DNA of 36,604 nucleotides from Candidatus Omnitrophota bacterium (GTDB lineage Bacteria > Omnitrophota > Gorgyraeia > Zapsychrales > Fredricksoniimonadaceae): NCBI GenBank assembly GCA_028865345.1, contig JAGWKL010000004.1, positions 143,422-180,025 on the forward strand, in the 5' to 3' direction. Position 1 is the first letter of the stretch. Every line of letters starts with the position of its first letter. The position numbers were made by a program, and so were the translations under genes. Below, one piece after another: positions 1 through 36,604 of this stretch. The notes below the pieces were generated by a model. It searched no databases, was not told where the DNA came from, and saw only the letters and a list, made by a program, of their open reading frames with translations.

Positions 1-96
1 TTTGGGAATTGAATCATAAGCGAATTATAGCATCCCCCAAAACAATTCCCCCAAAAAACTGTTTATTTAGAGATAAACATAAGGTAAATTAATCCC

Positions 97-1389
97 ATGC
101 GTCCCCTGGTCCGCCTGATCCAAAAAACTTACAGAATGGTCGACCCCATTGAGGCCGCCCGCGTACTGCATAACGTCACCTCGCTCTCGGGGCTGCAGGT
201 GGTCACCTATTTTTTCCCCATCGTCATTGTGCCCTATTTGTTCCGGGTGATCGGCCCGGAAAAATTCGGGCTCATTTCTTTCGCGCAGGCCTTTGTGCAG
301 TATTTCATGATTGTGACCGATTACGGTTTCAGCGTCTCCGCGACTAAGGAAATCTCCCTGCATATCGAGGACAAAGAGAAAGTCCTGAATATCATATCCG
401 CCGTCATGACCATCAAGGCCGTCATGGTCTTTTTGTGCTTTCTGGTCCTCGGGGCGGCCATTTATTTTATCCCCAAATTCCACCATGATTGGCCGGTCTA
501 TGTCTTAAGTTTCGGTTTTGTGGTCGGCAGCGCCCTTTTCCCCGCCTGGTTTTACCAGGGCTCGGAAAGCATGAAATATATCGCCAAACTCAACATCATC
601 GGGGAGTTCATCTATGCCTTCGGTGTTTTCCTTTACATCCGTCGACCGGGCGACTATCTGCTGGTGCCTGCCCTCATGTCAATGGCCGCCATCATCACCG
701 GCCTTTTGGGACAATACATCCTTTTCGCCCGGTTCAACCTTTATTTCCGGATGCCTAAATTGAAGGACTTGCGCCATCAGCTTAAAGCCGGGTGGAACAT
801 CTTTATTTCGGTCGTGGCGATCAACACGTACACCACTACCCGTATCTTTGCCGTCGGACTTCTGACCAACAACACCCTGACCGGATTTTATTCGGTTGCC
901 GAGCGGATCGCCAACGCCGTGCAGACCTTCCCCTTGAACGCCTTTTCCCAGGCGATCTTCCCCCGCATGAGCAAAATATTCCATAAGAACAAGACAAAAG
1001 CTTTTACCATCATGCAACACGTGCAGTTGATCACGATCATTATTTCCCTCATCTTTGTGCCCCTGATCTTTATCCTGGCCCCCCTGATCGTGAAGCTTGT
1101 TTGCGGAGGGACTTATCCGGAGGCGATATTGTCCTTAAGGTTTTTGCTGGTTTCCGTTTTCTGCATCGCCTCAAACGCCTTCCGCGTGCAGTTTTTATTG
1201 GTCTGCGGCAAGACCGGCACCTATTCGAAAATACACCTCACCATGGCGGCCATAGGACTGCCCCTGATCATTGCTTTCATCTATGCCTTCTCTTATGTGG
1301 GCGCGGCCATGGCCTCGACGCTCATTGAAGCAGGCGTCCTGACCGCGACCTATATCATTGTGAAAAAATTGCCTTACGCCTGGGCCTAA
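97..1389 (+). CDS. Wzx-type polysaccharide/oligosaccharide flippase
   Basis: This is a 430-residue polytopic membrane protein of the MATE-like polysaccharide transporter group (RfbX/Wzx). The N-terminal half carries family-typical stretches: a long hydrophobic segment with FFPIVIVPYLFRVIG, then FGLISFAQAFVQYF and DYGFSVSATKEIS. About 12 hydrophobic helices run to the C-terminus, and the length is normal for Wzx. Family knowledge: these proteins flip undecaprenyl-linked oligosaccharide units across the inner membrane for O-antigen, capsule or exopolysaccharide assembly. The ATG at 97 has an AAGGT-like ribosome site about 10 bases upstream. A weak promoter-like pair (TTGGGA at 2-7, TATAGC at 26-31) precedes it. 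No glycosyltransferases follow, so the substrate cannot be read from context. The UppP gene at 31.7 kb would serve the same lipid carrier. Confidence 0.9.
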   Translation: MRPLVRLIQKTYRMVDPIEAARVLHNVTSLSGLQVVTYFFPIVIVPYLFRVIGPEKFGLISFAQAFVQYFMIVTDYGFSVSATKEISLHIEDKEKVLNIISAVMTIKAVMVFLCFLVLGAAIYFIPKFHHDWPVYVLSFGFVVGSALFPAWFYQGSESMKYIAKLNIIGEFIYAFGVFLYIRRPGDYLLVPALMSMAAIITGLLGQYILFARFNLYFRMPKLKDLRHQLKAGWNIFISVVAINTYTTTRIFAVGLLTNNTLTGFYSVAERIANAVQTFPLNAFSQAIFPRMSKIFHKNKTKAFTIMQHVQLITIIISLIFVPLIFILAPLIVKLVCGGTYPEAILSLRFLLVSVFCIASNAFRVQFLLVCGKTGTYSKIHLTMAAIGLPLIIAFIYAFSYVGAAMASTLIEAGVLTATYIIVKKLPYAWA

Positions 1390-1431
1390 ACTCCTCCTTG
1401 GCCAAAGCGGCCCCCATAAGGTATACTTGAT

Positions 1432-1962
1432 ATGATGAAGTGGTACGTTATTATTCTTTCATTATTGTTGCAGGGGGGTTTTGCGGTACCTTGTGTTAGA
1501 GCCTCGGAAGCCGGACTTGAATGGCAGCAAGCCATCGCGTCAGCCAAACAGGGGGAGTCTGACTTTGCCTACATGGATTTCCATTCGATCACGGAATTTT
1601 ATCCCGACTCCCGTTTTGCCATGCCCTCGGCCTTTGCCGTTGGAGAATATTATTTTCTGCATAATAATTTTTCTATGGCCGCTGACGCATTTGAACGTTT
1701 CTATAACAGATACCCGCACGCCCAAGAATCCCTGATCGCCCTGGTCTACCTTTACAAAATAGCCCAAATCCAACAAAAACCCGGCCTCATGAAAAAGTAC
1801 CGTAAACAGGCAGCCACCTTCCGCAGGCTTACCTTTATTTTCAATGAGCAAAAATATTTCAAATATACCTCCGGCTTTCAACGCCGGTATAAGCTGGTCT
1901 ATACCATCGACAAGGTAGGGCTTTATGTTAACGGCCGACTTTTTACAGAGGTTCCTTTTTAA
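1432..1962 (+). CDS. Secreted TPR-like envelope protein
   Basis: This 176-residue protein has an N-terminal signal sequence (hydrophobic core about residues 4-20, likely cleavage near VRASEA). Helical repeats of tetratricopeptide type follow. The pattern ITEFYPDSRFAMPSAFAVGEY, then AADAFERFYNRYPHA, resembles the outer-membrane lipoprotein YbgF/BamD style of TPR. I see no lipobox cysteine at the mature end, so it is probably periplasmic. The last 13 codons overlap the next gene by 38 bases in a different frame, which implies translational coupling. No specific function can be assigned. A scaffold role in envelope assembly with the downstream AsmA-like protein is inferred only from this coupling. 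Confidence 0.75.
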   Translation: MMKWYVIILSLLLQGGFAVPCVRASEAGLEWQQAIASAKQGESDFAYMDFHSITEFYPDSRFAMPSAFAVGEYYFLHNNFSMAADAFERFYNRYPHAQESLIALVYLYKIAQIQQKPGLMKKYRKQAATFRRLTFIFNEQKYFKYTSGFQRRYKLVYTIDKVGLYVNGRLFTEVPF

Positions 1963-3838
1963 ATGGAAATATGCAATTGTCATCGTCCTGACAACGGCCG
2001 TGGTGGTCATCCTGCTTTCCCTTCGTATCGATCGCTGGCTTCCTGATTACGCGCTTTCGTATTCCAACCTGGTGGCCCAACAATCACGGACCAAAATAGA
2101 GTTTAAAAAAGCCTCTTTCCGCTTTCCCAACCACGTGGTCTTGCAAAACGTCAAAGTATTCGGGGCCCACGGAAAAGTCCTTCTGCTTCAGGCAAGCAAG
2201 GTCACCATGGGATTTTCCCTGCCCTTAATTTCACGGGAGCTCTCTCTTAAATCCATGACGGTGTACGACCTTAACGCCAATGCCCCGGCCTTAAAACAAT
2301 ATTGGGCCGCCAACGGCCCCCTCATTTGCGCGTGGATCAAAAAAATCCCCCAGGGCGACATACGGCTTGCCGTCCCGCACGGACGTGTTGACCTGGCGGG
2401 CCCGGGAACAAAAAGTCCTCAAGCCGGACACTCGCAGTTGCTCGCCGTTGATTTTAATGTGGCCCTGCAGCGCAACCGGAACCTTTTAAACATTCACGGT
2501 TCCTGGGGCGACCAACCGGTCTTTCATTATGAACTCGACGGCCGCATCCGTGGTTGCGGCCTTGAGGTGGATAAACTGACCTTGCAGGAAAACCATTCTT
2601 TAATGAACCTATGGGGGCACTGGTATGGCCGCAGCATCGACTGGCAGGGGTTTGCTTTTTACGGCAAATATTACGTCCTCGATATCGACGGGCACCTGCA
2701 GTTGCAGGACAAGAATATCCTCTTAAAACACCTGTCTTTTACTCTCGATGGCAACAGTGTCGAGGTCTCGGGAAACTGCTCACGGCAACACCTTTTCACC
2801 TGCCGCGCCGGCATAACTTTCCACCGACAGCCGCAGCGCATCGACGCCCAAACGCCTTTAAAGGGCATCCATCTTAGCCTTTATGCCCAAAAATCCCCGT
2901 ATGGCGTCGACATCAAAGGGACCTCGGATCTTTATTTTCTTTTTGATCCCCATTCCCCCACCTCCCTGCAAAGCATTCATTTGGTCTTTAAAAATTTGAA
3001 GCCCGTTGTCCTCAACCGTGATTTTTCAAGTTTACAAATAAAAACCATGCAAAGCGTCCTTTCCATAGGGGGCAGGCGATACACGGTCCCTCTGGAAAAT
3101 ATGCGCTTAGGCCTAAACTACGCCAAGCCATATGAGAAAGTCATCACCATATCCGCCGACTCGTTTGCGGGGCATGCCTACAGCCGGATTTTTCTGGACA
3201 CATCCACGGCACCCTGGGAGATCAAAGGCCGGGGCCGTGCCGTTTCCCTCGATATCAACCGTCTGTCAGATACCTTTACTTTTTTTAAACAGGGACATGG
3301 CCTTTTGTCCGGAAATTTCAACATTCAAGCTTCGAAAGAACTTGTCCTGGACGGGACTTTAACCTTGCATCAAGGCGATTTCAGCGCCTCCGACTTCCAG
3401 GAATGGCTGGTCAGGGTCCTGCAAATGCCTTCCCTGTCCCGCATCAGCAACATGGAATTGTCCGGACGTTTTAAAATCAAAGGCCGGGCAGGAATGCTCG
3501 ATGATGTGAAGCTCAGTGCGGATAAATTCAACCTCGCCGGATTCTACCACGTGGACGCGGATGGGTTGGTTTCCAGCCGGATCTCCCTGCGTTTCGCAAA
3601 GTCCGCTTTAAGCGAATCGCCGATCGGACGGCAGGTCATGGGTTTGGTCCATGGGGCATGGACGCTGCCCTTTGAATTCAGCCTTTCCGGCAATGCCGGG
3701 GGCCCCAATTTTCAATGGGACACCTCCACCCTGAAAGACCGGGTGCGCCGGCACATGTTCTCATTTTTCGAGAGGATGATCGATGAGCGGATGGACGAGG
3801 CCCCTTACAGTTTTACGATGCAAAGGGAATCGGTATGA
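1925..3838 (+). CDS. AsmA/TamB-like membrane-anchored envelope protein
   Basis: This 637-residue protein has one N-terminal transmembrane helix (about residues 15-33). A long, mostly beta-stranded periplasmic body follows. The segment after the helix, with SNLVAQQSRTKIEFKKASFRF and VVLQNVKVFG, has the layout of AsmA/DUF748-like proteins, in which a beta-taco groove handles lipid transport or outer-membrane homeostasis. No enzymatic motif is visible. The start lies inside the upstream TPR gene (38-base overlap). The 3' end overlaps the convergent pyruvate kinase gene by 34 bases, so the two stop codons sit within each other's reading frames. The family call rests on fold-level resemblance and could be a more divergent AsmA-superfamily member. 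Confidence 0.65.
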   Translation: MLTADFLQRFLFKWKYAIVIVLTTAVVVILLSLRIDRWLPDYALSYSNLVAQQSRTKIEFKKASFRFPNHVVLQNVKVFGAHGKVLLLQASKVTMGFSLPLISRELSLKSMTVYDLNANAPALKQYWAANGPLICAWIKKIPQGDIRLAVPHGRVDLAGPGTKSPQAGHSQLLAVDFNVALQRNRNLLNIHGSWGDQPVFHYELDGRIRGCGLEVDKLTLQENHSLMNLWGHWYGRSIDWQGFAFYGKYYVLDIDGHLQLQDKNILLKHLSFTLDGNSVEVSGNCSRQHLFTCRAGITFHRQPQRIDAQTPLKGIHLSLYAQKSPYGVDIKGTSDLYFLFDPHSPTSLQSIHLVFKNLKPVVLNRDFSSLQIKTMQSVLSIGGRRYTVPLENMRLGLNYAKPYEKVITISADSFAGHAYSRIFLDTSTAPWEIKGRGRAVSLDINRLSDTFTFFKQGHGLLSGNFNIQASKELVLDGTLTLHQGDFSASDFQEWLVRVLQMPSLSRISNMELSGRFKIKGRAGMLDDVKLSADKFNLAGFYHVDADGLVSSRISLRFAKSALSESPIGRQVMGLVHGAWTLPFEFSLSGNAGGPNFQWDTSTLKDRVRRHMFSFFERMIDERMDEAPYSFTMQRESV

Positions 3839-5244
3839 TGGGCGGAGAGCCTGCGTTCGGTAAAGATCACGGTGTCGCCCTTTTGGACCAGCTTGAATTC
3901 CTGAAGTTTTGTGTAAAGCAGCTGATGGGTGATCTTTCTATTTAAAAGAAACGCCTGGACCCCGTAGGAAAAATTCACAAAATCACAAACCTTGGGATGG
4001 ACGCAAAAGCACAATATCCAGCAATGCGGCTTGTACCGTGATATCCGGCGGGTGGTGTTGCCGCTGGTCGTCGGGGACACGATGTAACTGGCATCGAGCG
4101 CCCGCGCGGAACGGATGGCATTGAGCGCGGTGACATCGGTCACCGTCAAGGACTGACTTTGGGCGATCTTAAGGTCCACCTCGACACCCTCATCGAAAAG
4201 CCGGCCCTCTTCGCGCTGGGCTTCGGTCGTCATGGCGATCCTGGCCATCATCTGCACCGTCTCGACCGGGTAATCGCCGACGGCCGTTTCCTGCGAAAGC
4301 ATGACGGCATCGGTCCCGTCCAAAATGGCATTGGCCACATCATTGACCTCCGCGCGCGTGGGACGCACATTTTGGGTCATGGATTCCAGCATCTGGGTGG
4401 CGGTGATCACCGGACGCCCCATGACATTGGCCTTTTGGATGAGCCTCTTCTGAATGCCCGGCACCTCCTCGATAGGGACCTCTACGCCCAAGTCCCCCCG
4501 CGCGATCATGACCGCGTCCGCGTTCCTTAGGATCTCATCAAAATTGGCGATGGCCCCCCGGCGTTCGATCTTGGCTATCAAAGCAACCTCATGGCCCTTT
4601 TTCCTGGCAAAATCCCTGACCCTGACTAAATCTTTCGGCCTTTCGATGAATGAAAGCCCGAAGGTGTTGACCCCGTGTTTTAACCCGAACTCGACGATTT
4701 CCAGGTCCCTGTCCGTGATGGGGTTGATGTTCAATTTGGCCCCGGGCAGGTTCAGCCCTTTATGGGTGCTGATCTTCCCTCCTACCAAAACCTTGCAAAA
4801 CACGTCAGGGCCTTGGATCCTTTCGACTTCCAACTGGATAAATCCGTCATTAAGGAAAATGATCCTTCCTCTGGAGACGCTTTTATGGAGCTGTTTATAC
4901 TCGACAGGGATCAGCACCTCGGTGCCCGGCACGTCCCTGGTGGTCAGCACGATCTTCTCGTCTTTTTTAAGCAGAACGGGGCCGTTTTGCAGGCGGCCGA
5001 TGCGCATTTTGACGCCCGGCAGGTCGATGAAAATGCTGACCGTGCGCCTTGCCTTGAACGCGGCCTGGCGGATATTGCGGATATTTTCCGCGTGCTCTTT
5101 GAACTCACCGTGCGAACAGTTGAGCCGGGCGATGTTCATTCCGCTTTCGATCATGGCGGACAGCCTCGCCGGAGCCGACGAAGAGGGGCCTATCGTACAA
5201 ACGATCTTTGTTTTGTGGGTGGGCAGCTTTAGCGGCAACGGCAT
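3805..5244 (-). CDS. pyk: Pyruvate kinase
   Basis: This 479-residue enzyme converts phosphoenolpyruvate and ADP to pyruvate and ATP. The N-terminal KTKIVCTIGPSS and ARLNCSHG (R40, N42, S44) are the classic nucleotide and K+ site motifs. IAKIE (K225, E227) and ARGDLGVEVP (D251) supply the catalytic lysine and metal ligands, and RPVITATQMLESM follows. The B domain (about 80-180) and the C-terminal regulatory domain (about 365-479) are both present. The usual MLSGETA reads MLSQETA. The gene starts 6 bases after a His-rich secreted protein gene ends, so they may be cotranscribed. The ribosome site before the ATG is weak. Its last 34 bases overlap the convergent AsmA-like gene. Enolase, the preceding glycolytic step, is also in this window but not adjacent. 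Confidence 0.97.
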   Translation of the reverse strand: MPLPLKLPTHKTKIVCTIGPSSSAPARLSAMIESGMNIARLNCSHGEFKEHAENIRNIRQAAFKARRTVSIFIDLPGVKMRIGRLQNGPVLLKKDEKIVLTTRDVPGTEVLIPVEYKQLHKSVSRGRIIFLNDGFIQLEVERIQGPDVFCKVLVGGKISTHKGLNLPGAKLNINPITDRDLEIVEFGLKHGVNTFGLSFIERPKDLVRVRDFARKKGHEVALIAKIERRGAIANFDEILRNADAVMIARGDLGVEVPIEEVPGIQKRLIQKANVMGRPVITATQMLESMTQNVRPTRAEVNDVANAILDGTDAVMLSQETAVGDYPVETVQMMARIAMTTEAQREEGRLFDEGVEVDLKIAQSQSLTVTDVTALNAIRSARALDASYIVSPTTSGNTTRRISRYKPHCWILCFCVHPKVCDFVNFSYGVQAFLLNRKITHQLLYTKLQEFKLVQKGDTVIFTERRLSAHHTDSLCIVKL

Positions 5245-5250
5245 CGGTAT

Positions 5251-5862
5251 TTAGTTTCCGTAAATGGCTTCCAGTTGGGAAACCTTGGGGAATTCCGGAT
5301 AGTATTCTCCCTGAGGCCCTATATAACCATTCCCTGACTTTTTAAGCGTGACAGGCGTATAGCCGCCCTTCTTGTTTGGGATATTGATGGTGATCGTATC
5401 TGCCGCAGGCGCCGGCACTTCAGCGACCCCTGCAGGCTGTTGGACTACCACCGGTGGTTGAACAGCTTGATATTCATAACCATTATACACATAATACGTG
5501 CCGTTGTTAACATAATAAGTGACTCCGTTGACGGTCACAGGCTCATAAACCACCGGAGAAACCAGCACGCCCGTCGCAGGCGGGTTATAGACAGGGGTAT
5601 AATACTCCTGGTTGGGCCATATGGTAAAACCTAAATTTACATGTGAATAATCGTGATCGCGGCCATGCCAATCACCATGTTTGCGCTGGTCACCCTGCTC
5701 GTGCCGGTCTCCATGCTCGCGCTGGTCTCCATGAGCTTGCGTATTGTTATGGCCCTGCCAATCCCCCTTGTGATCGTCCCAATCAGCAAAGGAGAAAACA
5801 GGCCGCATGACCAACAGTCCCACTATTAAAACACTCAAAGATATCCTCAAGAGACTTTGCAT
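5251..5862 (-). CDS. Secreted His/Asp-rich protein with DUF6515-like C-terminus
   Basis: This 203-residue protein has a clear signal peptide (residues 1-26, ending SFA). Residues about 29-67 form a charged, histidine-rich stretch with repeated HGDxxxHGDxxxQGD units that could bind divalent metal. The middle (about 95-135) is tyrosine- and valine-rich: NGVTYYVNNGTYYVYNGYEY followed by QPPVVVQQPAG. This resembles the DUF6515/YXWGXW-like envelope proteins of Gram-negative bacteria. The C-terminus has a repeated GGYTPVTLKKSGNGYIGPQG pattern. A GAGGA ribosome site precedes the ATG, and a TAGAAT -10-like box (RC of 5887-5892) lies upstream. It sits 6 bases before pyk. Function unknown; metal binding is inferred from composition only. 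Confidence 0.7.
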   Translation of the reverse strand: MQSLLRISLSVLIVGLLVMRPVFSFADWDDHKGDWQGHNNTQAHGDQREHGDRHEQGDQRKHGDWHGRDHDYSHVNLGFTIWPNQEYYTPVYNPPATGVLVSPVVYEPVTVNGVTYYVNNGTYYVYNGYEYQAVQPPVVVQQPAGVAEVPAPAADTITINIPNKKGGYTPVTLKKSGNGYIGPQGEYYPEFPKVSQLEAIYGN

Positions 5863-5991
5863 ATTAATGTCCTCATTGCGCCTACGATTCTATCACATAA
5901 CCTGCGGGTCCTTCATTAAATTAGACAACATGAGGCCTTGGAAAGTTCCGGAAGATTTGAAACAGGGATTTATGCGCCGGGGATAAGGTCC

Positions 5992-6456
5992 TTAAAAAGT
6001 GTCGCGGCAAATCACCAGACATATGCCCACCAACAAAACGGCCGTCAAAACTATTCCAAACAAGTCCCCCAAGTTCCAGGGCTCGAGATACGCCTGTCGG
6101 GGAGCGGCGGGATTATAATACACCGTGACTTCACGATGCCAACGGTATTTATTCATAATGCCTAATGCTGTCTTGACGAACAAGGTATTGCTGTCGTGGA
6201 TGGCCACCCTGTCGGATACGTAAGGCGTAAAAGCAACGTAATATTGATACACAACCCGGGTGCCATACATCCGCCAGGGATCTTTTTTCCAATTCAAGAA
6301 AGAAGGCAAATGGTCGATGGTCAGGGAAGATGAGATCACGGTCCCTTGTGTCCGGGGCCATTGGGAGGCCTCTTTGGATTCCATCAGCAGCCCGCAGATC
6401 CAAAACAAAACCAGGAGGGCTGATGCCGCTGCTATCCATGAAAAAATTCTCTTCAT
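5992..6456 (-). CDS. DUF3592-like membrane protein
   Basis: This 154-residue protein has hydrophobic helices at both ends (about 5-24 and 130-150) and a soluble extracytoplasmic middle. The pattern WPRTQGTVISS, then RVVYQYYV, VTVYYNPAAPRQAYLEP and a terminal helix matches DUF3592 proteins, whose function is not established. It is the first gene upstream of a 43-base gap to the next small envelope gene (6499-7080), on the same strand. The group 5251-7418 therefore looks like a run of small envelope proteins. No metal or catalytic motif is visible. Confidence 0.75.
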   Translation of the reverse strand: MKRIFSWIAAASALLVLFWICGLLMESKEASQWPRTQGTVISSSLTIDHLPSFLNWKKDPWRMYGTRVVYQYYVAFTPYVSDRVAIHDSNTLFVKTALGIMNKYRWHREVTVYYNPAAPRQAYLEPWNLGDLFGIVLTAVLLVGICLVICRDTF

Positions 6457-6498
6457 GGGCCTCTTTTCCTAAAAGCTCCCCGAGTCTGGGGACAGGTC

Positions 6499-7080
6499 CT
6501 ATTGTGACTCGTCGTTTTCTATGTTCATCCACGCCTGCATTTGCTGGGGGCTAAGGACAGCGGCCAGTTGCCGGTTTTCTTCAATAAGCAACTGCTGCCT
6601 CCGGGCAACCATGGTCTTAGCGTCAATGTCCCCCTTTTGAAGGCTTTGCTGCAAGGCCCTGGTTTTGCCAATATTCTCTGCGACGATCGGCCTGACGGAA
6701 TTGATCTGGTCCTGGGTCAATTTCAAATTGGCCGCCATCCCACCAACCGTGACCTCTGTGGCTTTGGCGACTATCCCGTCTGGAGGGTTGCTGTCATTGC
6801 CCTGATCATTTTGAGAAAGATCGCCGCTGTTCTGTGCCTGCCGGGGTTGATGGCGCCGGGGACGGCCGCCGTCTCCCTGGTACGAAGAATCGGAAGCACC
6901 GCCTCCCCCATCGTCAGTTGGATTATACTGGTTGGAACCCGATGCCTGGACCGGCGGAGAAACAAGGACCCCCGGGCCGTAAGATGAACCGGAATCCCGG
7001 GCAAAAAGCAACGGACAAGGGCCCAACCCCCAAAAAACCGCAAGCAGCACAGCCGAGTGAAGCCTCATACGGATCACCAT
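6499..7080 (-). CDS. Secreted protein with LTXXQ (Spy/CpxP-like) C-terminal helices
   Basis: This 193-residue protein starts with a signal peptide (core LHSAVLLAVFWGLGPCPLLF). A low-complexity linker rich in Gly, Ser, Asn and Pro covers about residues 40-105. The C-terminal part is helical with LKLTQDQINSVRPIVAEN and LAAVLSPQQMQAWMNI. Each carries an LTxxQ/LSxxQ-type motif as in the periplasmic chaperone family Spy/CpxP. Family knowledge: such proteins bind unfolded proteins or metals and respond to envelope stress. It overlaps the upstream gene (7074-7418) by 7 bases, which indicates an operon. The long disordered linker is unusual for Spy, which is almost wholly helical. Confidence 0.65.
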   Translation of the reverse strand: MVIRMRLHSAVLLAVFWGLGPCPLLFARDSGSSYGPGVLVSPPVQASGSNQYNPTDDGGGGASDSSYQGDGGRPRRHQPRQAQNSGDLSQNDQGNDSNPPDGIVAKATEVTVGGMAANLKLTQDQINSVRPIVAENIGKTRALQQSLQKGDIDAKTMVARRQQLLIEENRQLAAVLSPQQMQAWMNIENDESQ

Positions 7081-7418
7081 CCCATTTTGGGCGGCTGAGC
7101 GTGGGTATCCACCAAGCTCACTACGTCATTTCTGCCGTTGGTATCGATGTATCGGATAGTTACAGGGTCTTGCATATTAATCTCCAGCGATGACATCAAA
7201 TGAGTGAAATGATACAGTTTTGATTCCATGGAAATATAGAAAACCATAATGCCGTCGCTGGTTTTGACATTCAGGACCCCGCTTTCTATATCCAGGGCAG
7301 TCACTGTTCCCGAAACAGTCAAGACCGGCCCCGTCGCCGCCTGCTCCTGAGCCCGGGCTTGCGGCCCCATGAAGACTGCTGTCAATAAAACGAGAACGAC
7401 TGTTGTAAGTCTCAACAT
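7074..7418 (-). CDS. Small secreted beta-rich protein
   Basis: This 114-residue protein has a signal peptide cleaved near ARAQEQ (about residue 23). The mature part, VLTVSGTVTALDIESGVLNVKTSDG through DPVTIRYIDTNG, reads as a small beta-barrel. It resembles periplasmic OB-fold-like or copper-binding small proteins, but no ligand motif is clear. It is cotranscribed with the LTXXQ-like gene, whose start overlaps its stop by 7 bases. An AT-rich stretch with an AGGGCAGA ribosome-binding region lies directly upstream. The function is not recognised. Confidence 0.6.
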   Translation of the reverse strand: MLRLTTVVLVLLTAVFMGPQARAQEQAATGPVLTVSGTVTALDIESGVLNVKTSDGIMVFYISMESKLYHFTHLMSSLEINMQDPVTIRYIDTNGRNDVVSLVDTHAQPPKMGW

Positions 7419-7492
7419 GATCTGCCCTCCATGGCGTGTTAGGAATTTAATTTATTTTACATAAACTGCCGGGCAAATGCAACCATCACCGC

Positions 7493-8269
7493 CTATAAAA
7501 CAACCTTGGGATACATGTAGGCGCCCAGTAATGATATTGCGAAAGTCACAATTCCAAGAACGGCCACATCCCAAGGAAGCTGCATGCGATTTCCCGTCAC
7601 CAAAAGGCCGCGCAGACCGTCGACCATATAGCTTAAAGGGTTAATGTTCGCCACCACCCTAAGCCACGGCGGCATGATGGAAACCGGATAAATGGCGTTT
7701 GAGGCGAAGAACAGCGGCAGGGTGATCGTCTGCCCGATCCCCATGAACCGCTCGCGGGTTTTGACAATGGAGGCAATGATCATGGAGAACCCCGTGAAAA
7801 AACCGGCGCCCAGCATGATAAGGGCCAGCACCCCGAAAATCGAATAAAACGTCAGTCGAAGTTGGATATGCAACAGCAGCGCCATCAGGCACACGACGAG
7901 GGCCTGGCTGACCCCGCGGATGCCGGCCGCAATCATTTTTCCCCACACAAAAGCCAGGCGGGGCGTGGGCGTCACCAATATTTTCTGCAAGAGGCCCAAA
8001 TCGCGCTCCATAATCACTTCCAGACCGTAGAATATCGCCACAAACACCACGGATTGCGTCAGGATGCCCGGAGTAATGAATTGTAAATAGCTGAATCCCT
8101 CCGTCGGGAACGCACGGACCCTGCTCATGGCTTCGCCGAAAATACCCAGCCATAATACAGGCTGTATGGCACGGGTCAGCAATTCCGCAGGGTCGTGGAC
8201 AAGCTTGACGATCCCCATCCGGGCCATCACCCCTGTTTTCCTCACAAGCTGCCGGAAATCATCGAACAT
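7493..8269 (-). CDS. ABC-2 type transporter permease
   Basis: This 258-residue permease has six predicted helices and the ABC-2 layout seen in DrrB/NodJ proteins. LWLGIFGEAMSR lies early, and GFSYLQFITPGILTQSVVFVAIF and MERDLGLLQKILVTPTPRLAFVWGK follow. Late in the sequence come PLFFASNAIYPVSIMP and the terminal NINPLSYMVDGLRGL. The partner ATPase gene (8276-9070) ends 6 bases upstream of its start, so the two form one exporter. Family knowledge: such pairs export drugs, lipids or oligosaccharides. Nothing nearby identifies the substrate. Confidence 0.92.
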   Translation of the reverse strand: MFDDFRQLVRKTGVMARMGIVKLVHDPAELLTRAIQPVLWLGIFGEAMSRVRAFPTEGFSYLQFITPGILTQSVVFVAIFYGLEVIMERDLGLLQKILVTPTPRLAFVWGKMIAAGIRGVSQALVVCLMALLLHIQLRLTFYSIFGVLALIMLGAGFFTGFSMIIASIVKTRERFMGIGQTITLPLFFASNAIYPVSIMPPWLRVVANINPLSYMVDGLRGLLVTGNRMQLPWDVAVLGIVTFAISLLGAYMYPKVVL

Positions 8270-8275
8270 AGGTCT

Positions 8276-9070
8276 TTACCCCAATCTCCTCTGTGTTTTG
8301 CGCGTCTGTTTAATGTCGCGAAAATTACCGTTGGCTTCGAGGGAATCGCCGGCAAAAAAGATGAAAGCGCCTTCCAGGGTGGCCTGCCCGGATTCTTCTT
8401 TGAGCCGGGAGACGCTGCCGATCGCGGCGATCTGGCCTTTGTTCATGATCGCCACCCTGTCGCAAGAAACTTCCGCTTCTTCCAAGTTGTGCGTGGAAAA
8501 GAAAATGGTGGTGCCGAAATCTTTGCGCAAGCGGCCCAAATGTTCCCAGATATTGCGTTTGGCGATCGGGTCAACGCCCGTCGTAGGTTCATCCAGAAAA
8601 AGCAGGCGCGGCCGGTGCAGCATGGCCTGGCCGATCTCGAGCTTGCGGATCATCCCTCCGGAAAGGGTGCGTACCAGCGATCCGGCATTACCGGCCAGGC
8701 CGAGGAACTCCAGCATCTGCCGGATGCGGCCCTTGCATTCACGGCGCGGAACGTCATAAAGGCCGGCCATCAGCAGCATGTTTTCTTCAACGGTCAAAGC
8801 CCCGTCGACGGAGATCATTTGCGGCACGTAGCCGATCATCTTGCGCACTTGCGCCGGATGATGGATCACGCTTTGACCGTTAATGGCGGCATCTCCCGCG
8901 GCGGGCTTTAGCAGGGTGATGAGCATCTTGATGGTGGTGGACTTGCCGGCGCCGTTGGGCCCCAAAAAGGCGAAAATCTCCCCGTCGTCGACTTCGAAGG
9001 AAATGTCCTTTACGGCCGGGAAGGAATTGAAATTCTTTGATAAGCCCTTAACGCTGATGATCTTGTCCAT
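8276..9070 (-). CDS. ABC transporter ATP-binding protein (DrrA/NodI/CcmA type)
   Basis: This 264-residue nucleotide-binding subunit carries Walker A GPNGAGKST (37-45), signature LSGGM (136-140), Walker B LLFLDEPTTGVDP (from 156) and an H-loop in FFSTHNLEEAE. The signature LSGGM and the following IRKLEIGQAMLHRP are typical of the drug/polysaccharide export group that pairs with ABC-2 permeases. A TATAAT-like -10 (RC of 9103-9108) and a CAGGAGAA ribosome site lie upstream, so the gene probably begins the two-gene exporter operon. Confidence 0.95.
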   Translation of the reverse strand: MDKIISVKGLSKNFNSFPAVKDISFEVDDGEIFAFLGPNGAGKSTTIKMLITLLKPAAGDAAINGQSVIHHPAQVRKMIGYVPQMISVDGALTVEENMLLMAGLYDVPRRECKGRIRQMLEFLGLAGNAGSLVRTLSGGMIRKLEIGQAMLHRPRLLFLDEPTTGVDPIAKRNIWEHLGRLRKDFGTTIFFSTHNLEEAEVSCDRVAIMNKGQIAAIGSVSRLKEESGQATLEGAFIFFAGDSLEANGNFRDIKQTRKTQRRLG

Positions 9071-9201
9071 AAGTCTAAATGGATTCTCCTGTCTGGAAAA
9101 TTATTATAATCCATAACAGCCTTTGTATTTTCTATTAATTTGGACAATTTACAGGACAGAAAAGTTTCTTATTGTATTGAAATACTTTTAAGGGATGGGT
9201 T

Positions 9202-9411
9202 TTAAGCAAGTTCCCGGGTGAGATAGCCGCGGGTTTTATCGTAGCCTTGCAATTCCAAGATCGAGGTGACCTGCCGGCCTTGGGGGGCCTTGTTGGTTTT
9301 TCGGATGAAAACCAAGACATTGACGGCTTCGGCAATGGCTTCGGGCACAGGAGGCACACCGGCCTCCATAACCAGTTGCTCCAACCTTCCGTTAATAAAC
9401 CAACGGGACAA
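9202..9411 (-). pseudogene. Relic of a TrbB/VirB11-type conjugation ATPase (C-terminal end only)
   Basis: This is a 69-codon open stretch read from a TTG inside the ppk2 3' end. From GRLEQLVMEAGVPP onward it resembles the C-terminus of TrbB/CpaF/VirB11 secretion ATPases. EAIAEAVNVLVFIRKT followed by GRQVTSILELQGYD is the family's C-terminal pattern (AEAVD-VVHI, then GRRVTSI-EV-G). The ATPase core, Walker boxes and N-domain are absent. Similarity begins just after the ppk2 stop codon, so the junction is sharp. I infer a remnant of an integrated conjugative element. A real small gene is possible but unlikely without the ATPase domain. Confidence 0.6.
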
Positions 9412-10264
9412 AGGTTTGGCTGTTCATGGGCGGCCTGGTATACCCCGTATCCGATTGACGTCTTGGCAATTTGACCGACGGCAAAGCCAGTTTATGATAT
9501 GGGATCCGGCTTAACAGATGATGGATGCAATTGAGCCTTGCGCTCTTTTTATTGTCGGCATCAACCACCCACCAGGGAGCCTCTTTGATATCGGTGTGTT
9601 TGAACATCTGGTCTTTGGCTTTGGAATACTCCACCCATTTCGCCCGGGATTGCATATCCATAGGGCTTAGTTTCCAGCGCTTGGTGGGGTCCTTTAAACG
9701 CGCCTGAAAACGCTTCTCCTGCTCTTCATCACTGACCGAGAACCAGTATTTCAAAAGGATGATCCCGGAACGGATGATCATGCGTTCGAATTCCGGGCAG
9801 GAACGGAAAAACTCCTCATACTCCTTGTCCGTGCAAAAGCCCATGACGTGTTCGACCCCGGCGCGGTTGTACCAGCTGCGGTCGAAAAGCACCATTTCAC
9901 CCGCGGCAGGCAGATGGGCAATATAGCGCTGAAAATACCACTGGGATTTCTCTTTCTCGGTCGGAACGCCCAAGGCAACGATGCGGCAGATGCGCGGGTT
10001 AAGATGCTCGGCGACGCGTTTGATCACTCCCCCTTTACCGGCCGCATCCCTGCCTTCAAAAATCACCACGACCTTTAATCCTTTGGCCTTGATCCACTCC
10101 TGGAGTTTGACCAATTCCATCTGTAAACGCAAAAGTTCTTCCTCATAAAATTTCTTCTTTGCCTTTTTTTGGACACTCTTATCATGCAGCATTTCTTTAC
10201 GCTCAAGTTTTTTCATCCGACGCTGTCCTTTCATCTCTAAAACAGTTCCTTCGAAATGTTCCAC
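9392..10264 (-). CDS. ppk2: Polyphosphate kinase 2
   Basis: This 290-residue enzyme of the PPK2 family uses polyphosphate to phosphorylate nucleoside di- or monophosphates, or the reverse. Motifs seen: Walker A GRDAAGKGG (from 71), Walker B region LFDRSWYNRAGVEHVMGF (about 126-143) and the lid RWKLSPMDMQSR. WWVVDADNKKSARLNCI follows. The C-terminus with VKLPRRQ and FVPLVY is complete for the family, so the overlapping TrbB relic has not truncated it. The start is uncertain: Met codons at residues 1, 11, 17 and 25 are all possible. PPK2 subclass cannot be set safely by eye, though the single-domain length fits class I or III. Confidence 0.95.
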   Translation of the reverse strand: MEHFEGTVLEMKGQRRMKKLERKEMLHDKSVQKKAKKKFYEEELLRLQMELVKLQEWIKAKGLKVVVIFEGRDAAGKGGVIKRVAEHLNPRICRIVALGVPTEKEKSQWYFQRYIAHLPAAGEMVLFDRSWYNRAGVEHVMGFCTDKEYEEFFRSCPEFERMIIRSGIILLKYWFSVSDEEQEKRFQARLKDPTKRWKLSPMDMQSRAKWVEYSKAKDQMFKHTDIKEAPWWVVDADNKKSARLNCIHHLLSRIPYHKLALPSVKLPRRQSDTGYTRPPMNSQTFVPLVY

Positions 10265-10304
10265 TTCTTTGTTTTTATTTATTATATGCCTTCATTTAAT
10301 AACT

Positions 10305-10374
10305 GTAACTATAAAAAAGAGACGTTACGCACGTAACGTCTCTTGGCTTGTAACAGGAGGATGCATCTGCACGT
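10305..10374 (-). repeat. Degenerate copy of the tRNA-fMet 3' flank (att-like remnant, left end)
   Basis: Bases 10305-10343 match 16897-16938, the terminator region just downstream of tRNA-fMet. After one 3-base gap, about 35 of 39 positions are identical. The following bases to about 10374 (GTAACAGGAGGATGCATCTGC) occupy the place of the tRNA T-arm and align only loosely with it. The order (terminator, then T-arm-like sequence) is the same at both sites, 6.6 kb apart in direct orientation. That is what integration at a tRNA 3' end leaves behind. Confidence 0.6.
10318..10343 (-). terminator. Intrinsic terminator of the hemerythrin operon
   Basis: AGAGACGTTAC (10318-10328) pairs perfectly with GTAACGTCTCT (10333-10343) across a four-base loop. 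Read on the minus strand the stem is followed by six T residues, so it should terminate transcription coming from the winged-helix gene. It is the same hairpin as the one downstream of tRNA-fMet. Confidence 0.8.
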
Positions 10375-10378
10375 TTCA

Positions 10379-10633
10379 TCAACAATTGACTAAACTCATG
10401 CCAAGATTCCTGCCTGGCCCTATTACAGAGACCCCGTTTGCGTTGCGTCTAATGGCGACCAATTTCTCGGATAAAAGTAATTCAAGGATCAAATATACAT
10501 TCAATCTTGTTTGCCCCGTACTTTGTTCAAAACGTTCCATCGAAACCGTCCCGGAGGAACTTTCCAAGAATGACAAAGCTTCTCCTGCGGCTATACTGAT
10601 GTTGATGTCTTTTTGCATTTTCATCCCTCCCAT
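10379..10633 (-). CDS. Small winged-helix (DUF2582-like) protein
   Basis: This protein has at most 84 residues; the true start is probably the third or a later Met codon (MKMQKD or MQKD). The pattern AAGEALSFLESSSGTVSMERFEQSTG, then RLNVYLILELLLSEKLVAIRR, is a short winged helix like DUF2582. That family is a compact DNA-binding-type domain of unclear role. A C-terminal cysteine is present. The gene begins 24 bases after the hemerythrin gene ends, on the same strand. It may therefore be a partner or regulator of the hemerythrin, perhaps acting on the palindrome in the operon promoter. That link is inference. Confidence 0.6.
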   Translation of the reverse strand: MGGMKMQKDINISIAAGEALSFLESSSGTVSMERFEQSTGQTRLNVYLILELLLSEKLVAIRRNANGVSVIGPGRNLGMSLVNC

Positions 10634-10657
10634 GATGTTGTTTATTGATCATGTTGC

Positions 10658-11101
10658 CTATGACCGCATCTGGATCTGTTGAAACATTGATTTTCTTTCT
10701 TCTTGGGTCATCAACTGGTCAATGACCGGATACAAAGCATATTCTTCTTTTTGGCTATGCATAGCCAGCAAATCCATCAAGACCTCTTCTTCACTATTCG
10801 AATCAGGCTCATCCCGGCAGACTTTTTGATGCAGCCTTTCCAGGGCTCCTTTAATCAGGGCATGGTTATGGCGCATGACAATGGTCGGTCCACGGTTTTT
10901 CATCCCTGTCTTATTTTCAAAAACAGGAAAAAGGATTTTATCCGCCCAAAGGATATGGCGCAGAAGACTGAACTTAAAGGTAAGAAAAAACCATTTGGCC
11001 GTTGCAAAATCCTGACGTTTAAGTGACTGAAATTTTTTAAAATACTTATCCAGCTCATCATGATCATGGCGCATAAATCCCAAAATATTATCTAGCGGCA
11101 T
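10658..11101 (-). CDS. Hemerythrin-like HHE domain protein
   Basis: This 147-residue four-helix protein has spaced His and acidic residues as in bacterial hemerythrins and HHE proteins. These are H12/H14 in RHDHDEL, H49 in LLRHILWAD, E62, H78/H80 in RHNHALIKG, and H115 with E119/E120 in AMHSQKEEYALYP. Family knowledge: a di-iron centre binds O2, senses oxygen or redox state, or deals with NO and reactive species. An AAGGAGGG ribosome site precedes the ATG. A promoter with a perfect inverted repeat at its start point lies directly upstream, and the winged-helix gene follows. Confidence 0.88.
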   Translation of the reverse strand: MPLDNILGFMRHDHDELDKYFKKFQSLKRQDFATAKWFFLTFKFSLLRHILWADKILFPVFENKTGMKNRGPTIVMRHNHALIKGALERLHQKVCRDEPDSNSEEEVLMDLLAMHSQKEEYALYPVIDQLMTQEERKSMFQQIQMRS

Positions 11102-11121
11102 CCTTGGCCCTCCTTTTAAAT

Positions 11122-11149
11122 CATAATCGCATGCATATATGCGATTATG
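11122..11149. promoter_or_regulatory. Perfect 11-bp inverted repeat, probable operator of the hemerythrin operon
   Basis: CATAATCGCAT (11122-11132) and ATGCGATTATG (11139-11149) are exact inverted repeats separated by six bases. They lie between the -10 box and the ribosome site of the hemerythrin gene, over or just after the expected transcription start. A dimeric repressor bound here would block transcription. The identity of the regulator is unknown. Confidence 0.65.
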
Positions 11150-11152
11150 TTA

Positions 11153-11181
11153 AGAATACCCGACAAACGCAGAATGCTCAA
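11153..11181 (-). promoter_or_regulatory. Sigma70-like promoter of the hemerythrin operon
   Basis: On the minus strand a -35 TTGAGC (11176-11181) and a -10 TATTCT (11153-11158) are separated by 17 bases. Transcription would start about at the operator palindrome. The boxes are moderate matches; the consensus spacing supports them. Confidence 0.5.
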
Positions 11182-11243
11182 TGAGTAATACTTCGCAAAG
11201 ATCTACGTAATTTTACTTAGGGTGTAATACCTTCTTAGGATTG

Positions 11244-11272
11244 ATTGCGGGAGCAGGTTGTGAACCTGCAAG
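11244..11272 (-). pseudogene. tRNA-fMet 3'-end fragment (T-arm remnant)
   Basis: TTGCGGGAGCAGG and TGAACCTGC match the 3' acceptor strand and T-arm of the intact tRNA-fMet at 16948-17024, with small indels. The anticodon arm is missing. A hairpin follows at 11282-11317, but on the tRNA-5' side instead of the downstream side. I read this as another decayed tRNA 3' end left by integration. Confidence 0.5.
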
Positions 11273-11281
11273 TCCAATAAG

Positions 11282-11317
11282 AAAGCCATCCAACGATGTA
11301 ACTTGTTGAATGGCTTT
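11282..11317 (-). terminator. Hairpin, possible terminator after the HNH-like gene
   Basis: AAAGCCAT plus CAAC (11282-11294) pairs with GTTG plus ATGGCTTT (11305-11317), with one mismatched position in each arm. It lies 45 bases downstream of the HNH-like gene stop. On the minus strand the T-run is short (CTTTCTTATT), so termination may be weak. Another smaller hairpin, CAGGGGC/GCGCCCTG, sits at 11334-11354. Confidence 0.4.
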
Positions 11318-11362
11318 AACTTGATACTGATTGCAGGGGCATTAAAGCGCCCTGTTCTTTTA

Positions 11363-11809
11363 TTAGCTTATTTTGGGTGCAAGCCTCACCCAAAACTTGA
11401 GTTTTCTTTTTATTATCTCTTTCCCTGTGTCAAAGAATCTGGCGAATTGACGGATATAATACTTAAATTCCTCGAATGTCATGTCGGATTTCATTTCATT
11501 GAGCAAGGTAAAGGTAAGTCTGACCGATTTATCATCGCCTGGGATCATGTGATCAAAGGAAAAATAAAAGGGATCTTTAGGGTCTGTTAAATTGAGCTTT
11601 TTGCCGGTGTACTCACATACAAAACCATTGCGACGCACATGGCCCTCTATTCTTTTGACGGCATCCTTATGGATCTGCCTATTGTTCATGCAATCCGTAA
11701 AGTGCGCGCAACGGCGGCAATGCGGGGACTTGGGAGAAAAGGTCGGCCTGCCGCAGAGAACGCATTTTCTGATGTGTTTTTTGGAGAATTTGGAAGTGAA
11801 TTTGGTCAT
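11363..11809 (-). CDS. HNH-like protein with zinc ribbon
   Basis: This 148-residue basic protein has an N-terminal zinc ribbon: C16-x2-C19 in CVLCGRP and C31-x2-C34 in CRRC. A second part looks like an HNH/McrA fold: GFVCEYTGKKLNL, then FSFDHMIPGD (D86-H87), then LLNEMKSDMTFEEF with N104. The DH and N positions match HNH catalytic spacing, but the second metal-binding histidine is not obvious. Nuclease activity is therefore likely but unproven. It lies 47 bases downstream of a PD-(D/E)XK gene on the same strand. The pair sits between two tRNA-fMet remnants and may be cargo of a former mobile element. Confidence 0.65.
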   Translation of the reverse strand: MTKFTSKFSKKHIRKCVLCGRPTFSPKSPHCRRCAHFTDCMNNRQIHKDAVKRIEGHVRRNGFVCEYTGKKLNLTDPKDPFYFSFDHMIPGDDKSVRLTFTLLNEMKSDMTFEEFKYYIRQFARFFDTGKEIIKRKLKFWVRLAPKIS

Positions 11810-11856
11810 TGACGCCTCCTTGAAGTTGGTTGCGAGACCGCTGCTTTAGAAAAAAA

Positions 11857-12561
11857 TCAATATGTCGCGGCTTGCTCCACGGCCGCGCGGTACAGGCAAT
11901 AGGCACAGCTGCTGCCGGATTCGGGTATATGCTCCGAGAGCAAACATTGATCAACATCTTCGATGACGCCGTCGATCCAGATGTCATTGCCTTGATATGG
12001 GATGAGAGACACATCAAAATCCAACCTCTGATTGAACGCTTCTCTATCTGTCAGACCATTGCAATAGAGAAAATACCCGGTTTCAGCGACCTTAAAACCA
12101 TTCTTGCGAAAAAGCCATTGGTAGACCTCCATTTGCCTCTTGTAGCTCTCTTGCCAGGAGGCATCAATGGTGACTTCTGCTGCTTTGGCCGTGGCTTTGT
12201 AATCAACAATGATAAGCTCTTCTTGAGGATTGATCCAAACATCGTCCACGGCACCGGTGATTAACAAATTGCTGCCGGGACAAACATAACTGATGCCGCC
12301 CTTTAATGAATCACGCCAAAGATTTATCTGCGGGTGATTATAAGGGACTGCCTGAAGACCAGCAGCCTTCATCAAGGGATGCGCCTCTGCCTTGATCCTG
12401 TAGCCATCAAATTCTTTTTTTAATAGAATGTCTACCGCGGAATTCAGACTAAAAGGAAAATTAGAAGGCTGGATGATACCCAGACGCCTATCCAAATAAA
12501 AACATTTGGGACAATTGAGGAATAAATCGATCTTTGAACGGCTTATCCGGAATTTCTCCAT
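11857..12561 (-). CDS. PD-(D/E)XK nuclease-family protein with probable Fe-S cluster
   Basis: This 234-residue protein resembles Cas4/RecB-type nucleases. SRSKIDLFLNCPKCFYLDRRLG (C17, C20) opens the protein. GAVDDVW (D106), LIIVDYKAT (D120, K122) and QMEVYQWL (Q143, Y147) are the nuclease motifs. SSCAYCLYR (C219, C222) at the C-terminus completes a four-cysteine set like the Fe-S clamp of Cas4 and AddB. No Cas genes or CRISPR repeats are nearby, so it is not a CRISPR Cas4. It belongs to the free-standing family common in candidate phyla. It starts with an ATG at 12561 and probably shares a transcript with the HNH-like gene. Confidence 0.85.
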   Translation of the reverse strand: MEKFRISRSKIDLFLNCPKCFYLDRRLGIIQPSNFPFSLNSAVDILLKKEFDGYRIKAEAHPLMKAAGLQAVPYNHPQINLWRDSLKGGISYVCPGSNLLITGAVDDVWINPQEELIIVDYKATAKAAEVTIDASWQESYKRQMEVYQWLFRKNGFKVAETGYFLYCNGLTDREAFNQRLDFDVSLIPYQGNDIWIDGVIEDVDQCLLSEHIPESGSSCAYCLYRAAVEQAATY

Positions 12562-12640
12562 TTGTGGAATATTCTAACATGCCTCTAAAAACTTGGGCCC
12601 ATTAATTCAGTATTAGAAAAATCCCTGCCCCCTTAAACTG

Positions 12641-12677
12641 AAAAAGGACGCTGTCCATGAGAGACAATATCCTTTTT
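12641..12677 (-). terminator. Intrinsic terminator after the tRNA-fMet-like sequence
   Basis: AAAAAGGA (12641-12648) pairs with TCCTTTTT (12670-12677), with an inner TGTC/GACA stem. It sits 4 bases downstream of the tRNA-like sequence on the minus strand, mirroring the terminator downstream of the intact tRNA-fMet. Confidence 0.55.
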
Positions 12678-12681
12678 AGTT

Positions 12682-12758
12682 TAGTTACGGGAGCCAAATT
12701 TGAACTGGCGACTTCAAGGTTATGAACCTCGCAATCTTTCGGGCTACTATACCGACCA
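12682..12758 (-). pseudogene. Diverged tRNA-fMet-like sequence (CAT anticodon)
   Basis: The 77 bases align without gaps to the intact tRNA-fMet at 16948-17024 (52 of 77 identical by hand count). The anticodon loop TTCATAA is kept and its stem (CGAGG/CCTTG) still pairs through compensating changes. The T-arm (GCCAG/TTGGC) also pairs. The acceptor stem does not pair well (5' TGGTCGG against 3' TCCCGTA), and the 3' end reads CTA instead of CCA. I call it a decayed or element-borne tRNA; a functional but odd tRNA is not excluded. Confidence 0.6.
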
Positions 12759-12774
12759 CATGATTTCAAAAAAT

Positions 12775-12975
12775 TTATAACAATTCTTGCCCCCGCATAA
12801 TTATTCCATCAATTAACTCCAAGACCTTTCTCAAATCCCTTAAGGCAAGATAAACCATAGCCATTGGAACCTCTTTTTCCCTCTCTATAATCTCAAGGGC
12901 AGTAATGGCAGCCTGAAGCTTATTACGAATATCTGCTGAAACTTCGTTTAATGGTGGGTTTCGCTTTGTAGGCAT
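12775..12975 (-). CDS. Small hypothetical helical protein
   Basis: This 66-residue protein is almost entirely helical: NEVSADIRNKLQAAITALEI, then VYLALRDLRKVLELIDGI. The ADIRNKL start and paired helices faintly recall a histidine-kinase dimerisation hairpin, but no catalytic histidine is present. A GGAG ribosome site lies 6 bases before the ATG, and a run of nine C residues (coding strand) lies immediately upstream of that site. The function is unknown. It is the last gene of the AT-rich group before the tRNA-like remnant. Confidence 0.45.
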   Translation of the reverse strand: MPTKRNPPLNEVSADIRNKLQAAITALEIIEREKEVPMAMVYLALRDLRKVLELIDGIIMRGQELL

Positions 12976-12989
12976 AGCGACTCCATATT

Positions 12990-12998
12990 GGGGGGGGG
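12990..12998. repeat. Nine-base G homopolymer upstream of a small gene
   Basis: Nine consecutive G residues on the plus strand lie 15-23 bases before the start codon at 12975, abutting the ribosome site. Runs of this length in otherwise AT-rich DNA can slip during replication. Confidence 0.85.
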
Positions 12999-13047
12999 AG
13001 ATGTTATTTACTACGGGGGTGAAGTTATTATATCCATTTTAAATATT

Positions 13048-13230
13048 TTAGCCACTGATTTCTCTAAGTAGAGAGACCTGCGCTTTAAATATTTCTCCCG
13101 TTGAACTGGCAGACCTATCATTTTCGAGTTGGAATATTTCTATTTCAAAGTCAATCCCATAGTCATGGGATTGTGGTCTAATGGCCCAATGCTCTGGGAA
13201 ATATTTAACAAATTCATGAGTTGCAGACAT
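13048..13230 (-). pseudogene. Truncated DUF4365-like protein
   Basis: This 60-codon frame reads FVKYFPEHWAIRPQSHDYGIDFEIEIFQ, then STGEIFKAQV, and stops. It matches the N-terminal part of DUF4365, a PD-(D/E)XK-like domain found in defence and accessory loci. In that domain the DYGID acidic motif and the following E-x-Q-V strand belong to the presumed active site. Full domains run about 140 residues, so more than half is missing, and no continuing frame is visible after the stop. It begins 6 bases after the 126-codon gene ends, so the two were probably one operon. Confidence 0.5.
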
Positions 13231-13236
13231 GTTTTC

Positions 13237-13617
13237 TTATCCTTTGGCTTCTTCCTTCTTGTAATGATCCAAAAGCTTTTGCTGATCCTCTGGGAGATTA
13301 AAAGTAATATTTGAATTCTCTATTTTTATGTGGATGTTAATCCCTTTAGACTCTTCTTTCTTCTCAAAAAGCTTTTGAATAAGTAGCGTGATCGCATTTG
13401 CAGAGACTGTTCCCCCTATAGTGATAAACAACATGGCAACCGCATCAGCAGGCGAAATAGAATTCCAAATTTCCAAAGTTACGGCCACCCCATGCTCTGC
13501 AAACTCATCTTTGGCATCAAAGATTTTCCTCATTAATGCTCCGGACTTCCCTTCACATCTTAACGAAATTTGTCCATTCGTTTTATTCTTCATGAGCCCT
13601 GCCCTGATTTGATCCAT
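13237..13617 (-). CDS. Hypothetical protein with one membrane segment
   Basis: This protein has up to 126 residues; the Met at codon 9 has the better upstream purine run (AGGGC) and may be the real start. The N-terminal third (GQISLRCEGKSGALMRKIFDA) looks soluble. A hydrophobic Gly/Ala segment follows (about residues 56-84), then a charged tail with INIHIKIENSNITF. The sequence is not recognised. It lies directly upstream of the truncated DUF4365-like gene. Its AT-rich codon use matches the genes at 13.7-16.8 kb. Confidence 0.5.
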   Translation of the reverse strand: MDQIRAGLMKNKTNGQISLRCEGKSGALMRKIFDAKDEFAEHGVAVTLEIWNSISPADAVAMLFITIGGTVSANAITLLIQKLFEKKEESKGINIHIKIENSNITFNLPEDQQKLLDHYKKEEAKG

Positions 13618-13750
13618 CGTATACTGCCTGAGTTGCAGACGAAATGTCTATTTGAATATAAAACCAGCCAAAATTTGACTCATTTGGCACTCAATTCTTG
13701 AGGTTCTCCTATTGGAAACTTTTAACTTAAAACTCAAAGAGAAATAAGAA

Positions 13751-14449
13751 TTATTTCAATTCTACGCCAGCATCTGCAAAAGACTTTTCAATATTCTTTA
13801 GCACTTCGTCATGGGCAGGATGATGTCCATCAATAGTAGTTGTCACTTTTAATATTTGCCATGCCTGCTTTAAATACTCACCAACAATGGGATTATTATG
13901 ATTACTTAAACAAACTGCTAAACCGTAATATGAAAATGGGAAATTAGGGTACAAATCTATTACTTTTTTATACCTCGCTATTGAAGCATCATCACATTTA
14001 AATGTAACCTGATGAGTCAACTTATTCGTATTAAGAGCGTCTTGCATTATCAGTGATATAGGCGTGGTCAAAATAATAACCCCCGTATTATCATTGGTGG
14101 AACCATTAACGCCAAGAGTTGAAACATAGGCATATTTTTTTATATCTGATACAGCACTTTCAAGATTGTTTAATTGAAAAGCTAATTTTGAAAGAGCCTC
14201 CGACTCTGTCCCTGTAAATCTTCCAAGAGCGATGGTTTTAAAGGGAGCCAATTGTGTTTCGAGCCCTTGAATTTCAAAATTCTTTGCTTGTAAGTCTCCC
14301 TCCAATTCCTGTATTCTTTTCTGCAAATTAGGAATTTGAAAAATATAAGGAATTACAGCCACAATAACTAAGGAGATTCCAGCAACGATTGCCGCTTGTA
14401 CAGATGCTTTTTTATACCAAGGCTGCTCCGTCATATTTGTTTCCCCCAA
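13751..14449 (-). CDS. Membrane-anchored coiled-coil protein with TPR-like C-terminus
   Basis: This protein has up to 232 residues; Met6 (MTEQPW) may be the true start. A single transmembrane helix spans about 18-38. It is followed by a coiled coil (LQKRIQELEGDLQAKNFEIQGLETQL, about 42-68). The C-terminal region, SIARYKKVIDLYPNFPFSYYGLAVCL then AHDEVLKNIEKSF, resembles a TPR hairpin. No enzymatic motif is seen. It belongs to a same-strand series of AT-rich accessory genes. The topology suggests a membrane sensor or scaffold, but the function is unknown. Confidence 0.6.
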   Translation of the reverse strand: MGETNMTEQPWYKKASVQAAIVAGISLVIVAVIPYIFQIPNLQKRIQELEGDLQAKNFEIQGLETQLAPFKTIALGRFTGTESEALSKLAFQLNNLESAVSDIKKYAYVSTLGVNGSTNDNTGVIILTTPISLIMQDALNTNKLTHQVTFKCDDASIARYKKVIDLYPNFPFSYYGLAVCLSNHNNPIVGEYLKQAWQILKVTTTIDGHHPAHDEVLKNIEKSFADAGVELK

Positions 14450-14665
14450 AACTCCGCAGGAAAGATATTGATGGACTTTACCACTTCTCTTTTTACATTG
14501 ATTTTTGAATACGGTATCAAAAGGCCTTTAAACGTCTCATCAGGCGTTGGGCCTTCCCGGGGGCCCACCCAAGAGGTAATAACACTATATAAACATTTAT
14601 ACAGCTAATGCAGACCTTTTGAAACTCGACTCCGACCGATTTTCTCTACGGCCACCTCCGCCTCT

Positions 14666-15193
14666 TCAATTGCCGGCTCGATTTATTTCAGCTTCAATAT
14701 AATCTGTGGGCTCCTCAAAATTATAGTATTTCCATTTATCAATTCTTCTAATTTGAGTAACCTTCAATGTTTTTTGTATGAAACTACTGAAACCATTTGA
14801 AATCCTCGCATGCATAGATAACTTATGAAGATTCATTCTCTTTAATTCTTCCACGAGTAAATCCAACATGGCTTTCAATCCGCCTTTACGTCGATAGATT
14901 GGAAGAATAGCTACGCTTTCAATATAAAATCTCGAACCATCCTCACAGATTAATGGATCATCGTCTTCTAAATCTTTCTTGGCTTCATTATGAGGGACCG
15001 CTATAAGATACCCCATCGACCTGCCATTGACTTTCAATATAATTCGAATATTCCTTACATTTTTCAATAGTTCACTAAAATATTCCTTCGCCTCACTATG
15101 CTCCCATCCTTCTGGAAAAGAATCCCGATCTATTTTAACGATGTCGGAAATTAAATTTTGATCAATGTCATGTAGAAGCTCCATTCCAAACAT
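14666..15193 (-). CDS. GNAT-family N-acetyltransferase
   Basis: This 175-residue protein has the GNAT pattern: an N-terminal IVKIDRDSFPEGW and the motif-A strand FYIESVAILPIYRRKGGLKAMLDLLVEEL (acetyl-CoA pyrophosphate loop RRKGG). KLSMHARISNGFSSFIQKTL follows. The family transfers acetyl groups from acetyl-CoA to amines; the substrate is unknown. Its ATG overlaps the stop codon of the upstream membrane-protein gene by one base (TAATG), so the two are translationally coupled. The acetyltransferase may act on that protein or with it. Confidence 0.85.
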   Translation of the reverse strand: MFGMELLHDIDQNLISDIVKIDRDSFPEGWEHSEAKEYFSELLKNVRNIRIILKVNGRSMGYLIAVPHNEAKKDLEDDDPLICEDGSRFYIESVAILPIYRRKGGLKAMLDLLVEELKRMNLHKLSMHARISNGFSSFIQKTLKVTQIRRIDKWKYYNFEEPTDYIEAEINRAGN

Positions 15194-15795
15194 TAAGAAT
15201 TCTCTTTCGGATTTGAATCCTCTTTTGTAGGTAAAATACTAATAAAATGCTTTTCTTCATCGTGATACATCTTGTACGTGCATATTGCTTCATATGTAAG
15301 CGAACGCAAAATAATATAAAATAATAATGCAAGTCCTACCCAAAAACCTACCCAGCCTCTTAATCCCACACAAATCAATAATATTAATCCAAAAAACATG
15401 GCCACACTAATATTGGCGTATGCTTCGTATGGATAATAAAAGTCGTCTTCGACAAAATGTTTGTACATCTCCATACTTTTGTCTTGAGAAAAGAGCACTT
15501 TAAATTTTCTCTCCGCACACATATCGTATTTATCCCCATCTTTTGCTTCAACTATAGGGTCAATAAAACAATCAAAGAAGCAATGTTGAACACCATCAAG
15601 CATTGTGCCTAACAAGGTAGAGACTGCATAACCAAACAATATCAAAATAACTAAGTAATCTTTATTCAAAAGCAAATGAATAATATCTGCTCTGATGGTA
15701 CTACGCAAAAACATTAAAATTTCTACCAAAAACAATAATCCAGGGAAAGTATGCGATAACAGATAACTATACATTTCTTTTAAATCGAATTTCAT
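15193..15795 (-). CDS. Hypothetical four-helix membrane protein
   Basis: This 200-residue protein has about four hydrophobic helices: YLLSHTFPGLLFLVEILMFL near the N-terminus, LVILILFGYAVSTLLG, then two at about residues 128-165. Between the second and third lies a soluble loop rich in charged residues (FIDPIVEAKDGDKYDM). No family is recognised. It is coupled to the GNAT gene by a one-base stop/start overlap. It lies just downstream of a direct repeat at 15837-15856. Composition is AT-rich, like its neighbours. Confidence 0.65.
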   Translation of the reverse strand: MKFDLKEMYSYLLSHTFPGLLFLVEILMFLRSTIRADIIHLLLNKDYLVILILFGYAVSTLLGTMLDGVQHCFFDCFIDPIVEAKDGDKYDMCAERKFKVLFSQDKSMEMYKHFVEDDFYYPYEAYANISVAMFFGLILLICVGLRGWVGFWVGLALLFYIILRSLTYEAICTYKMYHDEEKHFISILPTKEDSNPKENS

Positions 15796-15836
15796 GGCTT
15801 CCCCCTACAGAAAAATTTCATTCCTAAAGTTGCTCC

Positions 15837-15856
15837 TAAATTGCCACTATTTTTCC
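15837..15856. repeat. Direct repeat TAAATTGCCACTATTTT, copy 1
   Basis: The 17-base core TAAATTGCCACTATTTT recurs at 16788-16804, 0.95 kb away in the same orientation. The two copies bracket the 294-codon gene. The sequence resembles the arm-type repeats often found near the ends of tRNA-integrating elements. Confidence 0.7.
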
Positions 15857-15889
15857 AATTTTACCCCTAGCCAGTGGGCGCCTTCATTA

Positions 15890-16774
15890 TTAGCTCACTC
15901 TTTTCGAAAGAAACTGTAAATACTTTCTTAAATCTTCTTTCAGAGATTCGCTATCCTTTAAAAGACCTCGCATATTTTTAACCATCTTTGACAAATTTTC
16001 TGATTCATCTATTTGGTTATTTAATTTAATGCGAATATCTTCAAATTCTCTTTTAGATACATCATCGACCGGGTATCCATATAGTTGACAATCCTGTTTC
16101 TTAATTTGAAATCCTTTTTGTTTGATGCTATTGATTCGAGTCTCCAGGCTTTCTTTTCGAAAAATTAAAGAATAGAAATTAATCTGTTCCATCGCTCCAT
16201 CATAATTCTCGCTTGAAAATAACCTCCAATTTGAATTTCGACCATCGGAATTACTCGGAGCAGGATTCCCAGGATATTTATGTTGCCATAGTGGGCACAA
16301 TTGACCCGAAATCTTATTCTCTAATTCTCCAATATTCTGACTGTAATCATAAAACGTACTTCTTAAGTACCCGTCAAATATTTCGATTTGTCTTAGCAAA
16401 TCAGATGGGAGGGAATAAATTAAGTATGGACGCTGCGCTTTAATTCTTAACCAAGGCCAAAAATCATCCGTAAGCCCTTCTCTCTTGGGCAAGCTTAACT
16501 CGTCCAATAAGTTCTGGATGTTTTCAATATCTCTTAAAAGAGGAGTACAAATTATATCTATAATCTCACGATCAGCATGAGCCTCGGCTTGTAGTTTGGA
16601 ATCCTTAAACATACTATAAGTTAAGAAGGCCATCCAAGCTGTAGCTATAGCGCCCACGGCTGTAGCTATAGCGCCCACGGCATTCCAATCAATCGAACCA
16701 AATGTTCTAACAATTAACTTTATTGTCTCCCCAAAGAAAGAAATGACAATGTGTGGAAGCATTTTAAATTCCAT
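15890..16774 (-). CDS. Hypothetical membrane protein with coiled coil
   Basis: This 294-residue protein has two hydrophobic stretches near the N-terminus (about 5-25 and 32-56). The second contains an exact internal repeat of AVGAIAT. A long, mostly helical cytoplasmic part follows, with DREIIDIICTPLLRDIENIQNLL early and LNNQIDESENLSKMVKNMRG plus ESLKEDLRKYLQFLSK at the end. No enzyme motif is seen. It is the first gene of the AT-rich accessory series next to tRNA-fMet and is bracketed by TAAATTGCCACTATTTT repeats. Such helical membrane proteins occur in accessory and defence loci, but I do not recognise the family. Confidence 0.6.
   Translation of the reverse strand: MEFKMLPHIVISFFGETIKLIVRTFGSIDWNAVGAIATAVGAIATAWMAFLTYSMFKDSKLQAEAHADREIIDIICTPLLRDIENIQNLLDELSLPKREGLTDDFWPWLRIKAQRPYLIYSLPSDLLRQIEIFDGYLRSTFYDYSQNIGELENKISGQLCPLWQHKYPGNPAPSNSDGRNSNWRLFSSENYDGAMEQINFYSLIFRKESLETRINSIKQKGFQIKKQDCQLYGYPVDDVSKREFEDIRIKLNNQIDESENLSKMVKNMRGLLKDSESLKEDLRKYLQFLSKRVS
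16638..16679. repeat. Exact 21-bp tandem duplication inside the 294-codon gene
   Basis: The 21-base unit GCTGTAGCTATAGCGCCCACG occurs twice in tandem (16638-16658 and 16659-16679). It duplicates AVGAIAT in the second membrane helix without shifting the frame. It suggests recent slippage and variable helix length between strains. Confidence 0.95.
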
Positions 16775-16787
16775 AATAACCTTCTAT

Positions 16788-16818
16788 TAAATTGCCACTA
16801 TTTTGCCACTATTTTCCG
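16788..16818. repeat. Direct repeat TAAATTGCCACTATTTT copy 2, plus overlapping third copy
   Basis: TAAATTGCCACTATTTT (16788-16804) is followed by an overlapping TTGCCACTATTTTCC (16803-16817). The first also occurs at 15837. The cluster lies 80 bases from the tRNA-fMet terminator, where the arm sites of an integrase would be expected. No integrase gene is present. Confidence 0.65.
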
Positions 16819-16896
16819 TTTAAGGGAAGGATTTTAGGGCAAGTAGGCAAAACTGAATGGGAATTGACAAAAAGTGGCCTGAAGGCAGGAATTGTC

Positions 16897-16938
16897 GTAA
16901 CTATAAAAGAAAAGAGACGTTACGTGAGTAACGCCTCT
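16897..16938 (-). terminator. tRNA-fMet terminator (right copy of the long direct repeat)
   Basis: AGAG(G)CGTTACTCACGTAACGTCTCT forms a stem of about 10 pairs on the minus strand and is followed by TTTTCTTTTATAG. It lies 10 bases downstream of the tRNA CCA end. Its sequence is duplicated at 10305-10343. Confidence 0.8.
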
Positions 16939-16945
16939 CTCTTCT

Positions 16946-17024
<79 letters not shown>

Positions 17025-17130
17025 ATATCTTCTCAACCGTTCATTCACAACGCCGCTGTTGAATTCATCTAATGCGTTCCACAGGGCCTGTGCCGCGCCT
17101 GCCTTGCTTTTCTAAGGCCAGCGGCCTCCG

Positions 17131-17142
17131 CCCCGCGATATC
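17131..17142. repeat. 12-base duplicate of the tRNA-fMet 5' end and flank
   Basis: CCCCGCGATATC at 17131-17142 exactly repeats 17018-17029, which is the tRNA 5' end and its upstream flank. Surrounding bases are partly similar (GCCTCCGCCCC against GCTCCACCCC). A small tRNA-derived duplication is the simplest reading. Confidence 0.6.
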
Positions 17143-17147
17143 GTGCA

Positions 17148-17177
17148 TGTCCGGATTCCCACTTGCGCGGGAATGAC
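17148..17177. repeat. REP-like palindrome downstream of ftsB
   Basis: TGTCCGGATTCCC and GCGGGAATGACA form an imperfect inverted repeat of the TGTCATTCCCG...CGGGAATCC class dispersed in many genomes. A related copy lies at 17465-17500, so one flanks each side of the ftsB-like gene. Confidence 0.7.
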
Positions 17178-17189
17178 ATTACTCTGCTT

Positions 17190-17465
17190 TTACTGCTTCG
17201 ACTGCACCGGGATAATCTTGTAAACCGTCTCCCCCGGCCTTATCAGACCCATGGTTTCCCGGCCTACTTTTTCCACATACTCCGGATTGGTCTGCAGCAG
17301 GTGCCGCTCTTCTTCAAACTTTTTGTTCTGCTTCTCCAGCGCCGAAATCCTGTGTTCGTACTCGCGGTCTTTGCGCTTCAGGCCCTGCAACGTAAAATAT
17401 GACGGCAAAAAAAGCGCCAGGATAATGACCGTCAGGATAAATAATGAAAGAGCGTTTTTTAGCAT
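17190..17465 (-). CDS. ftsB: FtsB/DivIC-family septum formation initiator
   Basis: This 91-residue bitopic membrane protein has a transmembrane helix at about residues 5-26. A coiled coil follows (KRKDREYEHRISALEKQNKKFEEER). The family-typical C-terminal part is NPEYVEKVGRETMGLIRPGETVYKI. Family knowledge: FtsB forms a complex with FtsL and FtsQ at the division septum and activates septal peptidoglycan synthesis. It lies 45 bases downstream of eno on the same strand, a common bacterial arrangement. REP-like palindromes sit on both sides of the gene. Confidence 0.9.
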   Translation of the reverse strand: MLKNALSLFILTVIILALFLPSYFTLQGLKRKDREYEHRISALEKQNKKFEEERHLLQTNPEYVEKVGRETMGLIRPGETVYKIIPVQSKQ

Positions 17466-17500
17466 GTCTGGATCCCCGATTGAAACATTCGGGAATGACA
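17465..17500. repeat. REP-like palindrome between eno and ftsB
   Basis: TGTCTGGATCCCCGATTGAA and the facing ATTCGGGAATGACA form a stem. The stem covers the start codon area of ftsB and could affect its translation or stabilise the eno mRNA end. It is related to the palindrome at 17148-17177. Confidence 0.75.
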
Positions 17501-17509
17501 GGGTTTTAT

Positions 17510-18796
<1,287 letters not shown>

Positions 18797-18930
18797 CTAT
18801 AAAAATGTATTTTATGAAAAAAATAACTTAACATAGTTTACTCCCCCCGTCAAGTATAACCCGTTACGGATACCAAGAAACAGGGAATCTGTATTACCAA
18901 AAAGCCCGGCCCGACAGCCTCTTGCCGGCC

Positions 18931-18958
18931 TTGACAGCCCACAAAGATATGGCATACT
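18931..18958 (+). promoter_or_regulatory. Sigma70-type promoter of the pilin operon
   Basis: A perfect -35 TTGACA (18931-18936) and a -10 CATACT (18953-18958) are separated by 16 bases. Transcription would begin near 18965, just at the 5' side of the riboswitch aptamer. Confidence 0.7.
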
Positions 18959-18969
18959 TAAACTAGACT

Positions 18970-19062
18970 GTTTTTGGCAAAACCAGCGAAAGCTGGTGAC
19001 GCAAAGGATCGGGCCTAAACCCCGCCTAAAACGCGGGGCACGGTAGTCGAGCTGCTGACGGT
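18970..19062 (+). ncRNA. GEMM-I (c-di-GMP type) riboswitch aptamer
   Basis: The core matches class I cyclic dinucleotide riboswitches. GGCAAA (18976-18981) leads into the P1b hairpin ACCAGC-GAAA-GCTGGT (18982-18997), directly followed by GACGCAAAG. The second half, CGGGCCTAAA, a CCCCGC/GCGGGG stem (19020-19038) and CGGTAGTCGAGCTGCTG, follows the family pattern. The base aligned with G20 of the Vc2 aptamer (18977) is G, which favours c-di-GMP over cGAMP. It lies between its own promoter and an intrinsic terminator, ahead of minor-pilin genes. Confidence 0.88.
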
Positions 19063-19080
19063 GATCTATATTCATTTTAT

Positions 19081-19126
19081 GACCCGAATGCTTCTCGCAC
19101 CTTTGTGAGAGACAATCGGGTTTTTT
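19081..19126 (+). terminator. Riboswitch expression-platform terminator
   Basis: ACCCGA (19082-19087) pairs with TCGGGT (19116-19121) and an inner CTCGCAC/GTGAGAG helix extends the stem. Six T residues follow at 19121-19126. The aptamer sequence TCGGGC (19009-19014) could compete for ACCCGA as an antiterminator, which would make bound ligand switch the operon off. Confidence 0.8.
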
Positions 19127-19168
19127 ATTGCGGCGGCAATGGAACCTAAGTACAATTAAAAAGGACTT

Positions 19169-19681
19169 ATGACTTTGAAAACCGGCAAATTTTGGGGCAC
19201 GCGAGGCGGTTTTACACTCGTGGAAGTGCTGGTGACCTTGGGGCTCGTGGTGATTTTTTTGCCCGTAGCAGGAGCCATCCTCACCAACAGCCAGATGGCG
19301 GCCTCCCTTTCGAAGCATAAAACCGAGGCCACTTATGCCGCCCAGCAGATCATCGAGGCCCAGCGCCAGGACCCGTTTGTCGTTCTGAGCTCCGGGCATT
19401 CACAGGTGACGGGCCCCTCTTGGGTGATCCTGGACACCAAAGGCAATTATAATAATTCCAATACCGGCGTTTGTAGCACCTATAACACCAATAACACTGT
19501 TTTCTGCGGCCAGGCGGTCGTGACCATAACACCCGCGGTTTATACCAGCACCTCCGGCACCAAAACGACCAGCACCACCGTCGACCATGTAGCGGTCCAG
19601 ATCTACTGGAACGAGAACCGGTTTATACATCCCAGCGTAACCTATGCCACGGATATAGCTAATGACCCGATGCTGAATTGA
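19169..19681 (+). CDS. Minor type IV pilin-like protein (PilV/GspI type)
   Basis: This 170-residue prepilin has the class III leader TRGG before FTLVEVLVTLGLVVIFLPVAG. Cleavage follows G14, with Phe at +1 and Glu at +5 as the prepilin peptidase requires. The rest is a hydrophobic helix and a beta-rich head with several Thr/Ser stretches. Family knowledge: minor pilins initiate or cap type IV pili or type II secretion pseudopili. AAAAAGGA lies just before the ATG. It is the first gene under the c-di-GMP-type riboswitch and is followed 4 bases later by a PilW-like gene. Confidence 0.85.
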   Translation: MTLKTGKFWGTRGGFTLVEVLVTLGLVVIFLPVAGAILTNSQMAASLSKHKTEATYAAQQIIEAQRQDPFVVLSSGHSQVTGPSWVILDTKGNYNNSNTGVCSTYNTNNTVFCGQAVVTITPAVYTSTSGTKTTSTTVDHVAVQIYWNENRFIHPSVTYATDIANDPMLN

Positions 19682-19685
19682 ACCT

Positions 19686-20336
19686 ATGGGCAAAACTATG
19701 AACAACAAGGCTTTTACTCTCCTGGAACTGCTGATGGCGGTCGGTGTCTCCGTGCTTTTGCTCACCGGGGTTTACGGTTTTTTTATTGTCTCCAACCAGA
19801 CTTATTCCGCAGGCGTCTCCGGAGAAAATCTCCAGGACGCAGCCAATACGATCCTTGGCAGGATCACGGAAGGAGATACGGAATCAGGCAACATTTACCG
19901 TTTAAGCACAGGCGTTTCTTTTATGGTCCCCAACGGTGTAGGAACGGCCTTGTATACGTGCGGAGGCTTGGCGCAAACAACTCCCTGCAACGCCACCTAT
20001 CCTTACAGCGAAATCTACTATTGCCAGGACAGTCCCTGCACACCTACTGATTCCACCGCCCGGTGGTATTATTTAAACGGCGCCGGAACTTCCATCATGT
20101 ATCACTATCCCGGCGAGCCTAACAATCAGGACATAACCCTTTACACGGCCCCCAGCGGCTCAACCTTATCCTTGCTGTTTTCTCCGGCCCAGGTGGGCAA
20201 TCCGGCACAGGCCTCGACGAAGGTCGTTGAAATCAATGTGGATTTGACACAGAACGTATCGAACAGCATAACGAACAGCCGCCTGAAAGCCAGCGGCGAC
20301 GCGTTGACCTATGTGCTTATGAGGAACCACCCATGA
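19686..20336 (+). CDS. Minor type IV pilin-like protein (PilW/GspJ type)
   Basis: This protein has up to 216 residues; Met5 (MNNKAF) is a likely alternative start. The leader NNKA is cleaved before FTLLELLMAVGVSVLLLTGVYGF, so Ala replaces Gly at -1 and Glu is at +5. SNQTYSAG and LQDAANTILGRI follow, as in PilW/GspJ. The globular part has paired cysteines (CGG and CNATYP, then CQDSPC). It overlaps the next gene by 4 bases (ATGA), so translation is coupled. Confidence 0.82.
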   Translation: MGKTMNNKAFTLLELLMAVGVSVLLLTGVYGFFIVSNQTYSAGVSGENLQDAANTILGRITEGDTESGNIYRLSTGVSFMVPNGVGTALYTCGGLAQTTPCNATYPYSEIYYCQDSPCTPTDSTARWYYLNGAGTSIMYHYPGEPNNQDITLYTAPSGSTLSLLFSPAQVGNPAQASTKVVEINVDLTQNVSNSITNSRLKASGDALTYVLMRNHP

Positions 20337-21799
20337 GACGCCTTCGACAAAATAATGCGTTTGCGTTTACCTTTGCCCTGATATTCCTGGCGATGATCAT
20401 TGCATTCCTGACGGTCTTTGTTTTTGCGGTCGTCAACGGGATCTCCGAGGCCAACCGCCTTGATGAGTCGAAGAAGGCATATTATACGGCCGAGGCGGGG
20501 CTTGCCGACGCGTACGAACGCATCGTGAACGCCGGTTTTGCCACTTTCGCCTCCAGCACCTGTTCCAATTCCAACATTCCGTCCACCTGCACCACCCCTT
20601 TTGTCCCTTCATCAACAACGGACAACGGCGTATACGCGGTGGGGAGCGTCAACGGCAGTTATACGGTTTCCCTCGTCTATTCAGGTTCGCCGCGGACCAA
20701 TTATGTGATCACTTCTCAAGGCACCTACGGCAACGTCACAAGGACCTTGCAGTTGAAAATGATCGCCGCTTCGTTTTCGCGGTATGCCTACTGGAGCCAG
20801 ACTGAAGTCAACCCCCAACTGGGAAAATTGTGGTGGATTTCAGGCATGCTGACCACCGGGCCCGTGCAAACCAACGGTTCGTTCAACATTTTCGGCAACC
20901 CGGTATTTAACGGCGCGGTGGCGGAGGTCGGTTCTTCGCCTGACTATTACTACGGGACGGGCACTGACCCCACTTCCTCAACAAAAAGCGACCCCAGCTA
21001 TATTTTTCCGGACGGCCTGACCAACAATGCTCCTGCCATCAATCTGCCGCCGACATCCACGCTTGCCAACTTTAAAACAGGGGCCACCAACGGCGGGTTG
21101 ACCCTGACGGGTGCCAGCACCGTGACCTTTAATTCCAACGGGACCATCAACGTCACGGGCAAGGTTGTCAATTCCAGTTGCCAGACCACGGCCAACTATA
21201 ACAACACAACCATGAACATCCCCGCGAGCGGGGTCGTCTACGTGCAAAGCACTAAAACCATTTCCGCCTGCAAATCTTCTTCGTCCGACGGCAATGTCAC
21301 CGTGCAAGGCACCGTCAACGGGCAGTTGACCGTGGCCGCGGACCAGAACGTCTATATCTCGGGCAATGTGCAGTACAACAGCAATCCCACCACCAACCCC
21401 TCGAGCACGGACATGGTGGGGCTGGTGGCTTACAACAATGTCACCGTAATCGAAGCCGACGCGCCCGCCCAACTGGCCGTTCAAGGGGTCATTGTCGCCC
21501 TGGGAGGCTCATTTGACGTGGACCAATATTCGAAAAACCCCGACCCGACCGGCAATTCATCGGCACCGGACGGCGCTAACATGTACCAATTCGGCAGTTT
21601 GGTCAATTACGCGAGCGGATGCACCGGCATTGTCAACTCCAGCGGGCAATTGATCGACGGATGGAACCAGATCCAGTCTTACGACACCCGGCTGGCCACG
21701 CTCGCCCCGCCGAGCTTTCCGCCGCTGGTCAACAGTGCGGGCCAGGGTGTTTATGTTAAATTAAGCATTACGGAATGCTTCTCAGGAACTTGCGGGTAA
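20333..21799 (+). CDS. PilX/GspK-like pilus assembly protein
   Basis: This 488-residue protein starts with a hydrophobic pilin-like helix (FAFTFALIFLAMIIAFLTVFVFA). It lacks Glu at +5, as GspK and several PilX proteins do. The motif ESKKAYYTAEAGLADAYERI is the PilX hallmark. The rest is a long, Ser/Thr/Asn-rich beta region (about 100-480) with polar repeats and scattered cysteines. It is far longer than typical PilX (about 200 residues). In type IV pilus operons the V-W-X order is standard and PilY1 often follows; here a different secreted protein takes that place. Confidence 0.75.
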   Translation: MRRLRQNNAFAFTFALIFLAMIIAFLTVFVFAVVNGISEANRLDESKKAYYTAEAGLADAYERIVNAGFATFASSTCSNSNIPSTCTTPFVPSSTTDNGVYAVGSVNGSYTVSLVYSGSPRTNYVITSQGTYGNVTRTLQLKMIAASFSRYAYWSQTEVNPQLGKLWWISGMLTTGPVQTNGSFNIFGNPVFNGAVAEVGSSPDYYYGTGTDPTSSTKSDPSYIFPDGLTNNAPAINLPPTSTLANFKTGATNGGLTLTGASTVTFNSNGTINVTGKVVNSSCQTTANYNNTTMNIPASGVVYVQSTKTISACKSSSSDGNVTVQGTVNGQLTVAADQNVYISGNVQYNSNPTTNPSSTDMVGLVAYNNVTVIEADAPAQLAVQGVIVALGGSFDVDQYSKNPDPTGNSSAPDGANMYQFGSLVNYASGCTGIVNSSGQLIDGWNQIQSYDTRLATLAPPSFPPLVNSAGQGVYVKLSITECFSGTCG

Positions 21800-21805
21800 A
21801 TACCT

Positions 21806-22888
21806 ATGAAAAAGAAAAATACAGTAATTAAATGGCTGTTGGGCGCGTTAATCCTATTGACGGCTGCCGGCTTCGGCCTTTTTCAAACTTCAAAGTACAT
21901 GGCCTCCGTAGAGATGGCAACCAATGCTTCTTTGCCCGGGGCATCCGCCTTGAGCTCGACAGGCGTCGGAGGCCAAAACGGTTTCTTTCAATCCCTGTTG
22001 AATTTCCTGGGGCTGGGAGGCCCCAACTCCCTGTTCGGCCGGTTTTTCCAGGGGAATAATGCCTCCACCCCCAACACACCAAACAATGGGTCACCACAAA
22101 ACCCGAATTCACCGGCCGCCAATATTTCACAGAGCAATAATTCAGGGAACTCCTCAGGCAATAATCCGGAAAACGGTCCGGGGAACAACTCAAATAATTC
22201 CTCTCAAGGCAACGCAGGGCAAGGGCCTGGAAATATGACAGGCAACAGTCCTGACAATAACACTTCCCCAACCAATACACAAAACAATCCCGGAGGGAAT
22301 TCGGGAAATAGCAATCTTGGCGACAATTCAGGAGGCAATTCGGGCGATAACTCGGGGGACAATTCGGGCGGCAATTCGGGCAACGGCTCGGGCGATAACT
22401 CGGGGGATAATTCCGGGAGCGGCTCGGGCAGCAATACGGGAGGCTCTTCAGGAGGCAACTCGGGCGGTAACTCGGGCGGTAACTCGGGTGGCAACTCGGG
22501 AAGCGGCTCCGGGAACAACTCAGGAAACAATAGCGGTGTGGAATATTGCGTTCCGGGCTGTTACCCGGGATGCATCCCCGGATGTGACCCGACATGCACG
22601 CCCCCATCATGCCAATTAGGCAACGTGGACCAGGGCAGCCTCCCTACGGCAAATCCCATCCCTACCACCACCGGCGTCGGGCAGGTGATCGCGCAACAGG
22701 ACCTGCAAATCCAATTGCTTACCGAACTGCTGGCAGAATACCAAACGCTGACCGGCCAAGTGATGCAAGCGGCCCAGGCCACCAAATATCAAACGGTTGA
22801 CTCCAATAATATTACACCAACCGACTCGACGCCGGCATCCGCCGATATAGTGACGAAAATCCAATCGGGGCAATTGATCCAACATTAA
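21806..22888 (+). CDS. Anchored low-complexity Gly/Asn/Ser-repeat protein with Cys ladder
   Basis: This 360-residue protein has a basic start and a single hydrophobic helix (about 9-26), so it is anchored or exported. Residues 84-165 are Asn/Pro/Ser/Gly-rich. Residues about 162-244 are a near-continuous run of (G/D)NSG tetrads. Then comes a six-cysteine stretch at 248, 252, 256, 260, 264 and 269, mostly xPGC spacing. A helical C-terminus rich in Gln (about 290-327) follows. No known family is recognised. It sits at the operon position usually held by PilY1, 6 bases after the PilX-like gene. A surface-exposed spacer with a disulfide- or metal-bonded knob is an inference. Confidence 0.75.
   Translation: MKKKNTVIKWLLGALILLTAAGFGLFQTSKYMASVEMATNASLPGASALSSTGVGGQNGFFQSLLNFLGLGGPNSLFGRFFQGNNASTPNTPNNGSPQNPNSPAANISQSNNSGNSSGNNPENGPGNNSNNSSQGNAGQGPGNMTGNSPDNNTSPTNTQNNPGGNSGNSNLGDNSGGNSGDNSGDNSGGNSGNGSGDNSGDNSGSGSGSNTGGSSGGNSGGNSGGNSGGNSGSGSGNNSGNNSGVEYCVPGCYPGCIPGCDPTCTPPSCQLGNVDQGSLPTANPIPTTTGVGQVIAQQDLQIQLLTELLAEYQTLTGQVMQAAQATKYQTVDSNNITPTDSTPASADIVTKIQSGQLIQH
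22289..22537 (+). repeat. In-frame short tandem repeat coding for (G/D)NSG units
   Basis: Repeated 12-base units such as GGCGGTAACTCG vary by third-position changes and keep the reading frame. Unit number is likely to vary by recombination or slippage. It lies wholly inside the 360-codon gene. Confidence 0.85.
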
Positions 22889-22893
22889 TTTTT

Positions 22894-22922
22894 TTAGTTT
22901 ATAAAAATTTCTGTGCTATACT
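22894..22922 (+). promoter_or_regulatory. Promoter before the tandem-AAA protease gene
   Basis: A -10 TATACT (22917-22922) lies 17 bases after a weak -35 TTAGTT (22894-22899). It is 47 bases before the start codon, in the 81-base gap after the pilin-operon genes, so the protease has its own promoter. Confidence 0.5.
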
Positions 22923-22969
22923 GATAAACCTTTGATCATCAATCATAAGGCATTCTCAAGGACAGAGTT

Positions 22970-25465
22970 ATGATGAAAAGCCGATTTGTTAAATTTATCC
23001 GTGTCTACTGGAAAGGCATCCTGCTCTATGCCGTTTGCGCGGGGCTTGTGACCTTTCTGTTGATCTTTCTCTATTACGGCGGCACCAGCTTTTTAGGGAT
23101 GGAAGGCTTCTACCGCAAAAATATGATGGCCCAGATGGGCATCTACATGCTGGTCTTTTTGTTCGTCGGCATCGTACAAGCCTTTTTTTCCGCCTACATT
23201 TATATGTATTTCATGATGGGCGGCGGCATGAGTAAAATGCTCAGCAAGGACAGCGCTGAAAAAGGCAAGACGGACGTCCGCTGGGATGATGTCATCGGCC
23301 TGGAAAGCGCCAAGCGCGATGCCTGGGAAGTGGTGCAGTTCATCAAGGATTCCAATAAAGTCAAGGCCATGGGCGGCACCATGATCAAAGGCATCCTCAT
23401 GGTCGGGCCCCCGGGCTGCGGCAAAACCTACCTGGCCAAGGCCATCGCTTATGAATGCAAACTGCCCTTCCTGTCAGCCGTGGGCAGCGAATTCGTCGCC
23501 ATTTTCGTGGGCATGGGTGCTGCGCGCATCAAGTCCCTGTTTAAAAAGGCCCGGCAGCTGGCCGCCGTGGAAGGCGGTTGCCTGATCTTTATCGATGAGA
23601 TCGACGCCTTTGCCACCCCCCGCGTCGAGGAAACCACCGGATTCGGCGGGGGCATGTCGCACAATGCGGCCATCAACCAGTTCTTGACCGAATTAGACGG
23701 CTTAAGAAGACGCGAAAACAACATCGTGATCATTGCCGCCACCAATATGCCCCCGGAAAAACTGGACCCGGCCATCATGCGCTCGGGCCGTTTCGACCGC
23801 AAGATCACGGTGGAAAAACCCACGGCCCGTGAACGCGAAGAACTAATCCGTTATTATCTTAAAAAAATCGCCTGTGACCCTGCCATCGACGTGGCCTTGA
23901 TCGCGGAGAAGGCCCAATGGTTCTCCCCGGCGGACATCCATAACATGGTGCGCGAGGCGAGTGTGCTGGCCATGAGGGAACGGCGCTCCACAACCACCCA
24001 GGACGACCTCTTGAAGGCGATGAACGATGTCATGGCCAACATCGAAAAAACCGGCGAGGAGAAGATCCTTTCCAATAAGGTCAATGTCAAATGGGATGAG
24101 GTCATCGGCATGACCAGCGCCAAGGAAGAGGCCTGGGAGCTGGTGGACCTTTTAAAGGACCGCAACCGCGTCAAAAGTGTCGGCGGCAAGATCGTCAAAG
24201 GCATCCTGTTGCTGGGCCCGCCCGGCTGCGGCAAAACATATTTGGCCAAGGCCATGGCCACGGAATCAGGCTTTCCATTTGTCTCGGCCATGGGCTCTGA
24301 CCTGGTCGGCGTTTTTGTGGGTGAAGGCGCCAAAAAGATGAAAAGCATATTCAAGGAAGCGCGCCAGCTGGCCCGCGCCGAAGGCGGATGCATCATCTTC
24401 TTCGATGAGATCGACAGCTTCGCCACCCACCGCGTCGAGGAACGCGGCTACGGCGGAGGCATATCCCATAACGCCACCATCAACCAGTTCCTGACGGAAT
24501 TGGACGGCCTGCGCCAGCAGGAAAACAACATCGTGATCATTGCCGCCACCAACGTTTCGGAAGACAAGCTGGATCCTGCCGTATTGCGCGCCGGGCGCAT
24601 CGAACGCAAAATCTACGTCAATCTCCCCAACCTGAAGGAACGTATCGACCTTTTCAAATTTTATTTGAGCAAGGTCAAGACCGATGCAAGCGTCAATTCC
24701 GACATGCTTGGACGCAAGACGCTGTGGTTTTCTCCTTCGGACATCGACAGCATGATCCGCGAGGCGGGCCTCATTGCCCTGCGCGACAAACGCGACTATG
24801 TCAACAACAAAGACCTTTCCGCCGCCTATGACCGCATCCTTTACGGCGCCAAATCCAATACCATCTTAAGCGACGCGGAAAAAGAATGGGTAGCGTATCA
24901 CGAATCCGGCCATGCCATCATCGGTTACATGCTGCATCCCACCGACGATGTCATCAAAGCCACCATTATTCCCCGTAAAGGGGCGCTGGGTTTTGTCGCA
25001 CCCCGGCCGCGCGAAGAGGTGCATATCCAGAAAAAGGAATGGTTCCTGGCGCAAATCAAGGTGGTGCTTGCCTCCTATGCCGCCGAGACCATAAAATACG
25101 GCACCACCGGCTCCGGCGTCGGGGGGGATTTCCAGACCGCCATGTGGTTTGCCCACAGCATGGTGTGGAAATACGGCATGGGCAAATCCGGCCGCCTGGG
25201 CAACTGGGACAATCTGGTGATGGCCTACGGCCAGACATTTATTTCGGAAAAAACCAAGGAAGTCTTGAACGACGACGTGCAGTCCATCCTGCAGGAATGT
25301 TTGACCGAAGTCACCGGCATTTTGACCCAAAACCGTCAACTACTGGACTCTTTCGCCCAGGAACTTTTGTCCAAAGGCGAATTGGAATATGATGAAATCG
25401 AAGCCATCTTTCAAAAATTCGGGATCAAACCGTCCTCGCGCCCGCCGATCCTGGCGACTCCTTAA
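22970..25465 (+). CDS. FtsH-like membrane metalloprotease with two AAA+ modules
   Basis: This 831-residue protein has two N-terminal membrane helices (about 16-36 and 56-80) with a short loop of about 20 residues instead of FtsH's larger periplasmic domain. AAA module D1 has Walker A GPPGCGKT (146-153), pore loop IFVGMG, Walker B LIFIDEID (205-212) and RSGRFDR. Module D2 has GPPGCGKT (416-423), VFVGEG, IIFFDEID (475-482) and RAGRIER. The two modules are 270 residues apart and clearly related. The M41 peptidase domain has HESGH (644-648) and D720 in GVGGD as third zinc ligand. FtsH normally has one AAA module and about 600-650 residues, so the second ring is the novel feature. A lipoprotein gene overlaps its 3' end. 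Confidence 0.93.
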   Translation: MMKSRFVKFIRVYWKGILLYAVCAGLVTFLLIFLYYGGTSFLGMEGFYRKNMMAQMGIYMLVFLFVGIVQAFFSAYIYMYFMMGGGMSKMLSKDSAEKGKTDVRWDDVIGLESAKRDAWEVVQFIKDSNKVKAMGGTMIKGILMVGPPGCGKTYLAKAIAYECKLPFLSAVGSEFVAIFVGMGAARIKSLFKKARQLAAVEGGCLIFIDEIDAFATPRVEETTGFGGGMSHNAAINQFLTELDGLRRRENNIVIIAATNMPPEKLDPAIMRSGRFDRKITVEKPTAREREELIRYYLKKIACDPAIDVALIAEKAQWFSPADIHNMVREASVLAMRERRSTTTQDDLLKAMNDVMANIEKTGEEKILSNKVNVKWDEVIGMTSAKEEAWELVDLLKDRNRVKSVGGKIVKGILLLGPPGCGKTYLAKAMATESGFPFVSAMGSDLVGVFVGEGAKKMKSIFKEARQLARAEGGCIIFFDEIDSFATHRVEERGYGGGISHNATINQFLTELDGLRQQENNIVIIAATNVSEDKLDPAVLRAGRIERKIYVNLPNLKERIDLFKFYLSKVKTDASVNSDMLGRKTLWFSPSDIDSMIREAGLIALRDKRDYVNNKDLSAAYDRILYGAKSNTILSDAEKEWVAYHESGHAIIGYMLHPTDDVIKATIIPRKGALGFVAPRPREEVHIQKKEWFLAQIKVVLASYAAETIKYGTTGSGVGGDFQTAMWFAHSMVWKYGMGKSGRLGNWDNLVMAYGQTFISEKTKEVLNDDVQSILQECLTEVTGILTQNRQLLDSFAQELLSKGELEYDEIEAIFQKFGIKPSSRPPILATP

Positions 25466-26426
25466 AGTTCTATTGGTTTGCGTGCTGCCTGTATGCATGG
25501 CCTTGGGCCTTGCGGGCTGCGCCAAGAAGGCCGCCCCGGCGAGGAAGACCCCCACCGAGCTGCAGAAGACCTTTGAAATGAAGTGCCGCAAGGATTACGG
25601 GCTTAATGTCATCACCCGTATCGCCGGCAGGACGTTCTGGATCTACGTGCCTACGGACAAACCTCTTTTTGATTTCGCGGCCGAAACCCCCACCCCTCCG
25701 GACCCTTTACAAAAACCGGCCAAATATGACCTGCTGTACATCAAGGGTTCCTTTAAAGATGACGCTTTTCATTTCCAATACGACGTCATTCCGAAAATCA
25801 AAGGGGATTTGTCCAACGACGGCATCCGCAATGAAGGCACGGATTACTTCAATAAAATTTATAACGACATATTCACCGCCATCACCGAAACCATGCTGGA
25901 CCCCCAAATCCCCATATCTTTCGTGGTGGTCGCCATCACCGACATTAAAAAAGGCCTTGAGGCCCGCTACACGTTCTACCTGGAAGACTACCGCAGGGCC
26001 TCGGTGGAAGGCATCCCCTACGATGAATTCACCAAGCGCGTCCTGCAGGAATCCAAAGGCAGCACGAAATTCATCGGCGATGAGATCGGCCAGCACCTGC
26101 CGTACAACGATATCCGGATGCCTGATTTCCTGGCCAAGCAGATCGTCAACCGCATCCGCTTTAAATTCACCCAAAGCGATTTTCCACCCCAGCAGAATTA
26201 TGAGGAATCCATCCTCAATATCATTGCCGACACCCTGGGCTATTATAATTTTAGTGCCTTCAAGACCGTGCACACGGACAATATCAGGACCAAGAAAAAG
26301 ATGATCTTCACCCCGCAGGAACTGGACGCCTTCGGCGAGGACAAGTCCAAGAAGGCACAGAAGAAAAACGGCAAGCTCATCCACATCATCTTCGAGAACG
26401 GCCAGGCCACGATCAAGGACCAGTAG
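25389..26426 (+). CDS. Lipoprotein coupled to the tandem-AAA protease
   Basis: This protein has up to 345 residues. A hydrophobic stretch ends in LGLAGC, a lipobox with the acylated Cys at residue 44. The N-terminal arm is long (about 26 residues before the hydrophobic core), so the true start may be later. The body has mixed alpha/beta character with PKIKGDLSNDGI, QIPISFVVVAITDIKKG and TFYLEDYRRA. No family is recognised. The gene overlaps the protease by 77 bases in another frame, so expression is coupled. I infer a partner or substrate adaptor of the protease at the opposite side of the membrane. Confidence 0.7.
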   Translation: MMKSKPSFKNSGSNRPRARRSWRLLKVLLVCVLPVCMALGLAGCAKKAAPARKTPTELQKTFEMKCRKDYGLNVITRIAGRTFWIYVPTDKPLFDFAAETPTPPDPLQKPAKYDLLYIKGSFKDDAFHFQYDVIPKIKGDLSNDGIRNEGTDYFNKIYNDIFTAITETMLDPQIPISFVVVAITDIKKGLEARYTFYLEDYRRASVEGIPYDEFTKRVLQESKGSTKFIGDEIGQHLPYNDIRMPDFLAKQIVNRIRFKFTQSDFPPQQNYEESILNIIADTLGYYNFSAFKTVHTDNIRTKKKMIFTPQELDAFGEDKSKKAQKKNGKLIHIIFENGQATIKDQ

Positions 26427-26453
26427 CTCGCGCGGCGGGTCCTGACTCGTATT

Positions 26454-26730
26454 TATAAGGGATAAATTTATTCTTCTCGCTCCGCGGTCGATTTTTTAAC
26501 GCTGCCGGTCCTCGCTCACTCGGTGGCCAAACAACTCACTTTGAAGTTCTCTGGAACTTCAAAGCTCGAACAAGTTTGGCCAGCCCAGATTCCCTGTTTT
26601 TTGCTCAGCAACAGGGATTTCGAGGGCGGAGGTTCGCTTCGGCTGCGTCGGCTCGGGCTTCCCTCGTTTGCTCGGCGTGCGGCAGCTAAAATCGACAGCG
26701 TCGCTTCGAAGAACAAATTTATCCCTTATA
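26454..26730. repeat. Nested inverted-repeat element (MITE-like)
   Basis: Outer arms TATAAGGGATAAATTT (26454-26469) and AAATTTATCCCTTATA (26715-26730) are perfect 16-base inverted repeats, with imperfect homology extending inward to about 26510/26690. Inside lie TGGCCAAAC/GTTTGGCCA (26524/26574), CTTTGAAGTTC/GAACTTCAAAG (26539/26554) and TCCCTGTT/AACAGGGA (26591/26610). No credible gene is inside. It reads as a structured, non-coding mobile or foldback element. Confidence 0.75.
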
Positions 26731-26751
26731 TAATAAGTCCACGCGCTAAAA

Positions 26752-26907
26752 GTTTTTGGAAATAATTTTCGAACACCACTGTGGCCCCGCCCGTCTTCGC
26801 CGCCGATTCAGAAACACAGCCTCCGAAGGAGGCGTCGTGTTTTTAGAAATCCAGAAAAGGCTGGCGGATTAAGCCGACCGCAGCCGAAAAAATTCGTTTC
26901 CAAAAAC
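26752..26907. repeat. Second inverted-repeat element, with terminator-like hairpin
   Basis: Arms GTTTTTGGAAA (26752-26762) and TTTCCAAAAAC (26897-26907) are exact inverted repeats. The centre holds an AAACAC-GCCTCC/GGAGGC-GTGTTT hairpin (26812-26844) followed by T residues, which could terminate plus-strand transcription from the lipoprotein gene. With the element at 26454 it fills the 500-base gap before purN. Confidence 0.65.
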
Positions 26908-26925
26908 GTCACGCACGAGCAGTGA

Positions 26926-27528
26926 TTATCCCGTTATAATGACCCGCCGGCCTTCGATCTTTAATTTGCCGCGGACAAAGAGGTCGATGGCTTGGGGAAA
27001 AATGCGGTGCTCGGCTTGATGGACCTTCTCTTCGAGGGATTCCAGGCTGTCTTCGGGGGCGATGGCCACCGCCTCCTGCAGGATGATGGGGCCGTCATCT
27101 GCAGCTTCGACCACAAAATGCACGGTGGGGCCGGTGACCTTGACGCCATGTTCAAAGGCGTCCCTGATGGCGTGCATCCCTTTAAAAGCAGGGAGCAGCG
27201 ACGGATGGATGTTCAGGATCCTGTGAGGATACTGCTGGATAAAATAAATGCTGACCAGGCGCATATAGCCGGCCAGAACGACAAAATCCACGCCGAATCC
27301 CTGCAGGCGTTCGACCACACAGCGGTCAAATGATTCGCGGTCCGGAAAATCTTTGGGGTTGATGTGCAGGGCGGCGATCCCGGCCTGTTGGGCGCGCTTA
27401 AGGGCGTATGCGTCTTTTTTATCGGAAATAACAGCCTTTAATTGGGCCTTTATTTTCCCTGCCTTCACCGCGTCGATGATGGCCTGCAAATTGCCCCCGT
27501 GACCGGAAGCCAGAACGGCGAAATTCAT
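26926..27528 (-). CDS. purN: Phosphoribosylglycinamide formyltransferase
   Basis: This 200-residue enzyme transfers a formyl group from 10-formyl-tetrahydrofolate to GAR in purine synthesis. MNFAVLASGHGGNLQAIIDA opens the fold. GYMRLVS, NIHPSLLPAFKGMHA (catalytic Asn and His) and GPTVHFVVEAADDGPIILQ (with the Asp) are the family signatures. I place the start at the ATG at 27528, because GGGGGAAAGG lies just upstream and homology begins there; an earlier in-frame start at 27558 adds an unlikely 10 residues. The gene ends within 20 bases of the inverted-repeat element. Confidence 0.96.
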   Translation of the reverse strand: MNFAVLASGHGGNLQAIIDAVKAGKIKAQLKAVISDKKDAYALKRAQQAGIAALHINPKDFPDRESFDRCVVERLQGFGVDFVVLAGYMRLVSIYFIQQYPHRILNIHPSLLPAFKGMHAIRDAFEHGVKVTGPTVHFVVEAADDGPIILQEAVAIAPEDSLESLEEKVHQAEHRIFPQAIDLFVRGKLKIEGRRVIITG

Positions 27529-27599
27529 GCTGCCTTTCCCCCTTCCAAATAATTCCACTAAGCTTTACCACTGAGTCGATGTGCCGCTTTCCTTAATTT

Positions 27600-28871
27600 T
27601 TATCGTTGGAAGCGCCGTTCATTTCCCCTCAATAAACCGATCAAACCTATCACCATGAATATACCACCAACGGCGATCAAAATCCAAAGGCGCGGGACAT
27701 ACCAGGACAAAAAGGAACTGACCATCATGGCCAGCAAAAAGGCCAGGTAGACGACGAATTCCAGGGCCGCGAACACTTTTCCGGACATCTCCATGGCGCA
27801 AATCTTGTTGATGACGGCAAAAGGCGCCACCATGTCCGGGCCGATCACAAGGCCCAAAATAAATGACAAGCCAAGGCCCGCAAGCCTGTCATGGGTGGCA
27901 TTGACGACGGAAACAAAGGCGACGATCAAGGCCCCTCCCAATATCAGCGACCAGAAAATAACTTTATAGGAGGCGATCTTTTTCCCCCACCGGCCATAGG
28001 CCAGGCTTCCCAGAAACGAACCCGCCACCAGGGACACGGCCAGAAACCCAAGGTCACGGGTCACGCTGTGGAAGGCCTGCTGGATAAATACGATAATGAC
28101 GACGTAAATGGCCCCGACGGCCGCGAGCAATATGGCCGTCATCCAGAACATGAACCTTATTTCGTGCTGGGAGCGGATGTAACGGATGCCGTCGGCGATC
28201 TCATGCCACACGCTTTTTTGCGTCCGGAATATTTCTTTGGTATCGGCAATGATCCTTTGCCTGTCAGGGAGCCTGTAGTGCAGAGCCGTGATCGTCGTGA
28301 CCAGGGCCGCAGAGATGACATAACACGCCCCGTCCCAGCAAAATCCCGCAAAAAACCCGGAGCCCTCGACGATCCAGCTGCCTAAAAGCACCCCCAGGCC
28401 GCCTGCGATCATGCCTGTGATGGTGGAAAGGGAATTGGCAATATGCAGGTCGTCCTCGTGGACGATCTCGGGAATAAAGGACAATTTGGCCGGTATATAA
28501 AAACGGCCCAGGGAAGAAATCACAAATACCACCGCATACATCGGCCAGATTACGGCCAAGCGGATCAGGTAAAAAGCCGCCACGAACACCAAGACACCCT
28601 GGATGAAATAAGAGCAAAAAAGGACGGTGCGCCTGTCCCAGCGGTCGATATAAACGCCGGCGATGGGACCGATGATAAACGCGGGGATAAGCGCAAAAAG
28701 GAACACGATGGACATGGCCATGACCGACCCGGGATAAAGGGCCGTGATCAGGCCCACCAGGGCCATCTGAAAAACCCTGTCGCCGAACTGGGTGATCAAC
28801 TGCGCGAACCAGAATCGGGAAAAATCCCTGCTTTTTTTGTCACTGATGAATTGCCACATATTTAGAAGCAA
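27600..28871 (-). CDS. MFS transporter (MFS_3/EntS-like)
   Basis: This 423-residue protein has about 12 membrane helices. FWFAQLITQFGDRVFQMALVGL leads, and the loop-2 motif GVYIDRWDRRTVLF follows. These patterns place it with EntS-like exporters of the MFS_3 group, which export siderophores or drugs. The first in-frame start is a TTG overlapping the upstream gene; an ATG four codons later (MWQFISDKK, 28859) is an alternative. The gene overlaps the TMTC-like gene by 32 bases, so it is translated from the same message. The substrate cannot be read from context. Confidence 0.9.
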   Translation of the reverse strand: MLLNMWQFISDKKSRDFSRFWFAQLITQFGDRVFQMALVGLITALYPGSVMAMSIVFLFALIPAFIIGPIAGVYIDRWDRRTVLFCSYFIQGVLVFVAAFYLIRLAVIWPMYAVVFVISSLGRFYIPAKLSFIPEIVHEDDLHIANSLSTITGMIAGGLGVLLGSWIVEGSGFFAGFCWDGACYVISAALVTTITALHYRLPDRQRIIADTKEIFRTQKSVWHEIADGIRYIRSQHEIRFMFWMTAILLAAVGAIYVVIIVFIQQAFHSVTRDLGFLAVSLVAGSFLGSLAYGRWGKKIASYKVIFWSLILGGALIVAFVSVVNATHDRLAGLGLSFILGLVIGPDMVAPFAVINKICAMEMSGKVFAALEFVVYLAFLLAMMVSSFLSWYVPRLWILIAVGGIFMVIGLIGLLRGNERRFQR

Positions 28872-30594
28872 AGTCCCTTTGAAAAACCGTCACGTTATTC
28901 AGGCCTAAGAGTTTCTTATAGGCCATGACCGCAGCAGCCCGGTTGTGTTGGACTTCATATAATGAACCCAAATTAAACCAGGCGTCCGTTTGCTTAGGGT
29001 TTAAAGCAGCACTTTTCTGAAACGCATCAATGGCCTGGGGCACATGGCCGTACTTGGCATAATAAATCCCGATGGCCAGCCACCCGCGGCTGTCAAAAGT
29101 CTTACCCTCTTTAAGCTGCCGCCGGATATGCGTCATGGTCAGCGCCGCCTCGCGGTCCACCAGGGCCTTGTTCTTGCCCGGGGGAAGTGCCATATATTGG
29201 GCCAGTCCCTCGACCCATCGGCGCTGTTGGCATAACGCCGTGCCCAAAGCAATATGATATTGCGGATTAAAGGGCTCCGCGGCAACGGCCAGCCGGAAAT
29301 GTTTTGCAGCGTCGGGAATGTCTCCCCTGAAAACACTCAGCATGCCCATGACCCCCTGGAGCCTGGGATTGTCCGGCTCAAATTTCAACGAACGCTTCAC
29401 CATGGTGTACTCATTGGACGCATAAATGCTTTGCCCGACGGCGGTCAACCACAAAAATGCCAAAAACCCGGCCGCCAAAACTTTTAGGAGGACAGGCCTG
29501 ATAAATCTCCTGGCGGCATTGAGATGATGCCCCCGGGCCGCAGCCATCACCATGCCTATAAAAACAGGGATACCGGCCTCATAAAGAAAATGCTCGGCCG
29601 TTGACACGCGGCCCGCCCCCACCCCGATCGAGGTCACCAATTGCGAGACCGGAAAAAGTTCCAGGGCGAACCACCACATCAAAAACAATACAAAGCCGGG
29701 AATACGCCGCCGGTAAACGGCCAGAAGGACCACGGCCGTGGCCCAAAAAACCAAGGTGAACAACGCCTGAGGTTGGAGAAGAGATGTCATGAACGGCAGG
29801 CACCGGTCAAAATGCAGGTCCACCGGTAATATAAACAAACGCAAGTCCGTGATCACGGATCGTAAAAATGTCACAAATCCCAACAGTAACACCATGGGCC
29901 GTCCGGCCTCATGGACGACGGTAATACCGAAATGGACCCTCAAAAACAGGTATCCGGCAATGGCGGCCCAGAACGGCCAAAGACAGGTCAATTTTTGAAG
30001 CCAGCCTTTCGTTTTATCCAGAGCTAAGAATCCCAGGATGACGAAGGGAAGCATGCCGGCGGACTCTTTGCACAATAACGCCCCCAAAAACGTGACCAGG
30101 ACCAGCGGCAGGCAAAACCGCCTGCGGTTCTTATAAAATTCCAGAAACAGGATGAAGCTGATCAATTCAAAAAAAGCGCTCAATAGGATAGACCGTCCAG
30201 GGACATTACAAACCGCCTCCCATTGTACCGGATGGATGGCAAACAAAAGCCCTGTCCAAAAACCAAGCCAACTGCTGTCGGCAAGCCTACTCACCAAAAG
30301 AAAGACCAAAAGGGCATTGAGGACATGCAGGATGAGGTTATCGAGGTTATAAAAAAAAGAATTGAGCCTGAAGAAATGGTACTCCCCCATAAAACTGAGA
30401 TTGACAAGGGGGCGGTAATACGACTGGTCGTGGAAATACCCTTCTTTGAAGATCACGGGTATGTCCTTGGTGGATTTAATGTCCGGGTTATCGACGATGG
30501 ATGTGCGGTCATCCAGGATCCTGAACGGGGCGTGGAGCATGGAAGCGTAAGCGGTAAACCCCAGAACAATAATAATGGCGGCGCGTATAAGCAT
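28840..30594 (-). CDS. TMTC-like GT-C glycosyltransferase with TPR tail
   Basis: This 584-residue protein has about 10 membrane helices and then TPR repeats (about 400-575). The extracytoplasmic motif ILDDRTSIVDNPDI (D28, D29) is the GT-C acidic signature. YYRPLVNLSFMGEYHFF and LFAIHPVQWEAVCNVPGRS are typical of TMTC/PMT-like sugar transferases that use polyprenyl-phosphate sugars. It begins only 6 bases after the tRNA-Thr 3' end on the same strand. No ribosome site is visible, so it may start further in or be made from tRNA-processed leaderless message. It overlaps the MFS gene. Confidence 0.85.
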   Translation of the reverse strand: MLIRAAIIIVLGFTAYASMLHAPFRILDDRTSIVDNPDIKSTKDIPVIFKEGYFHDQSYYRPLVNLSFMGEYHFFRLNSFFYNLDNLILHVLNALLVFLLVSRLADSSWLGFWTGLLFAIHPVQWEAVCNVPGRSILLSAFFELISFILFLEFYKNRRRFCLPLVLVTFLGALLCKESAGMLPFVILGFLALDKTKGWLQKLTCLWPFWAAIAGYLFLRVHFGITVVHEAGRPMVLLLGFVTFLRSVITDLRLFILPVDLHFDRCLPFMTSLLQPQALFTLVFWATAVVLLAVYRRRIPGFVLFLMWWFALELFPVSQLVTSIGVGAGRVSTAEHFLYEAGIPVFIGMVMAAARGHHLNAARRFIRPVLLKVLAAGFLAFLWLTAVGQSIYASNEYTMVKRSLKFEPDNPRLQGVMGMLSVFRGDIPDAAKHFRLAVAAEPFNPQYHIALGTALCQQRRWVEGLAQYMALPPGKNKALVDREAALTMTHIRRQLKEGKTFDSRGWLAIGIYYAKYGHVPQAIDAFQKSAALNPKQTDAWFNLGSLYEVQHNRAAAVMAYKKLLGLNNVTVFQRDFASKYVAIHQ

Positions 30595-30600
30595 AGAAAA

Positions 30601-30674
30601 AGCCGACGAGAGGACTTGAACCTCCGGCCTGCTGTTTACGAAACAGCTGCTCTACCAAACTGAGCTACGTCGGC
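30601..30674 (-). tRNA. tRNA-Thr (CGT)
   Basis: The acceptor GCCGACG/CGTCGGC pairs fully. GCTGT-TTCGTAA-ACAGC gives anticodon CGT, and GGAGG-TTCAAGT-CCTCT forms the T-arm. CCA is not encoded, unlike in the tRNA-fMet here. The TMTC-like gene starts 6 bases downstream. Confidence 0.96.
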
Positions 30675-30680
30675 AAAAAT

Positions 30681-31634
30681 TTAACCGGCGCCGATGATCC
30701 AGCCCGCCAGGAAAACCAGAAAACCGCCCGCGATGACTTGAAACCCGGCAGACAAGAATGGTGTGTCCATATAACGCCAGCGGATAAGGGCAATGATGTT
30801 CAACTCAACAACAACCACCGCCATGGCCACCGTCATCGCGAGATGAAAATCCCGGAACAAAAACGGCAGCGTATGCCCAAGACCGCCCACGGCTGTCATG
30901 ATGCCGCAAACCCCGCCCCTGATCCACGGCGTGCCCCGACCGCTGATCTTGCCGTCGTCGGAGAGGGCCTCGGCAAATCCCATGCTGATGCCCGCACCCA
31001 CGGACGCCGCAAGACCCACCTTGAACGCGTCCGCCGTATTACCCGTGGCAAATGCCGCGGCGAAAAGGGGTGCCAGCGTCGACACGGAGCCGTCCATCAA
31101 ACCCGCCAGACCGGGCTGGACGATCCGCAGCACAAACTGCTGTCTCGCGACGTGTTCTTCTATATCCAATTCCCCATCGGCGGCTTGCTTTTCGTTGATC
31201 TGCTCGGCGACCTTCTCATGCCGCTGTTCTTCCTGGGCCAGGTCCCCCAAAAGCTGCCGGATGGCGGCATCCTTGCACTTCAGGACCGCGGCTTCATAAA
31301 ACCTGCGGGCGCCCACCTCCATCAAAGCTGCCTGTTCCCGTGCTTTTTCCGGACGCAAGGAGCTCAACAGCATAGACGACGGCGGCACCCAAAAATCCTT
31401 GACATCATTCCTGCGGATAAGCGGTATATGTTCCCCGAATTTCTTTCGGTATAATTCAATAAGACGATGACGATGCCCTGATTCCTGGTCCGACATACGC
31501 TCAAAAAGTTCTGTTGTTGCCGGAAAATTTTTACGGAATTCCTGGGCAAAATCACGGTAAATGCGCCCGTCTTCCTCTTCAGCGGTTATAGCGATAGCCA
31601 ATATCTGCGCTTCATTAAGATCAGAAAAACGCAT
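30681..31634 (-). CDS. mbfA: MbfA-type ferritin-like/VIT1 iron exporter
   Basis: This 317-residue fusion has an N-terminal erythrin/ferritin-like four-helix domain (about 1-145). Its ligands include E20, E51 with H54 (ESGH), E106, E114 and E135/E136 with H139 (EEQRH). A VIT1/CCC1-type membrane domain follows (about 165-317) with [19 protein letters not shown] and [17 protein letters not shown]. Family knowledge: MbfA senses and exports iron and protects against iron and H2O2. I chose the ATG at 31634 because GGAGGG precedes it and homology begins there. A 156-base extension upstream is not supported. The gene starts 54 bases downstream of the uppP stop, on the same strand. Confidence 0.9.
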
Positions 31635-31687
31635 AACACCCTCCGTTGAAAATGCTCCTTTTTGCTCAAGACAATCCGGAGATTTTA

Positions 31688-32548
31688 CTATAAACCGTGG
31701 GCTTGCAGCAAGAGAATTACTGCTGAAACTCCCAGGCAATAAAAACCAAATATATACCAGCGGCCGCCTTCCAGCCAGCTGGAAAGCCATTTAAGCGCCG
31801 CCAAACCCGCAATGAAACTGAAGAACATGCCCGCGACACCGGGAAAGAACAATCCCATGGCCCCTGCCCCGTGCAAGGCCGCCCCATGCTGCGCCTTCAG
31901 CAGCCTTAAGGCCTCCCTTAAAACGACCGGTGGCGTCAGGATGACTGCCAGGGCAAAACTGAAATCTTCCACGTACTTTTTCTCCAGGCCAAGGATAAGC
32001 CCGGTGGAAATCGTCGCCCCTGAACGCGAAAATCCGCGGAAAGGAAGGCAAAGGCCCTGGATCAACCCGATCAAAACAGAAGACTTCAGGTTCATCGGAC
32101 CGTATTTGGGGCCCTCTTGCTTGAGCCCCGTGCAAAGGATAAGGGCGCCCACCACGGCCAGACCGCCTGAGATGATCAACAGATTGCCGAAGATCATTTC
32201 CACGGCGGCATGAGGAACATTCTTCAAAAAGACCTTCTCAATGATGAATTTCAGCAACAAGCCCAGGATCCCCGTGGCGATGGTTGCAGCAATCAGGAAC
32301 CGGGCCGATTCCCAAAACACCTGTTTTGTTCTAAAAAAATTTTCCTTCCATGAGTTCCAGAAATAGACCAGGACCGCGAACATGGTGCCGGTATGAAGCA
32401 TGACCAAAACCAGCGTCATTTCAGGCGCCGTGGGATCAAGCCCCATGAACTTCTCCGCTATAATGACATGCGCGGAACTGGAGACCGGCAATAATTCCGT
32501 CAGCCCCTGGATGACGGCCAAGACCAGAATTTTAGGTATGGTAAGCAT
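31688..32548 (-). CDS. uppP: Undecaprenyl-diphosphatase
   Basis: This 286-residue membrane enzyme recycles undecaprenyl diphosphate to the monophosphate carrier for peptidoglycan and polysaccharide synthesis. [14 protein letters not shown] carries the E-x3-E-like motif. [14 protein letters not shown] is the family PGxSRSG motif, with FRGFS in place of PG. The remaining helices and the 286-residue length are typical. Its start overlaps the end of the ABC ATPase gene by 17 bases, so both are translated from one message. Confidence 0.95.
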
Positions 32549-33311
32549 TGAATTTCACCTTTCGCAAATTAAAAAGCCTGGCCATATTCCCAGGGGTCAG
32601 AACGGCCTTTTTGAGCCCGTCTTTGTATATTTTACCGTCCTTCATCAGGATGACACGCTTTATTTCCGGGATGATATCGGAAAAGTTGTGCGTTACCAAA
32701 ATGATGCTGATACCTGATTTCGCGATTTTCCTTAAAATATCCCTGAATTTATAAAAGGCGTGCAGGTCGAGGCTGTTGGACGGTTCATCCAGGATAAGCG
32801 CCTTGGGATCATGCACCAGGGCCCTGCCGATCAAAAAACGCCTGGCCTCACCGGAAGACATGTGGTTGACCGGCCTGTCCTGAAGATGCCCGATCTCCAA
32901 AAATTCAATGACCTGCCCGGCTCGTCTTTTCATCGCATCGGTCAAACGTTCCCTAAACAGGCCGATGCTGCTGAAAAATCCCGATAACACCATCTCCATG
33001 CCGGTGATGTCCCGGGTACAGGCGTATTGCAGGTCATTGGAAACAATGCCCAACAAAGAACGCAAGTCAAAAACATTCCAGCCGTCCTGTCCCCAGATCT
33101 TAAAAGAGCTTCCGGCGCGGGCCAGAGGATAATATTCCCTGGTGATGACCTTAATGAGAGAAGATTTGCCCGAGCCATTGGGGCCCAAAATGGCCGCATT
33201 CTCGCCCTCATAGATCTTCAGGGAAATGGAATCCAGGATCTTTTGATTTTTACCTCTCAGGACCGTGACATTCTCAAATTCTATTAACGGCACTCCGGTT
33301 TTAGACTTCAT
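32532..33311 (-). CDS. ABC ATPase without adjacent permease
   Basis: This 259-residue ATPase has Walker A GPNGSGKSS (43-51), the non-standard signature MSSGEARRFLIGRAL in place of LSGGQ, Walker B LILDEPSNSLD and H-loop LVTHNFSDI. The layout recalls the ModF/ZnuC-like group. No permease gene accompanies it, so it may be a free-standing or regulatory ATPase. It overlaps uppP by 17 bases at its end and the methyltransferase by 4 bases at its start. Confidence 0.85.
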   Translation of the reverse strand: MKSKTGVPLIEFENVTVLRGKNQKILDSISLKIYEGENAAILGPNGSGKSSLIKVITREYYPLARAGSSFKIWGQDGWNVFDLRSLLGIVSNDLQYACTRDITGMEMVLSGFFSSIGLFRERLTDAMKRRAGQVIEFLEIGHLQDRPVNHMSSGEARRFLIGRALVHDPKALILDEPSNSLDLHAFYKFRDILRKIAKSGISIILVTHNFSDIIPEIKRVILMKDGKIYKDGLKKAVLTPGNMARLFNLRKVKFNAYHT

Positions 33312-34087
33312 GACTTTTCACCGACGAGAATGACGATGGGATAAACCAGAAAGGTGTCCTTGCCGCGGCCCGTCGACACAAGGCCGGGCTTGTCGTTGTG
33401 CACCAGCCGGCGGATCCTGTCCGCGCAACCGGGCTTGGGAAACGAGGCGCTTAATTGGCTTTCCAGTTCTATTGCCAACTGATAGAACGCGGTCTTAATG
33501 AGGCGCAAGCCGGCAGAACGCATCATGTTCTTGAGTTGCGGCAATGATAAGGCCTTGACGTGGGAGTCATCCCGCAATTTTTCCAGTAAATTGTGCAGCC
33601 GCGAATGCGCCCGGGATTTTGTAAATACATCGATGACGGCTACCCTGCCTTTTGGGGCGGCCACCCTTTTCATTTCCTTTAAAACGCCAAGCGGCCTTAA
33701 GAAATGATGGACTGAGAATCTTGTCACCACGGCGGAAAATGAGGCGTCTGCAAAGGGCAGGCTGTAGACATCCCCTTGCTTAAAATCCATATTCGACAAT
33801 TTCCCTTCCCGCCGCAACAGACGCGCCTGCTTGAGCATTTTGGGAACAAGATCGATGCCGGTGACATGTTTGGCTTTTTGGGCCATGGCGCAACTCATCA
33901 TGCCCGGCCCGCAGGCGACGTCCAGCACGGTATCTTTTTTATTGATCCCCGCGGCCTTGATGATCAGATTGAACGCGGCCTGGTTGGAATGCGCGGGGAC
34001 CTTCCTGGAAAAAGGGATTGCCTGCCGGGTGAATTGCTGCAGGATGCGCTTATTATGCTTCTCTTGTTTTTTGATTTCAGCGACCAT
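33308..34087 (-). CDS. Class I SAM-dependent methyltransferase
   Basis: This 259-residue protein carries the Rossmann SAM motif VLDVACGPGMMSCAMAQKA, the acidic GIDLVPKML, and post-motif DVYSLPFADASFSAVVTRF. VHHFLRPLGVLKEMKRVAAPKGR follows, as in Methyltransf_11/UbiE-like enzymes. The N-terminal RQAIPFSRKVPAHS recalls menaquinone/ubiquinone-type methyltransferases, but the substrate is not certain. Its stop overlaps the ABC ATPase start by 4 bases, giving a tightly coupled cluster with uppP. Confidence 0.88.
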   Translation of the reverse strand: MVAEIKKQEKHNKRILQQFTRQAIPFSRKVPAHSNQAAFNLIIKAAGINKKDTVLDVACGPGMMSCAMAQKAKHVTGIDLVPKMLKQARLLRREGKLSNMDFKQGDVYSLPFADASFSAVVTRFSVHHFLRPLGVLKEMKRVAAPKGRVAVIDVFTKSRAHSRLHNLLEKLRDDSHVKALSLPQLKNMMRSAGLRLIKTAFYQLAIELESQLSASFPKPGCADRIRRLVHNDKPGLVSTGRGKDTFLVYPIVILVGEKS

Positions 34088-34143
34088 AATCTTTGGAAAT
34101 TATACTCTAATATTTCCAACTGTCACTCATTTTAGAAGGGAGG

Positions 34144-36604
34144 TCAAACCTTTGCCAAAACTTGCGGCTCTTGGGCGGCTTCATCCACGCCCAACAATTG
34201 GAAGGGACTTGAGATGGGAGTTATGTTGATGATGACCGGCTTAAAGCCTTCAAAGCCGCCCTGCTCCAATTGGTCCAGTTGGCCCGGATCAAAGCGCATT
34301 TTGATGGTCTTGCCGGTGCGTTTGACGGCGATTTGGTTGAGGTCAATACCGCCGGGGGCTTTGTTTATAGCTTGTCGCGGCGTTTGCAGCATGGCCCGAT
34401 CAGATTCTAAAATCCTGATAGCTTCCCGGACTTCCGCTAAATTTGGATTAGGGTGGACAACTAAGGAGCCCTGATATGTTATTATGGATTCATTCATTCT
34501 TTTTTCCTGATCCAATAACCACTGCAGTCCCTGCTCATCCCCCAACTTCCCGAGCAATAAGGCTACTTTTGCAAAATGCGGCTGATAAAGCCGGGTATTA
34601 TTGTAGGTGGAATTTTCCAATAACTCCCATAAAGTGCTCTTTAACTCCCGGCTATTGCTTTTTAATAGATCATCGAAAGATCTTTTCTGATCAATCACAG
34701 AGGAGTTGCGGGACAGAATAGTAATAATATTCTCCGACATGGAAGATTTATGATAGATGGATCTAAAAATTGCTATCAAAACCGCCAAAGACACGCCCCC
34801 TATGGCCGTCAATTCAAAAATCGTGCCGGGCCCCAACATCGCCGCATCCGGATCCATTTCTTTAGCTTCCCGCAGCGCTTGCATACTCGCCAATGGCGGG
34901 GCTTCTTTGTGGTTGACGGCGCTTGCTGACGCGGCCTTGGCGGGGCCGGTCAAACGATTAATGACCTTGTCCAACTCATCGAGACCGGTAGATTTATCTA
35001 AAATAAAGGCATCCTCCGGCTTTAATTTTCTTGCTTCAATCCTTGCCGCTAAAAGATCAGGGTCTGATGACCAAATAATTATAGGAATTTTGTTATGGGC
35101 CTTTTTGAGCGCAATGATCAAATCAATGCCGTCCATCTTCGGCATTGAGGTATCGGTTAAAACAAGATCAAAAGGCTTTTGGGAAGAAGCTGCCAATTTC
35201 TTTAAAGCATCCCTGCCGTCCACGGCCGTCACTACCGAATTTCCGTAGTCCATCAAAGAGTCTTTCACGGTTTCTCTCATAATTTGACTGTCATCCACCA
35301 ATAAAATCCTTTTGGACGTTTTTTCAGAGGTCATGGCTTTGTCTTTAGTAACGCTGCTTATAAAATGCATCGGCATCCCGAAAGATATCGGTATCACATA
35401 AGCGCTGGCAAATATGAGCGTCGCGTCGATAGGGTAATGGTTCATAATAAACCCTAACAGGATCGAAAGCGATATAGGATAAACGCCCATAAAAAAGGTA
35501 CCCCCAACAGGAATGCCCCAAATTAAAGAACCCACTTCTTGAAATTTTCTATTATCTTCTTTCAATCGGCCCAAAAAGCCGGTGATTGCACCCATGGTCC
35601 CGAATGTGAGCGCTTCGGCCCAATAAGGATGGCTGGAAGCCCATTGCCAAATCTCACTGATCATCGCCATATCGGTTTTAGTCATCCCAGCCGCCCATAA
35701 TGGATGCTTACTTAAAAACCGGATGGCATCGCCCGTTTGCGCTGAAACCGCGGTCATTTTTAAATTCAACGGCATTAAAAGTGAACTTAAGCCAAGACTC
35801 CTATAGGCCTGTATCGACTTAATAGATTGGCCGGTGATCGCTGATACAGCTCGATCCGCCTCCCTTTGGGCGATTTCTGATTTGAGCATCGCCGCGTCTG
35901 GGTTTTGTTTACGAGTTCTCACTACATCACCAACCTTATATTTCTGCCCTCCCAAATCATCCCCCGCCACATAGCTTTTTCCAAATTGATCATACGCAGT
36001 GTATTCATAGACGGGCTTAAGACCCATATTGCCGATTTTGAAGGCACGCACCTCCACAATCCTTCTTTTCCCGTTCTTAATCCGATCCCCCGGTTTTATT
36101 GTAACTATTGAACCGGACATGGCGGAATCTCCGCCGGCTTTTCCATTTTTATCAAATTCGCCACCCCTAGGGACATACCACCTTTCTTGCTCTTCATCCC
36201 AGAAATATCCTTTCTTTGGGACAAACGTACCAAAAGGTGAATCTGGGCCTACTGTTATAGACGTCCCATCTCTAAAAAAAACGTCCGTATCCTTCTCTCT
36301 ATAGACGGTATCGTGAACTCCCCCCTCTCTCGCCTCCACATCAACCACCTCATTCATGTGTCTGGCACGGAATTCATCGATTCTTTCTTTCGTTCGTCTC
36401 ACCCAAAGCTCATCCATTTTATATTTAATTTCCTTTTCCTTCTGAGCTTTTTTAAGGGCCTTCTCCAGGTAACCCTTTGCTCCTAAACCCATAGCACCAA
36501 TTGTACCAGCTGCAACAATTGCTATAGTTAAACTTATCATCGCCCCATCACTTCTAACGGCAGATGTCTGGCCGTCTGTAGACACATGATCCGGTTCAAG
36601 CTTA
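34144..36604 (-). CDS. Giant membrane protein with embedded receiver domain (5' end outside window)
   Basis: The frame stays open through the window edge: upstream of the GTG at 36585 the codons read K-L-E-P-D-H, so this is the C-terminal part of a longer protein. Numbering from that GTG, the visible 813 residues hold a membrane segment (about 15-36), a soluble part, membrane helices (about 322-410), and a CheY-like receiver domain (about 426-545: D431-D432, phosphoacceptor D478 in LVLTDTSMP, S506 and K531). PDAAML repeats occur at 229-234 and 579-584. A helix follows at about 590-608. The C-terminal GGIDLNQIAVKRTGK and PVIINITPI region resembles, from memory, tails of very long Omnitrophota proteins. 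No kinase or output domain is visible. Confidence 0.8.
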   Translation of the reverse strand, partial: KLEPDHVSTDGQTSAVRSDGAMISLTIAIVAAGTIGAMGLGAKGYLEKALKKAQKEKEIKYKMDELWVRRTKERIDEFRARHMNEVVDVEAREGGVHDTVYREKDTDVFFRDGTSITVGPDSPFGTFVPKKGYFWDEEQERWYVPRGGEFDKNGKAGGDSAMSGSIVTIKPGDRIKNGKRRIVEVRAFKIGNMGLKPVYEYTAYDQFGKSYVAGDDLGGQKYKVGDVVRTRKQNPDAAMLKSEIAQREADRAVSAITGQSIKSIQAYRSLGLSSLLMPLNLKMTAVSAQTGDAIRFLSKHPLWAAGMTKTDMAMISEIWQWASSHPYWAEALTFGTMGAITGFLGRLKEDNRKFQEVGSLIWGIPVGGTFFMGVYPISLSILLGFIMNHYPIDATLIFASAYVIPISFGMPMHFISSVTKDKAMTSEKTSKRILLVDDSQIMRETVKDSLMDYGNSVVTAVDGRDALKKLAASSQKPFDLVLTDTSMPKMDGIDLIIALKKAHNKIPIIIWSSDPDLLAARIEARKLKPEDAFILDKSTGLDELDKVINRLTGPAKAASASAVNHKEAPPLASMQALREAKEMDPDAAMLGPGTIFELTAIGGVSLAVLIAIFRSIYHKSSMSENIITILSRNSSVIDQKRSFDDLLKSNSRELKSTLWELLENSTYNNTRLYQPHFAKVALLLGKLGDEQGLQWLLDQEKRMNESIITYQGSLVVHPNPNLAEVREAIRILESDRAMLQTPRQAINKAPGGIDLNQIAVKRTGKTIKMRFDPGQLDQLEQGGFEGFKPVIINITPISSPFQLLGVDEAAQEPQVLAKV

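What the first reader, a model, noticed from the sequence alone, without database searches (positions are those of the whole stretch)
18931..22888. c-di-GMP-type riboswitch controls a minor-pilin operon with a novel fourth gene
A promoter, GEMM-I aptamer and intrinsic terminator lie in order before PilV-, PilW- and PilX-like genes. The aptamer sequence TCGGGC (19009-19014) can pair with the 5' terminator arm ACCCGA, giving a possible antiterminator. Ligand binding would then favour termination. This would tie pilus assembly directly to second-messenger level. The G at 18977, aligned with Vc2 G20, favours c-di-GMP over cGAMP.
Basis: partly seen in the sequence, partly recalled or inferred. Interest (0 to 1): 0.8.

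Follow-up and report, generated by a model that had tools for sequence, protein, structure and literature searches.

The report
c-di-GMP riboswitch before minor-pilin operon
In an uncultured Omnitrophota bacterium, a known type of RNA sensor for the signal molecule c-di-GMP, with an unusual ligand pocket, sits in front of a four-gene set for minor pilus parts; similar sensors precede pilin genes across its order, so this is a good new example of a known kind of switch rather than a new kind.

Summary
A GEMM-I (RF01051) aptamer lies at 18966-19059 (60.5 bits, cut-off 35), after a TTGACA-16-CATACT promoter and before a strong terminator (19082-19126) and a pilV-pilW-pilX-like operon with a fourth gene. 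A congener (G003) keeps promoter, aptamer (with compensatory changes), terminator and operon. The genome is Omnitrophota, with four GEMM-I elements and canonical GGDEF and EAL domains. 50 of 55 genomes of the order carry GEMM-I, and 30 of 118 elements precede prepilin genes: the wiring is recurrent.

Corrections: (1) Vc2 G20 is 18976, not 18977. (2) Near-invariant A17/A18 are both U here and in G003 (3 of 122 elements); the A18 counterpart contacts ligand in simulations, so affinity or specificity needs measuring. (3) The proposed antiterminator (UCGGGC:ACCCGA) is no better than chance; a longer pairing that also opens P2 is modestly better. OFF polarity is likely but unproved. (4) The fourth gene has no known family but is no orphan: a membrane-protein gene closes this operon in every orthologous operon that could be read; its Asn/Gly/Ser repeat is genus-specific.

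New member of a known kind.

The parts
18931..18958 (+). Promoter: -35 TTGACA, 16-nt spacer, -10 CATACT with TG before it; transcript should begin at about the first base of the aptamer
   Evidence: hexamers and spacing conserved in G003
18966..19059 (+). GEMM-I (c-di-GMP-I) aptamer
   Evidence: RF01051 60.5 bits; lineage model R1 65.4 bits; G003 orthologue 61.1 bits with compensatory changes
18971..18975 (+). U-tract in J1/2 replacing the A-rich stretch (Vc2 15-19, including A17 and A18)
18976..18976 (+). G equivalent to Vc2 G20 (c-di-GMP-type discriminator base)
   Evidence: with PMC3764141 numbering
18982..18997 (+). P2 outer hairpin with GAAA tetraloop; its loop strand 18986-18993 can also pair with 19090-19098
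19003..19005 (+). A47-A49 of J2/3
19009..19013 (+).
   Evidence: present, but not above chance as an antiterminator by itself
19055..19055 (+). C equivalent to Vc2 C92
19082..19126 (+). Intrinsic terminator (stem 19082-19121, T run to 19126)
   Evidence: conserved in G003
19169..19681 (+). pilV-like minor prepilin, 170 aa
19686..20336 (+). pilW-like minor prepilin, 216 aa
   Evidence: orthologues
20333..21799 (+). pilX-like protein with DUF4900, 488 aa, N-terminal segment without the Glu5 of prepilins
   Evidence: orthologues
21806..22888 (+). Fourth gene: N-terminal membrane segment, Asn/Gly/Ser repeat, conserved C-terminus, 360 aa

Best explanation
A class I c-di-GMP riboswitch controls a four-gene minor-pilin operon in cis by transcription attenuation. 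Transcription starts at the aptamer. Without ligand, strands that the folded aptamer would hold (P2 loop strand 18986-18993, J2/3 19002-19007, P3 5' strand 19009-19013) can pair with the 5' half of the terminator, in one of several registers, and let polymerase through. Shown: aptamer, promoter, terminator, operon, conservation in a congener, recurrence of the wiring. Inferred: ligand, polarity (OFF, about 0.6), antiterminator register, and that the proteins act as minor pilins.
For: RF01051 match; layout and compensatory changes kept in G003; G20, A47-A49 and C92 kept; seven GGDEF and two EAL matches in the genome, the five GGDEFs read having the canonical guanine-site residues; recurrent GEMM-I before prepilin genes, 30 of 118 against 1 of 34 controls, and before pilVWX-type operons in several lineages; whole-aptamer complementarity to own terminators above swapped ones, 0 of 5000 permutations, 82 of 5000 in a non-redundant set; window pairing reached by 89 of 2000 shuffles; ON and OFF attenuation precedents pilM and Cd1 (PMC9262584).
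Against: A17/A18 are U; P1 is short and weak; the terminator fold is 9.6-10.7 kcal/mol better than the best fold without it, so read-through would have to be kinetic; no single antiterminator register is compelling; eight or more orthologous operons lack a detectable GEMM-I; no expression data.
Confidence: 0.62

Rival explanations
1. The element is a GEMM-I variant with changed ligand preference or a much higher threshold. The U-tract replaces A17/A18 in the pocket and can pair with A47-G51 in the free RNA, so it may answer another cyclic dinucleotide or only high c-di-GMP.
For: U17/U18 together in only 3 of 122 elements yet kept in G003; the A18 counterpart contacts ligand in simulations of the cGAMP riboswitch (PMC6274999); predicted pairing of UUUUU with AAAGG; L098, another minor-pilin element with the same P3, has A20.
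Against: G20, A47, A48 and C92 are canonical; L152 has the same U-tract in an otherwise canonical aptamer, so it may simply be tolerated; the genome's GGDEF domains look like ordinary diguanylate cyclases.
Confidence: 0.2
2. An ON switch: ligand binding prevents termination, as in Geobacter pilM.
For: Eight other elements of the survey have the terminator overlapping the aptamer's 3' end, the ON layout; pilM precedent (PMC9262584).
Against: Here the terminator starts about 21 nt beyond the aptamer and shares no base with P1, J3/1 or C92; all candidate competing strands lie inside the ligand-organised core.
Confidence: 0.13
3. A decayed riboswitch: a structured leader with an essentially constitutive terminator that no longer senses anything.
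For: Near-invariant bases lost, weak P1, very stable terminator, and most orthologous operons lack GEMM-I.
Against: Compensatory changes in P2 and the outer P3 stem against G003 while the sequence upstream of the promoter has diverged; all four ORFs are intact in both genomes.
Confidence: 0.1

Closest known systems
GEMM-I / c-di-GMP-I riboswitch (RF01051), e.g. Vc2 and Cd1
   Same: Full covariance-model match, P2 with GNRA loop, J2/3 AAA, G20, C92; like Cd1, an attenuator layout in which the terminator is separate from the aptamer (PMC9262584)
   Different: U17/U18 instead of A17/A18, U93, a P3 signature GGAUCGGGCC/GGYAGUCGAGC shared with L098 and L091 only in this survey
GEMM-Ib / 3',3'-cGAMP riboswitch of Geobacter (pilM, PMC9262584)
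   Same: GEMM-I fold controlling pilus genes through a terminator
   Different: G, not A, at position 20; the terminator does not overlap the aptamer's 3' end
pilV-pilW-pilX minor-pilin operons
   Same: Gene order and prepilin N-termini
   Different: Third gene carries DUF4900; a fourth membrane-protein gene follows; the match to PilV is below its cut-off. Comparison with known operons rests on general knowledge

Membership tests
GEMM-I riboswitch (RF01051) | Match to the covariance model above the gathering score | tested here: met
   60.5 against 35 bits, full length
GEMM-I riboswitch (RF01051) | Ligand-contact bases G20, A47, C92 (Vc2) | tested here: met
   18976 G, 19003 A, 19055 C
GEMM-I riboswitch (RF01051) | Near-invariant A17 and A18 in J1/2 | tested here: not met
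   Both U; A17 in 113 and A18 in 108 of 120 relatives. A soft, not a defining, feature of the family model
GEMM-I riboswitch (RF01051) | Structure kept by compensatory changes | tested here: met
   P2 and outer P3 stem against G003; only one close relative, so few events
GEMM-I riboswitch (RF01051) | Binding of c-di-GMP | not testable with these tools
   Needs in-line probing or ITC
GEMM-Ib (cGAMP) riboswitch | A at position 20 | tested here: not met
   G at 18976
OFF attenuator of the Cd1 kind | Antiterminator that excludes the ligand-bound aptamer | tested here: inconclusive
pilV-pilW-pilX minor-pilin operon | Consecutive genes with prepilin N-termini followed by a PilX-like gene | tested here: met
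   gene 3 assigned by N-terminus, DUF4900 and position, PilX_N itself not matched
pilV-pilW-pilX minor-pilin operon | Proteins are assembled into a type IV pilus | not testable with these tools
   The genome has several full-length T2SSE-family ATPases, so a pilus or type II secretion machine is available

The most novel reading that the evidence does not exclude
The riboswitches of pilVWX-type minor-pilin operons in this Omnitrophota family are GEMM-I variants with altered J1/2 pockets (U17/U18 here, A20 in G010, a shortened J1/2 in one genus) that read c-di-GMP at a different threshold or read another cyclic dinucleotide, and an antiterminator that opens P2 is the usual expression platform in the order.
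Probability: 0.15. Interest if true: 0.65.

Novelty: new member of a known kind. Interest (0 to 1): 0.38.

Why it matters
If right, it ties type IV pilus genes directly to a cyclic-dinucleotide signal by RNA across an order of a largely uncultured phylum; no paper in the searched library mentions riboswitches together with Omnitrophota. The natural U17/U18 pair is a test of how much of the GEMM-I pocket is dispensable, and the roughly 120 aptamers, 83 of them paired with a separate terminator, make the expression platform open to comparative and experimental test.

Tried and rejected
CUUUG in terminators as a partner of the J2/3 CAAAG: enriched (9 of 82; 2 of 300 shuffles reach it), but several of the elements are close relatives, so only suggestive. 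Arm pairing in truncated folds: 70 of 83 against about 61 with swapped terminators, little power. First pattern search for the U-tract had one N too many and found nothing; repeated correctly. First aptamer alignment had six elements on the wrong strand; redone. Literature on Vc2 A18 mutants: none in the library. One family search failed on wrong coordinates and was replaced. Names of G handles are hidden; the phylum comes from GenBank titles of contigs that carry the orthologous operon, among them ones with the contig lengths of G003, G005, G009 and G027.

Full report
What is there. The window comes from a 2.1 Mb Omnitrophota genome bin (94.7% complete; phylum from contig titles of orthologous loci). 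cmscan puts one GEMM-I aptamer at 18966-19059, 60.5 bits. Upstream is TTGACA-16-CATACT ending at 18958, so transcription should begin at about the aptamer's first base. About 21 nt after the aptamer is a terminator of about -21 kcal/mol, then four ORFs in one direction. The first two have prepilin N-termini, the third has DUF4900 and a PilX-like N-terminus, the fourth matches nothing in Pfam or NCBIfam.

Is it real. The same-genus genome G003 has the same layout: promoter hexamers and spacing, aptamer (61.1 bits), terminator and the four genes (83%, 77% and 52% identity for genes 3, 2 and 4). P2 differs by a compensatory C-G to U-A change and the outer P3 stem by several, while the sequence upstream of the promoter has diverged. 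That is what selection on the RNA fold gives, though it is one close pair of genomes.

Wider distribution. The genome has four GEMM-I elements. Of 55 genomes of the same order or closer, this one included, 50 have at least one and some have 14. I fetched and aligned 120 elements with a lineage model. Thirty of 118 unique elements have a prepilin-type gene within 1 kb downstream, against 1 of 34 upstream stretches. pilV-pilW-pilX operons behind GEMM-I appear in G010 (L098), in elements of another genus of the family (L078, L083, L086, L088) and in other families of the order (L111, L106, L120). The orthologous operon of the Omnitrophota MAG nzgw300 has a GEMM-I with an insertion after P2, and a terminator, in its leader (L157; 26 bits, E 0.0005 for the leader alone, below the gathering score). 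Orthologous operons in G005, G009, G027, G017 and four further MAGs (L158, L159, L160, L162) gave no match, nor did the contigs held for G019. So the wiring is old or repeatedly gained, and not universal.

Ligand pocket. Position 93 is U instead of C, facing G14 here and A14 in G003. The unexpected feature is UUUUU at 18971-18975. A17 is present in 113 and A18 in 108 of 120 elements; only the window and G003 have U at both. A pattern search in 384 genomes of the phylum found one more such case, L152, with a canonical P3, and a shortened look-alike, L151. The A18 counterpart (A12) in the 3',3'-cGAMP riboswitch makes high-occupancy hydrogen bonds to the ligand in simulation (PMC6274999). So c-di-GMP is the likeliest ligand, but affinity cannot be assumed. 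P3 has its own signature, GGAUCGGGCC...GGYAGUCGAGC, shared with L098 and L091, which have a different J1/2 and different terminators.

How it may switch. Over the whole aptamer, own terminators do fit better (z -6.4, none of 5000 permutations; 82 of 5000 in 23 non-redundant elements), and the P2 3' side carries part of it (z -3.9; non-redundant 348 of 5000, not significant on its own). For the stretch from P2 loop to P3 5' strand against the first 21 nt of the terminator, the best duplex is -18.2, reached by 89 of 2000 dinucleotide shuffles (50 of 2000 for G003). A competing register pairs CAAAGG with CCUUUG in the terminator loop. All these strands belong to the ligand-organised core, so binding should free the terminator: an OFF switch. 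The terminator fold is 9.6-10.7 kcal/mol better than the best fold without it, so read-through must be kinetic; this is near the average for the class (mean 8.5). In eight other elements the terminator takes in the aptamer's 3' end, the ON layout of pilM (PMC9262584).

Signal. The genome has seven GGDEF and two EAL matches. Five GGDEF domains could be read around the signature and have the guanine-site Asn and Asp of ordinary diguanylate cyclases, not the Ser expected of cGAMP-making Hypr enzymes (the residue rule is from general knowledge).

Fourth gene. In the orthologous operons that could be read past gene 3 (L054, L055, L056, L057 cut short, L058, L157-L160, L162) a fourth gene follows, with an N-terminal membrane segment and, in most, a recognisable short C-terminal motif; the long Asn/Gly/Ser repeat is seen only in this genus. 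L098 also has a small fourth gene with a membrane segment, otherwise hardly alignable. It is best regarded as a conserved partner of the minor pilins of unknown role.

Verdict. A GEMM-I riboswitch before a minor-pilin operon, apparently unreported in this phylum as far as the searched library shows, with an unusual pocket.

Noticed in passing
L003:1501-1583 (G000:C35:17527-17609), L087:2295-2373, L093:2314-2394: GEMM-I elements with A at the Vc2-20 position (the GEMM-Ib base) before a response-regulator gene in three genomes of the genus, in a lineage whose other elements mostly have G20; L003 also has a very strong antiterminator (GAGGGAUAGG in P3 against the terminator arm CCUAUUCCUU).
   Followed up: partly
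window 22970-25465: FtsH-like protein with two AAA modules and one M41 peptidase domain (HESGH), next to the operon and kept there in G003 and G005.
   Followed up: no
L105:169-246 and 311-388: Two GEMM-I aptamers in tandem, 64 nt apart, before the same gene (G039).
   Followed up: no
L078:2244-2321, L083:189-266, L086:2303-2380, L088:209-286: GEMM-I elements before pilVWX-type operons whose J1/2 reads GAUACCGC, one base shorter than usual and without a clear G20.
   Followed up: partly
L002:1595-1725 (G000:C39): Another GEMM-I of the same genome is followed by a long inverted repeat that holds the ribosome-binding site and start codon (GCATTTCGCCC/GGGCGAAATGC), suggesting translational control.
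   Followed up: no
L001:1501-1590 and L087:2295-2373: Start codon within about 12 nt of the aptamer's end and no terminator between, suggesting direct translational control.
   Followed up: no
L104, L036, L142, L017, L103, L108, L114, L091: Terminator 5' arm overlaps the aptamer's 3' end, the layout of ON switches such as pilM.
   Followed up: partly
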